Shown: positions 1-64,000 of the stretch, one piece after another
How the letters are laid out: every line of letters begins with the position of its first letter
How positions within the stretch are numbered: the stretch's first letter is position 1
Assembly: GCF_000312485.1 (NCBI RefSeq)
Contig: NZ_HE997644.1
Coordinates: forward strand, 364,625-428,624
Length of the DNA stretch: 64,000 nucleotides
Reading direction: 5' to 3'
From: Yersinia massiliensis CCUG 53443
Lineage (GTDB): Bacteria > Pseudomonadota > Gammaproteobacteria > Enterobacterales > Enterobacteriaceae
Made by a program: the position numbers and the translations under genes
The notes under the pieces: model-generated
What the model was told of the DNA's origin: nothing
Database searches by the model: none
What the model saw: the letters and a program-made list of their open reading frames with translations, nothing else

Positions 1-30
1 CGGGCTTTTTTTTGTTGTTTCCTGTACGCG
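1..30 (-). terminator. thr operon attenuator, cut by the window edge
   Basis: Read on the minus strand, the thrL stop codon is followed by an A-rich spacer and then GCCCG, which matches the start of the thr attenuator hairpin of enteric bacteria. Only the first arm is inside the window. The thrA structural gene would lie beyond position 1. Identification rests on the adjacent leader peptide and on remembered similarity to the E. coli leader. Confidence 0.7.
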
Positions 31-99
31 TCAGCCCGCCCCGTAACCAGTGGTTTCGGTGGTGGTAATAATTGTTGTGATCAGGCTGATGTATCGCAT
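31..99 (-). CDS. thrL: thr operon leader peptide ThrL
   Basis: A 22-residue frame starting MRYISLITT and ending TTGYGAG, then TGA. It contains seven threonine and four isoleucine codons, the composition expected of the leader that couples ribosome stalling at Thr/Ile codons to attenuation of thrABC. E. coli ThrL has a similar Thr/Ile-rich core and also ends in GAG. It lies just downstream of a thr-type promoter and just upstream of the attenuator arm. The ATG has only a weak purine-rich ribosome site, as is common for leader peptides. Confidence 0.9.
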   Translation of the reverse strand: MRYISLITTIITTTETTGYGAG

Positions 100-137
100 G
101 TCGTCTGTCTGTCTCATAAATGAAGCTCTCCCTCTAT

Positions 138-166
138 TGGTTAAAGCAATCGCCCTGCGAAGTCAA
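138..166 (-). promoter_or_regulatory. thr operon promoter
   Basis: On the minus strand TTGACT (positions 166-161) and TAACCA (143-138) are separated by 17 bases and lie about 40 bases upstream of thrL. Both hexamers and the spacing agree with the E. coli thr promoter as I remember it. This is a sequence match only, not a mapped start. Confidence 0.7.
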
Positions 167-868
167 ATTTTTTCATCAAACCACCCCAAAAAAATCGCTC
201 TTTTAATGTTGTAAATCCTCTAACTCAACACGGGTAATTTGGCGACAGTTCGAAATAAGCCCTCAACATCCAGCCAATAAAACTAGAAATCTGCCTTTAA
301 TCACCATAATAAACTCTCACATCTTTTTTAACCCAATGACAAAAATACTCGGACAGACAAGTCATACAACAGTGGCGATAAAAATCCGATAGCAGAAATA
401 AAATAGTCACTTTTTGACTCGCTATTCGGACAACCGATTAAAACAGGTGCAAAAAGTGCTGCTCTCGCAAGTTATTTTACATTTATCTAACATCGACGAT
501 AATTCTTCTAATGTTTTTCCATGAATTAACACGCTGACACGAAAAACAGGATCATCGCTATCATGTCGCGAGAATATTGATTTTAAACAATAAAAATCAA
601 GAGATTAGAAAAGTTATATTTTTGTTACCCGCATGAACAATTTTATAATATTAACAACACTGAATCGATCGCATATTTTAACCCATAATCCCTTAAGCTT
701 GTATTCTTGTAAGTCTTTTTCACAAAAGTGTTAACGTGCTACAATTGAATTTGATATATGTCAACAAAGCGTAGTTTTGTTGGGTGGTAGATTCGGCTCA
801 CACTGTTATATTGCTGTTAATAGCGTTAGGATATGCGCCGCTTTTGTCACCTTTGGGGCTGTAGGGAG
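167..868. other. Long AT-rich intergenic region between thr promoter and arcA leader
   Basis: About 700 bases without a supported gene. E. coli has lasT (yjtD) between thrL and yjjY, and no such frame is present here. The part from roughly 720 onward (ending near GTGTTAACGTGCTACAATTG and GATATATGTCAAC) resembles the conserved multi-promoter upstream region of arcA. The remainder is AT-rich with no RNA gene or repeat that I can identify. Confidence 0.5.
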
Positions 869-946
869 TCACACCCCGATCAAGCTTGTAATGTTGTTGA
901 CGTTGATGGAAAGTGCATCAAGAACGCGTTTACGTACTTTAGTCAT
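869..946 (-). CDS. yjjY: YjjY-like small protein, divergent from arcA
   Basis: A 25-codon frame beginning MTKVR, containing VLDALSINVNNI, and ending at TGA. This matches the N-terminal half of E. coli YjjY, a small protein of unknown function encoded divergently just upstream of arcA, as I recall its sequence. The E. coli form is nearly twice as long, so this one is truncated relative to it. The DNA is also part of the conserved arcA upstream region, so conservation could reflect regulatory RNA or DNA rather than translation. The position, opposite to arcA about 100 bases away, is the same as in E. coli. Confidence 0.5.
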   Translation of the reverse strand: MTKVRKRVLDALSINVNNITSLIGV

Positions 947-1048
947 GTGATGAGCGGGATGACGAGTAACAAGTCAATAAAAACCCTAATATAACAAAGA
1001 CTTCTGTACTTCCTATTTCTATTTTGTTGGCAATTTTAGGTAGCAAAC
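947..1048 (+). promoter_or_regulatory. arcA proximal leader
   Basis: The bases before arcA (TTCCTATTTCTATTTTGTTGGCAATTTTAGGTAGCAAAC, quoted here only by its landmarks TTGGCAATTTTAGGTAGC) closely resemble the E. coli arcA leader. The AGGTAGC stretch is the ribosome-binding site, placed about six bases from the ATG. No riboswitch fold was recognised. Confidence 0.45.
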
Positions 1049-1765
1049 ATGCAGACCCCGCACATTCTGATCGTAGAAGATGAGATAGTTACTCGTAACA
1101 CCCTTAAAAGCATTTTCGAGGCGGAAGGCTATGTTGTTCATGAAGCCAATGATGGCGCAGAAATGCACCACATTCTGTCTGAAAATGATATCAACTTAGT
1201 TATCATGGACATCAACCTGCCAGGCAAAAATGGCCTGCTGCTGGCACGGGAACTTCGTGAACAAGCCAGTGTTGCCCTAATGTTCCTGACAGGTCGCGAT
1301 AACGAAGTCGATAAGATCCTTGGCTTGGAAATTGGTGCTGATGACTACATCACCAAACCATTCAATCCGCGCGAACTGACCATTCGGGCCCGTAATTTAC
1401 TGTCACGCACCATGAACTTGGGCAGCGTAGGTGAAGAGCGCCGCTTGGTTGAGAGCTATAAATTTAATGGCTGGGAGCTGGATATCAACAGCCGCTCGTT
1501 GATTAGCCCTGCTGGCGAGCACTATAAGCTACCACGCAGTGAGTTCCGCGCCATGCTGCACTTCTGCGAAAACCCAGGCAAGATTCAGTCTCGTGGTGAA
1601 TTGCTGAAGAAAATGACCGGCCGTGAATTGAAACCTCATGACCGTACCGTGGACGTGACTATCCGTCGTATTCGTAAACATTTCGAGTCTACGCCGGACA
1701 CGCCTGAAATCATCGCCACCATCCATGGCGAAGGTTATCGTTTCTGTGGTGATTTAGAAGAGTAA
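1049..1765 (+). CDS. arcA: Two-component response regulator ArcA
   Basis: A 238-residue OmpR/PhoB-family regulator, the output of the ArcB-ArcA redox-sensing system that represses aerobic respiration genes under low oxygen. The receiver domain is about residues 5-117, with the acidic pocket in ILIVEDE, the phospho-acceptor Asp in VIMDINLPG (about residue 54) and the conserved Lys in [10 protein letters not shown]-terminal winged-helix domain (about 135-233) ends in [13 protein letters not shown] and GEGYRF. Length equals the E. coli protein. The start follows a conserved AGGTAGC site. A strong terminator lies 22 bases downstream and may also serve creA. Confidence 0.97.
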
Positions 1766-1786
1766 TCTTCACCATCATTCAGAGAC

Positions 1787-1816
1787 AAAAAGGCCAGCTT
1801 TACGCTGGCTTTTTTT
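1787..1816 (+). terminator. Rho-independent terminator after arcA
   Basis: GCCAGC, loop TTTAC, GCTGGC, followed by a run of seven T and preceded by an A-run. It can therefore act in both directions between convergent arcA and creA. Confidence 0.85.
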
Positions 1817-1844
1817 ATGTCTGCACACAACAAAATAAGGCCTG

Positions 1845-2312
1845 TTACCAAGGCATAATCGGCACTGCACTGATGGCATTTTTGGGTGAGCCATCCACCA
1901 CACGATCCGAGTACGTCAAATAGATGAGCGCATTACGTTTTTGGTCATAGAAACGGACCACTTGTAGCTTTTTAAATACCAATGACGTTCGTTTCTGGAA
2001 GACAACGGTGCCATCCGATTTTTTATTCTTAATTTTGTCTGTCAGCTCAATGGGCCCAACTTGCTGGCAAGAAATGGCTGCATCTGATGTATCTTCCGCT
2101 AACCCCAGCCCCCCCTTGATACCCCCCGTTTTTGCCCGACTGATATAACAAGTTACATTTTTAACGTCAGGGTCATCGAAGGCTTCAACCACGATTTTAT
2201 GATCAGGTCCCAGCAACTTAAACACCGTATCAACTGAACCAATTTCCTCAGCATGGACACTCATTACGCCCAAAGAAAGCATGCACCCAAGCAATATCCA
2301 ACTTTTTTTCAT
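1845..2312 (-). CDS. creA: CreA family periplasmic protein
   Basis: A 155-residue protein with an N-terminal signal peptide ([21 protein letters not shown], cleavage expected after the Ala at about residue 21). The mature domain contains paired cysteines ([12 protein letters not shown] and ISCQQVGP) typical of the CreA/DUF1467-like family. Its function is unknown. In E. coli creA heads the creABCD locus, but no creB, creC or creD follows here, so creA stands alone next to rob. It is convergent with arcA and divergent from rob across about 225 bases. Confidence 0.9.
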
Positions 2313-2537
2313 ACACTTACTCCATTCCGTTGAATAACGTTATCCAACGTTAAATTTTTGTAGCAAAAATAGCGTACTCGGTAAAAATTCACTTTATCAA
2401 TCTTAGATACTTATCTAACACATAATGCCAGTAAATTCTTAAGCAGTCGGGAACATAAAAAGTTGCTACTATGCGCCAGAGTTATTTTTTCCATATTAAT
2501 AACACCCTAAATTTAGGCCGTTTTACGAGGAAGATCT

Positions 2538-3404
2538 ATGGATCAAGCCAGTATCATTCGTGATTTGCTTAGCTGGCTAGAAAGTCATTTAGACCAGCCT
2601 TTAGCACTGGACAATGTCGCTGCCAAAGCAGGCTACTCAAAATGGCATTTGCAGCGAATGTTCAAGGATGTCACCGGGAATGCTATCGGTGCTTATATTC
2701 GCGCAAGAAGGCTATCAAAAGCCGCTGTTGCGTTACGACTCACTAGCCGCCCTATTTTGGACATTGCCCTGCAGTATCGCTTTGATTCGCAGCAAACCTT
2801 TACCCGTGCGTTTAAAAAACAGTTTGCGCAAACACCTGCGCTATACCGTCGGGCTGAGGATTGGCATTCAGCGGGGATATGCCCACCGATTCGGTTAGGG
2901 ACCTATACGTTGCCGCAACCTGAATTTATCACGTTACCTGAACAACACTTAGTCGGTCTAACGCAAAGTTATTCTTGCACCCTCGAGCAGATATCGAATT
3001 TCCGAACTGAGTTGCGCACACAGTTCTGGCGACAGTATTTGGGGAATGCCGATCAACTGCCACCGGTGCTCTATGGCCTACATCACTCCCGCCCTAATCA
3101 GGAGAAGGATGATGAGCAAGAGATTTTCTATACCACGGCCATAGAACCCCAGCACGTGCCGAGCAATGTACAAGAAGGCCAAGCCGTTATCTTGCAAGGG
3201 GGAGAATATGCGCTGTTTAACTATGACGGGCCGCTGGATGGTTTGCAGGACTTCATCCTCACGCTTTACGGCACTTGCTTGCCGCAGCTAGGGCTGACCC
3301 GCAGACGTGGATATGATATCGAGCGATTCTTCCCGCAGGGGAGGCCAAAAGATCAGCCTCCAACCACGCTTAAATGTGAGTATCTCATCCCAATTAGACG
3401 TTAG
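2538..3404 (+). CDS. rob: Right origin-binding protein Rob, AraC-family regulator
   Basis: A 288-residue AraC/XylS regulator with the DNA-binding domain at the N-terminus (about residues 8-110). The recognition regions AAKAGYSKWHLQRMFKD and the second helix-turn-helix ILDIALQYRFDSQQTFTRAF are nearly identical to E. coli Rob. The C-terminal half is the GyrI-like ligand-binding domain. Rob activates mar/sox/rob regulon genes such as efflux pumps in response to bile salts and fatty acids. The start has a GAGGAAG ribosome site seven bases upstream. The 3' end overlaps convergent gpmB by four bases. Confidence 0.96.
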   Translation: MDQASIIRDLLSWLESHLDQPLALDNVAAKAGYSKWHLQRMFKDVTGNAIGAYIRARRLSKAAVALRLTSRPILDIALQYRFDSQQTFTRAFKKQFAQTPALYRRAEDWHSAGICPPIRLGTYTLPQPEFITLPEQHLVGLTQSYSCTLEQISNFRTELRTQFWRQYLGNADQLPPVLYGLHHSRPNQEKDDEQEIFYTTAIEPQHVPSNVQEGQAVILQGGEYALFNYDGPLDGLQDFILTLYGTCLPQLGLTRRRGYDIERFFPQGRPKDQPPTTLKCEYLIPIRR

Positions 3405-4048
3405 CGTTGTAACTCATCAAGTGCTGGCATATCCAAATGCGCGGTATCGCCAGCACTTTCAATGACCCAACCAGATGCTAGCCAAGGACTTTCCTGATAA
3501 TCAACACGCGACAACGAGCAGTTGCGCAACCGCAGGCGACGTTCAGCATGTGCCGGTAAGCCCAGTAATGTACTCAGCAGACATCCCAACGCCATACCAT
3601 GGCTAATTAACAACGGCTTACTCCCCGCCGGTAGCTCTAAACAACTGTCCAGCGCCGCGCGCATCCGCCGACCTAACTCAGCCATCGATTCCCCTTCCGG
3701 GATACGACCACCTTCTGTGCCATTGACCATCTGCTTGCGCCATTGCTCTTCTTCTGGCGTTAAACTTTCAATCGGACGAGTTTCCAATACGCCCATGTTC
3801 AACTCGCGCAAGCGTGGGTCTGTCACCATTTTTAGCCCACAAGCATCGGCGATGATTTTTGCCGTCTGCTGCGTACGCCCAAGATCACTGGCGATAATAT
3901 GCGTGATCCCTTGGCTACGAACCCGTTGCGCAACAAGGTAGGCCTGACGTATCCCGATGTCGGTCAACGGGCTATCTGATTGGCCTTGAATACGGCGTTC
4001 CGCGTTCCAAATGGTTTCGCCATGACGCACGAGATATACCTGTAACAT
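3401..4048 (-). CDS. gpmB: Histidine phosphatase GpmB (YtjC)
   Basis: A 215-residue member of the histidine phosphatase (phosphoglycerate mutase-like) superfamily. The RHGET motif (residues 8-12, LVRHGETIWN) carries the nucleophilic His, with further catalytic residues in ASDLGRTQQTA and LLISHGMALG. It is annotated in enterics as probable phosphoglycerate mutase 2, though phosphatase activity is at least as likely. Its 3' end overlaps the end of rob. It is divergent from yjjX. Confidence 0.92.
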   Translation of the reverse strand: MLQVYLVRHGETIWNAERRIQGQSDSPLTDIGIRQAYLVAQRVRSQGITHIIASDLGRTQQTAKIIADACGLKMVTDPRLRELNMGVLETRPIESLTPEEEQWRKQMVNGTEGGRIPEGESMAELGRRMRAALDSCLELPAGSKPLLISHGMALGCLLSTLLGLPAHAERRLRLRNCSLSRVDYQESPWLASGWVIESAGDTAHLDMPALDELQR

Positions 4049-4202
4049 GTCATTTATCCGTTATACTGCGTGAAATAATCGCTAAGCCTATGACGTTAAC
4101 CTCTACTCAAGACCTTGGCGCGGCAAAGTCACTGGTCAGCCGACGCCAACCAGCCGCTTCAAATGCAATGAGTATAGGCTCTTAAATATATCGAGACTCA
4201 TT

Positions 4203-4733
4203 ATGTACCATGTTGTTGCTGCCACTACCAACCCTGCAAAGATCAAGGCTATTAGCCTCGCGTTCGATGATGTTTTTGGCCCCAATGGTTATCGTGTTGA
4301 AGGTATCAACGTCGACAGTGGCGTTCCCCTGCAACCTATCGGCAGTATTGAGACGCGCACAGGTGCCAGACAACGAGTGAGTCATGCCCGTCAGATGCGC
4401 CCTGAGGCTGATTTTTGGGTCGGGGTTGAAGCCGGTATCGAAGATAATATGACCTTTGCATGGATGGTTATTGAACACTTACAATCACGAGGCGAGTCTC
4501 GTTCTGCCAGTTTGATGCTGCCCGATATTATATTGCAAGGGATTCGCCAAGGCCGTGAGCTAGGCGACGAAATGGCCGATTTAACGGGCATTTCGAATGT
4601 GAAACATCAGGGCGGTGCCATTGGCATTTTCACTAACGGGAAGTTAACGCGCACCAGTGTTTATCATCAGGCGCTATTGCTAGCACTCGTCCCCTTTCAC
4701 AATGAGATTTATCAACGCCCAGCCGAGGGCTAA
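4203..4733 (+). CDS. yjjX: Inosine/xanthosine triphosphatase YjjX
   Basis: A 176-residue NTPase of the Maf/Ham1-like YjjX family, which hydrolyses deaminated purine nucleoside triphosphates (ITP, XTP). The family hallmark [13 protein letters not shown] lies at residues 4-16. The segments [21 protein letters not shown] and [13 protein letters not shown] form the nucleotide pocket, and [11 protein letters not shown] is near the C-terminus. It is convergent with trpR, only 17 bases away. Confidence 0.93.
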
Positions 4734-4750
4734 AACACCCGCTAAATCGG

Positions 4751-5116
4751 TTACTTTTTATCAGCCAGCAATTGGGCTTCAAGCCAGTGCTTAAGTGGTA
4801 ACGGCGCGGTTTTCAAACTATTGGAGCCCCGAGTGATGGTCGCGATACCCGCGCCCAACTGGTTTTTCAGCTCTCGTTGACTTAATTCCCCACGCATTAA
4901 CTCTTCAATAATACGCACGCGAGTCCCCAGTGCAGTGCGCTCATCGGGCGTCAACATCAGTTGCAATAACGGCAAATGAAGATCTTGCGCAATGGCATTT
5001 TGCAGCAACGCAACAAAACTCAGCCAATGCTGATTATCTTCAGGGGATAACGCGGGGTCGGGAATGTGGTCTTCATTTGCCAACGCAGGCATGTCGGTCG
5101 ATTGTTGTTTTGTCAT
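4751..5116 (-). CDS. trpR: Trp operon repressor TrpR
   Basis: A 121-residue tryptophan-responsive repressor. The segment [20 protein letters not shown] and the helix-turn-helix [20 protein letters not shown] match E. coli TrpR almost residue for residue. The protein is about 13 residues longer than the E. coli form, mostly in a variable N-terminal arm before the WLSFVALL helix. A palindromic TrpR operator overlaps its upstream region, which indicates autoregulation. It lies downstream of slt in the same direction. Confidence 0.95.
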
Positions 5117-5127
5117 GGTCTGCCGCC

Positions 5128-5145
5128 ATACTATTTAACTAGTAC
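5128..5145 (-). promoter_or_regulatory. TrpR operator in front of trpR
   Basis: The minus strand reads GTACTAGTTAAATAGTAT, differing at two positions from the perfect palindrome GTACTAGTTAACTAGTAC recognised by TrpR. It lies 12 bases upstream of the trpR start codon, the position expected for autorepression. Confidence 0.8.
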
Positions 5146-5250
5146 AGCAGCATAACATAATGACTGATAGAGCCAAAGTACTTGCCGTGGCAGGTTAACA
5201 ACTCATACGCCTGCCACGGCATGAACTCAGGAAATGACAGTAAACGTCAC

Positions 5251-7170
5251 TCAATAACGGCGTTGCCACTCAGCATCACTCAACACTTTTGCTGGGCGAT
5301 TCATAAAGTGGCGGTAAAAAGCATCATAGGCCAATACATTTTTTACGTAACCACGGGTTTCGGAGAAAGGAATGCTCTCGATAAATGCCACAGCATCGAC
5401 CTGACCCGCACTATTCCCTAGCCACGTATTGACTCGTGAAGGACCCGCATTATAAGCCGCACTGGATAAGATACGGTTACGGCCAAACTGCTGATAGACC
5501 TCTTCCAGATAACTCGTGCCAATCTCAATATTCGTGACAGGATCCAGCAATTGGCTGCTATTAACATAGCCACTGATATTATTCAGCTTTACCGTATGTT
5601 CGGCGGTGCGCGGCATCACCTGCATCAGCCCTGACGCCCCAACAGGCGATTGTGCTTTCGGGTTCCAGGCACTCTCTTGGCGAGCAATGGCCATGGCATA
5701 ACTTGGTGTTATCCCTTTACCTTCTGTTGCCTGACGGAACTCTTTCGGCCACGCTAGCGGGAAACGCTCTTCCAGATGATCCCACAGCTTAGCCACAATC
5801 GTGGCCTGGACACTCAGGTCAGCCCATTTTTGGTTAAAGGCGTAACGCGCTAAAGCTTCCTGCTCCGGCTTGCTGCGGCTAGCGACCAAATAACTCCACT
5901 CGTTTCGAGCCAAGTTATCCATATTCCAATACATCAACTCGCGGACGCGAGCGATCTCCGGCCGCTGAGCCAAAGAGGCATCGGGTTTAGCCGCAATCTC
6001 CACTTTTATCGGATAAGGCACGCCCAGCTTCTGCGCTGCGACCATTGGATAAAAACCACGCTCTTGCATCAAACTGCGCAAGATAGCTTCGCCTTCGGCT
6101 TTTTTGCCCTGCTCCAATAACAGTGAGGCACGCCAGTAGCGCCACTCATCTTTGTTTTGCGCATCGGCCGGTAAACGCGCCAGCCAGTTCGCTAAACCTT
6201 GACGATCGCCACTCCCCAGCGACATACGAATACGACGCTCCAGCAGCGGGGTGGAATGACTGCGTAACGTGACTTGATCCCGCCATTTCGCTTGATCATA
6301 GGTAGCATCTGTCCCCATGAGACGCCAAGCAACAGCCTCTTCCAGCTCCAGCTTCTCGCTATCACTCATTTTTTGCAGTCGTACTAACGTCGGGATCATC
6401 GCACGGGCATTTTCCGCATCCTGACGTGCCAGCCGTGTAAAGGCGATTATCGTGGCTGAACGCGTAAAATCTGTCGGCCCAACAGTCCGAGCGAAGCTCT
6501 CAACACTGGCTGGGTCACTTTGCAATTTAGCCAAGGCCGTGCCCATTGTTTGGTAATCGGCGGGTAGCTGTTTGAGTAAATAGCTGACCAAACTCGCATT
6601 ACCCTCTTTTAGGGCCAACTTCATGCGCGCTAACGTCGCCAATGGTGTTTGATGTCCGGCTTGTTGCCAGACACTGAATAATTTGTCGCAACTACTCGGT
6701 AGCGCCTGACCATTAAGCCAAATTTCACTTGCGCCATCCCAAGCAACTTGCTGCTCACCCGTCGCCCATTTGGCATAGTAATAGTTACAGCGAGCCGCAA
6801 CCGGTTTCGGCGCAGTTGGGCTGAAGGCCAATAGCCCGCGCCAATCTTCACGACGCGCCAGCTCATTGACAAAGCGGGATGAGAGCGAACTTGCGGGCGG
6901 CAATGTTGGATTCCGGCTGAGGAAATCATTCACTTGCGCCGCGCTCACTTGGCTCAGATCTTGAGTTAACTGGCGGTATTCCAGATACGGATACAGTGGA
7001 TAGTCACGTAACGTGGGCATCAGTTGCGCCACGGTATCCATCTGATTGCTGTCCCAAGCCAGTTTAACTTGCTGATAGCGTTGCCGTTGGGCATCAAGGG
7101 AGTCAGCGAATGCCGCTCCTGAGGTCGTCACCAGACACACGCCAATCGCCAGATATCGCCACTTTTCCAT
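5251..7170 (-). CDS. slt: Soluble lytic murein transglycosylase Slt70
   Basis: A 639-residue periplasmic enzyme that cleaves peptidoglycan glycan strands to form 1,6-anhydromuropeptides. A signal peptide ends at about residue 22 (SGAAFA). A long alpha-helical superhelix domain (to about 440) precedes the C-terminal lysozyme-like domain. There AIARQESAWNPKAQSPVGAS contains the catalytic Glu, followed by GLMQVMP and the AYNAGP motif. Length matches the family. trpR follows 134 bases downstream in the same direction, as in E. coli. Confidence 0.96.
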   Translation of the reverse strand: MEKWRYLAIGVCLVTTSGAAFADSLDAQRQRYQQVKLAWDSNQMDTVAQLMPTLRDYPLYPYLEYRQLTQDLSQVSAAQVNDFLSRNPTLPPASSLSSRFVNELARREDWRGLLAFSPTAPKPVAARCNYYYAKWATGEQQVAWDGASEIWLNGQALPSSCDKLFSVWQQAGHQTPLATLARMKLALKEGNASLVSYLLKQLPADYQTMGTALAKLQSDPASVESFARTVGPTDFTRSATIIAFTRLARQDAENARAMIPTLVRLQKMSDSEKLELEEAVAWRLMGTDATYDQAKWRDQVTLRSHSTPLLERRIRMSLGSGDRQGLANWLARLPADAQNKDEWRYWRASLLLEQGKKAEGEAILRSLMQERGFYPMVAAQKLGVPYPIKVEIAAKPDASLAQRPEIARVRELMYWNMDNLARNEWSYLVASRSKPEQEALARYAFNQKWADLSVQATIVAKLWDHLEERFPLAWPKEFRQATEGKGITPSYAMAIARQESAWNPKAQSPVGASGLMQVMPRTAEHTVKLNNISGYVNSSQLLDPVTNIEIGTSYLEEVYQQFGRNRILSSAAYNAGPSRVNTWLGNSAGQVDAVAFIESIPFSETRGYVKNVLAYDAFYRHFMNRPAKVLSDAEWQRRY

Positions 7171-7681
7171 ACTTACTGTTTCCTCACTGGTTGTTGGCTA
7201 CTGCAATTCAATTACCGCAACTTCTGATTAGCTTAGTCATTATAAGTTCCGGCGATGGAACATCTTAACGAAGAGTTTCACCTGATAGCCAGTGATTACA
7301 CACACTAATGGATATGTAGGATGACTCTTTCTATGTATGATTTAAATCGCTGTTGGATTTCCTGCAGGATTAACAATACACATGGTTTTAAGAAGGAAAC
7401 GTCCGAAAATGGTGGCATCAGATTAATCTAGTATTCAATAAGTTAAATTTAGCTTACTGCCAAATATTTCTTATTTATTATCTAAGATCAAAGCACTATT
7501 ATGATAAAAATCTACTATCCTTGCTTAATATCGCTATGCTGTTGTAAATCTTTCATTTATACCCGAAGTCATTGGCGTTATTAACGTTTGGCATGGTCGA
7601 GGGTGAAGGGTAATATCTTTTTAGTAAATATATGCAAACGTAGTGATTATAGATTTACTCATTTTTAAGAAGGTTCTTTCA
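7171..7681. other. Intergenic region between slt and the P-type ATPase
   Basis: About 510 AT-rich bases containing the divergent promoters. A fragment near 7560 (ATACCCGAAGTCATTGGCG) resembles scattered enterobacterial intergenic repeats. A ribosome site AAGAAGG (7667-7673) serves the downstream gene. No gene or RNA was recognised. Confidence 0.4.
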
Positions 7682-10402
7682 ATGCAAAACTCATCTGACC
7701 ATAAATCGGCCTCACCGCCTCCAGAAGGCAAGGCTTGGTATCAACTGACGACGGAAGAATCTTTGCAGCAGCTTAATAGCCGCGAAGAAGGGTTAAGCCA
7801 AAAAGAGGCGGAAGAACGCCTTAAGCAATACGGCCCCAATGCCCTCCCCGCCAAAAAAAGTAAGCACCCCCTGCTACAGTTCTTAGGCCATTTTAATGAT
7901 GTCCTGATTTATATTTTATTAGCAGCGGCATTGGTCAAAGGTTTGATGGGTCATTCCGTTGACACCATCATTATCCTTTGCGTTGCCGTCATTAATGCCT
8001 TAATTGGTTACGTTCAAGAAAACAAAGCCGAAAGATCGCTGAAAAGCATACAAAATATGCTTTCCAGTAAAGCTGTGGTTATCCGTGATGGCAGTGCGCA
8101 AACCATTGACGCACAGAACCTCGTACCGGGTGATATCGTTACGCTAAAACCAGGGGATAAAATCCCCGCGGACCTACGACTGCTTGAAGCCCACAATCTC
8201 CAGATTGAAGAGGCGATTCTGACCGGTGAATCGACTGTGGTTGAGAAGCAAATCGGCGTGATTGAGAACGAGTCAGTCATTGGCGATCGTAAAAACTTGC
8301 TGTTCTCTGGCACCACCATCAGTGCGGGGACGGCAAAAGGCGTCGTCATCGCCAGTGGCGGCAATACCGAACTGGGTCATATCAACCAAATGATGTCAGA
8401 GGTTGAAGCCGTTCGTACCCCCCTGCTGCAACAGATGGACCGCTTGGGCAAAGCCATTTTCATCCTGATCTTAGTGATGATGGCATTCCTGTTTGTCTTT
8501 GCCTTTATCCTACGTGATCTGCCGGTTGATGAGCTATTGCTGGCGTTAATCAGCTTGGCCGTGGCTTCAGTACCAGAAGGTTTACCGGCGATTATTTCGA
8601 TCATCCTGTCCCTTGGTGTACAAGCGATGGCGCGCAATCGCGCGATTATTCGTAAGCTACCGACAGTCGAAACGTTAGGGGCAATGACCGTCGTCTGTTC
8701 CGATAAAACCGGCACACTGACGATGAACGAAATGACCGTTAAAGCCGTCATTCTGGCTGACAGTTGCTATAAGGTCACCGGTGAAAGTTACGAGCCAGTC
8801 GGCAATATCTACCCAGAAGGCAGTGAGCAACAAGCTGTGCTGGCCGGGCCGTTAAAAACCTTTATCACTGCGGCCAATTTGTGTAATGACAGTCAGATAC
8901 AAAAGAACGACCAAGGCCATTGGACGATTGTGGGTGGTCCAACCGAAGGCGCATTAAAAGTCTTGGCGGCTAAATCGGGGATTGAACTGGGTCAGGTAAC
9001 ACAACACGGTAAAATTCCTTTCGATTCAGCTTATAAGTACATGGCCACTAGCCACCAAGTTGAGTCTGAAAGCTGTATCTTCCTGACCGGTGCACCAGAT
9101 GTGCTGTTCACATTCTGCCAGCAAGAGCTAACGGACCATGGCGTTGTGCCATTCCGCCGCGATTACTGGGACGCCGAGATGACCCGCTACAGCAAACAAG
9201 GTTTGCGTATGTTGGCTGCGGCCTACCGCCCAACCGAGCAGCCTCTTAGCGAATTGGACCACAGCGATATCCAGCAAGGGATGATCTTTGTTGGTATCGC
9301 CGGCATGATGGACCCACCTCGCCCTGAAGCCATTGATGCGATTGCGACCTGCCAGCAGGCGGGTATTCGCGTGAAAATGATCACCGGCGACCATCAGGAA
9401 ACCGCGATGGCGATTGGTGCGATGCTTGGCATAGGCAATGGGAAAGACTCCATTACCGGTGGTCAGCTAGAGCACATGGATGATAAGGAACTGGCAGAAG
9501 CTGCGGTTCGTTATGATATCTTCGCCCGTACCAGCCCTGAGCATAAGTTGCGCTTGGTTAAAGCCTTGCAAGAGAAAGGCGAAATCGTGGGGATGACAGG
9601 CGATGGTGTTAACGATGCACCGGCACTGAAACAAGCCGATGTGGGTATTGCCATGGGTATCAAAGGGACTGAAGTCACAAAAGAAGCTGCCGATATGGTG
9701 CTGTCTGATGACAACTTCGCCACCATTGCCCACGCCGTTGAAGAAGGGCGTCGTGTTTACGATAACCTGAAGAAAACGATTCTGTTTGTATTACCAACCA
9801 ACTTGGCGCAAGGGCTATTAATTATCTTTGCGATTTTGGTGGGTGCGGTGATTCCACTGACGCCACTGCAAATCCTCTGGATAAACATGGCAACCTCCAC
9901 CACGCTCTCGTTTGGTTTGGCTTTCGAGCCGTCAGAACGTGGCATTATGCGTCGTAATCCGCGTGATCCGTCTAAACACGTGTTAGACGGCCATGCTATC
10001 TGGCGTATCGCATTTGTCGGTACCTTGATCGCTTGTAGTGCTTTTGCCTTGGAAGCCTACATGGAACCTCGCGGCTACAGCACCGAGTTTATCCGTACCG
10101 TAATAATGCAGACCTTGGTGACTGCACAGTGGATTTACATGTTTAACTGCCGCGTGATGGATCGCTTCCCGTTGAACAAAGAAGTCTTCGTCAACAAAGG
10201 GTTGTGGTTAGTCTCTGGCGTTCTGATCCTGTTGCAGCTCGCGATTATTTATCTGCCATTTATGAATACCGCGTTCGGTACTGAGCCATTACCAGCTTAT
10301 TACTGGGGTGTGACGTTGTTGGTTTCTGTCGCGATATTTATTATCGTAGAAATCGAGAAATGGATTATTGGGCGTTTCAAAGGCGCATCAAACGCCGCTT
10401 AA
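7682..10402 (+). CDS. P2-type cation-transporting ATPase (CtpF/PacL-like)
   Basis: A 906-residue inner-membrane pump. In order: an N-terminal cation ATPase domain, the actuator loop TGES (residues 181-184), TM4 motif PEGLPA (298-303), phosphorylation motif DKTGT with Asp341, a nucleotide-binding domain, hinge GDGVND (640-645) and a C-terminal membrane bundle. This architecture is that of P2A (SERCA/PMR1) Ca2+-type ATPases. TM6 reads NMATSTTL where SERCA has NLVTDGLP, so the second-site Asp is replaced; CtpF-type pumps also have NMxT here. The transported ion is therefore uncertain. The start at 7682 was chosen because AAGAAGG lies eight bases upstream; a GTG at 7643 has no ribosome site. A terminator follows. 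Confidence 0.88.
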   Translation: MQNSSDHKSASPPPEGKAWYQLTTEESLQQLNSREEGLSQKEAEERLKQYGPNALPAKKSKHPLLQFLGHFNDVLIYILLAAALVKGLMGHSVDTIIILCVAVINALIGYVQENKAERSLKSIQNMLSSKAVVIRDGSAQTIDAQNLVPGDIVTLKPGDKIPADLRLLEAHNLQIEEAILTGESTVVEKQIGVIENESVIGDRKNLLFSGTTISAGTAKGVVIASGGNTELGHINQMMSEVEAVRTPLLQQMDRLGKAIFILILVMMAFLFVFAFILRDLPVDELLLALISLAVASVPEGLPAIISIILSLGVQAMARNRAIIRKLPTVETLGAMTVVCSDKTGTLTMNEMTVKAVILADSCYKVTGESYEPVGNIYPEGSEQQAVLAGPLKTFITAANLCNDSQIQKNDQGHWTIVGGPTEGALKVLAAKSGIELGQVTQHGKIPFDSAYKYMATSHQVESESCIFLTGAPDVLFTFCQQELTDHGVVPFRRDYWDAEMTRYSKQGLRMLAAAYRPTEQPLSELDHSDIQQGMIFVGIAGMMDPPRPEAIDAIATCQQAGIRVKMITGDHQETAMAIGAMLGIGNGKDSITGGQLEHMDDKELAEAAVRYDIFARTSPEHKLRLVKALQEKGEIVGMTGDGVNDAPALKQADVGIAMGIKGTEVTKEAADMVLSDDNFATIAHAVEEGRRVYDNLKKTILFVLPTNLAQGLLIIFAILVGAVIPLTPLQILWINMATSTTLSFGLAFEPSERGIMRRNPRDPSKHVLDGHAIWRIAFVGTLIACSAFALEAYMEPRGYSTEFIRTVIMQTLVTAQWIYMFNCRVMDRFPLNKEVFVNKGLWLVSGVLILLQLAIIYLPFMNTAFGTEPLPAYYWGVTLLVSVAIFIIVEIEKWIIGRFKGASNAA

Positions 10403-10420
10403 TTTTATCGACGACCATCA

Positions 10421-10448
10421 AGCCCGGCTAACTTAGCCGGGCTTTTTT
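10421..10448 (+). terminator. Rho-independent terminator after the P-type ATPase
   Basis: AGCCCGGCT pairs with AGCCGGGCT across a short loop and is followed by seven T, 18 bases after the stop codon. Confidence 0.88.
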
Positions 10449-10603
10449 TATGAATATAAAATAGCATTTAAGATTAATCGCAGATTGGCGATATTATGAC
10501 TATGATTGCAATAATCAAAGTTTATAGTAGAGATAATGTAGGCTGAAATTTCCATCGACTGCAATTTACACGTGAACCTTGCCGCCCTACAGGAAGCGCA
10601 GAA

Positions 10604-11233
10604 ATGAACACTGCAACTTGCGCATTTAGCGGCGTCAGTAATGATAAGCGCTATTGTCCGCTCAAACCGATCACGCTAGGGCGAGTCTGGCGGATCTGTG
10701 TCTCTATTTTCTTTCTTCTCTCGCTCCTATTTACCGCATGGCCGCTAATGGCGGCAAATAAACTGGGTGAGGAACGCATACAAAATCGCAGTGATAACGC
10801 GGCCAAAATGGTGCTGGGTATCATCAGCTATACGCGTTGGCCAGTACCACCGACAGTGATTCGTCTATGTGTAGTCCCTCAAACGGATTACGCAGAAATG
10901 TTATTTAATCCGGCTTTAATGCAAACCGCCCATCCGATTAAGACTGTGCATTATCCCCAGATAGATGCCTCGATTGCGGCCAATTGTGATGTGATTTATT
11001 TAGGACGCATTGAGGCACAAAAACGCCAAGAACTGGCCATTTTACTCACAGGGTACCCCGTGCTAACCATCAGTGAGGATTATGACGAATGCACCGTGGG
11101 CAGTGCATTTTGTTTACTGCTGGAAGATAAGCAAGCCTCTTTCAAAGTTAATATGGATGCATTAGCACGCGGTGGGGTACGTGTTCATCCCAGCGTGTTG
11201 CAACTTGCCCGTAAAAAGGCTGACGCATTATGA
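10604..11233 (+). CDS. hmsC: HmsC/YfiR family periplasmic repressor of diguanylate cyclase
   Basis: A 209-residue YfiR-family (DUF4154) protein. After a basic N-terminus, a hydrophobic stretch ending WPLMAANK (about residue 47) looks like a signal peptide. Four cysteines (RLCVVP, ANCDV, DECTVGSAFC) match the redox-active pairs of YfiR. In Yersinia pestis HmsC holds HmsD inactive in the periplasm; in Pseudomonas YfiR does the same to YfiN. AGGAAG precedes the ATG. The last codons overlap hmsD by four bases (ATGA), which indicates translational coupling. Confidence 0.87.
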   Translation: MNTATCAFSGVSNDKRYCPLKPITLGRVWRICVSIFFLLSLLFTAWPLMAANKLGEERIQNRSDNAAKMVLGIISYTRWPVPPTVIRLCVVPQTDYAEMLFNPALMQTAHPIKTVHYPQIDASIAANCDVIYLGRIEAQKRQELAILLTGYPVLTISEDYDECTVGSAFCLLLEDKQASFKVNMDALARGGVRVHPSVLQLARKKADAL

Positions 11234-12531
11234 GTTCAATCAAAAATAAGTCTGCTGGTCAGGCTAAACATCACAATGCCCCCACTAATCTCCCCACGTT
11301 GGGACGAGTTCTGGGACGAATACATCTGATTGTGGCGCTCGTCTCAGTGGTAACAGCGGGTATCTGCCTGACACTGGCAGCACTGTTAGCATTACGGGTT
11401 TATGTCGATCATAACCTGCATTTAGTGGCTCGCTCGATTAGCTATACCACTGAAGCTGCGGTGGTGTTTGGCGACAGCATGGCTGCTAACGAAGCCCTCG
11501 CGCTCATTGCTGCTAATGAAGAAGTGGACAATGTGAAAATTTTGGATGTAAATGGCCGAGAGCTAGCCAGTTGGACAAAGCCTGATACTAGTCCGATGCA
11601 CTATTTGGAACAACAAGTTGCCCGCTGTACACTACCTGACCCCGTTGTTCTTCCCATTATTCATGACGGCAATGAAATCGGTACCGTCGTGATTGCCGGT
11701 CATGGCAGTAACCTGCTACGTTTTCTACTGCAAGGAATGGCTGGCCTACTTTTATGCTTAGTGCTCACGACAGCGGTCGCATTAGTGTTGTCACGGCGCA
11801 TGCTATCTGGTGTTATCGGTTCACTAAACCAAATTACCAAAGTCGCTCATAATGTTAGCCGCCATCGCAGCTTTGGCCAACGAGTTCCTTCGGCCAAAAC
11901 AGCAGAGCTCAATGCGCTAAGCGATGACTTCAATGAATTGCTAGGGGAACTGGAAGTTTGGCAGGCTCACCTCACGCAAGAGAATGATTCACTTGCACAT
12001 CGGGCAGCACACGATAGCCTTACTGGTTTGGCAAACCGCGCCTTTTTTGAAGGCCGCTTAAGTCGCACGCTGGGCGATTGTGAACCAGGTGAACATGCTG
12101 CAGTTTTATTCCTTGATGGCGACCACTTCAAAGAAATTAATGATAACTATGGTCATGCGGCGGGGGATGTCGTGCTGACCACCATCGCTGACCGTATTCG
12201 CGCCTTATTACGAGAAAGCGATTTAGTCGCCCGCTTAGGTGGTGATGAGTTCGCCGTATTGCTGGCCCCCATTCATCACATTAAAGACGTTTCGATCATT
12301 GCCAGCGATATTCATGAAAGTATGAGCCAACCCATTATGTTAGCGGATGGATGCGAAATTACGATGTCGCTGAGTATTGGGATCGCGATTTATCCTGACC
12401 ATGCCCAAACACCTGAAGCATTGTTACAGCGGGCAGATGAGGCGATGTATCAAGCCAAGAAAAACTTCCAGTCTGGCGGGAGTATAATTGCTCAACCATC
12501 GGACACTTCTCTTACAGAAAGCTTAGGATAG
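11230..12531 (+). CDS. hmsD: Membrane diguanylate cyclase HmsD (YfiN/DgcN family)
   Basis: A 433-residue inner-membrane enzyme that makes c-di-GMP. Transmembrane segments lie near residues 35-57 and 155-180, flanking a periplasmic sensor domain. A HAMP linker follows, then a GGDEF domain from about 255. The catalytic motif is GGDEF (337-341), and an intact allosteric I-site RESD sits five residues before it, so the enzyme should be active and product-inhibited. It is the middle gene of hmsCDE, controlled by HmsC and probably the HmsE lipoprotein. In Y. pestis this system promotes biofilm formation. Confidence 0.9.
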   Translation: MSSIKNKSAGQAKHHNAPTNLPTLGRVLGRIHLIVALVSVVTAGICLTLAALLALRVYVDHNLHLVARSISYTTEAAVVFGDSMAANEALALIAANEEVDNVKILDVNGRELASWTKPDTSPMHYLEQQVARCTLPDPVVLPIIHDGNEIGTVVIAGHGSNLLRFLLQGMAGLLLCLVLTTAVALVLSRRMLSGVIGSLNQITKVAHNVSRHRSFGQRVPSAKTAELNALSDDFNELLGELEVWQAHLTQENDSLAHRAAHDSLTGLANRAFFEGRLSRTLGDCEPGEHAAVLFLDGDHFKEINDNYGHAAGDVVLTTIADRIRALLRESDLVARLGGDEFAVLLAPIHHIKDVSIIASDIHESMSQPIMLADGCEITMSLSIGIAIYPDHAQTPEALLQRADEAMYQAKKNFQSGGSIIAQPSDTSLTESLG

Positions 12532-12536
12532 GTGAC

Positions 12537-13043
12537 ATGCAAGGATTGAAAAATCAGCCTTTGATTTGCCGTATCTGGTTCAGTTTTTTCGCTCTCAGTT
12601 TATTGGTATTGGCAGGGTGCCAAGCGCCTCATACCGGATTGACTGCTGAGCAAATTGCCGCATTACAAGCTCAGGGGTTTAAATTAACCGATAACGGTTG
12701 GGAGTTTGGCATGGCGAATAAAGTGTTATTCGATAGCGATATTAAACAACTTAATCCGGCCGGTGTTCAGACGGTACAAAATATTGGTAAAGCGTTAGTG
12801 GCTGTGGACATTACTCATTTGCGGGTTGATGGTCATACCGATGCCATTGGTGAAGATAATTATAATCAACAATTGTCTTATCAGCGTGCCGCCGCTGTCG
12901 CCGATTCGCTGGCAGCCGTTGGTATTCCCAGAGCGAATATTGACGTGCGCGGTAGAGGGAAGCTTGAACCCGTTGCCGATAACCATACCGCGAAAGGCCG
13001 AGCAGAGAATCGCCGTGTCGCGATGATAGTCACCGCACCTTAG
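12537..13043 (+). CDS. hmsE: OmpA-like lipoprotein HmsE (YfiB family)
   Basis: A 168-residue outer-membrane lipoprotein. The lipobox LAGC places the lipidated Cys at residue 28, followed by Gln (not an Asp retention signal). The C-terminal OmpA peptidoglycan-binding domain (about 60-165) contains HLRVDGHTDAIG, LSYQRAAAVADSL and GRAENRRVAM. In the YfiBNR system the lipoprotein sequesters the periplasmic repressor and so activates the cyclase. It is the last gene of hmsCDE, five bases after hmsD. Confidence 0.88.
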   Translation: MQGLKNQPLICRIWFSFFALSLLVLAGCQAPHTGLTAEQIAALQAQGFKLTDNGWEFGMANKVLFDSDIKQLNPAGVQTVQNIGKALVAVDITHLRVDGHTDAIGEDNYNQQLSYQRAAAVADSLAAVGIPRANIDVRGRGKLEPVADNHTAKGRAENRRVAMIVTAP

Positions 13044-13073
13044 TTTTTTGCGCTGCGCAGTAAACGAAATCAT

Positions 13074-13153
13074 CCCGATGAGCTGACACTAGTCAGTGAT
13101 TCGGGTTATTGAGTGCAGCTAACAACGCTGTGGCGGCAAGGACGAAGGGGAAG
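13074..13153. repeat. Degenerate single copy of the CCCGA..TCGGG hairpin repeat
   Basis: The hairpin at 13074-13105 is built from CCCGA, TGAG, CTGAC, loop ACTA, GTCAG, TGAT, TCGGG. It is followed by GTGCAGCTAACAACGCTGTGG. The same arrangement and much the same trailing sequence occur in the tandem array at 23070-23388, so this is a diverged stand-alone member of one intergenic repeat family. It lies between hmsE and ettA. Confidence 0.75.
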
Positions 13154-13223
13154 CTGGGAACTCCAACCAAAACGGGCTACACTCCGCACCAGACATCACT
13201 AATAAAAGAGAGGCAGACGCAAC

Positions 13224-14891
13224 GTGGCTCAATACGTCTATTCCATGCATCGTGTCGGTAAGATTGTTCCGCCGAAACGGCATATTTTGAAAAACATCTC
13301 CCTGAGTTTCTTCCCTGGGGCAAAAATTGGTGTACTGGGTCTGAATGGTTCCGGTAAATCCACCTTGCTGCGCATTATGGCGGGTATTGATACCGACATT
13401 GAAGGTGAAGCGCGCCCACAACCTGGTATCAAAATTGGTTACTTACCGCAGGAGCCTAAGCTAAATCTTGAGCAAACGGTGCGTGAATCAGTTGAAGAGG
13501 CGGTTGGCGATGTTAAACGCGCACTGACCCGTTTGGATGAGGTTTATGCGCTGTATGCTGACCCTGATGCAGATTTCGATAAACTCGCGAAAGAGCAAGG
13601 TGAACTAGAAGCCATTATCCAAGCCCAAGATGGCCATAATCTGGATAACCAGTTAGAACGTGCTGCGGATGCTCTGCGCCTGCCGCCGTGGGATGCCAAG
13701 ATTGCTAATCTGTCCGGTGGTGAACGCCGCCGCGTGGCGATTTGCCGTCTGCTGCTGGAAAAACCAGACATGCTGTTGCTGGACGAACCAACCAACCACT
13801 TGGATGCGGAATCCGTGGCATGGCTGGAACGCTTCCTGCACGACTATGAAGGCACCGTGGTCGCCATTACCCATGACCGTTACTTCCTCGATAACGTAGC
13901 AGGCTGGATTCTGGAACTGGACCGTGGCGAAGGTATCCCATGGGAAGGTAACTACTCTTCATGGCTGGAGCAGAAAGATGCTCGTCTGGCGTTGGAAGCC
14001 TCTTCCGAAGCCGCTCGTCGCAAGTCGATTGAGAAAGAGCTGGAGTGGGTTCGTCAGAATCCAAAAGGCCGTCAGGCGAAAGGCAAAGCACGTCTGGCCC
14101 GCTTTGAAGAACTTAACAGCGTTGAGTATCAAAAACGTAACGAAACCAGCGAGTTGTTCATTCCACCGGGTCCACGTTTAGGTGACAAAGTGCTGGAAGT
14201 GGAGCACTTGAGTAAATCTTACGGTGACCGCCTGTTGATTGATGATCTGACTTTTGCGCTGCCAAAAGGTGCCATCGTTGGGATTATCGGCCCGAACGGT
14301 GCCGGTAAATCAACGCTGTTCCGCATGTTATCCGGCCAAGAACAACCCGACTCTGGTTCGATTTCGCTGGGCGATACCGTGCTGTTGGCCTCGGTTGATC
14401 AGTTCCGTGACAACATGGATGACAGCAAAACCGTGTGGGAAGAAGTTTCCGGCGGCCAAGACATCATGAAGATCGGCAACTTTGAGATCCCAAGCCGCGC
14501 CTACGTGGGCCGCTTTAACTTCAAAGGTATCGATCAAGGTAAGCGTGTCGGTGAGTTGTCTGGTGGTGAGCGTGGCCGTATTCATTTGGCTAAGCTGCTA
14601 CAGGTTGGCGGTAACATGTTGCTGCTCGATGAACCAACCAACGATCTGGATATCGAAACGCTACGCGCACTGGAAAACGCCTTGCTAGAATTCCCAGGTT
14701 GCGCAATGGTCATTTCCCATGACCGTTGGTTCCTTGACCGAATTGCGACTCATATCATCGATTATCAAGATGAGGGCAAAGTGCAATTCTTCGAAGGTAA
14801 CTTTACCGAGTACGAAGAGTGGAAAAAACGCACTCTGGGTGCTGAAGCGCTGGAACCCCACCGCATCAAATATAAGAAAATGGTTAAGTAA
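13224..14891 (+). CDS. ettA: Energy-dependent translational throttle EttA (ABC-F)
   Basis: A 555-residue ABC-F ATPase that binds the ribosomal E site and gates entry into elongation according to the ADP/ATP ratio. Two ATPase domains are present: Walker A GLNGSGKS (residues 39-46) and GPNGAGKST (from about 356), signatures LSGGERRRV and LSGGERGRI, and Walker B LLLDEPTNHLD and LLLDEPTNDLD. The ABC-F linker between them contains ARFEELNSVEYQKRNE. The start is GTG (VAQYVYSMHRV), matching E. coli. The flank holds a hairpin repeat upstream and a terminator downstream. Confidence 0.97.
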   Translation: MAQYVYSMHRVGKIVPPKRHILKNISLSFFPGAKIGVLGLNGSGKSTLLRIMAGIDTDIEGEARPQPGIKIGYLPQEPKLNLEQTVRESVEEAVGDVKRALTRLDEVYALYADPDADFDKLAKEQGELEAIIQAQDGHNLDNQLERAADALRLPPWDAKIANLSGGERRRVAICRLLLEKPDMLLLDEPTNHLDAESVAWLERFLHDYEGTVVAITHDRYFLDNVAGWILELDRGEGIPWEGNYSSWLEQKDARLALEASSEAARRKSIEKELEWVRQNPKGRQAKGKARLARFEELNSVEYQKRNETSELFIPPGPRLGDKVLEVEHLSKSYGDRLLIDDLTFALPKGAIVGIIGPNGAGKSTLFRMLSGQEQPDSGSISLGDTVLLASVDQFRDNMDDSKTVWEEVSGGQDIMKIGNFEIPSRAYVGRFNFKGIDQGKRVGELSGGERGRIHLAKLLQVGGNMLLLDEPTNDLDIETLRALENALLEFPGCAMVISHDRWFLDRIATHIIDYQDEGKVQFFEGNFTEYEEWKKRTLGAEALEPHRIKYKKMVK

Positions 14892-14917
14892 TCCCTTAAC
14901 CTGACTTAACCCAACTC

Positions 14918-14942
14918 ACGGCCTGCCATTGCAGGCCGTTTT
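14918..14942 (+). terminator. Rho-independent terminator after ettA
   Basis: ACGGCCTGC, loop CATT, GCAGGCCGT, then four T; 26 bases after the ettA stop codon. Confidence 0.85.
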
Positions 14943-15039
14943 AATCTGGAAAAATCACTCGATACCGAGTACTCCGCCCTTCCCCTGGCAATTTCTCGAT
15001 ACATTCCCGAGCTGACAATGATAGAACGTCTTGAGTCGG

Positions 15040-15076
15040 CGCTTCAGAATGCCCGTAAGCGTCACATTCATACCGT
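15040..15076. mobile_element. Left end of an IS-like element (direct repeat plus inverted terminal repeat)
   Basis: CGCTTCAGAATGCCC (15040-15054) is repeated exactly and in the same orientation at 18126-18140. Directly inside it, AAGCGTCACATTCATACCGT (15057-15076) matches the reverse complement of 18111-18130 at 18 of 20 positions. Inverted ends flanked by a direct duplication are the signature of a transposition unit, here about 3.1 kb long. Confidence 0.7.
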
Positions 15077-15103
15077 CTTTTATTTTTGCACGCGTTTCTT
15101 ACC

Positions 15104-15439
15104 ATGGACACTTTCGCGAACATGGACACTACCGTGGACAAAAATACACCTTACAACAGAAGACCCTGGATCTTCACTGCGCTGAGCCTTCGGTTTAATG
15201 AGGCTATGACTTACCGTGAAATTGCGGAGCAACTGAACATTAGCTCATCAGCCATACATAAGATGTTTACTCGCTTCCTACGCACCGGTATTAACTGGCC
15301 ATTGCCGGAGGAATATACACCTGAACGTCTGGAGGAAGAGCTTTATGCCTTCAATCTTGAGACAAATCTTCCTGTAAAAAAACGCCGCCCGGACTGGCCG
15401 GTGAACCGGCTACGTGATTTTGCTGCCGTGGAAAGTTAA
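15104..15439 (+). pseudogene. IS21-family transposase (IstA) N-terminal fragment
   Basis: About 111 residues with a helix-turn-helix MTYREIAEQLNISSSAIHKM followed by TGINWPLPEEYTPERLEEELYA. That is the N-terminal signature (reIA..l.is.stV, aGlsWPLP) of the IstA transposase of IS21-type elements. A full IstA has several hundred residues including a DDE catalytic core, and neither the core nor the partner istB is present. It is therefore a truncated remnant. The DNA at its start holds short repeats CATGGACACT (15103 and 15121) like the multiple end repeats of IS21 elements. The call rests on motif memory. Confidence 0.65.
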
Positions 15440-15842
15440 TCTCGCATCTGCTGTATTAGCTCAGAACTGACCTTAAAATTCTATGGCATGCTTCGAGTAG
15501 AGTTCATCAATGGCCCCAGACCATCCGGGCTGGATGGTCATCAGCATGACAGAAAGTGGTGTGTGCATTCGCGTCACCGGGGCGGCACAGACACCTGCTG
15601 TTGCCTTATCTGTCGATATCCAAACTGCTCTTATCGTACCTGAGCTTTGCCGCTGATACGATTGGTGGTTTAAGACAATGGTCCGGAGATACAATGCCAC
15701 ACGCACTTTTTGTTCTTTGCAAAGAACTTCCGGTAGCATTCTCCCGAAAACTCAGCTATGAACGTCCTCGATCGTGTTTCAGGACGCATCAACCGGGCGT
15801 TCGTGACCACAATGCGTCTCTGTTTACTTACCGGAGATCGTT
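15440..15842. other. Scar between transposase fragment and hydrolase gene
   Basis: About 400 bases with no recognisable gene. A 48-codon frame at 15510-15656 (starting MAPDHPGWMVISMTESGV, ending VPELCR) is the only coherent short frame, and I cannot assign it. Base composition is closer to the following GC-rich hydrolase/regulator pair than to ettA. Confidence 0.4.
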
Positions 15843-16901
15843 ATGTTACGGACCCTTATTTGTTTTCTTTTTTCTCTTATCTTTAGCGTCACATCGTATG
15901 CCAATACGGCTTTTCGGCAGCTGAATATCCACGAGGATAATTCCCGACCTCTCGATATCGCTATCTGGTATCCCACCGCGATAACCGGCTCACCGGAAAA
16001 AATAGGTGATAATATTGTCTTTTACGGCACCTCTGTGCTGCGCGATGCGGCACCGGAAGCTGGCGAGCATCCGCTGCTTCTGCTTTCTCACGGCTATGGC
16101 GGCAACTGGCGTAACCTGAACTGGCTGGCAACGGAAATGGCGGCTCAGGGATATATTGTGGCGGCGGTCGACCATCCCGGCACGACAACACTTAACAAAC
16201 AGCCGCAGGATGCGAAGGAACTCTGGCGCCGGCCACAGGATCTCCGGCGGGCGATGGTGAAAATTATCTCCACCCCCTCTCTTGCCGGAAAAGTTGATGC
16301 GCAGAGAATCGCTGCTGCCGGACACTCTCTCGGCGGCTGGACGGTGCTTGAACTGGCAGGGGCACGCTTTGACGCCGCACGCTTCCAAAATGATTGCCGG
16401 GCACATGCCAGGCTGGCTGCCTGCAAGTTAATACAGACGCTGGGTATCGATAAAGCTGACGGGCGGCTGAACGCAGACGAAGGTGAGCCGGCAATCAAAG
16501 CCGTTGTCTCACTCGATCTGGGGCTGGCCCGCGGATTCACGCCAGAATCACTTTCTCAGATTTCAGTACCGGTGTTGATTATGACGGCTCAGGTGGACAG
16601 TGATGAGCTACCCGCCAGGCTGGAGTCGGGCTACCTGGCTCAGTATATCCCTGCCGCAGTAAGGAAGGTAGTGAATGTCGAAGGGGCCACGCATTTTAGT
16701 TTTATGCAGCTGTGCAAACCGGGTGCAATGGCATTCATCGCGGAAAAAGAACCGGGCGAAGAGATTGTCTGCCGGGATGGCAGCGCCCGGAGTCGGGCTG
16801 CGATTCATCGCCAGCTCGCCCTGGATATCAGCGCCTTCCTCAATCAGGCTCTCGATTTTCAGCCGCTGCCCGGCGGTAATCCGTCGGGGTCACACCGCTG
16901 A
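15843..16901 (+). CDS. Secreted alpha/beta hydrolase (dienelactone hydrolase/PAF-acetylhydrolase-like)
   Basis: A 352-residue protein with a signal peptide MLRTLICFLFSLIFSVTSYA. The alpha/beta-hydrolase core has LLLLSHGYGGNW (oxyanion region), nucleophile elbow GHSLGG with Ser162, a probable acid in the VLIMTAQVDSDELP strand region and His in VEGATHFSFM. Substrate is unknown; family members hydrolyse small esters or lipids. It is convergent with the membrane AraC regulator, overlapping its 3' end by 62 bases, and the pair lies inside the element bounded at 15040 and 18140. GC-rich codon use differs from the surrounding core genes and suggests acquisition as a module. Confidence 0.75.
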   Translation: MLRTLICFLFSLIFSVTSYANTAFRQLNIHEDNSRPLDIAIWYPTAITGSPEKIGDNIVFYGTSVLRDAAPEAGEHPLLLLSHGYGGNWRNLNWLATEMAAQGYIVAAVDHPGTTTLNKQPQDAKELWRRPQDLRRAMVKIISTPSLAGKVDAQRIAAAGHSLGGWTVLELAGARFDAARFQNDCRAHARLAACKLIQTLGIDKADGRLNADEGEPAIKAVVSLDLGLARGFTPESLSQISVPVLIMTAQVDSDELPARLESGYLAQYIPAAVRKVVNVEGATHFSFMQLCKPGAMAFIAEKEPGEEIVCRDGSARSRAAIHRQLALDISAFLNQALDFQPLPGGNPSGSHR

Positions 16902-17862
16902 TACGAAGAAACTCGCGATGAAAGTTTGATTTGGTGGCAAAACCCGCCTCCAGCATCACTTCCGTTATCGGTAAAGCCGTGTTCCGTAGAAGCTGCTGCG
17001 CATAGTCGATGCGCAAGCCGTTGATCCACTGTGAGACATTGCAGCCGCGCGTCAGGTTCACCGCTTTTGAAATCTGGCGCGCGGGGACCCCAGTTTTTCT
17101 CGCCAGCGTATTCAGTGTCAGGTCGGGATTCAAATACAGATTCTGCTCGCTTATCAGCATGTTGACCCGATGATAAATGGAGAGAAACGCTTCGCTATTG
17201 TTCCCTTTACTCTCTTCGGGGGGCAATACCGGCTCCCCGACCGGGAGTGACGGACGGCTGCTACCGACAATGGCAAAACAGATAAATGGCAGCAGAATAG
17301 CCTGCGAGATTGCGACCAACTGCGGTGCCTGCTGGCCCTGATAAAAATGGAAGTTGAGTGCGATGGCCAGATCGGTCAGTCCGGAAAAACAGAGAAAGCA
17401 CCCGGCGATAAAAGCGAGTGATGAGGTTGAAGCGCTGTCGCTAAGTCGCCTGAAAATGAATGTATCGCTCCCCAGCAGCGCCGTTCGAATCAGGGCACAA
17501 CCGTAGCCGACATAGAGCAGCATCAGTACTGCATCCGTGGTTGCCGGAGCGGTAAGGTTCAGCACCAGAGCGAGTATCGGCGGTACCACAAAAGCAGCGA
17601 CTTTTTGCTGTAAGCGCTGTTCTGTAAAGCAGGCAAAGCAGTGCCATGCCAGCGGTGGCAGGGTGATCGCGATGACAGACTGCAGCTGGCGCAGCAGAAT
17701 AAGATCGAACTGCCAGCGCAGGGCTGACATCAGGAGCAGCAGCGAACAGCCCACAATAAAGGTAGCGCTGTTGCGATAGCCTGCGGGACGTTGCCGGCAA
17801 ACCTTCAACAGTAAAATAAGCAAAATAGACAGGGTGAACCAGGGAAAGGGAATGGCCAGCAT
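16840..17862 (-). CDS. Membrane-anchored AraC-family transcriptional regulator
   Basis: A 340-residue protein whose first about 210 residues are six or seven hydrophobic segments (for example FTLSILLILLLK and LPPLAWHCFACF). The C-terminal AraC/XylS DNA-binding domain spans about 235-335 (LARKTGVPARQISKAVN, then ITEVMLEAGFATKSNFHREF and GVTPTDYRR). This is the known but uncommon class of regulator with an integral-membrane N-terminus, which would sense a membrane or periplasmic signal. Its gene ends inside the convergent hydrolase gene, so the two probably travel together. The target is unknown; the hydrolase is a candidate. Confidence 0.8.
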   Translation of the reverse strand: MLAIPFPWFTLSILLILLLKVCRQRPAGYRNSATFIVGCSLLLLMSALRWQFDLILLRQLQSVIAITLPPLAWHCFACFTEQRLQQKVAAFVVPPILALVLNLTAPATTDAVLMLLYVGYGCALIRTALLGSDTFIFRRLSDSASTSSLAFIAGCFLCFSGLTDLAIALNFHFYQGQQAPQLVAISQAILLPFICFAIVGSSRPSLPVGEPVLPPEESKGNNSEAFLSIYHRVNMLISEQNLYLNPDLTLNTLARKTGVPARQISKAVNLTRGCNVSQWINGLRIDYAQQLLRNTALPITEVMLEAGFATKSNFHREFLRISGVTPTDYRRAAAENREPD

Positions 17863-18227
17863 GTGATACCTGTACGCAAAGCATTTATATCAGGGGATAT
17901 GTTGTGCCATAAACAGGTACAAAAAAACACTGCCAGGTACATAAATCTTCAACGATTCAACTCGTTCACTCTGTATACGCCTTCTAGGCTTATGAAGTCG
18001 TCATTTTGAATAACGTAATAATCTGCGTGTTGCCCCCCAGCCTGAAATTAATGTCCAAAACAGTGCATCAGCTTAAGTCCGAGCAAACACATATCTACGT
18101 AAGTGTATATACGGTCTAAATGTGACGCTTCAGAATGCCCCCTCTCCTTGCCCATTCGACCATAGGTTTTCGTGCACCGTTTTCTCCAAAATGAGGATTG
18201 AGCCGATTAGCCGCTCTATTCGGCTCA
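17863..18227. mobile_element. Right end of the IS-like element and flanking sequence
   Basis: The inverted terminal repeat is at 18111-18130 (ends ATGTGACGCTT) and is followed directly by CAGAATGCCC (18131-18140), part of the direct repeat shared with 15040-15054. The fragment TTAATGTCCA near 18045 resembles the short TGGACA-type repeats at the left end in inverse orientation. The rest is promoter DNA for the AraC gene and the end of the LysR gene. No gene was seen. Confidence 0.6.
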
Positions 18228-19136
18228 TCAGGACATTGCCAGCCCTTGCACGTAATCCTCAAAGACCGGATGCCCAATCACCACATCAATGAAACAGCTC
18301 AATGCGGGCGAGTTGAGTTTGCGGCTGGGGTAGACCAAATACAGCTCATTTCCTTCAGCCTGCCATTCGGGCAGCACCTCGACCAACTGGCGATTCGTCA
18401 CCACTTCGCGGCTGAGAAATGCCGGAAGTAAGGTGATCCCCGCCCCTGTTAGCGCGCATTCTCGTGCATACAACAGGTTATCCGTCACATGCTGCACCGG
18501 TACTTGCCAGCGATAAAATTCATCTTTACGGCGTAAAATCAGCGCCTGCCAAGCACGATGGGCGATGCAATGGTGCGCCTCCAATTGGCGTGGATGTGAC
18601 AAGGGTGGATGCTGCGCCAAATAGTCTGGCGAGGCCAGCAGATAGCGAGGGGCATACCCTAGCCGACGACCAATAAGCGACGAATCCTGTGGTTTGCCGG
18701 TTCGCAAGGCCACATCAAATCCCTCTTCCACCAAATCCACCATGGTATCTGACACTAAAACTTCCAACTGTACATCCGGATATTGCTGCTGAAAATCAGT
18801 CGCCAACCGCGCCAGCAAAGTGGCACCTAATCCGGCAGGCGTCGAAATCCGTAAACGACCACTGGGATTCGCCTTCAGGCGTTGCAGTGCCAGATCCGCA
18901 CGCTCAGCCGCTTGCAACATCTCTTGGCAATGCAACAAATACCGTTCACCGGCAAAGGTCAGATTCAACTGGCGGGTGGTTCGGTTAAGCAACCGAATCC
19001 CTAAACGTTGCTCTAACTGGCTGATGCGCTGGCTAACACTCGATTTTGGCAATCCGACCCTTTCCGCCGCGCGCGTAAAACTGCCGCATTCCGCCACGTG
19101 CGCAAACAGCGCCATATCCTGCAGCTGCTTAAACAT
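18228..19136 (-). CDS. LysR-family transcriptional regulator
   Basis: A 302-residue LysR regulator. The N-terminal winged helix-turn-helix (ALFAHVAECGSFTRAAERVGLPKSSVSQRISQLEQRLG, described here by its ends) occupies residues 8-65, followed by RTTRQLNLT. A periplasmic-binding-protein-like effector domain fills the rest. It is divergent from the neighbouring oxidoreductase gene across about 115 bases, the usual arrangement of a LysR regulator and its target. The effector is unknown. Confidence 0.88.
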   Translation of the reverse strand: MFKQLQDMALFAHVAECGSFTRAAERVGLPKSSVSQRISQLEQRLGIRLLNRTTRQLNLTFAGERYLLHCQEMLQAAERADLALQRLKANPSGRLRISTPAGLGATLLARLATDFQQQYPDVQLEVLVSDTMVDLVEEGFDVALRTGKPQDSSLIGRRLGYAPRYLLASPDYLAQHPPLSHPRQLEAHHCIAHRAWQALILRRKDEFYRWQVPVQHVTDNLLYARECALTGAGITLLPAFLSREVVTNRQLVEVLPEWQAEGNELYLVYPSRKLNSPALSCFIDVVIGHPVFEDYVQGLAMS

Positions 19137-19253
19137 GATTGTTCTTAAACATGATTGTTTATCTCAGACGAACACTGCGTTAGTGATTGTCCATCTTATC
19201 ACTGCTATCAGTTAAGTCTAAACTCTCTTAACACACTCAACAGGACAATAAAA

Positions 19254-20255
19254 ATGACCTTTAAAGCCATCGCTGTGAACCCACAACAACCTGCCGACTT
19301 TGTAGAAATCGCGCTAGATAGACTCGCACCCGGCCCCTTTGATTTGCTGGTTGAAGTTAAAGCGGCCTCCATCAATCCGGTGGATACCAAAGTACACAGC
19401 AGCTTGAAAAAAAATGGCCTACAGCAGCCTCGGGTTTTGGGCTGGGACGCAGCAGGGGTGGTGATCAGTGTTGGAGATAAGGTTACCGGTTTCCATGCTG
19501 GTGATGAGGTTTGGTACGCGGGTGATATCACTCGCGCTGGCAGTAATGCACAGCAACAGTTAGTCGATGCCCGCATTGCAGCCCATAAACCCCACTCAAT
19601 GAATTGGGCGCAGGCTGCCGCTATCCCTTTAACCGCTATTACTGCATGGGAAGCCTTGTTTGAACACTTGAAGATTCAGCAAGCCAGCGCAGGAAAAAGT
19701 CTGCTTATCATCGGTGGTGCGGGTGGTGTGGGATCACTGGCGATTCCGTTGGCCGCCTTACGCAGCCAAGTCAAAGTGATTGCGACCGCATCACGCCCAG
19801 CATCTGCCGCTTGGTGCCGTGAACGAGGAGCTGACCTGACGGTTGATTATCGCGACCTGAAAGCACAGTTAGCAAAAGAAGGTATCGATAAAGTGGATTA
19901 CATTCTCTGCCTAAATGATACAGACGGTCACTGGTCGGCTATCAGCGAATTGATCGCACCGCTGGGGCAGATATGCACCATCGTTGAGAATGAAAAACCT
20001 TTGGATCAGAATCAGTTAAAACTGAAAAGTGCCGCTTTGCATTGGGAGTTTATGTTCACGCGTAGCATGTTTTCTACGCCAGATATTGCCCAACAAGGGG
20101 AAATCCTAAAACAGGTGAGCCAGTTGGTGGATGAGGGCAAACTGCAAGGCACGCTAAGCGAAACCCTGCACGGCCTGACCGTTGAAAACCTGCATGCCGC
20201 CCATGCACAAGTGGCAGAGGGGCATATGCAGGGCAAAATTGTGATTGCTTACTAA
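19254..20255 (+). CDS. Zinc-type alcohol dehydrogenase-like NADPH oxidoreductase (MDR family)
   Basis: A 333-residue medium-chain dehydrogenase/reductase. The N-terminal GroES-like domain carries SINPVDTKVHSS and VLGWDAAGVVISVGD; the Rossmann domain carries LLIIGGAGGVGSLAIPLA. The layout matches the zinc-binding alcohol dehydrogenase family 1 proteins, many of which lack the catalytic zinc ligands and act as quinone or enal reductases. The start was chosen at the ATG preceded by CAGGACAA; an earlier in-frame ATG runs through the LysR promoter. Probably controlled by the divergent LysR protein. Confidence 0.85.
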   Translation: MTFKAIAVNPQQPADFVEIALDRLAPGPFDLLVEVKAASINPVDTKVHSSLKKNGLQQPRVLGWDAAGVVISVGDKVTGFHAGDEVWYAGDITRAGSNAQQQLVDARIAAHKPHSMNWAQAAAIPLTAITAWEALFEHLKIQQASAGKSLLIIGGAGGVGSLAIPLAALRSQVKVIATASRPASAAWCRERGADLTVDYRDLKAQLAKEGIDKVDYILCLNDTDGHWSAISELIAPLGQICTIVENEKPLDQNQLKLKSAALHWEFMFTRSMFSTPDIAQQGEILKQVSQLVDEGKLQGTLSETLHGLTVENLHAAHAQVAEGHMQGKIVIAY

Positions 20256-20289
20256 AACACTGATAACTAACTCAGGCAGCGATGACTGA

Positions 20290-21573
20290 CTAACGCAACT
20301 CTTCCCGCGCTTCAACCAATACTGAAGGGCGGGCAAGGCGTTGCAGGTCGGCGGCCAACAGCTGCTGCACCAGCTCGACACAGCGTAAGAAACGTTCGTC
20401 ATAATCGGCAGACTCAACATGCACGTATTCAATATTATTGCTGCGCAACATCTGCTCCAATAAGTTCTGGAAAGATTTACGGTCACGATCACTGCCAAGG
20501 CTGCGTAAACCATCGGCCACCCACGGCGTGTTGTTCTCCAGCAAAATCACCAGATCAAAGCGATATTCATCAATTAACGCTTGTACGAAGGGGTGTTCGC
20601 GCCCCTCATATTTTTTGCAGAACGCCTGCGTGGTCACAAAATCGGTATCGATAAACGCCACTTTATTGGCGTACTTCACCGCAAAATCCACGTACTGCGC
20701 CTGTCCGAGCGCGATCTTGTCATAATCTGAATATTGCAGTGCCATCTCATCGCCACCCAGATGAGAGAAAACATAATCGCGGCCATATTCCCACGCACTG
20801 GTGGTATTGAAGATATTGGCTAACTTATTGACCAACGTTGATTTACCGCTGGATTCCCCCCCGAGTATCGCCACTGTCCGGACAAAAAAGGGCTTCACTT
20901 CTGTTGGAATATAATCCCAGTAGCGGAAAGGGTCGCGGCGGATTTGGCGGCCACTGATATTCATAAATGAGCGCTGTGGGTCGATCAGAATCGTTTCGAT
21001 ACCTAGCTGCTCACGGTAACGCGGCGCATCCTGACTTTCACTAGAGTAAATAAAACTGGGGATAATGCCCTTTTCCGCCATAAATTTCTTAACGCCACGG
21101 CTCCATACATCCCAACCGTGCGGATAAGGCTCAATCCCATGTTCATCAAAGGAATGAATGTGGATATTTTTCTGATACTTAAAGGTTTGCAGTAACCAGC
21201 GTAGGCGGTCGCTGACGGTCGGCTGCTGTGACATCGAACTGTTTTCGAACAGTTCGCGATCTCGTGGCTCATCGTGGCACAAAATGACATGTAGTTCGTC
21301 AACCTGACTACAGGCACGTTGGATTAAAAAGATATGGCCGGTGTGGAGCGGGTAAAATTTACCAAACACCACGCCGACTTTTTTCTCGCGGCGTGGGAAT
21401 TCTAGCTCAAGAAAACGGTGCAGAGCTTCAAGCTTTTGCGCACTGGGGCTTTTAATTTTGTCGTTGAGCAACTGGCTTAAATAGCCTTTCGTCATGCCGC
21501 TGGCTTCAGCGACCTGTTGTAAGGTACAACCCTTTTGCTTAATTGCGGTTTTGAGATAGTCAAACTGCAGCAT
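20290..21573 (-). CDS. nadR: NadR: NAD biosynthesis repressor, NMN adenylyltransferase and ribosylnicotinamide kinase
   Basis: A 427-residue trifunctional protein. An N-terminal helix-turn-helix (about 1-60, TLQQVAEASGMTKGYLSQLL) is followed by an NMN adenylyltransferase domain with GKFYPLHTGH and a C-terminal ribosylnicotinamide kinase domain with Walker A GGESSGKST. It represses NAD synthesis genes and supports nicotinamide riboside salvage. It ends the serB-radA-nadR group, as in E. coli. Slightly longer than the E. coli protein, mainly at the C-terminus. Confidence 0.95.
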   Translation of the reverse strand: MLQFDYLKTAIKQKGCTLQQVAEASGMTKGYLSQLLNDKIKSPSAQKLEALHRFLELEFPRREKKVGVVFGKFYPLHTGHIFLIQRACSQVDELHVILCHDEPRDRELFENSSMSQQPTVSDRLRWLLQTFKYQKNIHIHSFDEHGIEPYPHGWDVWSRGVKKFMAEKGIIPSFIYSSESQDAPRYREQLGIETILIDPQRSFMNISGRQIRRDPFRYWDYIPTEVKPFFVRTVAILGGESSGKSTLVNKLANIFNTTSAWEYGRDYVFSHLGGDEMALQYSDYDKIALGQAQYVDFAVKYANKVAFIDTDFVTTQAFCKKYEGREHPFVQALIDEYRFDLVILLENNTPWVADGLRSLGSDRDRKSFQNLLEQMLRSNNIEYVHVESADYDERFLRCVELVQQLLAADLQRLARPSVLVEAREELR

Positions 21574-21646
21574 GCCGCCTCCTTGTTTAGTGCGCTAAAC
21601 AAAAATAACACAGTATGCTGCGAGATTGACACGACTAAATATGCCG

Positions 21647-23029
21647 TTACAGATCTTCTAAAACGGCGAGCGCATCGGCCAGCTTTTTCACGCCGAAAAC
21701 CTGCATATTGGGCAGCGGTTTTTTAGGCATATTGGCATGAGGAACGATGGCACGCTTAAATCCATGCTTGGCTGCTTCAGAAATACGTTCCTGACCACTG
21801 GGCACCGGCCTGATTTCACCGGCCAACCCCACCTCACCGAACACCACGAGATCTTGTGGCAGTGGGCGGTCACGCAGACTGGAAACCAGCGACATCAACA
21901 AGGCCAGATCCGCACTGGTTTCAGTCACTTTCACGCCGCCGACCACATTGACGAAGACATCTTGATCCGACATCTGCAAACCACCATGGCGATGCAAAAC
22001 CGCCAGTAAGATGGCTAACCGGTTTTGTTCCAGCCCCACCGCCACACGGCGCGGGTTAGACATCATGGAGTGATCCACGAGCGCTTGTATCTCAACCAAG
22101 AGCGGGCGCGTGCCTTCCCATACCACCATCACTGAGCTTCCCGCTGTGACTTCATCGCCACGGCTGAGGAAAATCGCTGATGGATTGCTGACTTCGCGCA
22201 GACCTTGTTCGGTCATGGCAAAGACACCTAACTCATTGACGGCCCCGAAACGGTTTTTATGGCTGCGCAAGGTGCGGAATCGTGAGTCACCGTCACCATC
22301 GAGCATCACCGAACAGTCGATGCAATGCTCTAATACTTTTGGCCCCGCCAGCGAGCCATCTTTGGTCACATGGCCGACCATCACAATGGCAACACCCCGT
22401 GTTTTAGCAAAACGCGTCAGGTAAGCCGCGGTTTCGCGCACTTGCGCCACACTGCCCGGTGATGATTGGATATCGGCCATGTGCATGACCTGAATGGAGT
22501 CGATCACCATCAGCCGCGGTTGTTCTTGTTCGGCAATCAGGCAGATCTGTTCGATGCTGGTTTCCGATAGCATATTCAGGCCAGCAGTGGGTAGCCCCAA
22601 GCGATGGGCGCGCATAGCCACCTGTTGCAGCGACTCTTCGCCGGTGACATACAGGGTTTTCATGTTTTCGGACAGTTTGCAGAGAGTTTGTAGCAACAGA
22701 GTACTTTTCCCCGCGCCCGGATTGCCCCCAATCAGAATGGCGCTGCCGGGTACGACACCACCGCCCAGCACCCGATCAAACTCGAGAAAGCCCGTTGAAA
22801 AACGAGGCACTTCTTCGAGGCTAATGTCCGAGAGTTTTTGGACTCGACTCACCCCTGCATCACCCGCATAGCCGGTAAAACGTTCAGTACGGGATGACGA
22901 TGAGGCCGCCGCCAACCGAATTTCGGTAATGGTGTTCCAAGCATTACATGCGCTGCACTGCCCTTGCCAGCGCGGATAATCCGCCCCGCATTCATTACAG
23001 ACAAATGCCCGTTTCGGCGCTTTAGCCAC
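21647..23029 (-). CDS. radA: DNA repair protein RadA
   Basis: A 460-residue RecA-like ATPase that promotes branch migration of recombination intermediates. An N-terminal four-cysteine zinc finger (CNECG and CSACN, residues 11-31) precedes a RecA domain with Walker A GGNPGAGKS and the RadA-specific SHKNRFG motif. A C-terminal Lon-protease-like domain includes GEVGLAGEIRPV. It lies between serB and nadR. The spacer to serB is expanded by a 123 bp tandem repeat. Confidence 0.96.
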   Translation of the reverse strand: MAKAPKRAFVCNECGADYPRWQGQCSACNAWNTITEIRLAAASSSSRTERFTGYAGDAGVSRVQKLSDISLEEVPRFSTGFLEFDRVLGGGVVPGSAILIGGNPGAGKSTLLLQTLCKLSENMKTLYVTGEESLQQVAMRAHRLGLPTAGLNMLSETSIEQICLIAEQEQPRLMVIDSIQVMHMADIQSSPGSVAQVRETAAYLTRFAKTRGVAIVMVGHVTKDGSLAGPKVLEHCIDCSVMLDGDGDSRFRTLRSHKNRFGAVNELGVFAMTEQGLREVSNPSAIFLSRGDEVTAGSSVMVVWEGTRPLLVEIQALVDHSMMSNPRRVAVGLEQNRLAILLAVLHRHGGLQMSDQDVFVNVVGGVKVTETSADLALLMSLVSSLRDRPLPQDLVVFGEVGLAGEIRPVPSGQERISEAAKHGFKRAIVPHANMPKKPLPNMQVFGVKKLADALAVLEDL

Positions 23030-23069
23030 GATTCACCTCAATCAAATAAAAAACGTCCCGCAAACGCGT

Positions 23070-23388
23070 CCCGATAAACTGACTCTCGTCAGTGATTCGG
23101 GTAAGTGAGCGCCGCTAACAACGCTGTCGTGCCAAGGGCCAAAGGGAATCCCAAAGACATTGGTGCTACAGCTAGGCAGCCAGCAAACGCATCCCGATGA
23201 GCTGACACTCGTCAGTGATTCGGGTAAGTGAGCGCCGCTAACAACGCTGTCGCGCCAAGGGCCAAAGGGAATCCCAAAGACATTGGTGCTACAGCTAGGC
23301 AGCCAGCAAACGCGTCCCGATGAGCTGACTCTCGTCAGTGATTCGGGCAAGTGAGCGCCGCTAACAACGCTGTCGCGCCAAGGGCGCA
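23070..23388. repeat. 123 bp tandem repeat (2.6 copies) in the serB-radA spacer
   Basis: Hairpin cores start at 23070, 23193 and 23316, an exact 123 bp period. Each reads CCCGA, four bases, CTGAC, four-base loop, GTCAG, TGAT, TCGGG, and is followed by TAAGTGAGCGCCGCTAACAACGCTGTCG or a close variant (quoted in full only for length). The first two units also carry CCAAAGACATTGGTGCTACA; the third is cut short after GCGCCAAGGGC. Transcribed with serB-radA (minus strand), two of the three hairpin loops become GAGA, a GNRA tetraloop. A diverged solo copy lies at 13074. Confidence 0.9.
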
Positions 23389-23392
23389 GGGA

Positions 23393-24370
23393 TTAGCGCT
23401 CCTCGTGCTTCAAACTCCCTGTCAAAATACAAAGCACACTCATTAGGTCACCATGCCTGATCGCCACTTTCGCTTTAGCGTAAACTTTCGGTTTGGCGTG
23501 AAATGCCAGACCTAACCCTGCGGCTTGCATCATTTTTAGGTCATTGGCGCCGTCGCCTATTGCGACGGTCTGCGCCACGGGGATATTCAATTTTTCGGCC
23601 AGTTTTAGCAGGGTGTCGGCTTTATATTGTGCATCAACGATTGGTCCAAGTACCTTGCCTGTCAGCTTGCCATCTTTGATCTCAAGTTCGTTGGCTGCGA
23701 CTTCTACCAGTCGTAATTTGTCGCGCAGGTATTCGGCATAATAGGTAAAGCCGCCAGAGGCAATCGCCACATGCCAATCCAGCGCTTGGAGCTTGCGCAC
23801 TAGGCTAGTCAAACCCGGCATTAAAGGCAGTTCGTCGCGGACTTGTTTGAGAATATTGGCATCGGCCCCTTTGAGGGTCGCGACTCGCTGGCGCAGGCTA
23901 GCGGCGAAATCCAGCTCACCTTGCATGGCGCGTTCAGTGACCGCCGCAACTTCTTCACCCACCCCTGCCAGTTTGGCGATTTCATCGATACATTCTATTT
24001 GGATGGCGGTAGAGTCCATGTCCATGACGAGTAAACCAGGGGTACGTAAATGGGGGATAGCACCCAATGGCGCAACATCCAGGCCACTTTCATCCGCCAG
24101 CGTTTTAATGCGTGGTGTTAGGCTACCTGCAAGGCGGATCACCTGATAATCATCCACACACCAAGCAGACACAATCACCATTGCCGCACCTAACTGGCGT
24201 TGGAAATGGGTAATACGCTTTTTATCTAGCTTCCTACCGTACAACAGCCAACCCGTGTGACCAGCACGATAATCCAGCGGCATGACTTCATCACCACTGA
24301 GTGAAAGTGGCAGACCCGGCCATTGGTAGATCTCCGAAGGAAGATCACAATAGGTCAGACTATTAGACAT
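23393..24370 (-). CDS. serB: Phosphoserine phosphatase SerB
   Basis: A 325-residue HAD-superfamily enzyme performing the last step of serine biosynthesis. Motif I is DMDSTAIQIECIDEIA with the nucleophilic Asp; motif II is AIASGGFTYYAEYL; motif III/IV is VAIGDGANDLKMM. An N-terminal ACT-like extension occupies about 100 residues. It is divergent from smp and upstream of radA and nadR. Confidence 0.96.
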   Translation of the reverse strand: MSNSLTYCDLPSEIYQWPGLPLSLSGDEVMPLDYRAGHTGWLLYGRKLDKKRITHFQRQLGAAMVIVSAWCVDDYQVIRLAGSLTPRIKTLADESGLDVAPLGAIPHLRTPGLLVMDMDSTAIQIECIDEIAKLAGVGEEVAAVTERAMQGELDFAASLRQRVATLKGADANILKQVRDELPLMPGLTSLVRKLQALDWHVAIASGGFTYYAEYLRDKLRLVEVAANELEIKDGKLTGKVLGPIVDAQYKADTLLKLAEKLNIPVAQTVAIGDGANDLKMMQAAGLGLAFHAKPKVYAKAKVAIRHGDLMSVLCILTGSLKHEER

Positions 24371-24584
24371 GAAAAACTCCTGTAGAAAACCAGACTCAGC
24401 AAGATAAACCCTGTCGCTTTCGCGTTTGTGTCAGGCCGCCATTGCGCCAACACCGCCCACCTATCGCCGACGGGCGTTCAATCCCATAGTATCGTGAAAG
24501 ATGAAGGGTAAAACAACGCATCAAGCTATCCTATCGCGCTGGCTTCTGGCAACATAAAGTCACCGAATTCGGCAAGGAACCTGC

Positions 24585-25262
24585 ATGGCCAAGGCTAAAT
24601 TAAAATTTCGACTGCATCGCACCGCTATTGTCCTGATTTGTCTGGCATTGTTAGTTTTGCTTATGCAAGGTGCATCCTATTTCAGCCTCAGTCACCAACT
24701 AGCGCGTTCGGAACAAGTTGAAGAACTGGCCAAAACGTTGGCAAAACAAGTCACTTTCAGCCTATCGCCCATTATGGACAGCGGTGATGATGATATCGAT
24801 AGCCAAAAAGTCGATGCGGTACTTCAGCAGTTGACACAATCTAGCCGCATCTTGGATGCCAGTGTTTATCAGATTGACGGTACGCTCGTGGCCGCTGCTG
24901 GTGAAAACGTCAAAGTCCGTGATCGGCTGGCTTTAGATGGTAAACGCCCCGGCAGTTATTTCAATCACCAGATTGTCGAGCTGATTCCCGGCAAGAGCGG
25001 GCCAAGTGGATTTTTGCGGATGACGCTAGATACCCATGTTTTGGCGACAGAATCCAAGCAAGTGGACAATACCACCAACTTACTGCGCCTGATGATACTG
25101 GTCGCGCTCGCTGTGGGTATCATTCTGGCCCGAACCTTACTGCAAGGCCGCCGCAGCCGCTGGCAGCAATCACCTTATCTGCTGACCGCGAATACGCCAG
25201 TAAAAGAAGACGATGGTGAAGATGATGTGCCAAAGTCAGACCCAAAATCTGACGAAAAATAG
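24585..25262 (+). CDS. smp: SMP/YtjB family inner-membrane protein
   Basis: A 225-residue protein with two transmembrane segments (about 14-34 and 167-185) flanking an approximately 130-residue periplasmic domain and a short acidic cytoplasmic tail. It matches the SMP (YtjB) family, encoded divergently from serB in enterics. Function is not established. AAGGAACCTGC precedes the ATG. Confidence 0.88.
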   Translation: MAKAKLKFRLHRTAIVLICLALLVLLMQGASYFSLSHQLARSEQVEELAKTLAKQVTFSLSPIMDSGDDDIDSQKVDAVLQQLTQSSRILDASVYQIDGTLVAAAGENVKVRDRLALDGKRPGSYFNHQIVELIPGKSGPSGFLRMTLDTHVLATESKQVDNTTNLLRLMILVALAVGIILARTLLQGRRSRWQQSPYLLTANTPVKEDDGEDDVPKSDPKSDEK

Positions 25263-25289
25263 TGCTGTGCTGATGTGACAGGATAATGG

Positions 25290-25673
25290 CTATTCATCGT
25301 CATCGTTTCGCGACTCAATAATACGTAATGAGCTTAAAATATCTGCATCAGCTTTATTTATTTTAATTTTCAGTGTGTCATAAACATCTTCGCGTCGATC
25401 GACAGTAATAACAGTGATAACAATACTGAATTCACCGCTCGGTGTTTCGGTAACCTGATAGATTAATCGATAGCCATCACTGCGTAGCTTGATTTTGTAG
25501 CACCGCTCAATACCAGATAACTTATGTTTCTGTGGTTTAAGCGCCTCAAGAGACTGAGCTCGTTTTTTCAACTTTTTCTTAAAACTATTTCTGACTTTAG
25601 CGTCAAGAGCATCCCACTCTTTTTTGGCGCTTTTCTTAAATTTTAGCTGCGGCTTGAAATCATTCCCTGACAA
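25290..25673 (-). CDS. RelE/StbE-family toxin
   Basis: A 127-residue type II toxin candidate. The RelE-fold core FKKSAKKEWDAL, VRNSFKKKL, CYKIKLRSDGYRLIYQV and VITVDRR matches the StbE/RelE mRNA-interferase family. A C-terminal tail of about 30 residues (DTLKIKINKADADILSS and onward) extends beyond usual family length. The start is TTG, immediately after the antitoxin TAA, with GGAGG about nine bases upstream, so translation should be tightly coupled to the antitoxin. Confidence 0.82.
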   Translation of the reverse strand: MSGNDFKPQLKFKKSAKKEWDALDAKVRNSFKKKLKKRAQSLEALKPQKHKLSGIERCYKIKLRSDGYRLIYQVTETPSGEFSIVITVITVDRREDVYDTLKIKINKADADILSSLRIIESRNDDDE

Positions 25674-25922
25674 TTACAGATCCTCCCACTTAACCTCGAC
25701 TTCTTCCTCATTGAGACGGTTCTTAACAAGGAGTGCTAGTTCTCGATCTTCAATAAGATCAAGCATTGCTGCATATAACTCAGCAGGTACGCAGTAAAAT
25801 GCAGGCTTACTATGATTTAGTATCGCAACAGGACGGCCGCCGGCAGATTGCATTGTGGCTGTTGGATTTCTTTTTAGTTCGCTAATAGACGCAGAGCGAT
25901 CAGCAAGAATGGTAGTAGCCAT
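25674..25922 (-). CDS. Phd/YefM (StbD-like) antitoxin
   Basis: An 82-residue antitoxin that should bind and neutralise the downstream toxin and autorepress the operon. The N-terminal DNA-binding fold SASISELKRNPTATMQSAG and the motif PVAILNHSKPAFYCVPAELYAAML are typical of StbD/YefM. The start at 25922 was chosen because GAGGT lies nine bases upstream; an ATG eight codons earlier has no ribosome site. Confidence 0.85.
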   Translation of the reverse strand: MATTILADRSASISELKRNPTATMQSAGGRPVAILNHSKPAFYCVPAELYAAMLDLIEDRELALLVKNRLNEEEVEVKWEDL

Positions 25923-26155
25923 ATTTAAGACCTCAAAAAAGACCATATTTAAGCCCCTATTTTAGCTCTCTATATAGAAATTTGGCAACCATAAATGTGC
26001 AGTAAATGAAGACACTAACAAGTTGTAAGACGCGCGGCTAAGAGACTATGAATAGGAAAGTGAATAGAAAGGTGAATAGAAAAAACAGAGAACGTATCAT
26101 CCTAATATTAGGATAAATAAGAATTTTTAACTTTAGAAACGATTTTCATGAATAG

Positions 26156-26185
26156 ATTCAGCAGCAGATTAGACTGCTGCTGAAT
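26156..26185. terminator. Perfect 12 bp hairpin after deoD
   Basis: ATTCAGCAGCAG, loop ATTAGA, CTGCTGCTGAAT, 19 bases downstream of the deoD stop. There is no T-run, so it may stabilise the deo mRNA end or act with Rho rather than as an intrinsic terminator. Confidence 0.55.
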
Positions 26186-26204
26186 AGCAAACGAGGAATG
26201 AATA

Positions 26205-26924
26205 TTAAGCTCTGTCACCTAACAACACTGACTCTAATGCAATCTCAATCATGTCATTGAAGGTGGTTTGACGTTCAGCGGCAGTGGTTTGCTCGCCGGT
26301 ACGAATATGGTCAGAAACGGTACAGATAGTCAGGGCTTTTGCACCGAACTCAGCCGCCACACCATAGATACCTGCGGCTTCCATTTCCACGCCGAGGATG
26401 CCGTATTTCTCCATAACATCAAACATTTGTGGGTCTGGCGTATAGAATAGATCCGCAGAGAAGATATTGCCGACACGCACATCGATACCTTTCGCTTTGG
26501 CGGCATCAACAGCGTTGCGGGTCATTTCGAAATCAGCAATCGCCGCGTAATCATGATCTTTAAAACGCATACGGTTAACTTTAGAGTCGGTGCACGCGCC
26601 CATGCCGATAACCACGTCACGCAGTTTAACGTCAGCACGTACCGCACCACAGGAACCAACACGGATAATTTTCTTCACGCCGAAATCAGTGATCAACTCT
26701 TTCGCGTAAATGGAGCAAGATGGGATACCCATACCATGGCCCATCACTGAAATTTTGCGGCCTTTATAAGTACCGGTAAAACCTAACATGCCGCGCACGT
26801 CGTTGACTTGCTTCACATCCTGTAGGAAGGTTTCTGCGATAAACTTCGCACGCAGCGGATCCCCTGGCATCAATACAACGTCAGCGAAATCACCCATTTC
26901 AGCATTAATATGTGGCGTTGCCAT
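26205..26924 (-). CDS. deoD: Purine nucleoside phosphorylase DeoD
   Basis: A 239-residue enzyme that phosphorolyses purine (deoxy)nucleosides to base and (deoxy)ribose 1-phosphate. Residues include the substrate-binding start [23 protein letters not shown], the phosphate site RVGSCGA, and [13 protein letters not shown]. Length equals E. coli DeoD. Last gene of the deoC-deoA-deoB-deoD operon, transcribed leftward. Confidence 0.97.
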
Positions 26925-27084
26925 AATTTCTTTCCTTAAAAATCAGATAAATAAAATTTTTATCACCGAATTCCCCTGTTATTCCGACAAGACAATTCAG
27001 CCAAAAACGCTCAATGAAAAAAAACAGCCCGACAGAAACCGAGCACGGCCTCATTTCAGCATCGCGCTCGGCTCAACGTCCTGC

Positions 27085-28308
27085 TTAGAGCATGTTTTTA
27101 CCGTAATCCATTGGTGACAAATCAAAATAACTCGCCACTGTCTGCCCAATATCGGCAAAGGTTTCACGGTGACCCAATGATCCCGGTTTTACTTTCGGGC
27201 CATAGACTAGGACCGGAATGTGCTCACGAGTATGATCGGTGCCCGGCCAAGTAGGGTCACAGCCATGGTCAGCAGTCAGGATCAGAATGTCATCTTCTTT
27301 CACCAGTGCCATCAGTTCTGGCAAGCGGCGATCAAACAGTTCCAGCGCGGCGGCATAACCTGCCACATCACGACGGTGACCATAAGATGAGTCAAAATCA
27401 ACAAAGTTGGTGAACACGATGGTGTTATCACCCGCTTTTTTCATCTCTTCAATGGTCGCATCAAACAGTGCATCGAGACCCGTGGCCTTCACTTTATGTG
27501 TGATGCCAACATGGGCGTAAATATCAGCGATTTTACCGATAGAAACCACTTCGCCACTTTTCTCGTCCACCAGCTTTTTCAGCATGGTCGGCGCTGGCGG
27601 TTCAACAGCCAGATCGTGGCGATTGCCAGTGCGTTGGAAGTGACCCGGCTTATCGCCAATAAATGGACGCGCAATCACGCGGCCAATATTGTAGCCACCT
27701 TCGGTCAGCTCTTCGCGGGCGATTTCACAGAGTTCGTACAGGCGATCGAGGCCAAATGTTTCTTCATGGCAAGCAATCTGGAACACGGAGTCAGCAGAAG
27801 TATAGAAAATCGGTTTACCGGTTTTCATGTGTTCTTCACCCAGTTGATCGAGGATCACCGTACCGCTTGAATGGCAGTTCCCCAGATAGCCGGGTAAGTT
27901 GGCGCGTTTGACCAGTTTATCCAGTAATTCCGGTGGAAAGCTGTTTTCTACATCACTGAAGTAGCCCCAGTCGAACAGGACAGGTACACCGGCAATTTCC
28001 CAGTGGCCTGATGGTGTGTCTTTACCAGAGGATAATTCGCTGGCGTAGCCATAAGCACCAATGATGTCAGCGTTCTTATCTAACCCGACAGGGAATTTTC
28101 CGGTCGATTCTTCAGCGGCTTTTCCCAATCCTAAACGGCTCAGGTTCGGCAAGGTCAGTGGGCCACTACGACCAACATTGGCTTCACCACGGGCGCAAGC
28201 CTCGGCGATGTGGCCCAGTGTATCCGCCCCTTCGTCACCAAATTTTTTAGCATCAGCGCTCGCACCAATACCAAATGAGTCTAATACCATAATAAATGTA
28301 CGTTTCAT
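27085..28308 (-). CDS. deoB: Phosphopentomutase DeoB
   Basis: A 407-residue alkaline-phosphatase-superfamily metalloenzyme that interconverts (deoxy)ribose 1- and 5-phosphates. N-terminal [13 protein letters not shown] and C-terminal [28 protein letters not shown] carry the two-metal ligands. It connects the phosphorylases (DeoA, DeoD) to the aldolase DeoC in the operon. Confidence 0.97.
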
Positions 28309-28362
28309 GCTTCTCTCCTACTGCGATTCACCCGCTTGGCGGGGATCATCAAAATGGGGCGT

Positions 28363-29685
28363 TTATTCAGTGATACGGCGATAGATCACCGGTGTTTCTT
28401 CCGGCGCTTTGTCACCCAACGTGATGGCCTTGCGCACAGCATCTGCTGCCTGCTGCCAATCGTCTTCGTTATTGGCATGAATCACGGCTAAGGGAAGTTG
28501 ACCGTCAACATGGGTGCCCAAACGGACCATATCGGTTAAACCAACGCTGTAATCAATCGGATCGGATGCACGACGACGGCCACCGCCAAGGGCAACCACC
28601 GACATGCCTAATGCGCGTGTATCCATGGCAGTGATAATACCAGGCCGCTCAGCAAAGACGGGCTTACTCAGCATGGCAACCGGTAAATAGCTGTCGTAGC
28701 GTTCGACGAAATCACTCGGGCCTTTTTGTGCCGCCACCATGCGGCCAAAGACATCTGCCGCTTTCCCGTTATCTAGCACGGCTTGCAGCTTGGCTCGGGC
28801 CTCCGCTTCATCTTGTGCCAAGCCACCGGATAGCAGCATCTCAACACACAGCGCCATGGTGACTTCCAACAAGCGCGGGTTACGATATTCACCGGTGAGG
28901 AATCGCACGGCTTCGCGCACTTCAACGCCATTACCGGCGCTGGAAGCCAATACCTGATTCATGTCGGTTAATAGCGCGGTGGTTTTGCAGCCAGCGCCGT
29001 TCGCGACACCGACTATCGCCTGCGCCAAATCAGCAGACAACTGATAAGTCGGCATAAAAGCACCCGAACCGACTTTAACATCCATCACCAGCGCATCTAA
29101 ACCTTCCGCCAGTTTCTTAGCGAGAATAGAAGCGGTAATCAGTGGGATAGAGTCAACCGTTGCGGTGATATCACGGGTGGCATAGAAGCGTTTATCCGCC
29201 GGTGCCAACGAGCTGGTTTGGCCAATAATCGCCACACCAACATCCTGAATGATTTTGCGAAAAGCACTATCATCGGGAAAAATATCAAAACCGGGAATGG
29301 CTTCCAGCTTATCTAACGTTCCACCTGTATGTCCCAAGCCACGGCCGGAAATCATCGGCACATAGCCGCCACACGCGGCCACCATCGGGCCAAGCATCAG
29401 TGATGTCACATCGCCGACGCCACCGGTGGAATGTTTATCCACAATCGGGCCATTGAGATTCAGGCTCTTCCAGTCCAGCACAGTGCCAGAATCACGCATT
29501 GCCATGGTGAGCGCCACACGTTCAGGCATGCTCATATCATGGAAATAAATGGTCATTGCCAAAGCAGCAATCTGCCCTTCGGACACCACGTTATCGCGAA
29601 TCCCATTGATAAAGAAGCGGATCTCTTCTTCGCTCAGTGGCTGACCATCACGTTTTTTACGAATAATTTCTTGTGCGAGAAACAA
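28363..29685 (-). CDS. deoA: Thymidine phosphorylase DeoA
   Basis: A 440-residue enzyme that phosphorolyses thymidine and deoxyuridine. The family signature is [20 protein letters not shown], and the phosphate-binding region is [12 protein letters not shown]. The start was set at TTG 29685, preceded by AGGGGG five bases upstream. It gives exactly the E. coli length (440) and N-terminus ([13 protein letters not shown]), whereas a longer reading from an upstream ATG adds 14 unconserved residues. Second gene of the deo operon. Confidence 0.95.
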
Positions 29686-29787
29686 GGCATCCCCCTGTTT
29701 ATGGAATAAAAGCCGCACTGCGCGCAAATTAGCCCACAGTGCATCAACTGCGTTCGATTAACCGCTAAATACAAATCAGCGCGGCAG

Positions 29788-30585
29788 TTAGTAGCCGCTG
29801 CTTTTGTTGTCGCTCTGATGACCCAACGTGGTGAGCAAGCTGGCGAGCAAACTGGACGCGCCAAAGCGGAAGTGGCGAGCATCGGCCCAACCTTCTCCCA
29901 TCAATTGATCGGCCAATTGGAGGAATTGAGCGGCATCTTCAGCAGTGCGTACCCCACCTGCTGGCTTGAATCCCACGGTTTTGCCCACACCTAAATCGCG
30001 AATGACGCGTATCATAATGTCGGCACTTTCCAGTGTGGCATTTACCGGGACTTTACCGGTGGAAGTCTTGATAAAATCAGCACCCGCTTTGATAGCAATT
30101 TCAGAGGCTTGGCGAATTAAATGCTCTTGCTTTAACTCACCCGTTTCAATAATAACTTTCAATAAGACATTCGCGGCAGCACAGGCTTCTTTGCACTGTT
30201 TCACTAATTCGAAACCGATCTTATCGTTCCCCGCCATTAAAGCGCGATAAGGGAAAACCACATCCACTTCATCAGCACCATAAGCGATAGCAGCACGGGT
30301 TTCGGCCAGCGCAATGGCGATATCGTCATGACCATGAGGGAAGTTGGTTACCGTCGCGATACGAATTTCAGGCGTACCTTGTTCACGCAATGTTTTACGC
30401 GCAATAGGAATAAAGCGAGGATAAATACAGATTGCCGCAGTATTACCGGCAGGACTTTTTGCCTGATGACACAACGCGATCACTTTATCATCGGTGTCAT
30501 CATCATTCAGAGTGGTTAAATCCATCAAACTCAGCGCGCGTTTGGCATAATCATTAAGATTCGCGCAGGCGGTTAAATCGGTCAT
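29788..30585 (-). CDS. deoC: Deoxyribose-phosphate aldolase DeoC
   Basis: A 265-residue class I aldolase that splits deoxyribose 5-phosphate to acetaldehyde and glyceraldehyde 3-phosphate. The Schiff-base Lys lies in [16 protein letters not shown], with the second active-site Lys in [17 protein letters not shown] and the Asp in EVDVVFPY. The start at 30585 follows GGAGAG five bases upstream; an ATG five codons earlier is poorer. First gene of the deo operon. Confidence 0.96.
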
Positions 30586-31198
30586 AAAACTCTCCAACAC
30601 TCTTTCAGCCTCGGCACCTTGCCGTCACTGAGCATTTATTTATGAGCGAGCCAAGAAACGATTTCTGTTTCTCTGGTGATTAAAAACGCGCTACAGAAGG
30701 CGATATTACGACCGTCAGTGCGAACACAGACAATGCAGAAATAGCGCTAATGAGACCGTTCTAGCTCAACACGTTGGCGAGCGGACTTGGTTCCTTGAAG
30801 ATAGCCCCACGGGTAAGCCCTTGGTTGCAATTGAGATCCATCTCACCGCAATACTTACCTGACTTGAAATGTGCGCGGCAACCGCGTTTTCAGTCAAAAA
30901 TACATCATGCTATTTGAACACATTGTCGGCACATGAGATGCGCCACAACTCACATTAATTAACAGAAAATTGTAACGCGCCGATATTATATGTGATTAAA
31001 GTCACAAAATAACCTCATTTATAAGGTTTCGACAGTATTATGCCCACTCGCTTCAAGAATAGCTTATGGGTGGGAATACGCCTGAAAAACAGCGCTGCTC
31101 AACGTCAAGGGTATCGCGGGTTTGAGTGCAGAATGCGCACCCGTGCTAGGGGTTTGCGTCTAAACAACAAACCCCGAGATGAGAATGATCGCGAAGAA
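30586..31198 (-). promoter_or_regulatory. deo operon control region with a perfect CRP-like site
   Basis: About 600 bases upstream of deoC. TGTGATTAAAGTCACA at 30991-31006 is a perfect TGTGA-N6-TCACA CRP palindrome. CTATTTGAACACATTG near 30910 resembles the second CRP region of E. coli deoP2, and a CAACACGTTG palindrome (30768-30777) could be part of a CytR-type site, though neither is strong. No DeoR-type palindrome was found. An 8 bp perfect stem GGGGTTTG/CAAACCCC (31149-31175) lies after the upstream transporter gene. No coding region is supported here. Confidence 0.6.
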
Positions 31199-32470
31199 TC
31201 AGAGTGCGAGGAAGAAGCCCGCAATAGTGGCACTCATCAGGTTCGAGAGTGTGCCTGCGGCCACGGCTTTCAAACCAAACCGCGCGATATCATGGCGGCG
31301 ATTAGGTGCCATGCTGCCTAAACCACCCAGTAAAATGGCGACCGACGACAAGTTGGCAAAACCACAAAGGGCGAAGGAAATAATCGCTTTTGAGTGTTCA
31401 GAAATAACCTGTAAACCAGCAGCTTTAACTAATTCCTCTGACTGAAGATATTGGCCGAAATTCATAAATGCCACGAATTCGTTGACGATGATTTTCTGAC
31501 CAATAAACGAGCCAGCCACCATCGCTTCACTCCAAGGAATGCCAATCAGGTAAGCGATAGGTGAGAACACCCAACCGAGAATCAGCTCTAGCGAGAGTTG
31601 CGGATAGTCGAACCAACCGCCAATTCCACCCAAAATACCATTGAGCAATGCAATCAAAGCAATAAATGCCAGCAACATTGCGCCGACATTCAGTGCCAGT
31701 TGCAGGCCGGAAGCAGCGCCGGATGCCGCAGCATCAATCACGTTCGCGGGGCGGTCATCTTCTGCAATCAAAGTGGTGGCATCAACTTTGTCATGGGTTT
31801 TCTCCGTTTCCGGCACCATCAACTTAGCAAAAAGCAACCCGCCAGGCGCCGCCATAAAGGAGGCGGCGATCAGGTACTCCAGCGGCACCCCCATCTGCGC
31901 GTAGCCTGCCAAAACGGAACCGGCAACGGAGGCTAAACCGCCACACATTACCGCAAACAGTTCGGATTGCGTCATGGTGGCAATATAAGGGCGCACGACC
32001 AAAGGGGCTTCCGTTTGCCCAACAAAGATATTGGCTGTCGCGGAAAGAGATTCAGTACGAGAAGTGCCGAGCAGCTTTTGTAAGCCGCCGCCTAACACCT
32101 TGATCACCAATTGCATCACGCCGAGATAATACAAAACAGCGATCAATGAGGAGAAGAAGACAATCACCGGCAGTACACGCAGAGCGAAGACAAACCCGCC
32201 CCCGCCAAAGACTTCAAACATTTTGTCGGAAACTAAACCGCCAAACATAAATGAAATCCCGTCATTACCGTATGCGATAACGTTCGCAACGCCTTCAGAC
32301 ATTCCCCCTAAGATACTGCGCCCCAGCGGTACATATAATACCAACGCGCCTATTCCTACCTGAAGAATAAATGCCCCCACTACAGTGCGGATATTAATCG
32401 CCCTAAAATTACTTGAAAGAAGTACGGCTATTAATATCAGTACTGCCATTCCGACCAAACTAATAAGCAT
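31199..32470 (-). CDS. Concentrative nucleoside transporter (NupC/NupX family)
   Basis: A 423-residue inner-membrane nucleoside:cation symporter of the CNT family with about nine to ten hydrophobic helices. Family landmarks are [16 protein letters not shown] (nucleoside-binding Q-T-E), [14 protein letters not shown] and [15 protein letters not shown]. Sequence seems closer to the NupX-type branch than to classical NupC, so I give no symbol. It lies upstream of and codirectional with the deo operon and has its own CRP-like site, which makes a nucleoside uptake and catabolism unit. E. coli has yjjW/yjjI at this position. Confidence 0.85.
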
Positions 32471-32592
32471 GCTGATAATCCTGTTAATGATTTGTATTGA
32501 AAAAATATGGGTGGATTATACCGACATGCGTCAACCATCAAACAATCCCTGTCACAAATAAACACAACTAAAAGCAACGGTAAGACTGTAAA

Positions 32593-32608
32593 TGTGACAA
32601 TAGTCACG
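32593..32608 (-). promoter_or_regulatory. CRP-like site upstream of the nucleoside transporter
   Basis: TGTGACAATAGTCACG matches the TGTGA-N6-TCACA palindrome at nine of the ten conserved positions and lies about 125 bases upstream of the transporter start codon. Confidence 0.65.
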
Positions 32609-32687
32609 GAAAGTAACTCAATAAAAGAATAACACGCTAACTATTCCCGTAACTTACCGAGATCGTTCAATGTGTTATCCCGTGGAT

Positions 32688-33497
32688 TTAGGCGGGAGGT
32701 AACTGAAATAAGCGCTGACTATTCGCCAGCAGATGAGCGGCTATCTCTTGCGGCGCTTCTGAACGCAATTCGCACAATGCGGCAAATACCTGCGCTGCGC
32801 GTTCGGGCCGATTGGGTTGCCCTTGAAAACCGGCAAGTGGCATATCGGGTGCATCGGTTTCTAGCAGTAACGCAGAAAGGGGTAATGCCGCCATTACACG
32901 GCGCGTTTTCTGCGCGCGATCATAGGTGATTGTTCCCCCGACGCCAATAGCATAACCCAAGCGAACGAATGCTTGTGCTTGGGCCAAACTGCCCGCAAAA
33001 CCATGTACCACGCCAGTACGCGGCAAGGCGACTTTGCGTAACGCAGCCGCCAACTGATCATGGGAACGTCGAGAATGTAAAATTACCGGAAGATCATGCT
33101 GTTTCGCCAGCCTGAGCTGAGCCTGTAATAGTGCCAATTGGCGTGGCAACTGTGGCTCATCCATATAGAGATCTAAGCCAATCTCCCCCACCGCTACCAG
33201 CTTTTCAGGTTGACTCGCCAGCAGCGAGGCGAGCGTCGCCAAATCAGCGTCCTGATGGTCTGCAATATAGAGCGGGTGCATACCGAGTGCGGCGAATAGC
33301 GGGGGATAACGCTCAGCCAACGCCAAAACACGAGGGAAATAAGCCGCACTCACAGCAGGCACAATGAGCTGCCTGACATTGGCTTGAGCGGCGCTTGCTA
33401 AACTGGCCACTTCCTCGCCACTGAACGGTGGAAAGTCAAAGTGACAGTGGGTATCAACAAAATAGGGGATCTCGAAAGCAGCGGGGACCTGCACCAT
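32688..33497 (-). CDS. yjjV: TatD-family metal-dependent hydrolase YjjV
   Basis: A 269-residue TatD/DNase-type TIM-barrel hydrolase. N-terminal FVDTHCHFDFPPF supplies two metal-binding His residues, VGEIGLDLY the bridging Glu, and LLETDAPDMPL the C-terminal Asp. It is immediately downstream of yjjU (one-base overlap) in the same order as E. coli. Confidence 0.92.
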   Translation of the reverse strand: MVQVPAAFEIPYFVDTHCHFDFPPFSGEEVASLASAAQANVRQLIVPAVSAAYFPRVLALAERYPPLFAALGMHPLYIADHQDADLATLASLLASQPEKLVAVGEIGLDLYMDEPQLPRQLALLQAQLRLAKQHDLPVILHSRRSHDQLAAALRKVALPRTGVVHGFAGSLAQAQAFVRLGYAIGVGGTITYDRAQKTRRVMAALPLSALLLETDAPDMPLAGFQGQPNRPERAAQVFAALCELRSEAPQEIAAHLLANSQRLFQLPPA

Positions 33498-34774
33498 TAC
33501 GCTGTCCCCCCTTTGGTATTATCCACGTCCAACGGCAAAATAATCTCACCTACCAATGGCGTTTTTTTGCCTTTACTGAGCGCGGTGGTTGGCACAATTA
33601 AACCACTGCCTGTCACGGCCATTTGAGCCGGAAGCGGTTGATTTGCCCCAGCAACTGCGTCAACTGGCCTAATCATGTCGGGTGTTTGAGTGATATCAAA
33701 TGAAGCATCATCGCCATCCAACCACTCGGCCCCATCATCAAGCAGGTTAAGATCTTTTGGCTGATTCATGTCTTGTGGTTGAATCATGCGACGAGAAAGC
33801 GGGATCGTGGTTTTATCGCTCGCCGATTCATCTGAACTCTCCGTATCACGCGGCAAAAGCCAATGCCCGACTGTCGCCAAGAAGTAACGACCGCACCGAC
33901 GACCTAAATGATAATCTTGGTTTAATGCCGCAACACGGCTGCCCAGCGCATTACTGGCCAGGGGCTTCGGCGGAAATATCTCAAAAACACGCAAGTCACC
34001 CGGCGGTTTTTCAATAAATTGCTGGATACGATGATAGCTCTGTTCATGCTGCTGCATAATTCGCACCAGTTGTTGCAGGCTACTTTCACTGAGTAGGTGT
34101 TCCATCCGCTTCATCCATTGCGGCGTATAGTACGCCTGCGAAGGAACAGTACGGATGACCACAATAGTATCCGCCCCACGTCGATAAGCCTCCTCCACCG
34201 GAATCGCATCACTGATGCCGCCATCCAGATAGCTTATTCCATCTAAATCAACGCCCTGTCGATATAAACCAGGTATGGCACTGGAGGCTTTTAACGCGGG
34301 TAACCAACTTTCACGGGTTGGGGAGATATAAGTCGGTTCGAAATCATCACTGCGACAGGCACACATTAAGAATTCGCGGCCATTAATAAGATGCTGCTCA
34401 GCGTGATCCATGGCCAATGGCAACTGTTGCGCGGTGATATCCACCAGCCAGTCGAGATCAATTAAATGCCCGCCACGTACAAAACGTAACGGATTAAAAA
34501 AATCTGCAGTGGTGGTGTAACGGGTAATGACACGGCGAGCGTAACCGGGTTGGCCGCAAATAAAAGCAGAGAGATTTTGTGCGCCAGCAGACGTGCCGAT
34601 CATCAGATCAAAAGGGTTAAAGCGGGCACGTTGAAACTCATCCAGCACACCGGCTGTAAAAATTCCCCGCTGCCCGCCCCCTTCACAGACCAACGCCATT
34701 TTGCCGGGTTGGTATGGTTTATAGGCGAGTGGCTCAATATTACCGAGCGTGATAGGTATTCTGTATCCCACCAT
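33497..34774 (-). CDS. yjjU: Patatin-like phospholipase YjjU
   Basis: A 425-residue patatin-family protein. The oxyanion motif is GGGQRGIF, the nucleophile motif GTSAG, and the catalytic Asp lies in DGGISDAIPV. E. coli YjjU is about 357 residues; the extra length here is a C-terminal tail rich in Asp, Pro and Gln (from about residue 330) with repeated QPQDMNQPKDLN-like segments, probably disordered. It overlaps yjjV by one base and is likely co-transcribed with it. Confidence 0.88.
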   Translation of the reverse strand: MVGYRIPITLGNIEPLAYKPYQPGKMALVCEGGGQRGIFTAGVLDEFQRARFNPFDLMIGTSAGAQNLSAFICGQPGYARRVITRYTTTADFFNPLRFVRGGHLIDLDWLVDITAQQLPLAMDHAEQHLINGREFLMCACRSDDFEPTYISPTRESWLPALKASSAIPGLYRQGVDLDGISYLDGGISDAIPVEEAYRRGADTIVVIRTVPSQAYYTPQWMKRMEHLLSESSLQQLVRIMQQHEQSYHRIQQFIEKPPGDLRVFEIFPPKPLASNALGSRVAALNQDYHLGRRCGRYFLATVGHWLLPRDTESSDESASDKTTIPLSRRMIQPQDMNQPKDLNLLDDGAEWLDGDDASFDITQTPDMIRPVDAVAGANQPLPAQMAVTGSGLIVPTTALSKGKKTPLVGEIILPLDVDNTKGGTA

Positions 34775-34846
34775 CCATCCTTAATTAGGCTACAACAGGC
34801 GTCGAGGATACCCCTTCTTCACCTTTGCTGTAACCCTCTCGCCACA

Positions 34847-35008
34847 CTAAAGGCGCTTACGTCCTGTAAACAAACTGATGAGGAAGAGGACAATACCGAC
34901 GACAAAGACGACTTTCGCGGCCCAAGCTGCCGTACCGGCTAGCCCACCAAAACCTAATGCCGCAGCGATTAACGCTATAACCAGAAAGATAATTCCCCAG
35001 CGAAACAT
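34847..35008 (-). CDS. ytjA: DUF1328 small membrane protein YtjA
   Basis: A 53-residue protein of two hydrophobic helices ([20 protein letters not shown], then [18 protein letters not shown]), ending GRKRL. It matches E. coli YtjA, which sits between osmY and yjjU there as here. AAGGAGAAGC precedes the ATG. Function is unknown; the family often responds to envelope or osmotic stress. Confidence 0.92.
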
Positions 35009-35087
35009 AAGCTTCTCCTTACCGTTTTAAAAAAATATTCCGTGGGTTTATCGATAACCCACGAAATACCCGTCAATCGGATAACAA

Positions 35088-35702
35088 TTAAGGCTTGATG
35101 CTCAGATCATTTTTGACGCTTTTTACGCCATCAACGGCTTTAGCAATACTCTCAGCACGTTCGGCCTGGGCTTTATTCTCAACATTACCTGTCAGTAACA
35201 CGACGCCATCGGTCGTTTCGACACTGACGTTACGTGACGGGACAATGTCATCTGCCAGTAATTTGGCCTTAATGGAGCTGGTTGTTGCTGCATCGCCAGC
35301 ATATTCACTGACTGATTGCGATTTCTGATCTTTTACATGCAGCTTATCGCTGACGGATTTAACGCCTTCGACGTTTCCGGCAATTTCTACCGCAGTTTCT
35401 GCTTCTGCTTGGGAAGTGACGAAACCACTTAATGTCACGACACCGTGGTTAGTTTCAACGGAGATATCCGTGCTTTTGAGGGATTTCTCTTCCAGCAAGG
35501 CACTTTTCACTTTTGCTGTGGCCGCGCTATCCCCCATGTAATTATCGACTTTTTTCATGGAGCTATCGATTTTGGCACCGGCACTGTCCACAGCGTTGGA
35601 AGTTTTATTTAGCATCGTGTCTTCAGCTAACACACTACCGCTGATAAGTGCAGAACCTAAAACAACAGCCATCACTGAACGGGCAAATTTTGTGTTTTTC
35701 AT
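35088..35702 (-). CDS. osmY: Osmotically inducible periplasmic protein OsmY
   Basis: A 204-residue periplasmic protein with two BON domains (about 57-125 and 135-204), recognisable by [21 protein letters not shown] and [22 protein letters not shown] signal peptide ends at SVLA (residue 28). The start at 35702 was chosen for the AAGAAGGAAG site and typical signal peptide; longer readings continue to 35888 without support. It is induced by hyperosmotic stress and sigma-S in E. coli and supports outer-membrane protein biogenesis. Confidence 0.93.
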
Positions 35703-35968
35703 CGATTTCTTCCTTTCTTGTTTTGAATCCCAAACTGGATAAGTACCCCAATTCACAGATTCTAATGCCACCTCAGATGGGTAGCCATTTGGTGAATACT
35801 TTACGATTACTGCAGGTTGAACGCCCCAAAGAGAATGCGATTCAATCCTGCGCGTAGTTATAAAGATAGAGCATCTCAGAAGAAACACAGTCGGAATCGG
35901 CCTAAAGGAAGATTTTTATGATTAAGTCAGAGTTATCTTAAGGAAAGAATTGTGAGGGAAATTAATGA

Positions 35969-35991
35969 ATCGGGGTACGGTGTACCCCGAT
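35969..35991 (-). terminator. Perfect 10 bp hairpin after prfC
   Basis: ATCGGGGTAC, loop of three, GTACCCCGAT, 21 bases downstream of the prfC stop. The minus-strand tail is only TCATTAATTT, so termination would be weak. The region 35703-36012 otherwise holds the osmY promoter; no gene was seen. Confidence 0.55.
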
Positions 35992-36012
35992 GGAATGCGG
36001 CTTGCGGCGTGA

Positions 36013-37602
36013 TTAATGCTCGCGTGTTTTACGGAAACGTACTTCTGGGTAACGCTCTTGCGTAATATTGAGATTAACCATCGTTGGGGCGATATAGCTC
36101 AAATTATCACCGCCGTCCAAGGCGAGGTTCACTTCATTCTTACGCTTAAATTCTTCGAATTTTTTCACATCATCACATTCAACCCAACGTGCGGTTGAGA
36201 CATTAACAGACTCATACACCGCTTCCACGTTGTATTCACTTTTCAGCCTTGATGACACCACTTCAAACTGCAGAATACCGACCGCACCCACAATCAAATC
36301 GTTGTTGATTAACGGACGGAACACCTGCACTGCGCCCTCTTCTGACAACTGAACCAACCCTTTCAGCAGTTGCTTTTGCTTCAATGGATCACGCAGACGA
36401 ATACGGCGGAACAATTCAGGGGCGAAGTTCGGAATACCGGTGAACTTCATATCTTCACCTTGGGTGAAGGTATCGCCAATTTGAATCGTGCCATGGTTGT
36501 GCAAGCCGATAATGTCACCGGCATAGGCCTCTTCGATGTGAGAGCGGTCACCGGCCATAAAGGTCAGTGCATCGGAAATGACCACATCTTTCTTGGTACG
36601 CACCTGACGCAGTTTCATGCCTTTCTCATAGCGGCCTGAAACAACACGCATAAAGGCAACACGGTCACGGTGCTTCGGATCCATGTTAGCTTGAATCTTG
36701 AATACGAAACCGGTGAATTTCTCTTCAGCCGCAACCACTTCACGGGTATCCGTTTTACGTGGCATCGGGGCGGGCGCCCATTCAACTAAACCGTCTAGCA
36801 TATGGTCGACACCAAAGTTACCCAGCGCCGTACCAAAGAACACCGGAGTCAGGTCGCCTGACAAGAAAGCTTCATGGTCAAATTCATGAGAAGCGCCTTG
36901 AACCAGTTCCAGCTCTTGGCGGAACTGTTTAGCTAAGTCTTCACCTACAGCCACATCCAGATCGGGGTTATTTAACCCTTTAATGATGCGCACTTCCTGA
37001 ATGGTGTGACCTTTACCGGTCTGATACAGGTAAGTTTCGTCTTTATAAAGATGGTAAACACCTTTAAACGATTTACCGCAACTGATTGGCCAAGTGATGG
37101 GTGAACAGGCAATTTTCAGTTCACGTTCAACTTCATCCAGCACTTCCATTGGATCACGAATATCACGGTCCAATTTGTTCATGAACGTCAGAATCGGCGT
37201 ATCACGTAAGCGGGTGACTTCCATCAATTTGCGCGTCCGGTCTTCTACCCCTTTCGCCGCATCAATCACCATTAAACAACAGTCGACAGCGGTCAACGTG
37301 CGATAGGTATCTTCGGAGAAGTCCTCATGCCCTGGGGTATCAAGCAGATTAACCAGACAATTGCCGTACGGAAACTGCATCACAGAAGTCGTGATAGAGA
37401 TACCGCGCTGCTTTTCCATTTCCATCCAGTCAGATTTGGCGTGATGGCTTGAACCTCGCCCTTTTACCGTACCGGCAGTCTGGATTGCGTGTCCGAACAG
37501 CAACACTTTTTCGGTAATAGTGGTTTTACCGGCATCGGGGTGGGAAATGATCGCGAAGGTACGTCTTTTCGCAACTTCCAGTGCGTATTCACTTGGAGAC
37601 AT
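36013..37602 (-). CDS. prfC: Peptide chain release factor 3 (RF3)
   Basis: A 529-residue translational GTPase that releases RF1/RF2 from terminated ribosomes. The G domain has SHPDAGKTT (G1, about residues 20-28), RGISITTSV (G2), DTPGHEDFS (G3) and FMNKLDRD (G4). Length and sequence match E. coli PrfC. E. coli has yjjG between rimI and prfC; here the 193-base gap lacks it. Confidence 0.97.
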
Positions 37603-37690
37603 AGTTTGAAATTTCTACTTTTAGGCCGCCCTGCTCTGGGCCGTACATCCTATTGGTGTCACGGTCAGGCAAAGCAAGGCATTGATTAGG

Positions 37691-37731
37691 GCGCTATACC
37701 CTGCTTACTGGGGGTATAAAGGTTATAGCGC
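37691..37731 (-). other. Competing inverted repeats in the rimI-prfC spacer
   Basis: GCGCTATACC (37691-37700) can pair with GGTTATAGCGC (37721-37731). The inner TATACCC (37695-37701) can instead pair perfectly with GGGTATA (37712-37718). The two stems are mutually exclusive and lie in the transcript upstream of prfC. This may be a terminator remnant or a leader structure; function is unproven. Confidence 0.4.
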
Positions 37732-37795
37732 GGTATTTTCCCTGATTTATGCGCGATAGACAATTTTTTCAGGGGAGATTATCGGTAAAACTGAG

Positions 37796-38239
37796 CTACC
37801 CCAGTGGTAACGCCATCATGATGGCATCTTCACGCCCATTGACGCTGGGGTAATAGTTGCGACGTACCGAAACCTCGTTAAAGCCTAAGCTCTCGTACAG
37901 GGCAATTGCTCCCGCGTTTGAAGCTCGGACTTCAAGCCAAAGCGTGACTATTTCACGTGATTCCAACTGCGCAATCAGATGTTCAAGCAGTAAACGGCCA
38001 TAGCCCCGACGCTGATGCTGGGGGTCAATAGCAATATTAAATAATGTGGCTTCATCCAACACCGTTTGGGTAATCGCGAAGCCCACCATTTGCTGCTCAA
38101 TACTCAATTTAAAATTGAGGTAACGCTCACCCTGATTGCTGACTAAGGTTTTTTCCGACCACGGGAAAGCATGGCTGGCTTGCTCAATTTGGTACGCTGT
38201 GGCCAGATCGGCTGGCGTCAGGATAGAAATCTGCTTCAT
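37796..38239 (-). CDS. rimI: Ribosomal protein S18-alanine N-acetyltransferase RimI
   Basis: A 147-residue GNAT acetyltransferase that acetylates the N-terminus of ribosomal protein S18. The acetyl-CoA loop is QRRGYGRLLLEHLI, and WLEVRASNAGAIALYESLGF is the family landmark. The start at 38239 (MKQISIL) agrees with the E. coli N-terminus; a longer frame exists only because it overlaps holD. It begins inside the end of holD (56-base overlap). Confidence 0.95.
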   Translation of the reverse strand: MKQISILTPADLATAYQIEQASHAFPWSEKTLVSNQGERYLNFKLSIEQQMVGFAITQTVLDEATLFNIAIDPQHQRRGYGRLLLEHLIAQLESREIVTLWLEVRASNAGAIALYESLGFNEVSVRRNYYPSVNGREDAIMMALPLG

Positions 38240-38621
38240 GATGACAAATCTGCTGCCAAAGTGCGCGTTTCGCGCTTGCGTCTTGATAAAGTCCAGCCAA
38301 TGGCGGACTGTGTAACTGTGCACCAGCAACCGCGAGCGGTTCACTGATGCCCAATCGCCAACTATTGCACTGTGTCTCTGCCGGCAACATGGCGACTTGA
38401 TCCGGCGTTAAGGCATAAGCCTGACGGGGGGTCAGCCCTAAGCTGCGCAACACATCACATAACAATGGATCATCCTGCTCTGGGAGCGTCTGCGCCACGA
38501 TCAACAAACGAGTCCCCTCGGGGAGGCGAACAGCAATTTCACCCTGCAAGACGGCCGGGCGGCGCAATGTCCACTGCGTAATGCCAAGCTGTTGTAACAA
38601 CAAGTCTCGTCTTGATGCCAT
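38184..38621 (-). CDS. holD: DNA polymerase III psi subunit HolD
   Basis: A 145-residue protein whose N-terminus MASRRDLLLQQLGITQW closely follows E. coli HolD, the clamp-loader subunit linking chi (HolC) to the DnaX complex. The C-terminal WQQICHHEADFYP is also conserved. Slightly longer than E. coli (137). Its 3' end overlaps the start of rimI, which couples replication and translation genes as in other enterics. Divergent from rsmC. Confidence 0.94.
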   Translation of the reverse strand: MASRRDLLLQQLGITQWTLRRPAVLQGEIAVRLPEGTRLLIVAQTLPEQDDPLLCDVLRSLGLTPRQAYALTPDQVAMLPAETQCNSWRLGISEPLAVAGAQLHSPPLAGLYQDASAKRALWQQICHHEADFYPDASRSGHSVPN

Positions 38622-38733
38622 GCCATTTCCTGTCAGAGCGACCCGATTTTCGACGCTATGCTAGCAAACCCATCGAACATGCGCCAACAAACCTCTATAA
38701 TCCCCGATCATATTATTGAGGAGCCAAAGACTG

Positions 38734-39777
38734 ATGTCAGCATTAACCCCAGCCAGTGAAGTGATACTGCGCCATAGTGATGAATTTTTAGCCCGCCACG
38801 TGTTGTTTGCCGGTGATTTGCAAGATGCGCTGCCTGCGCAGTTTGAAGCCGCTGGCGTACGGGTTCACTCCAATCAATATCACCACTGGCAATTACTGAG
38901 CAATACGCTGGAAGAGAATGTGCAATTCGGGCTTTTGGCGACACCTGAACTCGTTGCGACCTGTGACACGCTGGTTTATTACTGGCCCAAGAGCAAACAG
39001 GAAGCGCAATTCCAACTGGCCAATCTGCTTTCCTTACTACCTGTGGGTGCCGATATTTTTGTCGTCGGTGAAAATCGCAGTGGTGTGCGCAGCGCAGAAG
39101 AAATGCTGTCAGATTTCGCCCAGTTGACCAAAATTGATAGTGCGCGCCGTTGTGGGTTGTACCATGGTCGCTTAGATACCCAGCCAGAATTTAATGCCGA
39201 TGACTGGTGGGAAAGCTATCAGGTCGATGACGTGACGGTGAAAACCTTACCAGGCGTGTTTAGCCGTGATTCATTGGATTCAGGTAGCCACTTGCTGCTG
39301 TCCACATTCAGCGAGCCCTTTAAAGGCAGTGTGCTGGATGTCGGTTGTGGTGCTGGTGTATTGGCCTCTGTATTGGCGCAACAATCACCAAAAATTAAGT
39401 GGACGCTGAGTGATGTCTCTGCTGCCGCGATTGAGGCGAGCCGAGCAACACTGGCGGCAAATCATATCGAAGCGCAAGTCATCGCCAGTAATGTCTACTC
39501 TGACATTAAAGGCCGTTTCGAGATGATTATTTCGAATCCGCCGTTCCATGATGGTATTCAAACCAGCCTAACGGCGGCTGAAATGCTGATTCGTGGTGCC
39601 ACCGCTCACCTGCATATGGGCGGTAAATTACGTATCGTGGCGAACGCCTTCCTGCCTTATCCTGCGCTGCTGGATGCCGCTTTTGGCAGCCATGAAGTGC
39701 TGGCGCAGAATGGTCGCTTTAAAGTGTATCAAGCAACCGTTGGTCGCCCGCCACGAGACGCAAAGAAAAAACGTTAA
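38734..39777 (+). CDS. rsmC: 16S rRNA m2G1207 methyltransferase RsmC
   Basis: A 347-residue SAM-dependent methyltransferase with duplicated Rossmann domains. The C-terminal active copy holds [12 protein letters not shown] (SAM motif I) and [10 protein letters not shown] (motif IV, NPPF). The start at 38734 (MSALTPASE) matches E. coli and has AGGAG upstream; an in-frame ATG six codons earlier overlaps that ribosome site. Confidence 0.96.
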
Positions 39778-39779
39778 AT

Positions 39780-40772
39780 TTAAGCGTTGAGATGCGCCAT
39801 CCCTTCCACGCCGTAGCGTTCACCTGCTGCGGCATGGAACGGGAAGACCGCCTTTAGCGCCGCTAACTCTTGTGGGCTGAGCACAACCTCTAATGCCGCC
39901 AAATTCTCTTCCAAATAGGTACGGCGTTTGGTGCCTGGAATCGGCACGATATGCTCCCCTTGTGCCAAGACCCACGCCAAGGCCAATTGCGACGGCTTAA
40001 CACCTTTCTCACGCGCCATGGTTGTCACGGTATCGACCAATGCCAGATTCAGTGCAAAGTTATCGCCCTGAAAACGTGGGTTATGGCGGCGGAAATCATC
40101 AGCAGCCAAATCATCTGGGCTGCGAATCGCACCAGTGAGGAAACCGCGTCCTAATGGGCTGTAGGCCACAAAACCCACACCTAAACGCTCACAAGTTGCC
40201 AAGACCGATGCTTCAGCATCTCGTGTCCACAGTGAGTATTCACTCTGGACAGCGGTAATCGGGTGCACTTGATGGGCTTTCTCCAGTGTGGCTGCCGACA
40301 CTTCACTCAAACCGATGTAACGGATTTTACCGGCAGTGACTAAATCAGCCAATGTGCCAATCACCTCTTCAACCGGCACAGTTGGATCACCGCGATGCTG
40401 GTAATAAAGGTCAATCACCTCGACGCCCAAACGTTTCAAGCTGCCATCAACAGACTGGCGAATATAGTCAGGGCGACTGCTCACACCCCGTACAGTGGGA
40501 TCATTTGGGTCACGTACAATACCGAACTTGGTGGCTAAAAAGACCTGATCTCGCTTGCCTTTGATTGCCCGCCCAACAAGTTCTTCATTGGTGAACGGGC
40601 CATACATATCAGCGGTATCAAGCATTGTTACGCCCAACTCCAGCGCCCGATGCAAAGTGGCGATAGACTCGGTAACATCCTGATTAGTGGAGTAAAAATC
40701 ACTCATCCCCATGCAGCCAAGGCCGAGTGCAGAGACAGTTGGGCCATTCGAACCTAATTGACGTTGTTGCAT
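39780..40772 (-). CDS. Aldo/keto reductase
   Basis: A 330-residue NADPH-dependent aldo-keto reductase with the TIM-barrel catalytic tetrad: Asp and Tyr in DTADMYG, Lys in FLATKFGI, His in YYQHRGDP. The [11 protein letters not shown] start resembles the AKR13/YajO-like group. Substrate is unknown. It starts divergently from a LysR gene and ends two bases from the convergent rsmC. The chosen start MQQRQLG is preceded by GGGGAA; a longer frame is unconserved. Confidence 0.88.
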
Positions 40773-40923
40773 TGTGATATTCCCCGTTCCCGTTAGTGTT
40801 GCCGCAATTGAATGTTGCCGCAATTGGTGATGTCGGAAGAAAGTGTGGTTGTTTCGCAGAGAAAGATAAATAATGCAGATCGCTCAGCACTATTCCAAAA
40901 ACACCAACAATAGGCGGCTCATC

Positions 40924-41841
40924 TTGGATCAAATACAAGCCATGCGGATTTTTGTGCGTATCGTTGAGTTGGGCAGCTTTAGCCGTGCAGCAGAAAAGCT
41001 GCAATTACCGCGCGCCACGGTCAGTAATACGTTGAGGCGCTTAGAACAACGTCTCGGCGTTCGTTTACTGGTTCGCACCACCCGCCAAGTGAATATCACA
41101 GCCGAAGGCACGCTGTATTATCAGCGCTGCCAGCAATTGCTGACGGCGTTTGAGGAAGCGGATTCCCTTTTTAGTCACCAGCGGCTACAGCCTGAAGGGA
41201 AAGTACGGATTGATATGCCCCATTCGCTGGCGCGCAATGTTGTGATTCCGGCATTGAGTGACTTTTATCAACGTTATCCCCATATCACTCTGGTGTTAGG
41301 GGCCAATGACAGCACAATTGATTTGATGCGCGAAGGTGTGGATTGCGTATTGCGGGCGTGGTTACCCCATGACGAACAATTAGCGGCACGCAATATCGGT
41401 CAGCAGCCGCAAATAACCTGCGCCTCACCGGCTTACTTGGAAAAATTCGGTATACCAACTTCACTGGCGGATTTGTCTAATCATCAAGCGGTGGGCTATT
41501 TTTCACCGCAAACCCAGCGTGATTATCCGCTGGAATTTACCCATCAAGGGAAAGTAGAAACGCGAGTATTGCCCAGCATCTTGAGTGTCAATGGCGCAGA
41601 TGCATATATCGCCGCTGGCGTGGCAGGTTTAGGGCTGATTCAGGTACCAACGCCGGGTATCCAGTGCCATTTAGCCCAAGGGGAATTAATTGAGGTACTC
41701 CCTCATTGCCCTCCTCCCGCAATGCCACTGTTTATTATGTTCCCGCAGGGGCGCTTTCTAGCCCCTAGAGTTAGAGTACTTATCGATTGGTTGATCGCGC
41801 TATTTGCCCATTATCCTCCCCCGCCAAATGAGTTGCCTTAA
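40924..41841 (+). CDS. LysR-family transcriptional regulator
   Basis: About 305 residues. The N-terminal winged helix-turn-helix (FVRIVELGSFSRAAEKLQLPRATVS region) is followed by RTTRQVNIT and an effector-binding domain. Homologues usually begin MDQIQAMRIF, so I chose TTG at 40924, which reads LDQIQAM. An ATG at 40873 would add 17 residues and cannot be excluded. It is divergent from the aldo-keto reductase, the probable target. Confidence 0.82.
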   Translation: MDQIQAMRIFVRIVELGSFSRAAEKLQLPRATVSNTLRRLEQRLGVRLLVRTTRQVNITAEGTLYYQRCQQLLTAFEEADSLFSHQRLQPEGKVRIDMPHSLARNVVIPALSDFYQRYPHITLVLGANDSTIDLMREGVDCVLRAWLPHDEQLAARNIGQQPQITCASPAYLEKFGIPTSLADLSNHQAVGYFSPQTQRDYPLEFTHQGKVETRVLPSILSVNGADAYIAAGVAGLGLIQVPTPGIQCHLAQGELIEVLPHCPPPAMPLFIMFPQGRFLAPRVRVLIDWLIALFAHYPPPPNELP

Positions 41842-41946
41842 CAGGCGCTGCATCAGGGACAAAATGAAAAACACGTCACAAATCAAATCAATTGAACTGC
41901 ATGTGATGCTTTTTACAGCAAACGTCTAGCTCCGGGGAAATAAGTA

Positions 41947-41974
41947 TTGACCTGTACGTGAAAAGCTCTAGAAT
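41947..41974 (+). promoter_or_regulatory. Promoter of the leucine tRNA operon
   Basis: TTGACC and TAGAAT are separated by 16 bases and followed by a GC-rich discriminator (TCGCCCCCG), typical of growth-rate-controlled stable RNA promoters. It lies about 40 bases before the first tRNA. Confidence 0.65.
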
Positions 41975-42014
41975 TCGCCCCCGTGGTTGCATCAAAAAGT
42001 CATGTTTCCGGTAC

Positions 42015-42101
42015 GCGATGGTGGCGGAATTGGTAGACGCGCTAGCTTCAGGTGTTAGTGTTCTTACGGACGTGAGGGTTCAAGTCCCTCCCTTCGCACC
42101 A
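42015..42101 (+). tRNA. tRNA-Leu (anticodon CAG), copy 1
   Basis: An 87-base class II tRNA with D-loop GGAATTGGTAGACGC, anticodon CAG at tRNA positions 35-37, a long variable arm (GTGTTCTTACGGACG region), T-loop GGTTCAAGTCC and encoded CCA end. Identical to the next two copies and similar to E. coli leuVPQ, which reads CUG codons. Confidence 0.97.
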
Positions 42102-42183
42102 AACAGACTTTTCTTCAGCCATGTTGATTTCAATTAGATTGTTCTCGACAACCCGCAGTACAGATTTATATTGCACAGCACAT

Positions 42184-42270
42184 GCGATGGTGGCGGAATT
42201 GGTAGACGCGCTAGCTTCAGGTGTTAGTGTTCTTACGGACGTGAGGGTTCAAGTCCCTCCCTTCGCACCA
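42184..42270 (+). tRNA. tRNA-Leu (anticodon CAG), copy 2
   Basis: Identical over all 87 bases to copy 1 and separated from it by 82 bases. Probably processed from a common transcript. Confidence 0.97.
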
Positions 42271-42339
42271 AGCTGGTGATATAAATCAACCATATCCTGC
42301 GACTTAACGTTAGCGGATAAGCAGTAAGAAATCATTTGG

Positions 42340-42426
42340 GCGATGGTGGCGGAATTGGTAGACGCGCTAGCTTCAGGTGTTAGTGTTCTTACGGACGTGA
42401 GGGTTCAAGTCCCTCCCTTCGCACCA
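42340..42426 (+). tRNA. tRNA-Leu (anticodon CAG), copy 3
   Basis: Third identical 87-base copy, 69 bases after copy 2. Encoded CCA end at 42424-42426. Confidence 0.97.
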
Positions 42427-42544
42427 CGATGATTTCAAAACCTCGGTAATGCCTCCCCCAGATACACCCCACTCTTGAATTATCTATCGCCAAAAACCAA
42501 ACATCTTATTAGCTGTTAGTGCATGCAGGTCGTGAATGTAGGTG

Positions 42545-42589
42545 GATACTTAATGTCCGTGATACTTAATGTCCGTGGATAATTAATGT
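42545..42589. repeat. Short tandem repeat, about 2.7 copies of GATACTTAATGTCCGT
   Basis: GATACTTAATGTCCGT occurs at 42545-42560 and again at 42561-42576, followed after one base by a partial GATAATTAATGT (42578-42589) that overlaps the last codons of the DUF1435 gene. The TTAATGTCC word also occurs near 18045 at the right end of the IS21-like scar, so it could be another IS-end remnant; that link is speculative. Confidence 0.6.
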
Positions 42590-42867
42590 ATGCCATTGTG
42601 CATCAATATTGCCGCTATCCCCCCCAAGAGCGCCAAGCAAGAGGGCAGTAACAGAAAATGCCGCAACCGAGTGTGATACAACATACTCACTGTCGCTAGC
42701 ATCGCCAGCACTATCACTATTCGTAATTGACCGATGGTGATATCTGCCCACGCCAGCAGCGGTAACAACACGAAGGGCAGCAATATCCCCCAACCACTGG
42801 ACATGCCACGGCTCAAAAACCCACGGACTTCCCACGAACGGTAAGCAGCCAATCTGGTTGTATTCAT
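42583..42867 (-). CDS. yjjZ: DUF1435 small membrane protein (YjjZ-like)
   Basis: A 94-residue protein with three or four hydrophobic segments (LLPFVLLPLLAW, IVIVLAMLATVSML, LLLPSCLALLGGIAAIL). It resembles the DUF1435 family, whose E. coli member yjjZ lies near rsmC and the leu tRNAs. Function unknown. A strong Fur-box match lies 20 bases upstream of the start, so iron repression is likely. The reading in another frame over the same DNA is not supported. Confidence 0.72.
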   Translation of the reverse strand: MNTTRLAAYRSWEVRGFLSRGMSSGWGILLPFVLLPLLAWADITIGQLRIVIVLAMLATVSMLYHTRLRHFLLLPSCLALLGGIAAILMHNGIH

Positions 42868-42886
42868 GATAACGGCCCACTCAAGT

Positions 42887-42905
42887 GATAATGATAACCA
42901 ATATC
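42887..42905 (-). promoter_or_regulatory. Fur box upstream of the DUF1435 gene
   Basis: GATAATGATAACCAATATC matches the 19-base Fur consensus GATAATGATAATCATTATC at 17 positions. Position immediately upstream of the start codon fits repression by Fe-Fur. Confidence 0.75.
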
Positions 42906-43164
42906 ATATATCACTCTTTCGCATCCTGCACCATGAAGTTGTCTTCAGCTAGCGTAATGGGGCTTTTCAAAGAAACATCATGATGACAGGTGGAAACAAA
43001 AATGGTAATTTTGACTAAGATTATTCCTAAATCGACACAAAAAGATTCAATAAAAAATAATTACCTAGAAAAACTATTTATCGTGATGCCTAAATAATAA
43101 GGCTTCATGAGGATATTGTTTATTTGTCTACCGACAGCAAGACATTACGCAGAGTGAATTGATT

Positions 43165-44247
43165 ATGAATAGCCACTCCTACGATCAGCTTCTGAAAAGC
43201 AAGCATCGCCTCTCTTTACTGCTTTTTCTATTTCTGAATGCGTCGTCAGCTATTTTTAGTATGATATTACCGTCACCCAAAACACCGGCAATAACATTAC
43301 CAATAGTGATGATCACGGCGATCAGTCTGGGCACTATCGCTTATTTGATTTTAATTTCGAAAAAATATGCTGATAAATTGAATTATTTTTCAATTGTCCT
43401 CGGTGTGTTATGGGCTTGGCAAATCATTCTAAAATATGAATATCTGGGGACGAATGAAAATAATTACTTATTATTCAGTTTATTTACCATTTTCTTTATC
43501 AGCACTATTGCACTCTCCGATAACTTTATCGCCTTTTGCCTGCACACTGCACCAGCGACGTTAGCCGTTATTTTCTTAGATGATTTTCAAAATATCTTCC
43601 GCATTCTATTCACTATTATGCTGCCACTGATTGGCTTTTCTCTTCATCATTTGATGTCACGCCGCAGCGATGATTTTACGCGAAAACTCGTTGCGCACCT
43701 TTACAATGAAAGAGAAAAATTCAGTGATTTGAGCATGATAGACCCTCTTACTAGTTTATATAACCGCCGTGGGTTGGAGAACAAACTTGAAACACTGCTC
43801 GCGCAATCGCCGGGGAATCACTATGTGCTGTTGCTCGATATCGATCATTTTAAGGCCTATAACGATAACTATGGTCACACTATGGGCGATCAAGCGCTGG
43901 TGCGGGTTGCGGCGGCGATTCGTGACGCCGTACGTTCACGGGATATCGTCGTGCGCTATGGTGGTGAAGAGTTTTTAGTGCTGCTGACACATGTCAGTGA
44001 AGAGTATGCCAGCCAACTGGCCGAGCGTGTAAGACAACGGGTATTAGGACTTGATATTCCACATGTTTTTAACCACAAAGTGTCTACGACTGTCACATTA
44101 AGTGCGGGAATATCCCCACTGCAAGCCTACGATTTAGCCTCTTCACTTAAAGCCGCGGATGAAGCACTTTACCGCGCTAAGAAAGATGGTCGCAACAAAG
44201 TCGAATTTGCGGGCAAAGAATTCTCAAATGCTGAGCCCTCACCCTGA
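43165..44247 (+). CDS. hmsT: Membrane diguanylate cyclase, HmsT-like
   Basis: A 360-residue protein with about six hydrophobic helices in the first 165 residues and a GGDEF domain from about 195. The catalytic motif is GGEEF (266-270), with the inhibitory I-site RSRD five residues before it, so it should be an active, product-regulated c-di-GMP synthase. Architecture and position on the same chromosomal block as hmsCDE fit Yersinia HmsT, the cyclase that drives Hms exopolysaccharide biofilm; the name is inferred from context. The start at ATG 43165 was preferred to a TTG two codons earlier. A strong terminator follows. Confidence 0.78.
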   Translation: MNSHSYDQLLKSKHRLSLLLFLFLNASSAIFSMILPSPKTPAITLPIVMITAISLGTIAYLILISKKYADKLNYFSIVLGVLWAWQIILKYEYLGTNENNYLLFSLFTIFFISTIALSDNFIAFCLHTAPATLAVIFLDDFQNIFRILFTIMLPLIGFSLHHLMSRRSDDFTRKLVAHLYNEREKFSDLSMIDPLTSLYNRRGLENKLETLLAQSPGNHYVLLLDIDHFKAYNDNYGHTMGDQALVRVAAAIRDAVRSRDIVVRYGGEEFLVLLTHVSEEYASQLAERVRQRVLGLDIPHVFNHKVSTTVTLSAGISPLQAYDLASSLKAADEALYRAKKDGRNKVEFAGKEFSNAEPSP

Positions 44248-44250
44248 TAA

Positions 44251-44283
44251 AATAACTGAGCTTCATGCTCAGTTATTTTTTAC
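44251..44283 (+). terminator. Rho-independent terminator after hmsT
   Basis: AATAACTGAG, loop CTTCATG, CTCAGTTATT, then a T-run; starts four bases after the hmsT stop codon. Confidence 0.9.
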
Positions 44284-44778
44284 CGCCAATCGCAGAGATT
44301 AATACTGAGATTTTATCTTTCACTCTGATGTAATTATTAAGCTGTGACATAACATGGACAGAAAATAAATTATTGGATTATCTGTTGGCAGTTAACACTT
44401 ATTTAAGAGAATCATACTAATCTTACATCTCAGATAATTCGCTCTCTAATGATAGAGAATCTATTAATCCCATTTCAATACCACTCTCTCCCTCAGAAAA
44501 ATCATTCTTCTACCGCCAAATCAGATCTTGAATGAAATTCATGTTCAGGGAACAATAATGATAATCAATATCCTTTGAATGTTAGGTCGTTGCCTGCTAT
44601 GGACTGATAAATTTATGATTAGTGATGCCATACACTACTTTCATCAAACAAAGGATAGCGAGAATGGGCTATCTTTCATGAGCACGGACTCACTCGGCGC
44701 AAACGTCTTTTTTTGAAGAACGACAGCCGGTGATAAACGATACCCGTTAATAACACATTACTTGAAGAAGAGACGCGC
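44284..44778. other. Intergenic region upstream of dhaR
   Basis: About 495 AT-rich bases. No gene, RNA or GTTCCA-type operator like those upstream of gldA was seen. AAGAAGAG at 44765-44772 is the apparent ribosome site of dhaR. Confidence 0.4.
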
Positions 44779-46698
44779 ATTACCATCATCGACCCACTTG
44801 ATACACCTGCGCTGATTGGTTCTTGGCAGCGTTGCCAAAAACTAATGCAAGCCCATCAATGGCGTGTGCCACACCGCGCTGTGGGCGCGACATTTCAGTC
44901 AATATGTCAGCGTAAAAATGACTTATTAGTATTAGGTCAAGCCGCATTGGAAGACGCCTATGAGTACATGGAGTCGCGCCATTGTGTGTTACTGATTCTT
45001 GATGAGAGTGGCTGCACGCTGTGGCAATGTGGCCATCCGCAGACTATCCATCAACTTCAGGCGCTCGGTATTGATTGTGGCAGTTATTGGACTGAAGGTT
45101 TCATTGGCACCAATGCGCCTGCGCTAGCCATCGCCGAAGGGTATCCGGTTCAAGTCAGTGGCCAACAACATTTTAAGCAAGCGCTGCACCCGTGGCGTTT
45201 CTGCGCCACACCCGTGTATGACAATAGTGGCCGCCAACGCGCAGTGATTGTTTTAGGTAGCTTGCTGGCTGATCATGCTGCGAGTGATTTACCACTGACG
45301 TTGGCGATCGCCCGTGAAATAGGTAACTATCTCCACGCCGATACCCTACTGGCTGAAACTAACCGCCATCTAAATGAATTAAATGCCCTGCTTGATGGAG
45401 TTGAAGATGGCGTGATGGCGTGGGATCAACGCGGCTGTCTGCTCTACCTTAACCGCCGCGCGGCCGCTATTTTGCAGCTCGATGAAACCAGCAGCCTTGG
45501 TAAACCGGTCACTGATCTGTTAACACTACCCGCTTTGCTGAGTCAGGCTATTTTGCACCGAACGCCCCTTAGCCATGTGGAAGTAACTTTCGAAAATCAA
45601 CAGCATTTTATTCCGGCACTCTTAACGCTCAAACCCATTCCTGATGGGGATCGTTGCGGTTATATTGCCTTGCTGCATCCTCAAGAATTGTTGCGGCGAA
45701 TGGTTTCCAGCCAATTAGGCCGAGCTAGCTATACGTTTGACGATATGCCCATCGCATCGCTAGAAATGCGCCGCTTAGTGCGTTATGGCAAGCAAGCGGC
45801 CAAGGGCCATCACCCGATATTGCTACACGGGGAAGAAGGCGTCGGCAAACAACAATTAGGCCAAGCCATTCATAATGCTGGCAACCAAGCCGATGGGCCT
45901 TATATCGTATTGAATTGCCAAGCATTACCACAAAATTTGATGGCTCGAGAGTTTTTAGGCTGCGATGCCAGTGAAGGTGAATCGGGGCAACCGAGTAAGT
46001 TCGAACTCGCGAATGGCGGCACGTTGTATCTGGAACAAGTCGAATATTTGTCACCCGAGATGCAATCTGCGCTACTGCAAATTATTAAAACCGGTATGGT
46101 TATGCGAATAAACTCCAATCGCGTCATACCGGTCAATGTCCGAATCATCACCGCCACCGGTGCCGACCTCCCTTTGCTCGTGAAGCAAGGGCGTTTTCGT
46201 CGCCAATTGTTCTACACCCTGCAAGCCTTCGAGCTGCACATCCCTCCCCTACGCCAACGTCAACAAGATATCCCACTGCTGGCCCAACACACGCTGGCAA
46301 GCCTTGGTCAACATTTCCACTGCCATTATCAACTCGACGACAGTGTTATCCGCCAACTATGCCAATATCCGTGGCCAGGCAATGATCAGGAACTAAAAAG
46401 TGTGGTAGAACGAGCGGCCATGGCCTGTCATAACAATCGCATTAACCTTAATGATTTACCCGAACACTTATTGGGGGAAAAACTCGTATTAGAACCAGAT
46501 ATGCCAGAACCTCAACCCGTATTATCACTGCAAGAATTAGAAAGGCAGGCCATTATTCGTGCAGCATTAGTTTGCCAAGGCCAACTTAATGAAATGGCCA
46601 CCTTATTGGGTATTGGCCGTACAACATTATGGCGAAAGATAAAACAACACAAAATGGATATTCAACAATTTAAAGGCAATGACTCATTGACTCTTTAG
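44779..46698 (+). CDS. dhaR: DhaR, transcriptional activator of dihydroxyacetone kinase operon
   Basis: About 639 residues: an N-terminal GAF-like sensor region, a PAS domain (about 215-310), a sigma54-type AAA+ domain (LLHGEEGVGKQQLGQAIHN, FELANGGTLYLEQVEYL) and a C-terminal Fis-type helix-turn-helix (MATLLGIGRTTLWRKIKQHKM). DhaR binds DhaK/DhaL to read dihydroxyacetone supply. The first ATG (44845) would cut off TPALIGSWQRCQKLM, which aligns with the E. coli N-terminus, and has no ribosome site. The frame stays open to an ATT at 44779 with AAGAAGAG six bases upstream, so a non-AUG start is inferred. The glycosyl/carbamoyl gene cluster separates it from the dha genes. Confidence 0.85.
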   Translation: MTIIDPLDTPALIGSWQRCQKLMQAHQWRVPHRAVGATFQSICQRKNDLLVLGQAALEDAYEYMESRHCVLLILDESGCTLWQCGHPQTIHQLQALGIDCGSYWTEGFIGTNAPALAIAEGYPVQVSGQQHFKQALHPWRFCATPVYDNSGRQRAVIVLGSLLADHAASDLPLTLAIAREIGNYLHADTLLAETNRHLNELNALLDGVEDGVMAWDQRGCLLYLNRRAAAILQLDETSSLGKPVTDLLTLPALLSQAILHRTPLSHVEVTFENQQHFIPALLTLKPIPDGDRCGYIALLHPQELLRRMVSSQLGRASYTFDDMPIASLEMRRLVRYGKQAAKGHHPILLHGEEGVGKQQLGQAIHNAGNQADGPYIVLNCQALPQNLMAREFLGCDASEGESGQPSKFELANGGTLYLEQVEYLSPEMQSALLQIIKTGMVMRINSNRVIPVNVRIITATGADLPLLVKQGRFRRQLFYTLQAFELHIPPLRQRQQDIPLLAQHTLASLGQHFHCHYQLDDSVIRQLCQYPWPGNDQELKSVVERAAMACHNNRINLNDLPEHLLGEKLVLEPDMPEPQPVLSLQELERQAIIRAALVCQGQLNEMATLLGIGRTTLWRKIKQHKMDIQQFKGNDSLTL

Positions 46699-46981
46699 TC
46701 TAACGCGTTCCTTTTACACATTATTATCTTTCCACCCCAAATTAAGGGAGTGGAGTCAATAATTCTCCCCCAGTAAGAATAGCGAGCTTAATATATCAAT
46801 ACATTTTTTAATTTTAAATGCTTGCTGAAAGGAAATCTTTGAGATATAAAAAAGCGAAACAAATAAAATAACAAACTAAATCAGTAACGATAAGCGAATT
46901 AATTACCACATAAAGATATCATATTTAGTTCCAATTAATACCAATTATAAATAACACCCTATTCAACAGGATATATAACCT

Positions 46982-47848
46982 ATGAATTTAAAATATAAAA
47001 TAATTGGATTCAATATTAAAGAATTTGGCATTAATATACATGACATGAAAAAAGAGTTACCATTCGATCAGTTATCTTGGGATGATAACGACATAAAGAT
47101 AGCGCAATTAAAGGTTTTAATAAGTCAGAACCCTAACGACAACGATTTAATTTTACAAGAGGCGCAACACTATCTTAACCAAGATATTATCCCTGAAAAT
47201 ATTAAAAATCTGATCTCGATGCTTCCTGCTCATGTTAAACAAACTTTTCATGCTTTTAAGCCATTTAGGAAAAGAAGCATGAGTCAGTTCATTGCTGAGA
47301 ATATTAATAATCAATGGATTATCAGCAATATTGAAATCCCCCTATCAATAGGATTCACTCAACAAGCTGACCACCCATTAGATTTACGACAATTGGCACG
47401 AAGATTCCCCTCAATGGATCGAGCTATCAGTGATTCACCTATATTGAAAAACCTAATTAAGCACTTTGTCGAAATATTGTGTGAATGTGAACAACAAAGG
47501 AACCTAACAAAAATAGGCGTCACTTGTCATCAGATGTCCTTGCTGATAGATAATACCAGCCATTCAGTTTCTAATTCCCCAGAGGGGTTACATCAGGATG
47601 GCAGTGACTATATTGTTTCAGCATTGGTGATTGATAAGCACAATATTGAAGGTGGGACAAGTCAACTTTACTGTACTGAAAAAGAAGATTTTATTAAATC
47701 TCATACCTTAGAACCCGGTGAAGGGTTATTTCATGTTGATAGAAACTCAACTATTTGGCACAAAGTCACACCCATAACATTAAAAGATCCCTTAATCGGA
47801 ACGGGTTATCGGAACATACTTGGTTTTGATTTCAACTATATTTCTTGA
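46982..47848 (+). CDS. Fe(II)/2-oxoglutarate-dependent dioxygenase (amino-acid hydroxylase-like)
   Basis: A 288-residue protein of the 2OG-Fe dioxygenase family that includes free amino-acid hydroxylases such as isoleucine dioxygenase. The iron facial triad is visible as H204-x-D206 (GLHQDGSDYIVSALVI) and H260 (STIWHKVTPI), with R277 (GYRNILGFDF) placed to bind 2-oxoglutarate. The N-terminal 100 residues are Lys/Asn-rich and unassigned. It is the first gene of a six-gene operon preceded by 283 AT-rich bases that probably hold the promoter. Codon use is far more AT-rich than in dhaR, which suggests horizontal acquisition. Substrate unknown. Confidence 0.75.
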   Translation: MNLKYKIIGFNIKEFGINIHDMKKELPFDQLSWDDNDIKIAQLKVLISQNPNDNDLILQEAQHYLNQDIIPENIKNLISMLPAHVKQTFHAFKPFRKRSMSQFIAENINNQWIISNIEIPLSIGFTQQADHPLDLRQLARRFPSMDRAISDSPILKNLIKHFVEILCECEQQRNLTKIGVTCHQMSLLIDNTSHSVSNSPEGLHQDGSDYIVSALVIDKHNIEGGTSQLYCTEKEDFIKSHTLEPGEGLFHVDRNSTIWHKVTPITLKDPLIGTGYRNILGFDFNYIS

Positions 47849-49044
47849 TGATAACCTTAAGCGAAATAAATTTAATGGATATTAAAAGCTCGCAAAAGAA
47901 GAAAGGTATTATATTATCATTTCTATTTTTCATCCATGGGATGGCATACGCCAGCATAGTACCTTGGTTTCCAGAAATAAAATCGGATTTTGAACTGAGT
48001 AATTACATGGTGGGAATCATGGTATCTGCAATACCGGCAGGATCAATAACATTTGGATTACTCTCCAAAAGATTTATTGATCTCATAGGGTTGTATTGGG
48101 CGACAAATATCACCTTCTTACTGCTCATTACGTGTATTTCAATAGTCCCGTTCTCATCGTCATGGCATGGTATAACACTCGCCCTCTTCCTATTTGGTAT
48201 ATTTGACTCATGGGGAGATACCTGTATCAATGTACAAGCTATCCGTGTGCAAAAATCATGTGGCAGAAGCTTAATTAATCGATTTCATGGCATTGGCAGT
48301 ATAGGCACAATCTTCGGAGGAGGAATCGCCGTATCTGCTATTAGCATTGGCCTGTCTATAAAACAGTTTAGCCTTACCGTATTCTGCGGAAATTTATTTT
48401 TGCTGATGCTATTCATTGTCATTTTTAGAGATAAAAACACACAGAAAAAAATATTCACCCGTGAGAAAAACAAACCAAGTCAGCATTACTCAGAAAATCA
48501 ACTTTATTTGATCGCATTAATTTTACTTATTTTCACATGTGGCATAGAGGAAACAGCCAGTATTTGGGGAGCCATATATATGACGGACTATTATGATGTG
48601 TCACCGGCACTTTCTGGCTTACCCTATTTAAGCTGTCAAATATTCATGGTTGTTGGGCGGATTTTTGGTGACCATTTCACTAATAAATTTGGGCGCATCA
48701 CCACGCTAAGATGCGGAGCGATGACTGCAGCAGTGGGCGTATTTGTTATCATGAGTATTCACTCACCAATGTTGACAGTGTTAGGTTTTGCATTAATCGG
48801 TCTCGGCATATCTGTTGTATTTCCATTAACGATATCATTTATTGGCCAGCTCCCTAATATAAATGCCACAAATGGAATCACCTTCGCCACATGGACATCA
48901 AGAATTGGCTTACTACTCACCCCACCATTACTCGGTATGTTGGCCGATATGACATCATTGAGAATCGCCTTTATCACGATATTTATTGGCTGCTTATTTA
49001 TTTTGTTACTCATTAATATCCTATCCAAAAAGTTAATTAGCTAG
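47848..49044 (+). CDS. Major facilitator superfamily transporter
   Basis: A 398-residue protein with about 12 transmembrane helices, resembling the YbjJ/FucP-like MFS branch (SWGDTCINVQAIRV, NRFHGIGSIGTIFGGG, RIFGDHFTNKFGRITTLR). It is probably the exporter, and perhaps the self-protection, of the cluster product. The ATG overlaps the preceding stop (TGATG), so translation is coupled to the dioxygenase. An alternative start ten codons on has a poor ribosome site. Confidence 0.82.
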   Translation: MITLSEINLMDIKSSQKKKGIILSFLFFIHGMAYASIVPWFPEIKSDFELSNYMVGIMVSAIPAGSITFGLLSKRFIDLIGLYWATNITFLLLITCISIVPFSSSWHGITLALFLFGIFDSWGDTCINVQAIRVQKSCGRSLINRFHGIGSIGTIFGGGIAVSAISIGLSIKQFSLTVFCGNLFLLMLFIVIFRDKNTQKKIFTREKNKPSQHYSENQLYLIALILLIFTCGIEETASIWGAIYMTDYYDVSPALSGLPYLSCQIFMVVGRIFGDHFTNKFGRITTLRCGAMTAAVGVFVIMSIHSPMLTVLGFALIGLGISVVFPLTISFIGQLPNINATNGITFATWTSRIGLLLTPPLLGMLADMTSLRIAFITIFIGCLFILLLINILSKKLIS

Positions 49045-49066
49045 AGCGTTAATCTCAGGAGATAAA

Positions 49067-50467
49067 ATGAAGAAGATGAAATGGGCTGTTATATCAGGAG
49101 ATGGTCTCCCAACCAGTGGACTGCTCACCATTTTTAGAAATGTGGTAGAAATTGCCATGAAAAAAAATACCATTGTAAATGAGATACCTGCCGATCTTGG
49201 ATTTTCTTGGCGGCCGGACAAGAAATACTTTTTTCCCGCTGGCAGCCAAAAATCACACTATCCCACCTGGATGAAAGTCAGCACCATCCAGCGGCCATCA
49301 GCCTGTAGTGATATTTATGCAGACAAACTTTTAAATATTCGACATCAAGTTGCACACTATGACTCATTAACCAGTACTGAAGTGAATGAAATAGAAGCAG
49401 AGATAGCGTCAATTGCTGATGAGTATGAAACATATTTCATTAATTGGTTTGAGCAAAATGCGATTGATTGGGTTTTTTGCTTAAATCTAACCTTATCTGA
49501 TGCAACACCAGTCACGCTCGCCCTTCACCGTGCTGCAAAAAAGTATTGGGGGACTAAGGAGAGCGGAGGCGTCATTTTTTGGGATCATGACCTTTTTGGC
49601 AGTTATGCCATTTATGAAAATGAAGATAGGTTATATCCTCAATTACCGAATTCCTTAACCCCGATACCACAGGATAGTCCCTATACTCAATGGATAGTGG
49701 CTTCCGAAGCGCTGGCTGATGAATGCAAAGACTACCCAACAAAAATTAAGCCGCTTGTTATCCCCAATATTTTGCCTGAAATTGAGCATCCTGATTTCAG
49801 AGAGAGACATGCTGCATTCTTAAGCCAGCATCATATACCAACAGGCTCAACGGTTATTCTTGTTCCTGTTAGAGTATTCAGAGTCAAAGGCATCGAAATA
49901 TCAATTAGTGTATTTAATGAATTATTAAATATTTATAGCGAGAAATCATTATGCAAACCGAAATTATTGATATTTGGTAATATGAATGAAGATCCTGAAT
50001 ATGCATCTGAATTGATGGAACAAGTAGAGTTTCTTAAGCTACATGATGACCTTATTTTTTTAGATGAAGTTCCGCTGCAAACTTATCAGGACGAAGAGAA
50101 TAAATGGCATTTAGATGAGATTGATTTACTCATTATTTGTCATGCTTTATCAGGTGCCGTTTTATTTACCCCCAATGTAGACAATGTCGAAAGTGTCGGT
50201 TTAGGCCCAGCCCTTGCCGCTATTGCCGGCGTTCCTTGCGCCGTGACATCCTATTCTGCCTTTACTGAGTTTTATGGTCATGAATACCATCATATAAAAG
50301 TGCTACAAGATCACCCGCGGGACGCAGCACAACAATTATTTGAGTCGATGTATTGCCATGCTATGGGTGACGAAAATCTCAAAACATTATTAGCTAATAA
50401 TAAACTATTGGTGCAAAAAAGATTCCCTCAAACCCCTTGGGAGAAATTTATCAGCCGATTGCAATAA
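49067..50467 (+). CDS. GT4-like glycosyltransferase
   Basis: A 466-residue retaining-type glycosyltransferase candidate. The N-terminal domain begins WAVISGDGLPTSGLLTIFRN (acceptor-side glycine loop). The C-terminal Rossmann domain has STVILVPVRVFRVKGIE (the R-x-x-K-G donor-phosphate pattern, about 265-281) and VESVGLGPALAAIAGVP with an E375-x7 pattern at the sugar-nucleotide site. No membrane helix, so cytosolic. AGGAGA lies four bases before the ATG. Third gene of the cluster; donor and acceptor unknown. Confidence 0.7.
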   Translation: MKKMKWAVISGDGLPTSGLLTIFRNVVEIAMKKNTIVNEIPADLGFSWRPDKKYFFPAGSQKSHYPTWMKVSTIQRPSACSDIYADKLLNIRHQVAHYDSLTSTEVNEIEAEIASIADEYETYFINWFEQNAIDWVFCLNLTLSDATPVTLALHRAAKKYWGTKESGGVIFWDHDLFGSYAIYENEDRLYPQLPNSLTPIPQDSPYTQWIVASEALADECKDYPTKIKPLVIPNILPEIEHPDFRERHAAFLSQHHIPTGSTVILVPVRVFRVKGIEISISVFNELLNIYSEKSLCKPKLLIFGNMNEDPEYASELMEQVEFLKLHDDLIFLDEVPLQTYQDEENKWHLDEIDLLIICHALSGAVLFTPNVDNVESVGLGPALAAIAGVPCAVTSYSAFTEFYGHEYHHIKVLQDHPRDAAQQLFESMYCHAMGDENLKTLLANNKLLVQKRFPQTPWEKFISRLQ

Positions 50468-50536
50468 TACTTAGACACTTAATTAAAAAACAATACTCCA
50501 TTAACAATAATGAGTTTTGCTATTAAAGGATATAAA

Positions 50537-52039
50537 ATGAATATTACTGTTGCTAATACACAATATCGTCAAGGCCATATCCCCACTGATATTAATATTC
50601 TTATTCTAGGTGCTGGAATGTCTGGTTTAGAACTTGCCAAAAATTTAAGCCAACGAGACGCTAAGGACGTTGTTGTGATTGACGTGGGGCCTGCTGATGA
50701 CTGCTGCCATATCAATGCAGGAGAGCAATTTCAGAATGCTGATAAATTTTGGAAAAATGAAGAATACGATCGCTATGCTTATCGGCCATGGCATTCGTTA
50801 AGTGAACCTCATTTTTCAAAGGGAAGCTGCCTACGGCGAAGAGTCGGCGGCCGATCACTCTATTGGCATGGGGTCATTCTCCCAATAGAGGCTGCTGCTC
50901 TCAAGTTCTGGCCTTCACAGATAGTGAGTGACCTTACCGAAACTTGGCAAGGTGGCCCTCCACTTTATTCGCAGGTGCAATCTGAAATATTAGCTTGGGC
51001 CGGAAAGTATCATGACACAAATACCGTATTCAAATTTGCTGGCTTTGAATTTAAAATTACGCCTCAGGCAACCCGCAATGTTGATTCGCTTGGCCGTTGG
51101 GAAGCCTATTCACCCTTATCCTTTTGGCAAGCAGCAGAACACACTAAATATCTTCCCCCCATCATTTCTGGCTATGAAGCTGTGTCATTGATAACCCAAA
51201 ATGGTCACTGCACTGGCGCGAAATTAAGAAACGTAACATCAAATGAAATACACCATGTGTTTGCCAATAAATGCATTCTCGCATTAGGCACAATTGAAAA
51301 TACACGGTTAGCCGCTCAGGAACTTTATAATACGGGGCATTTGATAGAGAAAAAAATGACGGGTCTTGTGGACCACATCGTTCAAGGTTTTAATGTGACA
51401 CTTGAGTTCCAAAAAGTCCCTGTCATGCTCAAAGCATTACTGGAAAATCATCCAGATTCCATCTTCTATAGCCCTAGCCGCTCAGGTGAACGATTCAATT
51501 TATTCTTTACTCTTAGCCAATCAAGATTCGGCGTTGAATTAGAAGTGTGGACAATGGGTGAACAGGTTCCTTCGGAGAAAAGCTATATCAAGGTAGAAGA
51601 ATATGATGATGTTGCCCCATTACTCATCTCGTGCACTTTGAGTCATGAAGACAATGAGTTAATCCACAGAGAGCAAGATGAACTTAATTTATTTTGGGAT
51701 AAATTATGCCAACAAATAAAAATCCCCTTCTCACCTTTAGCCTTTGATGGCGGATTCAGTGTCCATGCCCGAACCATGGGTGATGTCTATTATGAGTTTC
51801 ATTCCCCCTCAAGAACCGTTAATTATTTTGTCCCTGCAACATGGATAAGCCCATTAGGGACAGAAAACCATGAAAGTAGCACGCTACCTTTAGGAGAAAT
51901 TCTGGATGCACAACACAAATTCAATGACCTCAATAATCTTTATGCTGTTGGTCCCAGTGCATTCCCGCGTCCCGGTGCGGCGAACCCGTCGTTAACCACA
52001 CTCGCACTTTCACGTCGACTCGCTGCAATTTTAAGTTAA
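50537..52039 (+). CDS. GMC-type FAD-dependent oxidoreductase
   Basis: A 500-residue flavoprotein. The FAD-binding GAGMSG is at residues 25-30, followed by VVVIDVGP with its acidic ribose ligand. VGGRSLYWHGVIL corresponds to the GMC GGSS-type loop, and the C-terminus AVGPSAFPRPGAANPSLTTLALSRRLA is the typical second FAD segment. Such enzymes oxidise sugar or alcohol hydroxyls; the 6'-dehydrogenases of aminoglycoside pathways belong to this superfamily. AAAGGATATAAA precedes the chosen ATG; one nine codons earlier lacks a ribosome site. Substrate not predictable. Confidence 0.75.
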   Translation: MNITVANTQYRQGHIPTDINILILGAGMSGLELAKNLSQRDAKDVVVIDVGPADDCCHINAGEQFQNADKFWKNEEYDRYAYRPWHSLSEPHFSKGSCLRRRVGGRSLYWHGVILPIEAAALKFWPSQIVSDLTETWQGGPPLYSQVQSEILAWAGKYHDTNTVFKFAGFEFKITPQATRNVDSLGRWEAYSPLSFWQAAEHTKYLPPIISGYEAVSLITQNGHCTGAKLRNVTSNEIHHVFANKCILALGTIENTRLAAQELYNTGHLIEKKMTGLVDHIVQGFNVTLEFQKVPVMLKALLENHPDSIFYSPSRSGERFNLFFTLSQSRFGVELEVWTMGEQVPSEKSYIKVEEYDDVAPLLISCTLSHEDNELIHREQDELNLFWDKLCQQIKIPFSPLAFDGGFSVHARTMGDVYYEFHSPSRTVNYFVPATWISPLGTENHESSTLPLGEILDAQHKFNDLNNLYAVGPSAFPRPGAANPSLTTLALSRRLAAILS

Positions 52040-52065
52040 TGCAATAATAAATAAGGATATTCATT

Positions 52066-53796
52066 ATGTGCAAATCTATCTACATTCTTGGTACTGCTTT
52101 ATCCCATGATGGTTCAACCTGTTTAATGAAAGACGGTGAGATTATTGTCGCCATTGAAAAAGAAAGATTATCCAGAATTAAACATGACGGTTTTAATGAT
52201 AATGACACTATCCAATACTGTTTAGATGCGGCAGGTATTGGGTACCAAGATCTCTCACTGATCGTCGAACAGAACTCGTTTAATCCATTATTCAGCGAAC
52301 AATTAACACAGCGAAAAAATAGAATCTTACCCCCTCTGGTCCCTGTTGTGAGTATTTCACATCATTTGGCTCATGCTTACAGTGCAGTGGGAACATCACC
52401 TTTTGATAATATGGGCGTCGTGGTTATCGATGGGCATGGTGGTAGCTTGGATAGCTGCAATGACCTTGTTGATAATATCGACGGTGCAAACAAGATTAAT
52501 ATTCATCAGCGCTACCGTTACTGGGAAACCTGTAGCTACTATGTTTACCAAAATGGCAGCATGAAGCCTATATTCAAAGACTTCTCCCGCTGGGTAAATA
52601 GGAAGAATAGGCGAAACTTTCCCGTATCGACGTGGGAAATAGAGAATTCTCTGGGTGAGTTTTATGAAGGTATCGCGCTGTATATTTTTGGTGAACTCGA
52701 TTGCGCGGGTAAATTGATGGGGCTGGCGCCTTATGGGCGGCCTGATGTGATTGATTGGGATCCGTTCTATTTCGATGCCGGTAAAGTGGTGCTACGCAAT
52801 GAATGGTGGGCAAATATTGATCCACTGCTTAACACCCATCCGGGGCACTTTAGAGATAACTTCCAATATTATTCCGATATCGCTTACTGGGCGCAATCCA
52901 AACTTGAGGAGGCATTGTCGTATCTGTTTAATTATTATTATCAGCTTCATCCAATGAAAAACTTTGCCTATGCCGGCGGCGTTGCCTTAAATGCCACAGC
53001 AAATGAGAAGCTGATTCACGGATGCGAGTTTGAAAATCTCTATATTCAACCTGCGGCAGGGGACAATGGTCTTTCTATTGGTTGTTGTTATTACGGCTGG
53101 TTAGAGGTACTGAAGAAAGAGCGCGTCAAGCATTCAGGCTCAACGTATTTTGGTCAACATTATGATGACGCCCAGATAGCCCAAGAACTTGAGCAATACA
53201 CCGAGAGCATTGAGTACAGCTATTATGATGATATTGAAACCCTCGCGGCAAAATCCATTGCAGCAGGCAATGTTATTGGCTGGTTTCAGGGAGGTGCAGA
53301 GTTTGGGCCTCGAGCCTTAGGTAACAGAAGCATTTTGGCTGACCCACGTCATCCCGCCATGAGAGATCATATTAATGCCGATGTGAAGTATCGAGAGGAT
53401 TTTCGGCCTTTTGCCCCTGCTGTTTTACACGAAAAAGTGCGTGACTATTTCGAGATAGATCATGACAGCGACTACATGCTCTTTATTGCACAGGTCAAAG
53501 AACAATATCGTGCAGACTTACCCGCCATTGTCCATGTTGATGGAAGTGCGCGTGTGCAAACCGTTAAAAAAGAAATGAATGCTAAATTCCATCGCTTGTT
53601 AACATCCTTTTATGAACAGACGCAGATGCCAATTCTGCTTAATACCTCATTGAATATCAAAGGAATGCCGATCGTTGAAACACCTAGCGATGCCATCAAG
53701 CTATTTTTAAGCTGTGGATTAGATCTGTTGTTTATCAATCACTATAGGATAACCAAAAAAGCGCCGCTCAATCACGTTGAGAGAGTATCGATATAA
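52066..53796 (+). CDS. NodU/TobZ-family O-carbamoyltransferase
   Basis: A 576-residue carbamoyltransferase that should transfer carbamoyl from carbamoyl phosphate (through carbamoyl-adenylate) to a hydroxyl. The N-terminal kinase-like YrdC/Kae1-type fold has the metal motif HHLAHAYSA (H99, H103) and IDGHGG (D122), the same spacing as in TobZ. The C-terminal domain has GWFQGGAEFGPRALGNRSI, INADVKYREDFRPFAPAVL and NTSLNIKGMPIVETPSDA. Length is as in the family. Core gene of the cluster and the best clue to the product: an O-carbamoylated sugar or glycoside. Confidence 0.88.
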   Translation: MCKSIYILGTALSHDGSTCLMKDGEIIVAIEKERLSRIKHDGFNDNDTIQYCLDAAGIGYQDLSLIVEQNSFNPLFSEQLTQRKNRILPPLVPVVSISHHLAHAYSAVGTSPFDNMGVVVIDGHGGSLDSCNDLVDNIDGANKINIHQRYRYWETCSYYVYQNGSMKPIFKDFSRWVNRKNRRNFPVSTWEIENSLGEFYEGIALYIFGELDCAGKLMGLAPYGRPDVIDWDPFYFDAGKVVLRNEWWANIDPLLNTHPGHFRDNFQYYSDIAYWAQSKLEEALSYLFNYYYQLHPMKNFAYAGGVALNATANEKLIHGCEFENLYIQPAAGDNGLSIGCCYYGWLEVLKKERVKHSGSTYFGQHYDDAQIAQELEQYTESIEYSYYDDIETLAAKSIAAGNVIGWFQGGAEFGPRALGNRSILADPRHPAMRDHINADVKYREDFRPFAPAVLHEKVRDYFEIDHDSDYMLFIAQVKEQYRADLPAIVHVDGSARVQTVKKEMNAKFHRLLTSFYEQTQMPILLNTSLNIKGMPIVETPSDAIKLFLSCGLDLLFINHYRITKKAPLNHVERVSI

Positions 53797-53886
53797 GTCA
53801 TGCCGCAATTAATTGTATTACGAGAAATCATATTGCTAGAAATCATCGCGTTATAAATAACATTATTCTCAACATCAGGAGGTTAT

Positions 53887-55278
53887 ATGCCAAGGAACAG
53901 GCCATCAAATGACGACACCAACACACTGAAAGTGGGCGTTATTCATCTAGCCACTGAAGGTATTCAACTCTTTGTCGGTGGGGTGGGGTCTTTTATTCGA
54001 GGGCAGGTTGAAGCCTTGCCTGAGGTTATTGAGCTATTGGCTGCTCACCACATTATTTTGCAGCCTCATTTTATTGAGATTGCCTGTAGCCGATATCATT
54101 GTTCTTTTAATGAAGAGCGTCGTGCCCATTATATTCGCCACATTCAAGCGATGGGTGGATCTTTCTCTACCGTTCCCAATATGACAATAGGAAACGGCGC
54201 GAATTGTTCTTGGCCCTATGGTGATGCATTTCTGGGTAATTTGCAGAACTGGCAAGTATCCTCTGCCGCTGGCGCGGCAAAAATCATCGATATCTGCGCA
54301 AATTACGATATTACGTTGGCTTTTTGTCATGAGTTGCCCTTCTCATTGACGCCGTTAATTGCACGTCTGCAAGCCGCCATCGAAGGGGTGAATTTAAAAG
54401 TTATTTTTGTTTCTCATGGCACGGCATTTAACCATGAAATGCCATTGCCCAACCCTGAGCGCTTAATGGCGGAATCCTTACCCGTCCACTGGGCCAAAAT
54501 TGACACGAATATTAAACTCGGTTTTATCAGCCAATTTATGGCGACTCACTTAGTGGCTGAATATGGTGCTGACCCACAGGGTTTTGTTCCGGTACTGGCG
54601 GGAATAGATATTGACGATCCTTGGTTTCGGCTGCGCAGTGATCAGGTGATAAGCCATACGCTGTTAAAATATGGCATACCGCTAGACCGCCCTTTAGCCA
54701 TCACACTTGGAAGGGGAGTACAGTACAAACGTCATGATTTATTACTCAAAGCGAGCTGCTTGCTGAATAATGATATCCATCCGGTGATTGTCAGTGACCC
54801 TGTTTTACCCGAATTAATACACTTAGCACAATCAACACAATTAGCACTGTCAACACAATTAGCCAGCCAGCTCGCGAGCCCACCCACCATAATTAACTCA
54901 TTCGATCGAGAACTCATGGCGTGCTTGATTCAATGGCACAACACACGTGTTTGTGTTCTATCTGCCGAAAATGAGCCTAATGGCTTAATCCCAATGGAAG
55001 CACGTTGGTTAGCCAGGAAACAGGGAGCTTTGCTAGTGGTTGCTGACTCAGGTGGGTTAAGTGAGCAAGTGACTCCGGATATTGATGGATTCCGGCATAT
55101 CGCGGGAGATGCAGAAAATCTTGCCTGTGTGATACAGCAGATTTGCACATTATCTGACGTAGAAATAAGCCATATTCGCCAAGCGGGCGCGGCATTAATC
55201 AAAGCGCGCTATCAGTGGAAAAATCAAATCATGGCATCTTTGGCAAGTTTGATCCCTGAAATCGCAACCCTTCACTAA
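53887..55278 (+). CDS. GT4-like glycosyltransferase, second copy
   Basis: A 463-residue glycosyltransferase. The N-terminal domain has LFVGGVGSFIRGQVEAL (glycine-rich acceptor loop). The C-terminal Rossmann domain has LGRGVQYKRHDLLLKA (donor-phosphate Lys) and ENEPNGLIPMEARWLA with the E363-x7-E371 pattern of GT4 enzymes. A short duplicated stretch AQSTQLALSTQLASQLAS (about 316-333) reflects local DNA repeats. AGGAGGT lies six bases before the ATG. Less AT-rich than the first genes of the cluster. Last gene of the operon, 41 bases from the convergent dhaM. Unlike the first glycosyltransferase in sequence, so two distinct sugar transfers are likely. Confidence 0.72.
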   Translation: MPRNRPSNDDTNTLKVGVIHLATEGIQLFVGGVGSFIRGQVEALPEVIELLAAHHIILQPHFIEIACSRYHCSFNEERRAHYIRHIQAMGGSFSTVPNMTIGNGANCSWPYGDAFLGNLQNWQVSSAAGAAKIIDICANYDITLAFCHELPFSLTPLIARLQAAIEGVNLKVIFVSHGTAFNHEMPLPNPERLMAESLPVHWAKIDTNIKLGFISQFMATHLVAEYGADPQGFVPVLAGIDIDDPWFRLRSDQVISHTLLKYGIPLDRPLAITLGRGVQYKRHDLLLKASCLLNNDIHPVIVSDPVLPELIHLAQSTQLALSTQLASQLASPPTIINSFDRELMACLIQWHNTRVCVLSAENEPNGLIPMEARWLARKQGALLVVADSGGLSEQVTPDIDGFRHIAGDAENLACVIQQICTLSDVEISHIRQAGAALIKARYQWKNQIMASLASLIPEIATLH

Positions 55279-55319
55279 TGCAGGGCTGCGTTTCACACTG
55301 CTTATTGCAGCGGTTATTT

Positions 55320-56750
55320 TTACTGGAGCGCCAATATACCGAGTGCAGTATCCAATGACGCATTTTGCCCATTATGGCTGGCCTCAAGGCACCCCATTGC
55401 TCCGACTAACATGGGAATGTCCAGCATTTCGGCCAAAATAGCGCTGTGGGACATAATATGCCCTTTGCTTAAACAGATGCCTTTTACCTGCTGGTAGGTT
55501 AGCCCAACCATCTGAGAGGGCAGCAACTCGTCGGCTAGTAATATGATGTCGCTATTCACGGGGAGTGATACCGGCGGTAGCCCGGTCAAATGCCCCAATG
55601 TACGATTTAGAATGTCGCGAATATCCAGCTCGCGGACGCGCAAGTAGTCATCATCTAATGCCAGATAATCGGCCACCATGTTCATCAGTTCGTCTTGCAA
55701 AGCAGATTCAGCACAGACGAATTGATGCGCAATCCGAGCCTCCATTGCCCGATGTAGCTCGTCATCGTTAATCAACATCTCGTGAGCACTGAAGATAGCC
55801 GCAGCTTCAGTCCCGATCTGTTGATCAGCCTGTTGCATCAATTGCTGCAAGTCTTCCGTTGTTTGCACCAATGCCTGACGGAGACGTTGTTGCTCATGGG
55901 TCACTTGCTCAGGGCTAATGGTTCGAGGCAAAAAAACCGGCTTCGCGAGTAACCATTGGAATATTGGTGCACTAAGGGTACGCCGTGGCACCATCACCCC
56001 CGTAAATCCACTGTCACTGGCCGTGGTCACCGACTCACCGAAGTGTTGCTGAGCCAATTGCATAAAGGCATCCAGCGCCTCGCCCGCTTGCTGACCACTG
56101 GCAATCAAACGAATGGTATCACCCTTGCGTACTTGCAAAATCGCCAACTGATTCAAGCTACGCGGATTCACACATTGGCCGTTCTTTTCCAGCAATAAAT
56201 CCGCCGCGAACGGGGCTAGCACCTCCACCAATTTCGCCGCTGGCCGCACATGTAAACCGTTGGGATTACGTACGATCCAACTGACACTTTGGGCGTCAGG
56301 CGGTGACTTAATGACTGCGCTACTGATAGGTTCTACAACACTCTCCCCTAACTGGGCTGCTTTAGCCGCCAATGCCCCCATCGCCTCAGCCTTGACGTCA
56401 GCCAGTGAAGCGCCTGATGAAGCCGCGACGACGGCAGCCAAGGTGCCTTCAACCAGAGGCGCGGCACAGAGTTGCACATGATGCGCGATACTCGGGTCCA
56501 ACAGGTCCAATGCGGTTTCTGCACTGAGTAATGCACTGCCTAAATCCATCAACACCAGCACGCCTGATGGCGTATAAACTGACTCAATGGCTTCCATCAC
56601 TTTAATGGCATCCGTGCCAATCGGATGATCTAGGTCGTCTACACCAGCGGCCACCGCTAATTGGCAACCTCCTTGTGTCATTTGCTGCGCCAATTCAGCG
56701 ACTCCCTGAGCCAGCAGCGCGCTATGAGAAACTACCACCAGATTGACCAT
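55320..56750 (-). CDS. dhaM: DhaM, phosphoryl donor of PTS-dependent dihydroxyacetone kinase
   Basis: A 476-residue three-domain protein: an EIIA(Man)-like domain with active His9 (VVSHSALLA), an HPr-like domain with His167 (NPNGLHVRPAAK) and a truncated Enzyme I domain with His435 (KGHIMSHSAILAEML). It relays phosphate from PEP to the DhaL-bound ADP. Length agrees with E. coli DhaM. Last gene of gldA-dhaK-dhaL-dhaM. Confidence 0.96.
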   Translation of the reverse strand: MVNLVVVSHSALLAQGVAELAQQMTQGGCQLAVAAGVDDLDHPIGTDAIKVMEAIESVYTPSGVLVLMDLGSALLSAETALDLLDPSIAHHVQLCAAPLVEGTLAAVVAASSGASLADVKAEAMGALAAKAAQLGESVVEPISSAVIKSPPDAQSVSWIVRNPNGLHVRPAAKLVEVLAPFAADLLLEKNGQCVNPRSLNQLAILQVRKGDTIRLIASGQQAGEALDAFMQLAQQHFGESVTTASDSGFTGVMVPRRTLSAPIFQWLLAKPVFLPRTISPEQVTHEQQRLRQALVQTTEDLQQLMQQADQQIGTEAAAIFSAHEMLINDDELHRAMEARIAHQFVCAESALQDELMNMVADYLALDDDYLRVRELDIRDILNRTLGHLTGLPPVSLPVNSDIILLADELLPSQMVGLTYQQVKGICLSKGHIMSHSAILAEMLDIPMLVGAMGCLEASHNGQNASLDTALGILALQ

Positions 56751-56783
56751 CTTTCCTCCTGATAAAAATTCGGTTGGACCACA

Positions 56784-57416
56784 TTAGTGGCTGGCAACCT
56801 GCCATAGCGCCTGCATCATCAGCATGGCTGAAGTCGCCCCTGGATCCTGATGACCAATACTGCGTTCGCCAAGATAGCTGGCGCGTCCCTTACGCGCTTG
56901 CATGGTGATCGTACTCGCCAAGGCTTGCTGGGCACGCTCAACTGTTTGCTGCAAAGCCGCCACCAGCGGTACACCCTGCTGGTTTGCTTGCTCCAATTGC
57001 GCGACCACCGCCCACCAAACATCACACATGGTTTTATCGCCCGGTTCAGCTTTACCACGCATCACAACCCCGTCAACGCCATCTTTGAACATCTGACAGA
57101 CGGCGGGGAGATCCAAACTCTGCTTGGCATTGGTGCTTTGTGCCGCGCGAATAAAGAAGGTGCCGAACAACGGACCACTGGCCCCGCCAACACTAGAAAG
57201 CAGGGTCATACCGGTATTTTTCAGAATGAAACCGATGTCTTTATCGGCAAAAGTGGGCAATTTCTCGACCACTTTATTAAAGCCACGATTCATATTCAGA
57301 CCGTGGTCGCCGTCACCGATGTCGGTATCCAACTGCGTCAGAAAATCGCGTTGTTCGCTAAAAACCTCAGCACAAAGCTGTAACCAACTGACAATTTGTT
57401 GTTTGGTGAGTCCCAT
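56784..57416 (-). CDS. dhaL: DhaL, ADP-binding subunit of dihydroxyacetone kinase
   Basis: A 210-residue protein with the Mg-coordinating Asp cluster D30, D35, D37 (LDTDIGDGDHG), matching E. coli positions, and the ADP loop LLSSVGGASGPLFG. ADP stays bound as a cofactor rephosphorylated by DhaM. Also a partner of DhaR. Confidence 0.96.
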   Translation of the reverse strand: MGLTKQQIVSWLQLCAEVFSEQRDFLTQLDTDIGDGDHGLNMNRGFNKVVEKLPTFADKDIGFILKNTGMTLLSSVGGASGPLFGTFFIRAAQSTNAKQSLDLPAVCQMFKDGVDGVVMRGKAEPGDKTMCDVWWAVVAQLEQANQQGVPLVAALQQTVERAQQALASTITMQARKGRASYLGERSIGHQDPGATSAMLMMQALWQVASH

Positions 57417-57526
57417 GATTTTCTCCAGGCACAGGGTTGTGTTACCAATGCGTTTTATCTGTACGTTTTATCTATACGATTCATAAATAAAAAAACAGGC
57501 CGACTTATTCTCTCTAACCTTGGTTA

Positions 57527-58591
57527 TCAATGGCTAAAAGCGGGGGTATTCACCGGTGCATCCCACAGTGACAACAATTCATCGTCAACTTTGAGCATCG
57601 TGATCGATATCCCCTGCATATCCAGCGACGTGCAATAGCTGCCAATCAGTTTGCGTTCAATGGTCAAACCAAAATCGGCACAACAGGCTGATAAGCGATG
57701 CCAAACACCGTACAACTCTGATAGCGGGGTGGACCCTAAGTTATTCACCAGAACAATGACCCGATCGCCTTTCGCCAATGGCTGCTTGACTTGGCGTGTT
57801 TCACACCAATCACCGGCTTGTCTATCCCAGTGACGTAATGTGCGCTGATAGCTCCCGTGCTCAATCAGGGTGTGGAACATGGCATCAACCGTGTCGTTTA
57901 ACGAGGTGAATGGTCGCCGCTCAATCCCCGGTTCACCATGAATCCCGACACCAAATTCCATCTCATTTTCAGCCAGCGTGAATGACGGTTTTCCTGCTGC
58001 GGGAACTGTGCAAGCCCCTAGCGCGATCCCAATAGAATGCCCCTGATTATTGATTTTCTCACCGAGGGTGGCACATTCATCCAGCGAATCACCACGGGCC
58101 GCCGCTGCACCGAGTAATTTCTCGATAATGACCGTATTCGCCACCCCACGCCGCCCTGCGGTGTAGAGGCTATCTTTAACCGCCACGTCGTCGTCAATGA
58201 CCAACGTCGCGACGGCTGTCCCTTCGGCATGCAGCAGTTCTGCGGCAGTTTCAAAGTTAAGAATATCGCCGGTGTAGTTCTTAATCAGCATGAGTACCCC
58301 CTCTCCGCCATCAATGGCTTGGCCGCACTCGAACATCTGATCAGGTGTCGGCGAGGTGAAAATCTCGCCGGGGCAAGCACCGTCTAACATCCCTTCGCCG
58401 ATAAAGCCACAATGCATCGGCTCATGACCGCTGCCGCCACCGGACATCAAAGCGACTTTGCCTTTAACGGGGGCATCTGCCCGAGTAATAAAAAGCGGTT
58501 CCTGATGTAATTTCAGCTCAGGATGGGCTTCAACCAGCCCCTGAATTTGTTCCTGTAACACACTCTCTACGCTATTAATTAATTTTTTCAT
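57527..58591 (-). CDS. dhaK: DhaK, dihydroxyacetone-binding subunit
   Basis: A 354-residue subunit that binds dihydroxyacetone covalently through His218 (FGVGIHGEPGIERRPF), the same number as in E. coli. The substrate loop is LMSGGGSGHEPMHCGF. It competes with DhaL for DhaR and so feeds back on transcription. Second gene after gldA, about 100 bases downstream of it. Confidence 0.96.
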   Translation of the reverse strand: MKKLINSVESVLQEQIQGLVEAHPELKLHQEPLFITRADAPVKGKVALMSGGGSGHEPMHCGFIGEGMLDGACPGEIFTSPTPDQMFECGQAIDGGEGVLMLIKNYTGDILNFETAAELLHAEGTAVATLVIDDDVAVKDSLYTAGRRGVANTVIIEKLLGAAAARGDSLDECATLGEKINNQGHSIGIALGACTVPAAGKPSFTLAENEMEFGVGIHGEPGIERRPFTSLNDTVDAMFHTLIEHGSYQRTLRHWDRQAGDWCETRQVKQPLAKGDRVIVLVNNLGSTPLSELYGVWHRLSACCADFGLTIERKLIGSYCTSLDMQGISITMLKVDDELLSLWDAPVNTPAFSH

Positions 58592-58691
58592 TTAATGCTC
58601 CGCGAAGGGGAATGGCTGGAGAACAGAGTTGCCGATGAGGGAGGCCATCGGCAAACTCAGTCAGTTTTCTTGTCGATCAATCCGTTGCTAA

Positions 58692-59786
58692 TCAGTTAAG
58701 GAATGCCTGGCCCAATTGGTCAGCCACGAGGATCGCGGCATAAACGCTGTCAGGTGTGACGGCAAACGGCATGTTGTGGATCGTTTCACCCTCGGCACAA
58801 CTGGCCTGCGCGACGGCGCGAATTTTACGTTCGATATCCTGTGTAACGCCCATTTCAGCCAAAGTAATAGGCAGACCCAGTTGTTGGCAGAATGAGAGCA
58901 CGGTTTCAATCTCTTCCATGCTGCTGTTTTGCAACACTAATTGTGTCAATGTGCCGAAGGCCACTTTCTCACCGTGGTACAGATGGTGGCACTCTTCGAG
59001 TACGGTGAAACCGTTGTGGATGGCATGGGCTGCGGCCAAACCACTACTTTCAAAACCAATCCCACTCAGGTAAGTATTGGCTTCAATGATACGTTCGACG
59101 GCTTCAGTGACCACGCCAGCCTCGACCGCCAATTTAGCTTTATAGCCTTCCGCTAGCAGTGTTTCGTAACATAAGCGCGCTAGCGTGACCGCCGCCAATG
59201 TGGATGCGCCCCCTGCCATGCTGATAGCTTTGGCATCAAAACAGGCTTGCGCTTCAAAATAAGTGGATAGCGCATCCCCCATCCCGGCAATCAGCAAACG
59301 TACTGGCGCTTTAGCAATAATGGCGGAATCCATCAGGACGATATCCGGGTTTTTCGGGTAAATCAGATATTCGGCAAACTCGCCCTGTTCGGTATAAATC
59401 ACTGACAGTGCACTGGTCGGGGCATCGGTAGATGCAATGGTCGGCACCACAATGACCGGGATATGCTGATAGTGAGCAATCGCTTTAGCCGTATCGAGGG
59501 TTTTCCCACCGCCGATACCAATCACCCCATTACAGTGATGTTTTTTTAGCTCGGTCGTCAGGCGTTCAATTTCTTGGCGAGAGCATTCACCGTTAAAGCG
59601 GCTAAAGTGATTTTCTAACTCACTCCCATGCAGGCTAGTGCTTACCGTATCGGCCGTCAACTTCATGACAAAATCATCGGCGATAATAAAATAGTTATTA
59701 GCCAATAACTTAGCAAACTCACCAATAGACTGTAGCGCATTGGCGCCTTGAATATATTTAGACGGAGATTGAATGACTTTCAGCAT
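58692..59786 (-). CDS. gldA: Glycerol dehydrogenase (NAD+)
   Basis: A 364-residue iron/zinc alcohol dehydrogenase-family enzyme oxidising glycerol to dihydroxyacetone. NAD site VIGIGGGKTLDTAKA, VVPTIASTDAPTSALSVIYT, and the zinc region LAAAHAIHNGFTVLEECHHLYHGEKVAFG with the two His ligands. Its place as the first gene of the dhaKLM operon makes a complete glycerol to dihydroxyacetone phosphate route. Two palindromic operators and a promoter precede it. Confidence 0.93.
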   Translation of the reverse strand: MLKVIQSPSKYIQGANALQSIGEFAKLLANNYFIIADDFVMKLTADTVSTSLHGSELENHFSRFNGECSRQEIERLTTELKKHHCNGVIGIGGGKTLDTAKAIAHYQHIPVIVVPTIASTDAPTSALSVIYTEQGEFAEYLIYPKNPDIVLMDSAIIAKAPVRLLIAGMGDALSTYFEAQACFDAKAISMAGGASTLAAVTLARLCYETLLAEGYKAKLAVEAGVVTEAVERIIEANTYLSGIGFESSGLAAAHAIHNGFTVLEECHHLYHGEKVAFGTLTQLVLQNSSMEEIETVLSFCQQLGLPITLAEMGVTQDIERKIRAVAQASCAEGETIHNMPFAVTPDSVYAAILVADQLGQAFLN

Positions 59787-59858
59787 ATCTTGCTCCTGTA
59801 GCGTAAGTGGTAAGGCAATAATGATTCATTTTTTGGGTTAAATGATAAATCTGCCCTT

Positions 59859-59886
59859 ACTATAAGCGCAAAAAACAAGCTGAAAA
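59859..59886 (-). promoter_or_regulatory. Putative sigma70 promoter of gldA-dhaKLM
   Basis: On the minus strand TTTTCA (59886-59881) and TATAGT (59864-59859) are 16 bases apart. The poor -35 box fits a promoter that needs an activator bound upstream. Confidence 0.5.
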
Positions 59887-59900
59887 CCATACGTAAAAAC

Positions 59901-59947
59901 GTTCCATTATGGAACGTTATGAGAGAAATGATGTTTCAAATTGGAAC
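59901..59947. promoter_or_regulatory. Two tandem palindromic operators upstream of gldA
   Basis: GTTCCATTATGGAAC (59901-59915, perfect GTTCCA-N3-TGGAAC, extended by flanking AAC/GTT) and GTTTCAAATTGGAAC (59933-59947, one mismatch). Centres are 32 bases apart, about three helical turns, and lie roughly 55 and 90 bases upstream of the predicted start. They are probably DhaR sites, inferred from position. Confidence 0.6.
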
Positions 59948-60235
59948 ATAGATACCGCGAAGTCACGGCAAGAAGAGAAGTCGCGCACACAATTCAAATG
60001 GGGCTGATGGGATAATTGCTGACAAGAAAGCGGCCATAAAAACGGTGTTTCAAAGGCCACCACAAAAAAGGAGATAGCTGACAAAGTGCCGATTGCGGTG
60101 AGGACAAGCCGATCGTAAAAACGCCGTAAAATCATCCCTGATGGCTGGAGCCGCACCATCCTTGGCGCGGACGCTTTACTCTTCTGCCTGTCCTCACCGT
60201 TCTAGGTCGAGTCATCGGTGTTTGTCAGCAGTGTG
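59948..60235. other. Intergenic region between gldA operators and RND pump terminator
   Basis: About 290 bases with no recognisable gene. An 80-codon minus-strand frame has no ribosome site or family resemblance. Confidence 0.35.
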
Positions 60236-60265
60236 AAAGCTGCCCTGATCAGGGGGCAGCTTTTT
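60236..60265. terminator. Terminator hairpin downstream of the RND pump operon
   Basis: AAAGCTGCCC pairs with GGGCAGCTTT around TGATCAGG. The minus-strand tail (pump direction) is TTT only, while the plus strand has five T. It starts about 20 bases after the pump stop codon. Confidence 0.6.
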
Positions 60266-60287
60266 GGTTTTGACTCGCGGCTAATGA

Positions 60288-63200
60288 CTATTCAGTGGCC
60301 GGTTCGTCATGCTTTTTTTCTTTCGGCTCAGGGTTCATCGCGCTGTAAATGACAGGCAGAACCAGTAAGGTCAGCACGGTGGCGAAGCCCAGACCGAACA
60401 TGATGACCACCGCCATACTTTGGAAGAAAGCATCGCTCAGCAGCGGTGCTAACCCCAACACGGTGGTGAATGCCGTTAACATGATCGGCCGCAAACGCGC
60501 GGTAGAGGCATCGATAATCGCCTCGCGCAGCGGTTTTTCTTTGCGCTGTAGGCCAATCTCTTCCACCAGCACGATACCGTTACGGATCAGCATCCCACTT
60601 AGACTGAGCAGCCCCAACAAGGCCATAAAGCCAAACGGAATGCCGGTCAGTAAGAAGCCAAATGTCACACCGATTAATGCCAGAGGAACAGTCAACCAAA
60701 TCGCCAGCGCGTTACGTACTGAGCTGAACATCAAGACCGTCACCACAAACATAATCAGGAACGCGATAGGCAAACTGATGAAAATGCCGCGCTGCGCTTC
60801 TCGGGTACTTTCGAAGTCACCGCCCCAATCAAGCTCATAGCCTCGTGGCAGTTGAATGGCTTCGATCCCCGGTTTGATGCGCTGTAATAGCTCGGAAGAT
60901 GTTTCGCCGCCTTGTTGCGTCGGATCCGTCTGTACTGTCAGTGTGCGCTTACGATCTAAACGCATAATCAGCGGATCTTCCCACTCGGTTTCAAAGCTGG
61001 TGACCACGTTGTCGATCGGGATAAAGGCTTGCCGCGCCTGGCTCCACACCATCACATCATTGAGCCGTTCTGCATTGAGCCGCTCTGCATCGGGTGTACG
61101 CAGGACAATCGGCATCAGGCGAGTGCCATCACGGTATAGCCCCACCGGTAAGCCGCCAAAACTCATGCGTAATGTGCCATCAACCTCGCGTTTATCGACA
61201 CCGAGTTCACGGCCCAGATAGTCGGAGAATTGCGGCCGGATCATCTTGCTACGATCCTGCCAGTCATGCCTTGCCCCATCAGCCATCGGATCAGCAATGA
61301 CAACCTTCTCCGCTTGTGCTGCGAGGGTTCGCAAGACATCAGGATCGGGCCCAATGAAACGCGCTTCGATAGAACTGTTGTTGGATGGCCCAAACATGAT
61401 GCGTTTGATCTGCGCGTCTACCTGCGGGTATTCATCATGCATGTAGGACTCGATTTCATTCACCAAGCCCGGTATTTGGTCTAGCTGCTCGGTACGAACC
61501 ATTATCTGCGCGTAGTTCGGATAGTGCCGCTGGGCGTTATAGGTCAGCATAAAACGCATCGCACCCTGACCAATGGTCGCCATGGTGTCTTCTACGCCTT
61601 TTTGCTGCTTGATATATTGCTCAACTTTATTGGCGATCCCTTCCGTATAGCCGATATCAGTACCATTCGGTAGCCAAATATCCACGAAGAAAATTGGCGT
61701 GTTCGACGGTGGGAAGAAACTTTGTCGAACGTTGCCAAAACCAATCACCGAAGCCACCAAGAGCGCTGCCAGCAACACTAAGGTGACACTGCGGTGTTGC
61801 AGTAATTTATTCAGCACCACACGGTAGTAGCGGAATAACCAGCCATCGTAAGGTTGCTTGGCGGGTTTGTCGGCGTCTTGCTTCGCGGGTTTCTGGCCTT
61901 GGAATGCCCATTTGGAGAATACTGGCGTCAAGGTCAGCGCCGTAATCCAGCTCAACATCAAGGAAATCAACAGTACTTGGAACAACGACTTACAATATTC
62001 GCCCGTCGCATCATTGGATAGACCAATGGGCGCGAAGGCAAGAATGGCGATGATCGTCGCGCCTAGCAGCGGCATCATGGAACGCTTCACGACATTGCCG
62101 ATCGCCGTCGAGAGGCTTTCCCCTCGTTGGCGCCCCACCACGACCCCTTCCACCACCACGATGGCGTTATCCACTAACATACTGAGCGCGATAATCAGCG
62201 CCCCAAGCGACACGCGCTGTAGCTCGATGTTGAGTAGCCACATAATCAGCAGGGTGCCGAGTACGTTAAGCGCCAGCGAGATGGCAATCACCACGCCGCT
62301 GCGTACCCCCATGAAGATCAGCAGGGTGACGATAACAATCAACAACGCCAACAGGAAGTTGAGGATGAAGCCGTTTACCGCCCCTTCCACTTCATGAGAT
62401 TGGTCATAGAACACATTGATATGCATGCCTGACGGGCGCTCACCTTCGAGCTGTGCCAATCGGGCTTTGATAGCATTACCGACATTGACCACGTTGACGT
62501 TCGGGGCAAATGAGATCCCAAGCGCCAGTGCAGGCTTGCCGTTAGCACGATAAATATTGGTTGGCGAATGGCCAAAGCCTTGTGTTACCGTCGCGATATC
62601 ACGCAGATAGACACTTTTCGGGCTACCCGGCTGGCTCACTAATAGGTTGCCGAGCTCTTGTACACTTTGGAATTCACCGGTCGGGTGCAGTCGGATCGAC
62701 TCACTCCCCACCAGCAGTTGGCCCGCATCGGACACGACGTTCTGGCGAGCCAGTAGATCGGAGAGCTGTTGAGGCGTAATACCGGCGGCGGTCATTTGGG
62801 CGCGCGAAATTTCTACCTGAACTTCTTCCGGTAAAATCCCCACGATACCCACTTTCCCGACCCCCGGCACAAGGACCAGTTCACGGCGAAGCTGTTCAGC
62901 AAAATTACGTAAATCCTGATTGCTGTAGCCATCGCCCGTCAGCGAGAAGAAGAAGCCGTAAACATCACCAAAGTCATCGTTGACCATGGGTGTTCCGGCC
63001 CCCGGCGGTAACCGAACACTGTTATCGCCGATCTTCCGACGTAATTCATCCCAGATTTGCGGTAATTCATTGGCACCGTATTGCGCACGGATGTTAATGG
63101 TGATTTGGGATAAGCCCGCGCTAGAAATAGAGGTCACATCATCCACATAAGACAGCTCTTGGATGGCATTTTCCAGTGGCAGTGTGACTTCTTCTTCGAC

Positions 63201-63374
63201 TTGTTGCGCCGATGCACCATCATAGCGCGTGACGACCACTGCCGTTTTGATGGTAAAAGCGGGGTCTTCTAACCTGCCTATATTGAGATAGGCAATAATA
63301 CCGCCAATACCTAGCAACAGAATCGTTAGCCAGATACGGGTATTATTACTGATAAAGTTATCGAGCAGCTTCAT
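60288..63374 (-). CDS. RND-family efflux pump inner-membrane transporter
   Basis: A 1028-residue HAE1-type RND transporter with the usual duplicated layout of twelve helices and two large periplasmic loops. The proton-relay region in TM4 reads LSMLVDNAIVVVEG, giving D402-N403 where AcrB has two Asp, as in several non-AcrB HAE1 subgroups. The TM11-12 region is FMALLGLLSLSGMLIRNGIVLVEEI. The ATG overlaps the stop of the upstream membrane-fusion gene (TAATG). No outer-membrane channel gene is in the window, so TolC is the probable partner. Drug range not predictable. Confidence 0.9.
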   Translation of the reverse strand: MKLLDNFISNNTRIWLTILLLGIGGIIAYLNIGRLEDPAFTIKTAVVVTRYDGASAQQVEEEVTLPLENAIQELSYVDDVTSISSAGLSQITINIRAQYGANELPQIWDELRRKIGDNSVRLPPGAGTPMVNDDFGDVYGFFFSLTGDGYSNQDLRNFAEQLRRELVLVPGVGKVGIVGILPEEVQVEISRAQMTAAGITPQQLSDLLARQNVVSDAGQLLVGSESIRLHPTGEFQSVQELGNLLVSQPGSPKSVYLRDIATVTQGFGHSPTNIYRANGKPALALGISFAPNVNVVNVGNAIKARLAQLEGERPSGMHINVFYDQSHEVEGAVNGFILNFLLALLIVIVTLLIFMGVRSGVVIAISLALNVLGTLLIMWLLNIELQRVSLGALIIALSMLVDNAIVVVEGVVVGRQRGESLSTAIGNVVKRSMMPLLGATIIAILAFAPIGLSNDATGEYCKSLFQVLLISLMLSWITALTLTPVFSKWAFQGQKPAKQDADKPAKQPYDGWLFRYYRVVLNKLLQHRSVTLVLLAALLVASVIGFGNVRQSFFPPSNTPIFFVDIWLPNGTDIGYTEGIANKVEQYIKQQKGVEDTMATIGQGAMRFMLTYNAQRHYPNYAQIMVRTEQLDQIPGLVNEIESYMHDEYPQVDAQIKRIMFGPSNNSSIEARFIGPDPDVLRTLAAQAEKVVIADPMADGARHDWQDRSKMIRPQFSDYLGRELGVDKREVDGTLRMSFGGLPVGLYRDGTRLMPIVLRTPDAERLNAERLNDVMVWSQARQAFIPIDNVVTSFETEWEDPLIMRLDRKRTLTVQTDPTQQGGETSSELLQRIKPGIEAIQLPRGYELDWGGDFESTREAQRGIFISLPIAFLIMFVVTVLMFSSVRNALAIWLTVPLALIGVTFGFLLTGIPFGFMALLGLLSLSGMLIRNGIVLVEEIGLQRKEKPLREAIIDASTARLRPIMLTAFTTVLGLAPLLSDAFFQSMAVVIMFGLGFATVLTLLVLPVIYSAMNPEPKEKKHDEPATE

Positions 63375-64000
63375 TAGAGACCTCGCTCACGTACCCAAGC
63401 CCGTACAACTTGATTTGGGCGAAGCTCACCCGTACCGGCTGCGACGATATGTTCGCCATCAGCCAGTCCTGAGGTCACTTGAATGCCGTTCTCGGTCAAC
63501 TGACCCACTTGAACTTTGCGTTCTTCAACGTGCATCTGACCATCTTCATTTTTAATTACCCAGACTCGCGCATCATTTAACTGAGTGCTATCAGGGTTAA
63601 AGACCGCTTCGACAGGCACCACAATTGTCGGATGATCAGTCCCTGACAAGTTGCCGGAGTTGATTCTCACCCGGCCACTGATACCCGAAAGCAATGGCAT
63701 ATCCGCAGGGCGTTCCATCGTCAAGGTGACTTGGAAGGTTTGCGAGGCAGAGGTGGTTGAGGTGGTGTGTTCTTTGTATTCAGCCGTAAACTCACGCCCC
63801 GGTAAATGGTTGAGTATCACGGTTGGCTTATAGTTACGGTTGCTGATGTCCAGCGTGGTAAAGAGGCGTTCTGGCACACTGAACACCACATCTAAGGTAT
63901 CCAGCGCACTCAATGTCGCCACCGCCTGACCGGGAGCCATCACCTGATGGTTACGCGCAGTCACATTGGCGATAATGCCATCAAAAGGTGCCGTGATGGT
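63374..64000 (-). CDS. RND efflux membrane-fusion protein, truncated by the window edge
   Basis: The C-terminal 209 or so residues of a HlyD/AcrA-like periplasmic adaptor. The frame is still open at position 64000, reading TITAPFDGIIANVTARNHQV, the lipoyl-like second half typical of these adaptors. Beta-barrel and membrane-proximal domains follow (TIVVPVEAVF, VTSGLADGEHIVAAGTGEL). The N-terminus lies beyond the window. It overlaps the pump start codon by one base. Confidence 0.9.
   Translation of the reverse strand, partial: TITAPFDGIIANVTARNHQVMAPGQAVATLSALDTLDVVFSVPERLFTTLDISNRNYKPTVILNHLPGREFTAEYKEHTTSTTSASQTFQVTLTMERPADMPLLSGISGRVRINSGNLSGTDHPTIVVPVEAVFNPDSTQLNDARVWVIKNEDGQMHVEERKVQVGQLTENGIQVTSGLADGEHIVAAGTGELRPNQVVRAWVRERGL

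Follow-up and report, generated by a model that had tools for sequence, protein, structure and literature searches.

Six AT-rich genes in Yersinia massiliensis CCUG 53443 raise the question of whether they form one pathway and, if so, what that pathway makes. Within the window, that is the whole 64,000-nucleotide stretch of DNA that we analysed, they lie next to genes that we take to be dhaR, dhaM, dhaL and dhaK. The features of the locus are as follows:

46812..46852, + strand: promoter-like block, conserved in all 17 upstream regions compared
46982..47848, + strand: DiOx, a PF10014 2OG-Fe(II) dioxygenase
47848..49044, + strand: MFS transporter (PF07690, 111 bits; cut-off 33.4)
49067..50467, + strand: GT_A, a predicted GT-B-fold glycosyltransferase
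50510..52039, + strand: GMC FAD oxidoreductase with a His454/Asn492 pair
52066..53796, + strand: CT, a putative TobZ/NodU-type O-carbamoyltransferase
53887..55278, + strand: GT_B, an LmbT-like GT4 glycosyltransferase
55297..55314, + strand: terminator-like hairpin with a T-rich tail, between GT_B and the convergent dhaM

The ORF list of the window gives six codirectional + strand ORFs spanning 46982-55278, joined in gene order by a TGATG overlap and then by gaps of 22, 42, 26 and 90 nt, in keeping with the overlaps or short gaps that the first-pass annotation had described. The junction sequence places the MFS start at the ATG at 47848, inside the TGATG stop/start overlap, and the listed ORF opens at TTG 47845; the GMC coordinates follow the listed ORF start at 50510, with an internal ATG at 50537 as a possible alternative. 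That list holds no ORF of at least 100 aa between dhaR and dhaM beyond the six, and an Rfam scan of 42-60 kb returned tRNAs only. In 1-kb windows, GC content lay at 0.48-0.55 over the flanking dha genes but fell to 0.347 at 47000-47999 and to 0.456 at 54000-54999, so that the AT-richness noticed earlier was confirmed. Likewise, family profile scans upheld the earlier family assignments of all six proteins.

By searching 25 species-level Yersinia genomes, we found CT orthologues (76-100% identity) in 19 of them, and in these 19 the cluster adjoins dhaMLK. All six genes were present in the same order and at the same site in 17 carriers, the contigs of the other two beginning inside GT_A, and dhaR faced dhaM without the six genes in five of the six non-carriers. 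The neighbourhood analysis thus agrees with the proposal that the genes form one unit, and this conserved synteny led us to reject the idea that they are chance neighbours. A search of genome contigs with GMC returned a single locus, in Y. aleksiciae (NZ_CP011975.1), which carries the cluster. Outside Yersinia, orthologues of GT_A, GMC and GT_B were not found in the genomes sampled, GT_A had no match in 72,556 plasmid records, and the DNA at 49067-53793 had no match in E. coli genomes at megablast sensitivity.

Conservation extends to the DNA upstream of the cluster. Across 17 upstream sequences, mean conservation over 25 columns peaked at 0.92 in a block lying about 130 nt 5' of the first start codon, compared with at most 0.78 elsewhere upstream. 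This block contains TTGCTG (46822-46827), a 17-nt spacer that includes ATCTTTGAGA, and TATAAA (46845-46850). Allowing up to 3 mismatches, its pattern matched once genome-wide and its reversed control not at all. The block at 46812-46852 is a candidate promoter of the six-gene unit. A generic promoter and terminator scan, in which the site count was no higher than in shuffles, missed the block because its -35 matches at just 3 of 6 positions. The same scan counted 6 terminator-like hairpins in the region where shuffling predicts 7.1; hence position alone supports the hairpin at 55297..55314.

The unit is under purifying selection: median dN/dS over pairs was 0.053-0.132 across the six genes, and it was 0.053-0.171 in the close pair formed by the window and L027; dhaR, dhaL and dhaK, with medians of 0.018-0.030, are under tighter constraint. 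Cluster distances were correlated with dha distances (r 0.74), a value reached in none of 2000 permutations, and each of the nine carrier clades starred in the dha tree came back, again starred, in the cluster tree. Since the cluster tree follows the dha flank, the locus is old within Yersinia, and we therefore rejected a recent AT-rich island. The genes of the dha tree adjoin the cluster, so transfer of the whole region is compatible with these trees as well. Two carriers have split genes (MFS in G012; GT_A and GMC in G001, a draft assembly of 210 contigs), which, together with the absence of a CT orthologue from 6 of 25 genomes, indicates that the product is dispensable. Taken together, the six genes form one conserved and selected unit, restricted to Yersinia in the samples taken.

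What such a unit could make depends on its enzymes. DiOx scored 93.5 bits against PF10014 (cut-off 23.1), kept HxD...H in 12 of 12 orthologues aligned and has, at its N-terminus, about 93 additional residues that are conserved. It shares the Pfam family and HxD...H with HilB and the isoleucine dioxygenases; however, it has the additional N-terminal region and scores 21 bits against a HilB equivalog cut-off of 350. One report describes HilB, also a PF10014 enzyme, as hydroxylating an isoleucine derivative (PMC3684760). Cap4/SAVED proteins also gave weak matches, at E 0.0016 and 0.011, to DiOx residues 47-165; we set these aside as probable chance.

CT carries both Carbam_trans_N (PF02543, 107.6 bits; cut-off 24) and Carbam_trans_C (PF16861, 237.7 bits; cut-off 27), and matches the novobiocin carbamoyltransferase at 4e-70 and TobZ at 5e-67. 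The stretches SHHLAHA and GPRALGNRS, which belong to the active site of NodU/TobZ enzymes, were kept in 12 of 12 orthologues aligned. CT is thus probably an O-carbamoyltransferase of the NodU/TobZ type, akin to TobZ, the novobiocin enzyme and NodU/NolO, that would transfer its group to a sugar hydroxyl. Its resemblance to these systems has limits: the best-ranked plasmid CT was 37% identical, all 311 plasmid records and all 144 phage-borne ones fell below 60%, and the five CT loci examined held no relative of the Yersinia glycosyltransferases or dioxygenase.

GT_B exceeded the PF00534 cut-off (29.1 bits; cut-off 26.4), kept EX7E in 12 of 12 orthologues and matched LmbT (8ixp/8il0) over residues 18-449 at E 4e-23. 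It shares with LmbT and CcbT the N-terminal EG.Q...GGV stretch and the equivalents of Gly27, Trp101 and Arg260. The last two correspond to Trp109 and Arg276, invariant in 12 of 12 orthologues, with the Trp109 match adjoining an alignment gap and an arginine at the diphosphate site being common in GT4 enzymes. According to one report, Trp101 and Arg260 of LmbT touch its amino-acid acceptor, ergothioneine (PMC12945683). In contrast, the octose-pocket residues Phe161, Ser222, Gly339 and Val341 are changed in all 12 GT_B orthologues, and the LmbT GDP contacts Trp258, Thr289, Arg290 and Gln313 read Leu, Ser, Asp/Glu and Phe in the same 12; at the Tyr31 position ten orthologues have Tyr and two have Phe. 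Moreover, none of the other five cluster proteins was named as a lincosamide enzyme.

Each of the 12 GT_A orthologues scanned matched PF00534 (E<=0.01), and the window protein itself scored 19.6 bits, under the Pfam cut-off of 26.4. The first-pass annotation had called the catalytic motifs intact. This held for the other motifs checked but not for GT_A, in which Leu383 replaces the second Glu of EX7E invariantly (12 of 12 orthologues aligned), and GT_A could be inactive or unusual. In its predicted model (pLDDT 71.9; 75 of 466 residues below 50), GT_A has a GT-B fold whose nearest solved counterpart is BshA: Foldseek ranked BshA first (E 8e-12, TM about 0.5), with MshA lower in a list that also includes TreT, WaaG and PimA. 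Identity in the BshA rows was 13-16%, and the missing EX7E further sets GT_A apart. BshA is a GlcNAc-malate synthase, with malate as acceptor. A weak match to a HEPN model, in 1 of 12 GT_A members, was set aside as probable chance.

The GMC protein scored 26.8 bits against GMC_oxred_C (cut-off 24.6) and has the GxGxxG, HxxxTxxxG and catalytic Asn stretches with recognised roles in GMC enzymes; one of 12 orthologues reads GTENHEGCTLPLG, with His and Thr kept. Its C-terminal match to the bacterial pyranose oxidase 9fl2, in the group that includes C-glycoside 3-oxidases, covers the catalytic Asn region, but the HMMER matches are local rather than full-length, and the structure prediction reached a pLDDT of 32. 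The closest non-Yersinia relative found, on a plasmid of Streptomyces sp. NBC_00853, is 36% identical over 92% of the length and shares the LGTEDHE and GAANPSLT stretches. It lies in a streptomycin-like aminocyclitol locus, beside genes for a DegT aminotransferase, an inosamine-phosphate amidinotransferase and a protein of streptomycin biosynthesis, with no match to CT or the Yersinia glycosyltransferases in 31 kb of that locus. This neighbourhood, TobZ among the closest solved relatives of CT and a weak GT_B match to the inositol glycosyltransferase MshA (25.9 bits; cut-off 462.5) would fit an aminoglycoside or aminocyclitol-type pathway in which GMC oxidises a host-derived cyclitol or amino sugar. 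We consider such a pathway unlikely: by eye, the ORFs of 44.0-58.5 kb included no aminotransferase, amidinotransferase, cyclitol synthase or 2-DOI synthase, and the GMC link comes from one plasmid record, a second match, in Roseibium, having another gene context. The comparison with aminoglycoside pathways made in the first pass is thus partly supported, with the GMC relative speaking for it; against it are the lack of an aminotransferase or cyclitol synthase among the ORFs inspected and a lincosamide enzyme as the best solved relative of GT_B.

Two GT4-type enzymes beside a NodU-like CT might instead decorate a polysaccharide or a lipid-linked oligosaccharide. WaaG and PimA, both found by Foldseek as matches to GT_A, act on lipid-borne acceptors, and among the 25 plasmid CT matches listed many are rhizobial and one is annotated NolO. 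Such a surface-glycan role is nevertheless quite unlikely, given that no flippase, polymerase, ligase or priming enzyme was seen among the same ORFs inspected by eye (the family scans covering the six), that Pfam places no membrane domain in either transferase, and that the nearest solved relative of GT_B works on a soluble small molecule.

The locus could also import a plant glycoside through the MFS protein, whose direction of transport is compatible with import, and modify it. DhaKLM next door handles a C3 sugar, and a pectinesterase-like ORF lies beside dhaR in five of eight loci viewed (by family scan in one, L045); this ORF is, however, missing from the window and present in the non-carrier G024. 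Scavenging or catabolism is very unlikely, since the set combines two glycosyltransferases with an ATP-using carbamoyltransferase, all enzymes of a biosynthetic kind, and since Pfam detects neither a glycosidase nor a kinase in any of the six proteins. Finally, the composition, the split genes and the constraint weaker than that of most dha genes might point to neighbours with no relation to one another or to an AT-rich island in decay. Both are extremely improbable in view of the order kept in 17 carriers, the low dN/dS and the conserved promoter-like block.

The first-pass view of a compact tailoring-type pathway acting as one unit thus gains support from synteny, purifying selection, shared phylogeny and a private promoter-like block, and the cluster is very probably a single unit for the biosynthesis of a small molecule. 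Our best reading is that its product would be an exported glycoside, O-carbamoylated and oxidised, with a hydroxylated amino acid or a comparable small zwitterion as its core, both chemistry and role being deduced from the enzymes; an aglycone of the amino-acid type is a tentative part of this reading. The cluster may have been acquired a single time, early in the history of Yersinia, at the point where dhaR and dhaMLK converge, and then inherited mostly vertically with some losses. In the order of steps that we propose, the PF10014 dioxygenase would hydroxylate some free amino acid or a comparable zwitterion, and the LmbT-like GT_B would sugar this acceptor, gripping it with Trp109 and Arg276. 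The BshA-fold GT_A might add, or first build, another sugar unit, GMC would oxidise one sugar (or cyclitol) hydroxyl via His454/Asn492, and CT would attach an O-carbamoyl group, with carbamoyl phosphate and ATP as donors. The MFS protein would presumably send the product out. As a whole, the statement of a single operon, acquired once and early in Yersinia, passed on mainly vertically and yielding a small exported carbamoylated glycoside has in our judgement an even chance of being right.

As the first-pass annotation had anticipated, we found no description of this gene set, or of the Yersinia locus, in the literature searched, even though Yersinia is heavily studied and the pathway, followed by its CT, occurs in 19 of 25 genomes. 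The pathway lacks a scaffold synthase and could therefore reveal how a specialised product arises from nothing but a primary metabolite; the locus also offers a clear test of LmbT-like transferase function outside lincosamides. It is conceivable, although we would not yet call it probable, that most species of Yersinia secrete a class of compound not described before, an oxidised and O-carbamoylated glycoside with a hydroxylated amino acid or betaine core, built by way of an LmbT-like transferase and without NRPS or PKS, which may have been kept through much of the history of the genus for competition, signalling or host contact.

Using an ORF map of the window together with Pfam and NCBIfam, we could confirm the six codirectional genes claimed at 46982-55278, as well as their families and tight packing, with neighbouring genes overlapping or lying 22-90 nt apart. 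The surroundings read as follows:

42015-42426, three tandem tRNA-Leu (CAG) genes upstream of dhaR
43159-44247, after the tRNA-Leu genes and upstream of dhaR, what we take to be a GGDEF-type protein
46982-55278, + strand, genes for a PF10014 dioxygenase (DiOx), an MFS transporter, a weakly matched group 1 glycosyltransferase (GT_A), a GMC oxidoreductase (GMC), a carbamoyltransferase (CT) and another group 1 glycosyltransferase (GT_B)

The dha gene names are likewise presumed, as recognised from sequence. A terminator-like hairpin lies directly 3' of GT_B, the last gene. The AT-richness reported by the first-pass annotation is also real, with a GC of 0.347 over 47000-47999 and of 0.456 over 54000-54999, versus 0.48-0.55 in the flanking dha genes; across the loci used, mean GC goes from 0.334 in the dioxygenase gene to 0.431 in GT_B, with the dha genes at 0.51-0.52. 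The only one of its claims to fail is that the catalytic motifs of both glycosyltransferases are intact: GT_A lacks the second Glu of the GT4 motif EX7E, Leu383 replacing it in 12/12 aligned orthologues.

By searching the genus genomes with CT, we found a match in 20 of 25 Yersinia genomes. Because the match in genome G024 is only a distant second CT, the orthologue has 19 carriers: the window itself and 18 others, with CTs 76-98% identical to that of the window. As predicted for a unit, 17 of these carriers have all six genes together at one site, identically ordered; in the other two (loci L038 and L043) the contig starts within GT_A. Y. aleksiciae (NZ_CP011975.1, locus L026) is among the carriers. 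First, dhaMLK lies 3' of the cluster in 19/19 carriers. Second, dhaR lies 5' of it in 16 of the 17 judgeable carriers, and was not found in the stretch taken from G017 (locus L031). Third, in five of the six non-carriers dhaR faces dhaM and the six genes are missing from the interval, the two dha genes being direct neighbours in G009, G016, G020 and G021 and separated by a pectinesterase gene in G024. In the sixth, G022, the contig end falls in a damaged-looking dhaM (L066:7835-8404). The MFS gene is split in G012, and GT_A and GMC are split in G001, a draft assembly of 210 contigs.

Other genes also occur around this site. The pectinesterase gene (L045:4226-5308, by Pfam) has similar ORFs in L034, L037, L039 and L042, among eight loci. 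These genes sit next to dhaR, on the side facing the cluster or, where there is no cluster, dhaM; the window has none. Beyond dhaK, five genomes (G001, G010, G017, G023 and G024, the last of which has no six-gene cluster) have a second CT locus, seen at L045:10716-14592 and close to dhaK in L031, L038, L042 and L044. In L045 it comprises, by Pfam, a nitroreductase-like protein, a CT and an MFS protein in tandem; in L031 this CT appears as two ORFs. Another distant CT lies at a separate site in G003.

Then, we compared evolutionary rates, dropping rows with coverage <85%, an internal stop or identity <50% and leaving out L026 as a duplicate of L029, which kept 15 to 19 rows per cluster gene. 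Median pairwise dN/dS of the six genes was 0.053-0.132, with dS saturated, and 0.053-0.171 for the close pair formed by the window and L027. The dha range was lower (0.018-0.078), indicating that most dha genes are more constrained than the cluster. The dha tree (24 rows) has nine starred carrier clades, and each of them is found again with a star in the cluster tree (19 rows, of which three are incomplete). The pair L031/L044, which has no star, is absent from the cluster tree; the L044 row is long and half-filled. Cluster and dha pairwise distances correlate (r 0.74; 0/2000 permutations as high). Presence and absence on the dha tree require two changes. The natural reading would be that the cluster was gained once, after the divergence of G009, G016 and G021, which form the deepest clade, and was lost later, on a root placed by midpoint only. 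Since the dha genes adjoin the cluster, the whole region, dha genes included, may also have been transferred. The six genes are one unit under selection.

None of the six genes encodes a regulator. The 320 nt upstream of the cluster are 18-30% GC and mostly divergent between loci, except for a block (46812-46852) strongly conserved in 17/17 aligned upstream sequences, with a 25-column conservation of up to 0.92 versus at most 0.78 in 262 overlapping upstream windows outside it. The block is found once in the 5.05 Mb genome (up to 3 mismatches). Its promoter-like layout, TTGC[C/T]G, 17 nt and TATAAA, with ATCTTTGAGA in the spacer of the window, suggests that it is the promoter of the cluster.

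CT has both carbamoyltransferase domains, and its nearest solved structures are novobiocin carbamoyltransferase, 7xb6, GdmN and TobZ, which we take to be antibiotic-biosynthesis enzymes. The predicted GT_A model (pLDDT 71.9, low in N-terminal parts) is nearest to the GlcNAc-malate synthase BshA, with WaaG and PimA also matched. GMC retains HExxTxxxG and GAANPSLT and aligns partially with pyranose oxidase. DiOx matches the equivalog of HilB, a PF10014 enzyme that hydroxylates 4'-hydroxyisoleucine according to PMC3684760, far below the cut-off. The DiOx N-terminus (46982-47260) has about 93 conserved residues outside PF10014, with no convincing match.

GT_B aligns with chains of 8ixp/8ixq and 8il0/8ila. 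The review PMC12945683 names 8ILA as the lincomycin glycosyltransferase LmbT, which, as described there, transfers a GDP-octose to the ergothioneine thiol, Trp101 touching the ergothioneine trimethylammonium and Arg260 the acceptor carboxylate and diphosphate. We mapped residues by the 8ixp alignment, where 12/12 residues looked up bear the letters given in that review. Both acceptor contacts are kept as Trp109 and Arg276, invariant in 12/12 orthologues. At the guanosine contacts GT_B has Leu274, Ser303, Asp304, which is Glu in two orthologues, and Phe339. Of the residues that touch the octose, Gly27 is conserved, Tyr31 corresponds to Phe36 in the window but to Tyr in 10/12 orthologues, and Phe161, Ser222, Gly339 and Val341 become His177, Ala238, Asn365 and Leu367. 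This mapping suggests that GT_B would use an amino-acid-like acceptor and a donor other than that of LmbT.

Outside Yersinia, we searched order, class and phylum genome sets that are even samples of these groups. In the order, the GT_A profile matched 3/394 genomes at 1e-10, every one of them Yersinia, and in the class 1/369 (1e-6); GMC matched 2/295 of the order, both Yersinia (1e-15), and 1/398 of the phylum (1e-30); GT_B matched 1/247 of the order (1e-30) and 1/229 of the class (1e-15). Each single match was the window's own genome. A pattern scan of genome contigs with GMC confirmed one locus, in Y. aleksiciae, and carries little weight, because carriers known from the CT search were missed or outside its collection. 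Among plasmid records, GT_A had no match, GT_B had seven (21-22% identity), DiOx ten, each spanning less than 80% of the protein, and CT 311, all <60%, the best-ranked of the 25 listed being 37%. GMC had three: Streptomyces (36%), near a DegT aminotransferase, a streptomycin biosynthesis protein and an inosamine-phosphate amidinotransferase; Roseibium (34%), in an unlike gene context; and Eleftheria (25%). Tblastn of the query proteins on seven plasmid loci (two GMC, five CT) returned only the query's own match, except for two MFS matches (~22%) in one locus.

Among the papers listed, mostly non-subscription ones, on the gene set, on antiSMASH analyses, carbamoyltransferases or aminoglycosides in Yersinia, and on Yersinia dha genes in connection with carbamoylation, none described the locus; in literature of this scope, such absence is no proof of novelty. 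The cluster is a real, genus-level biosynthetic operon of known enzyme families, apparently undescribed so far.
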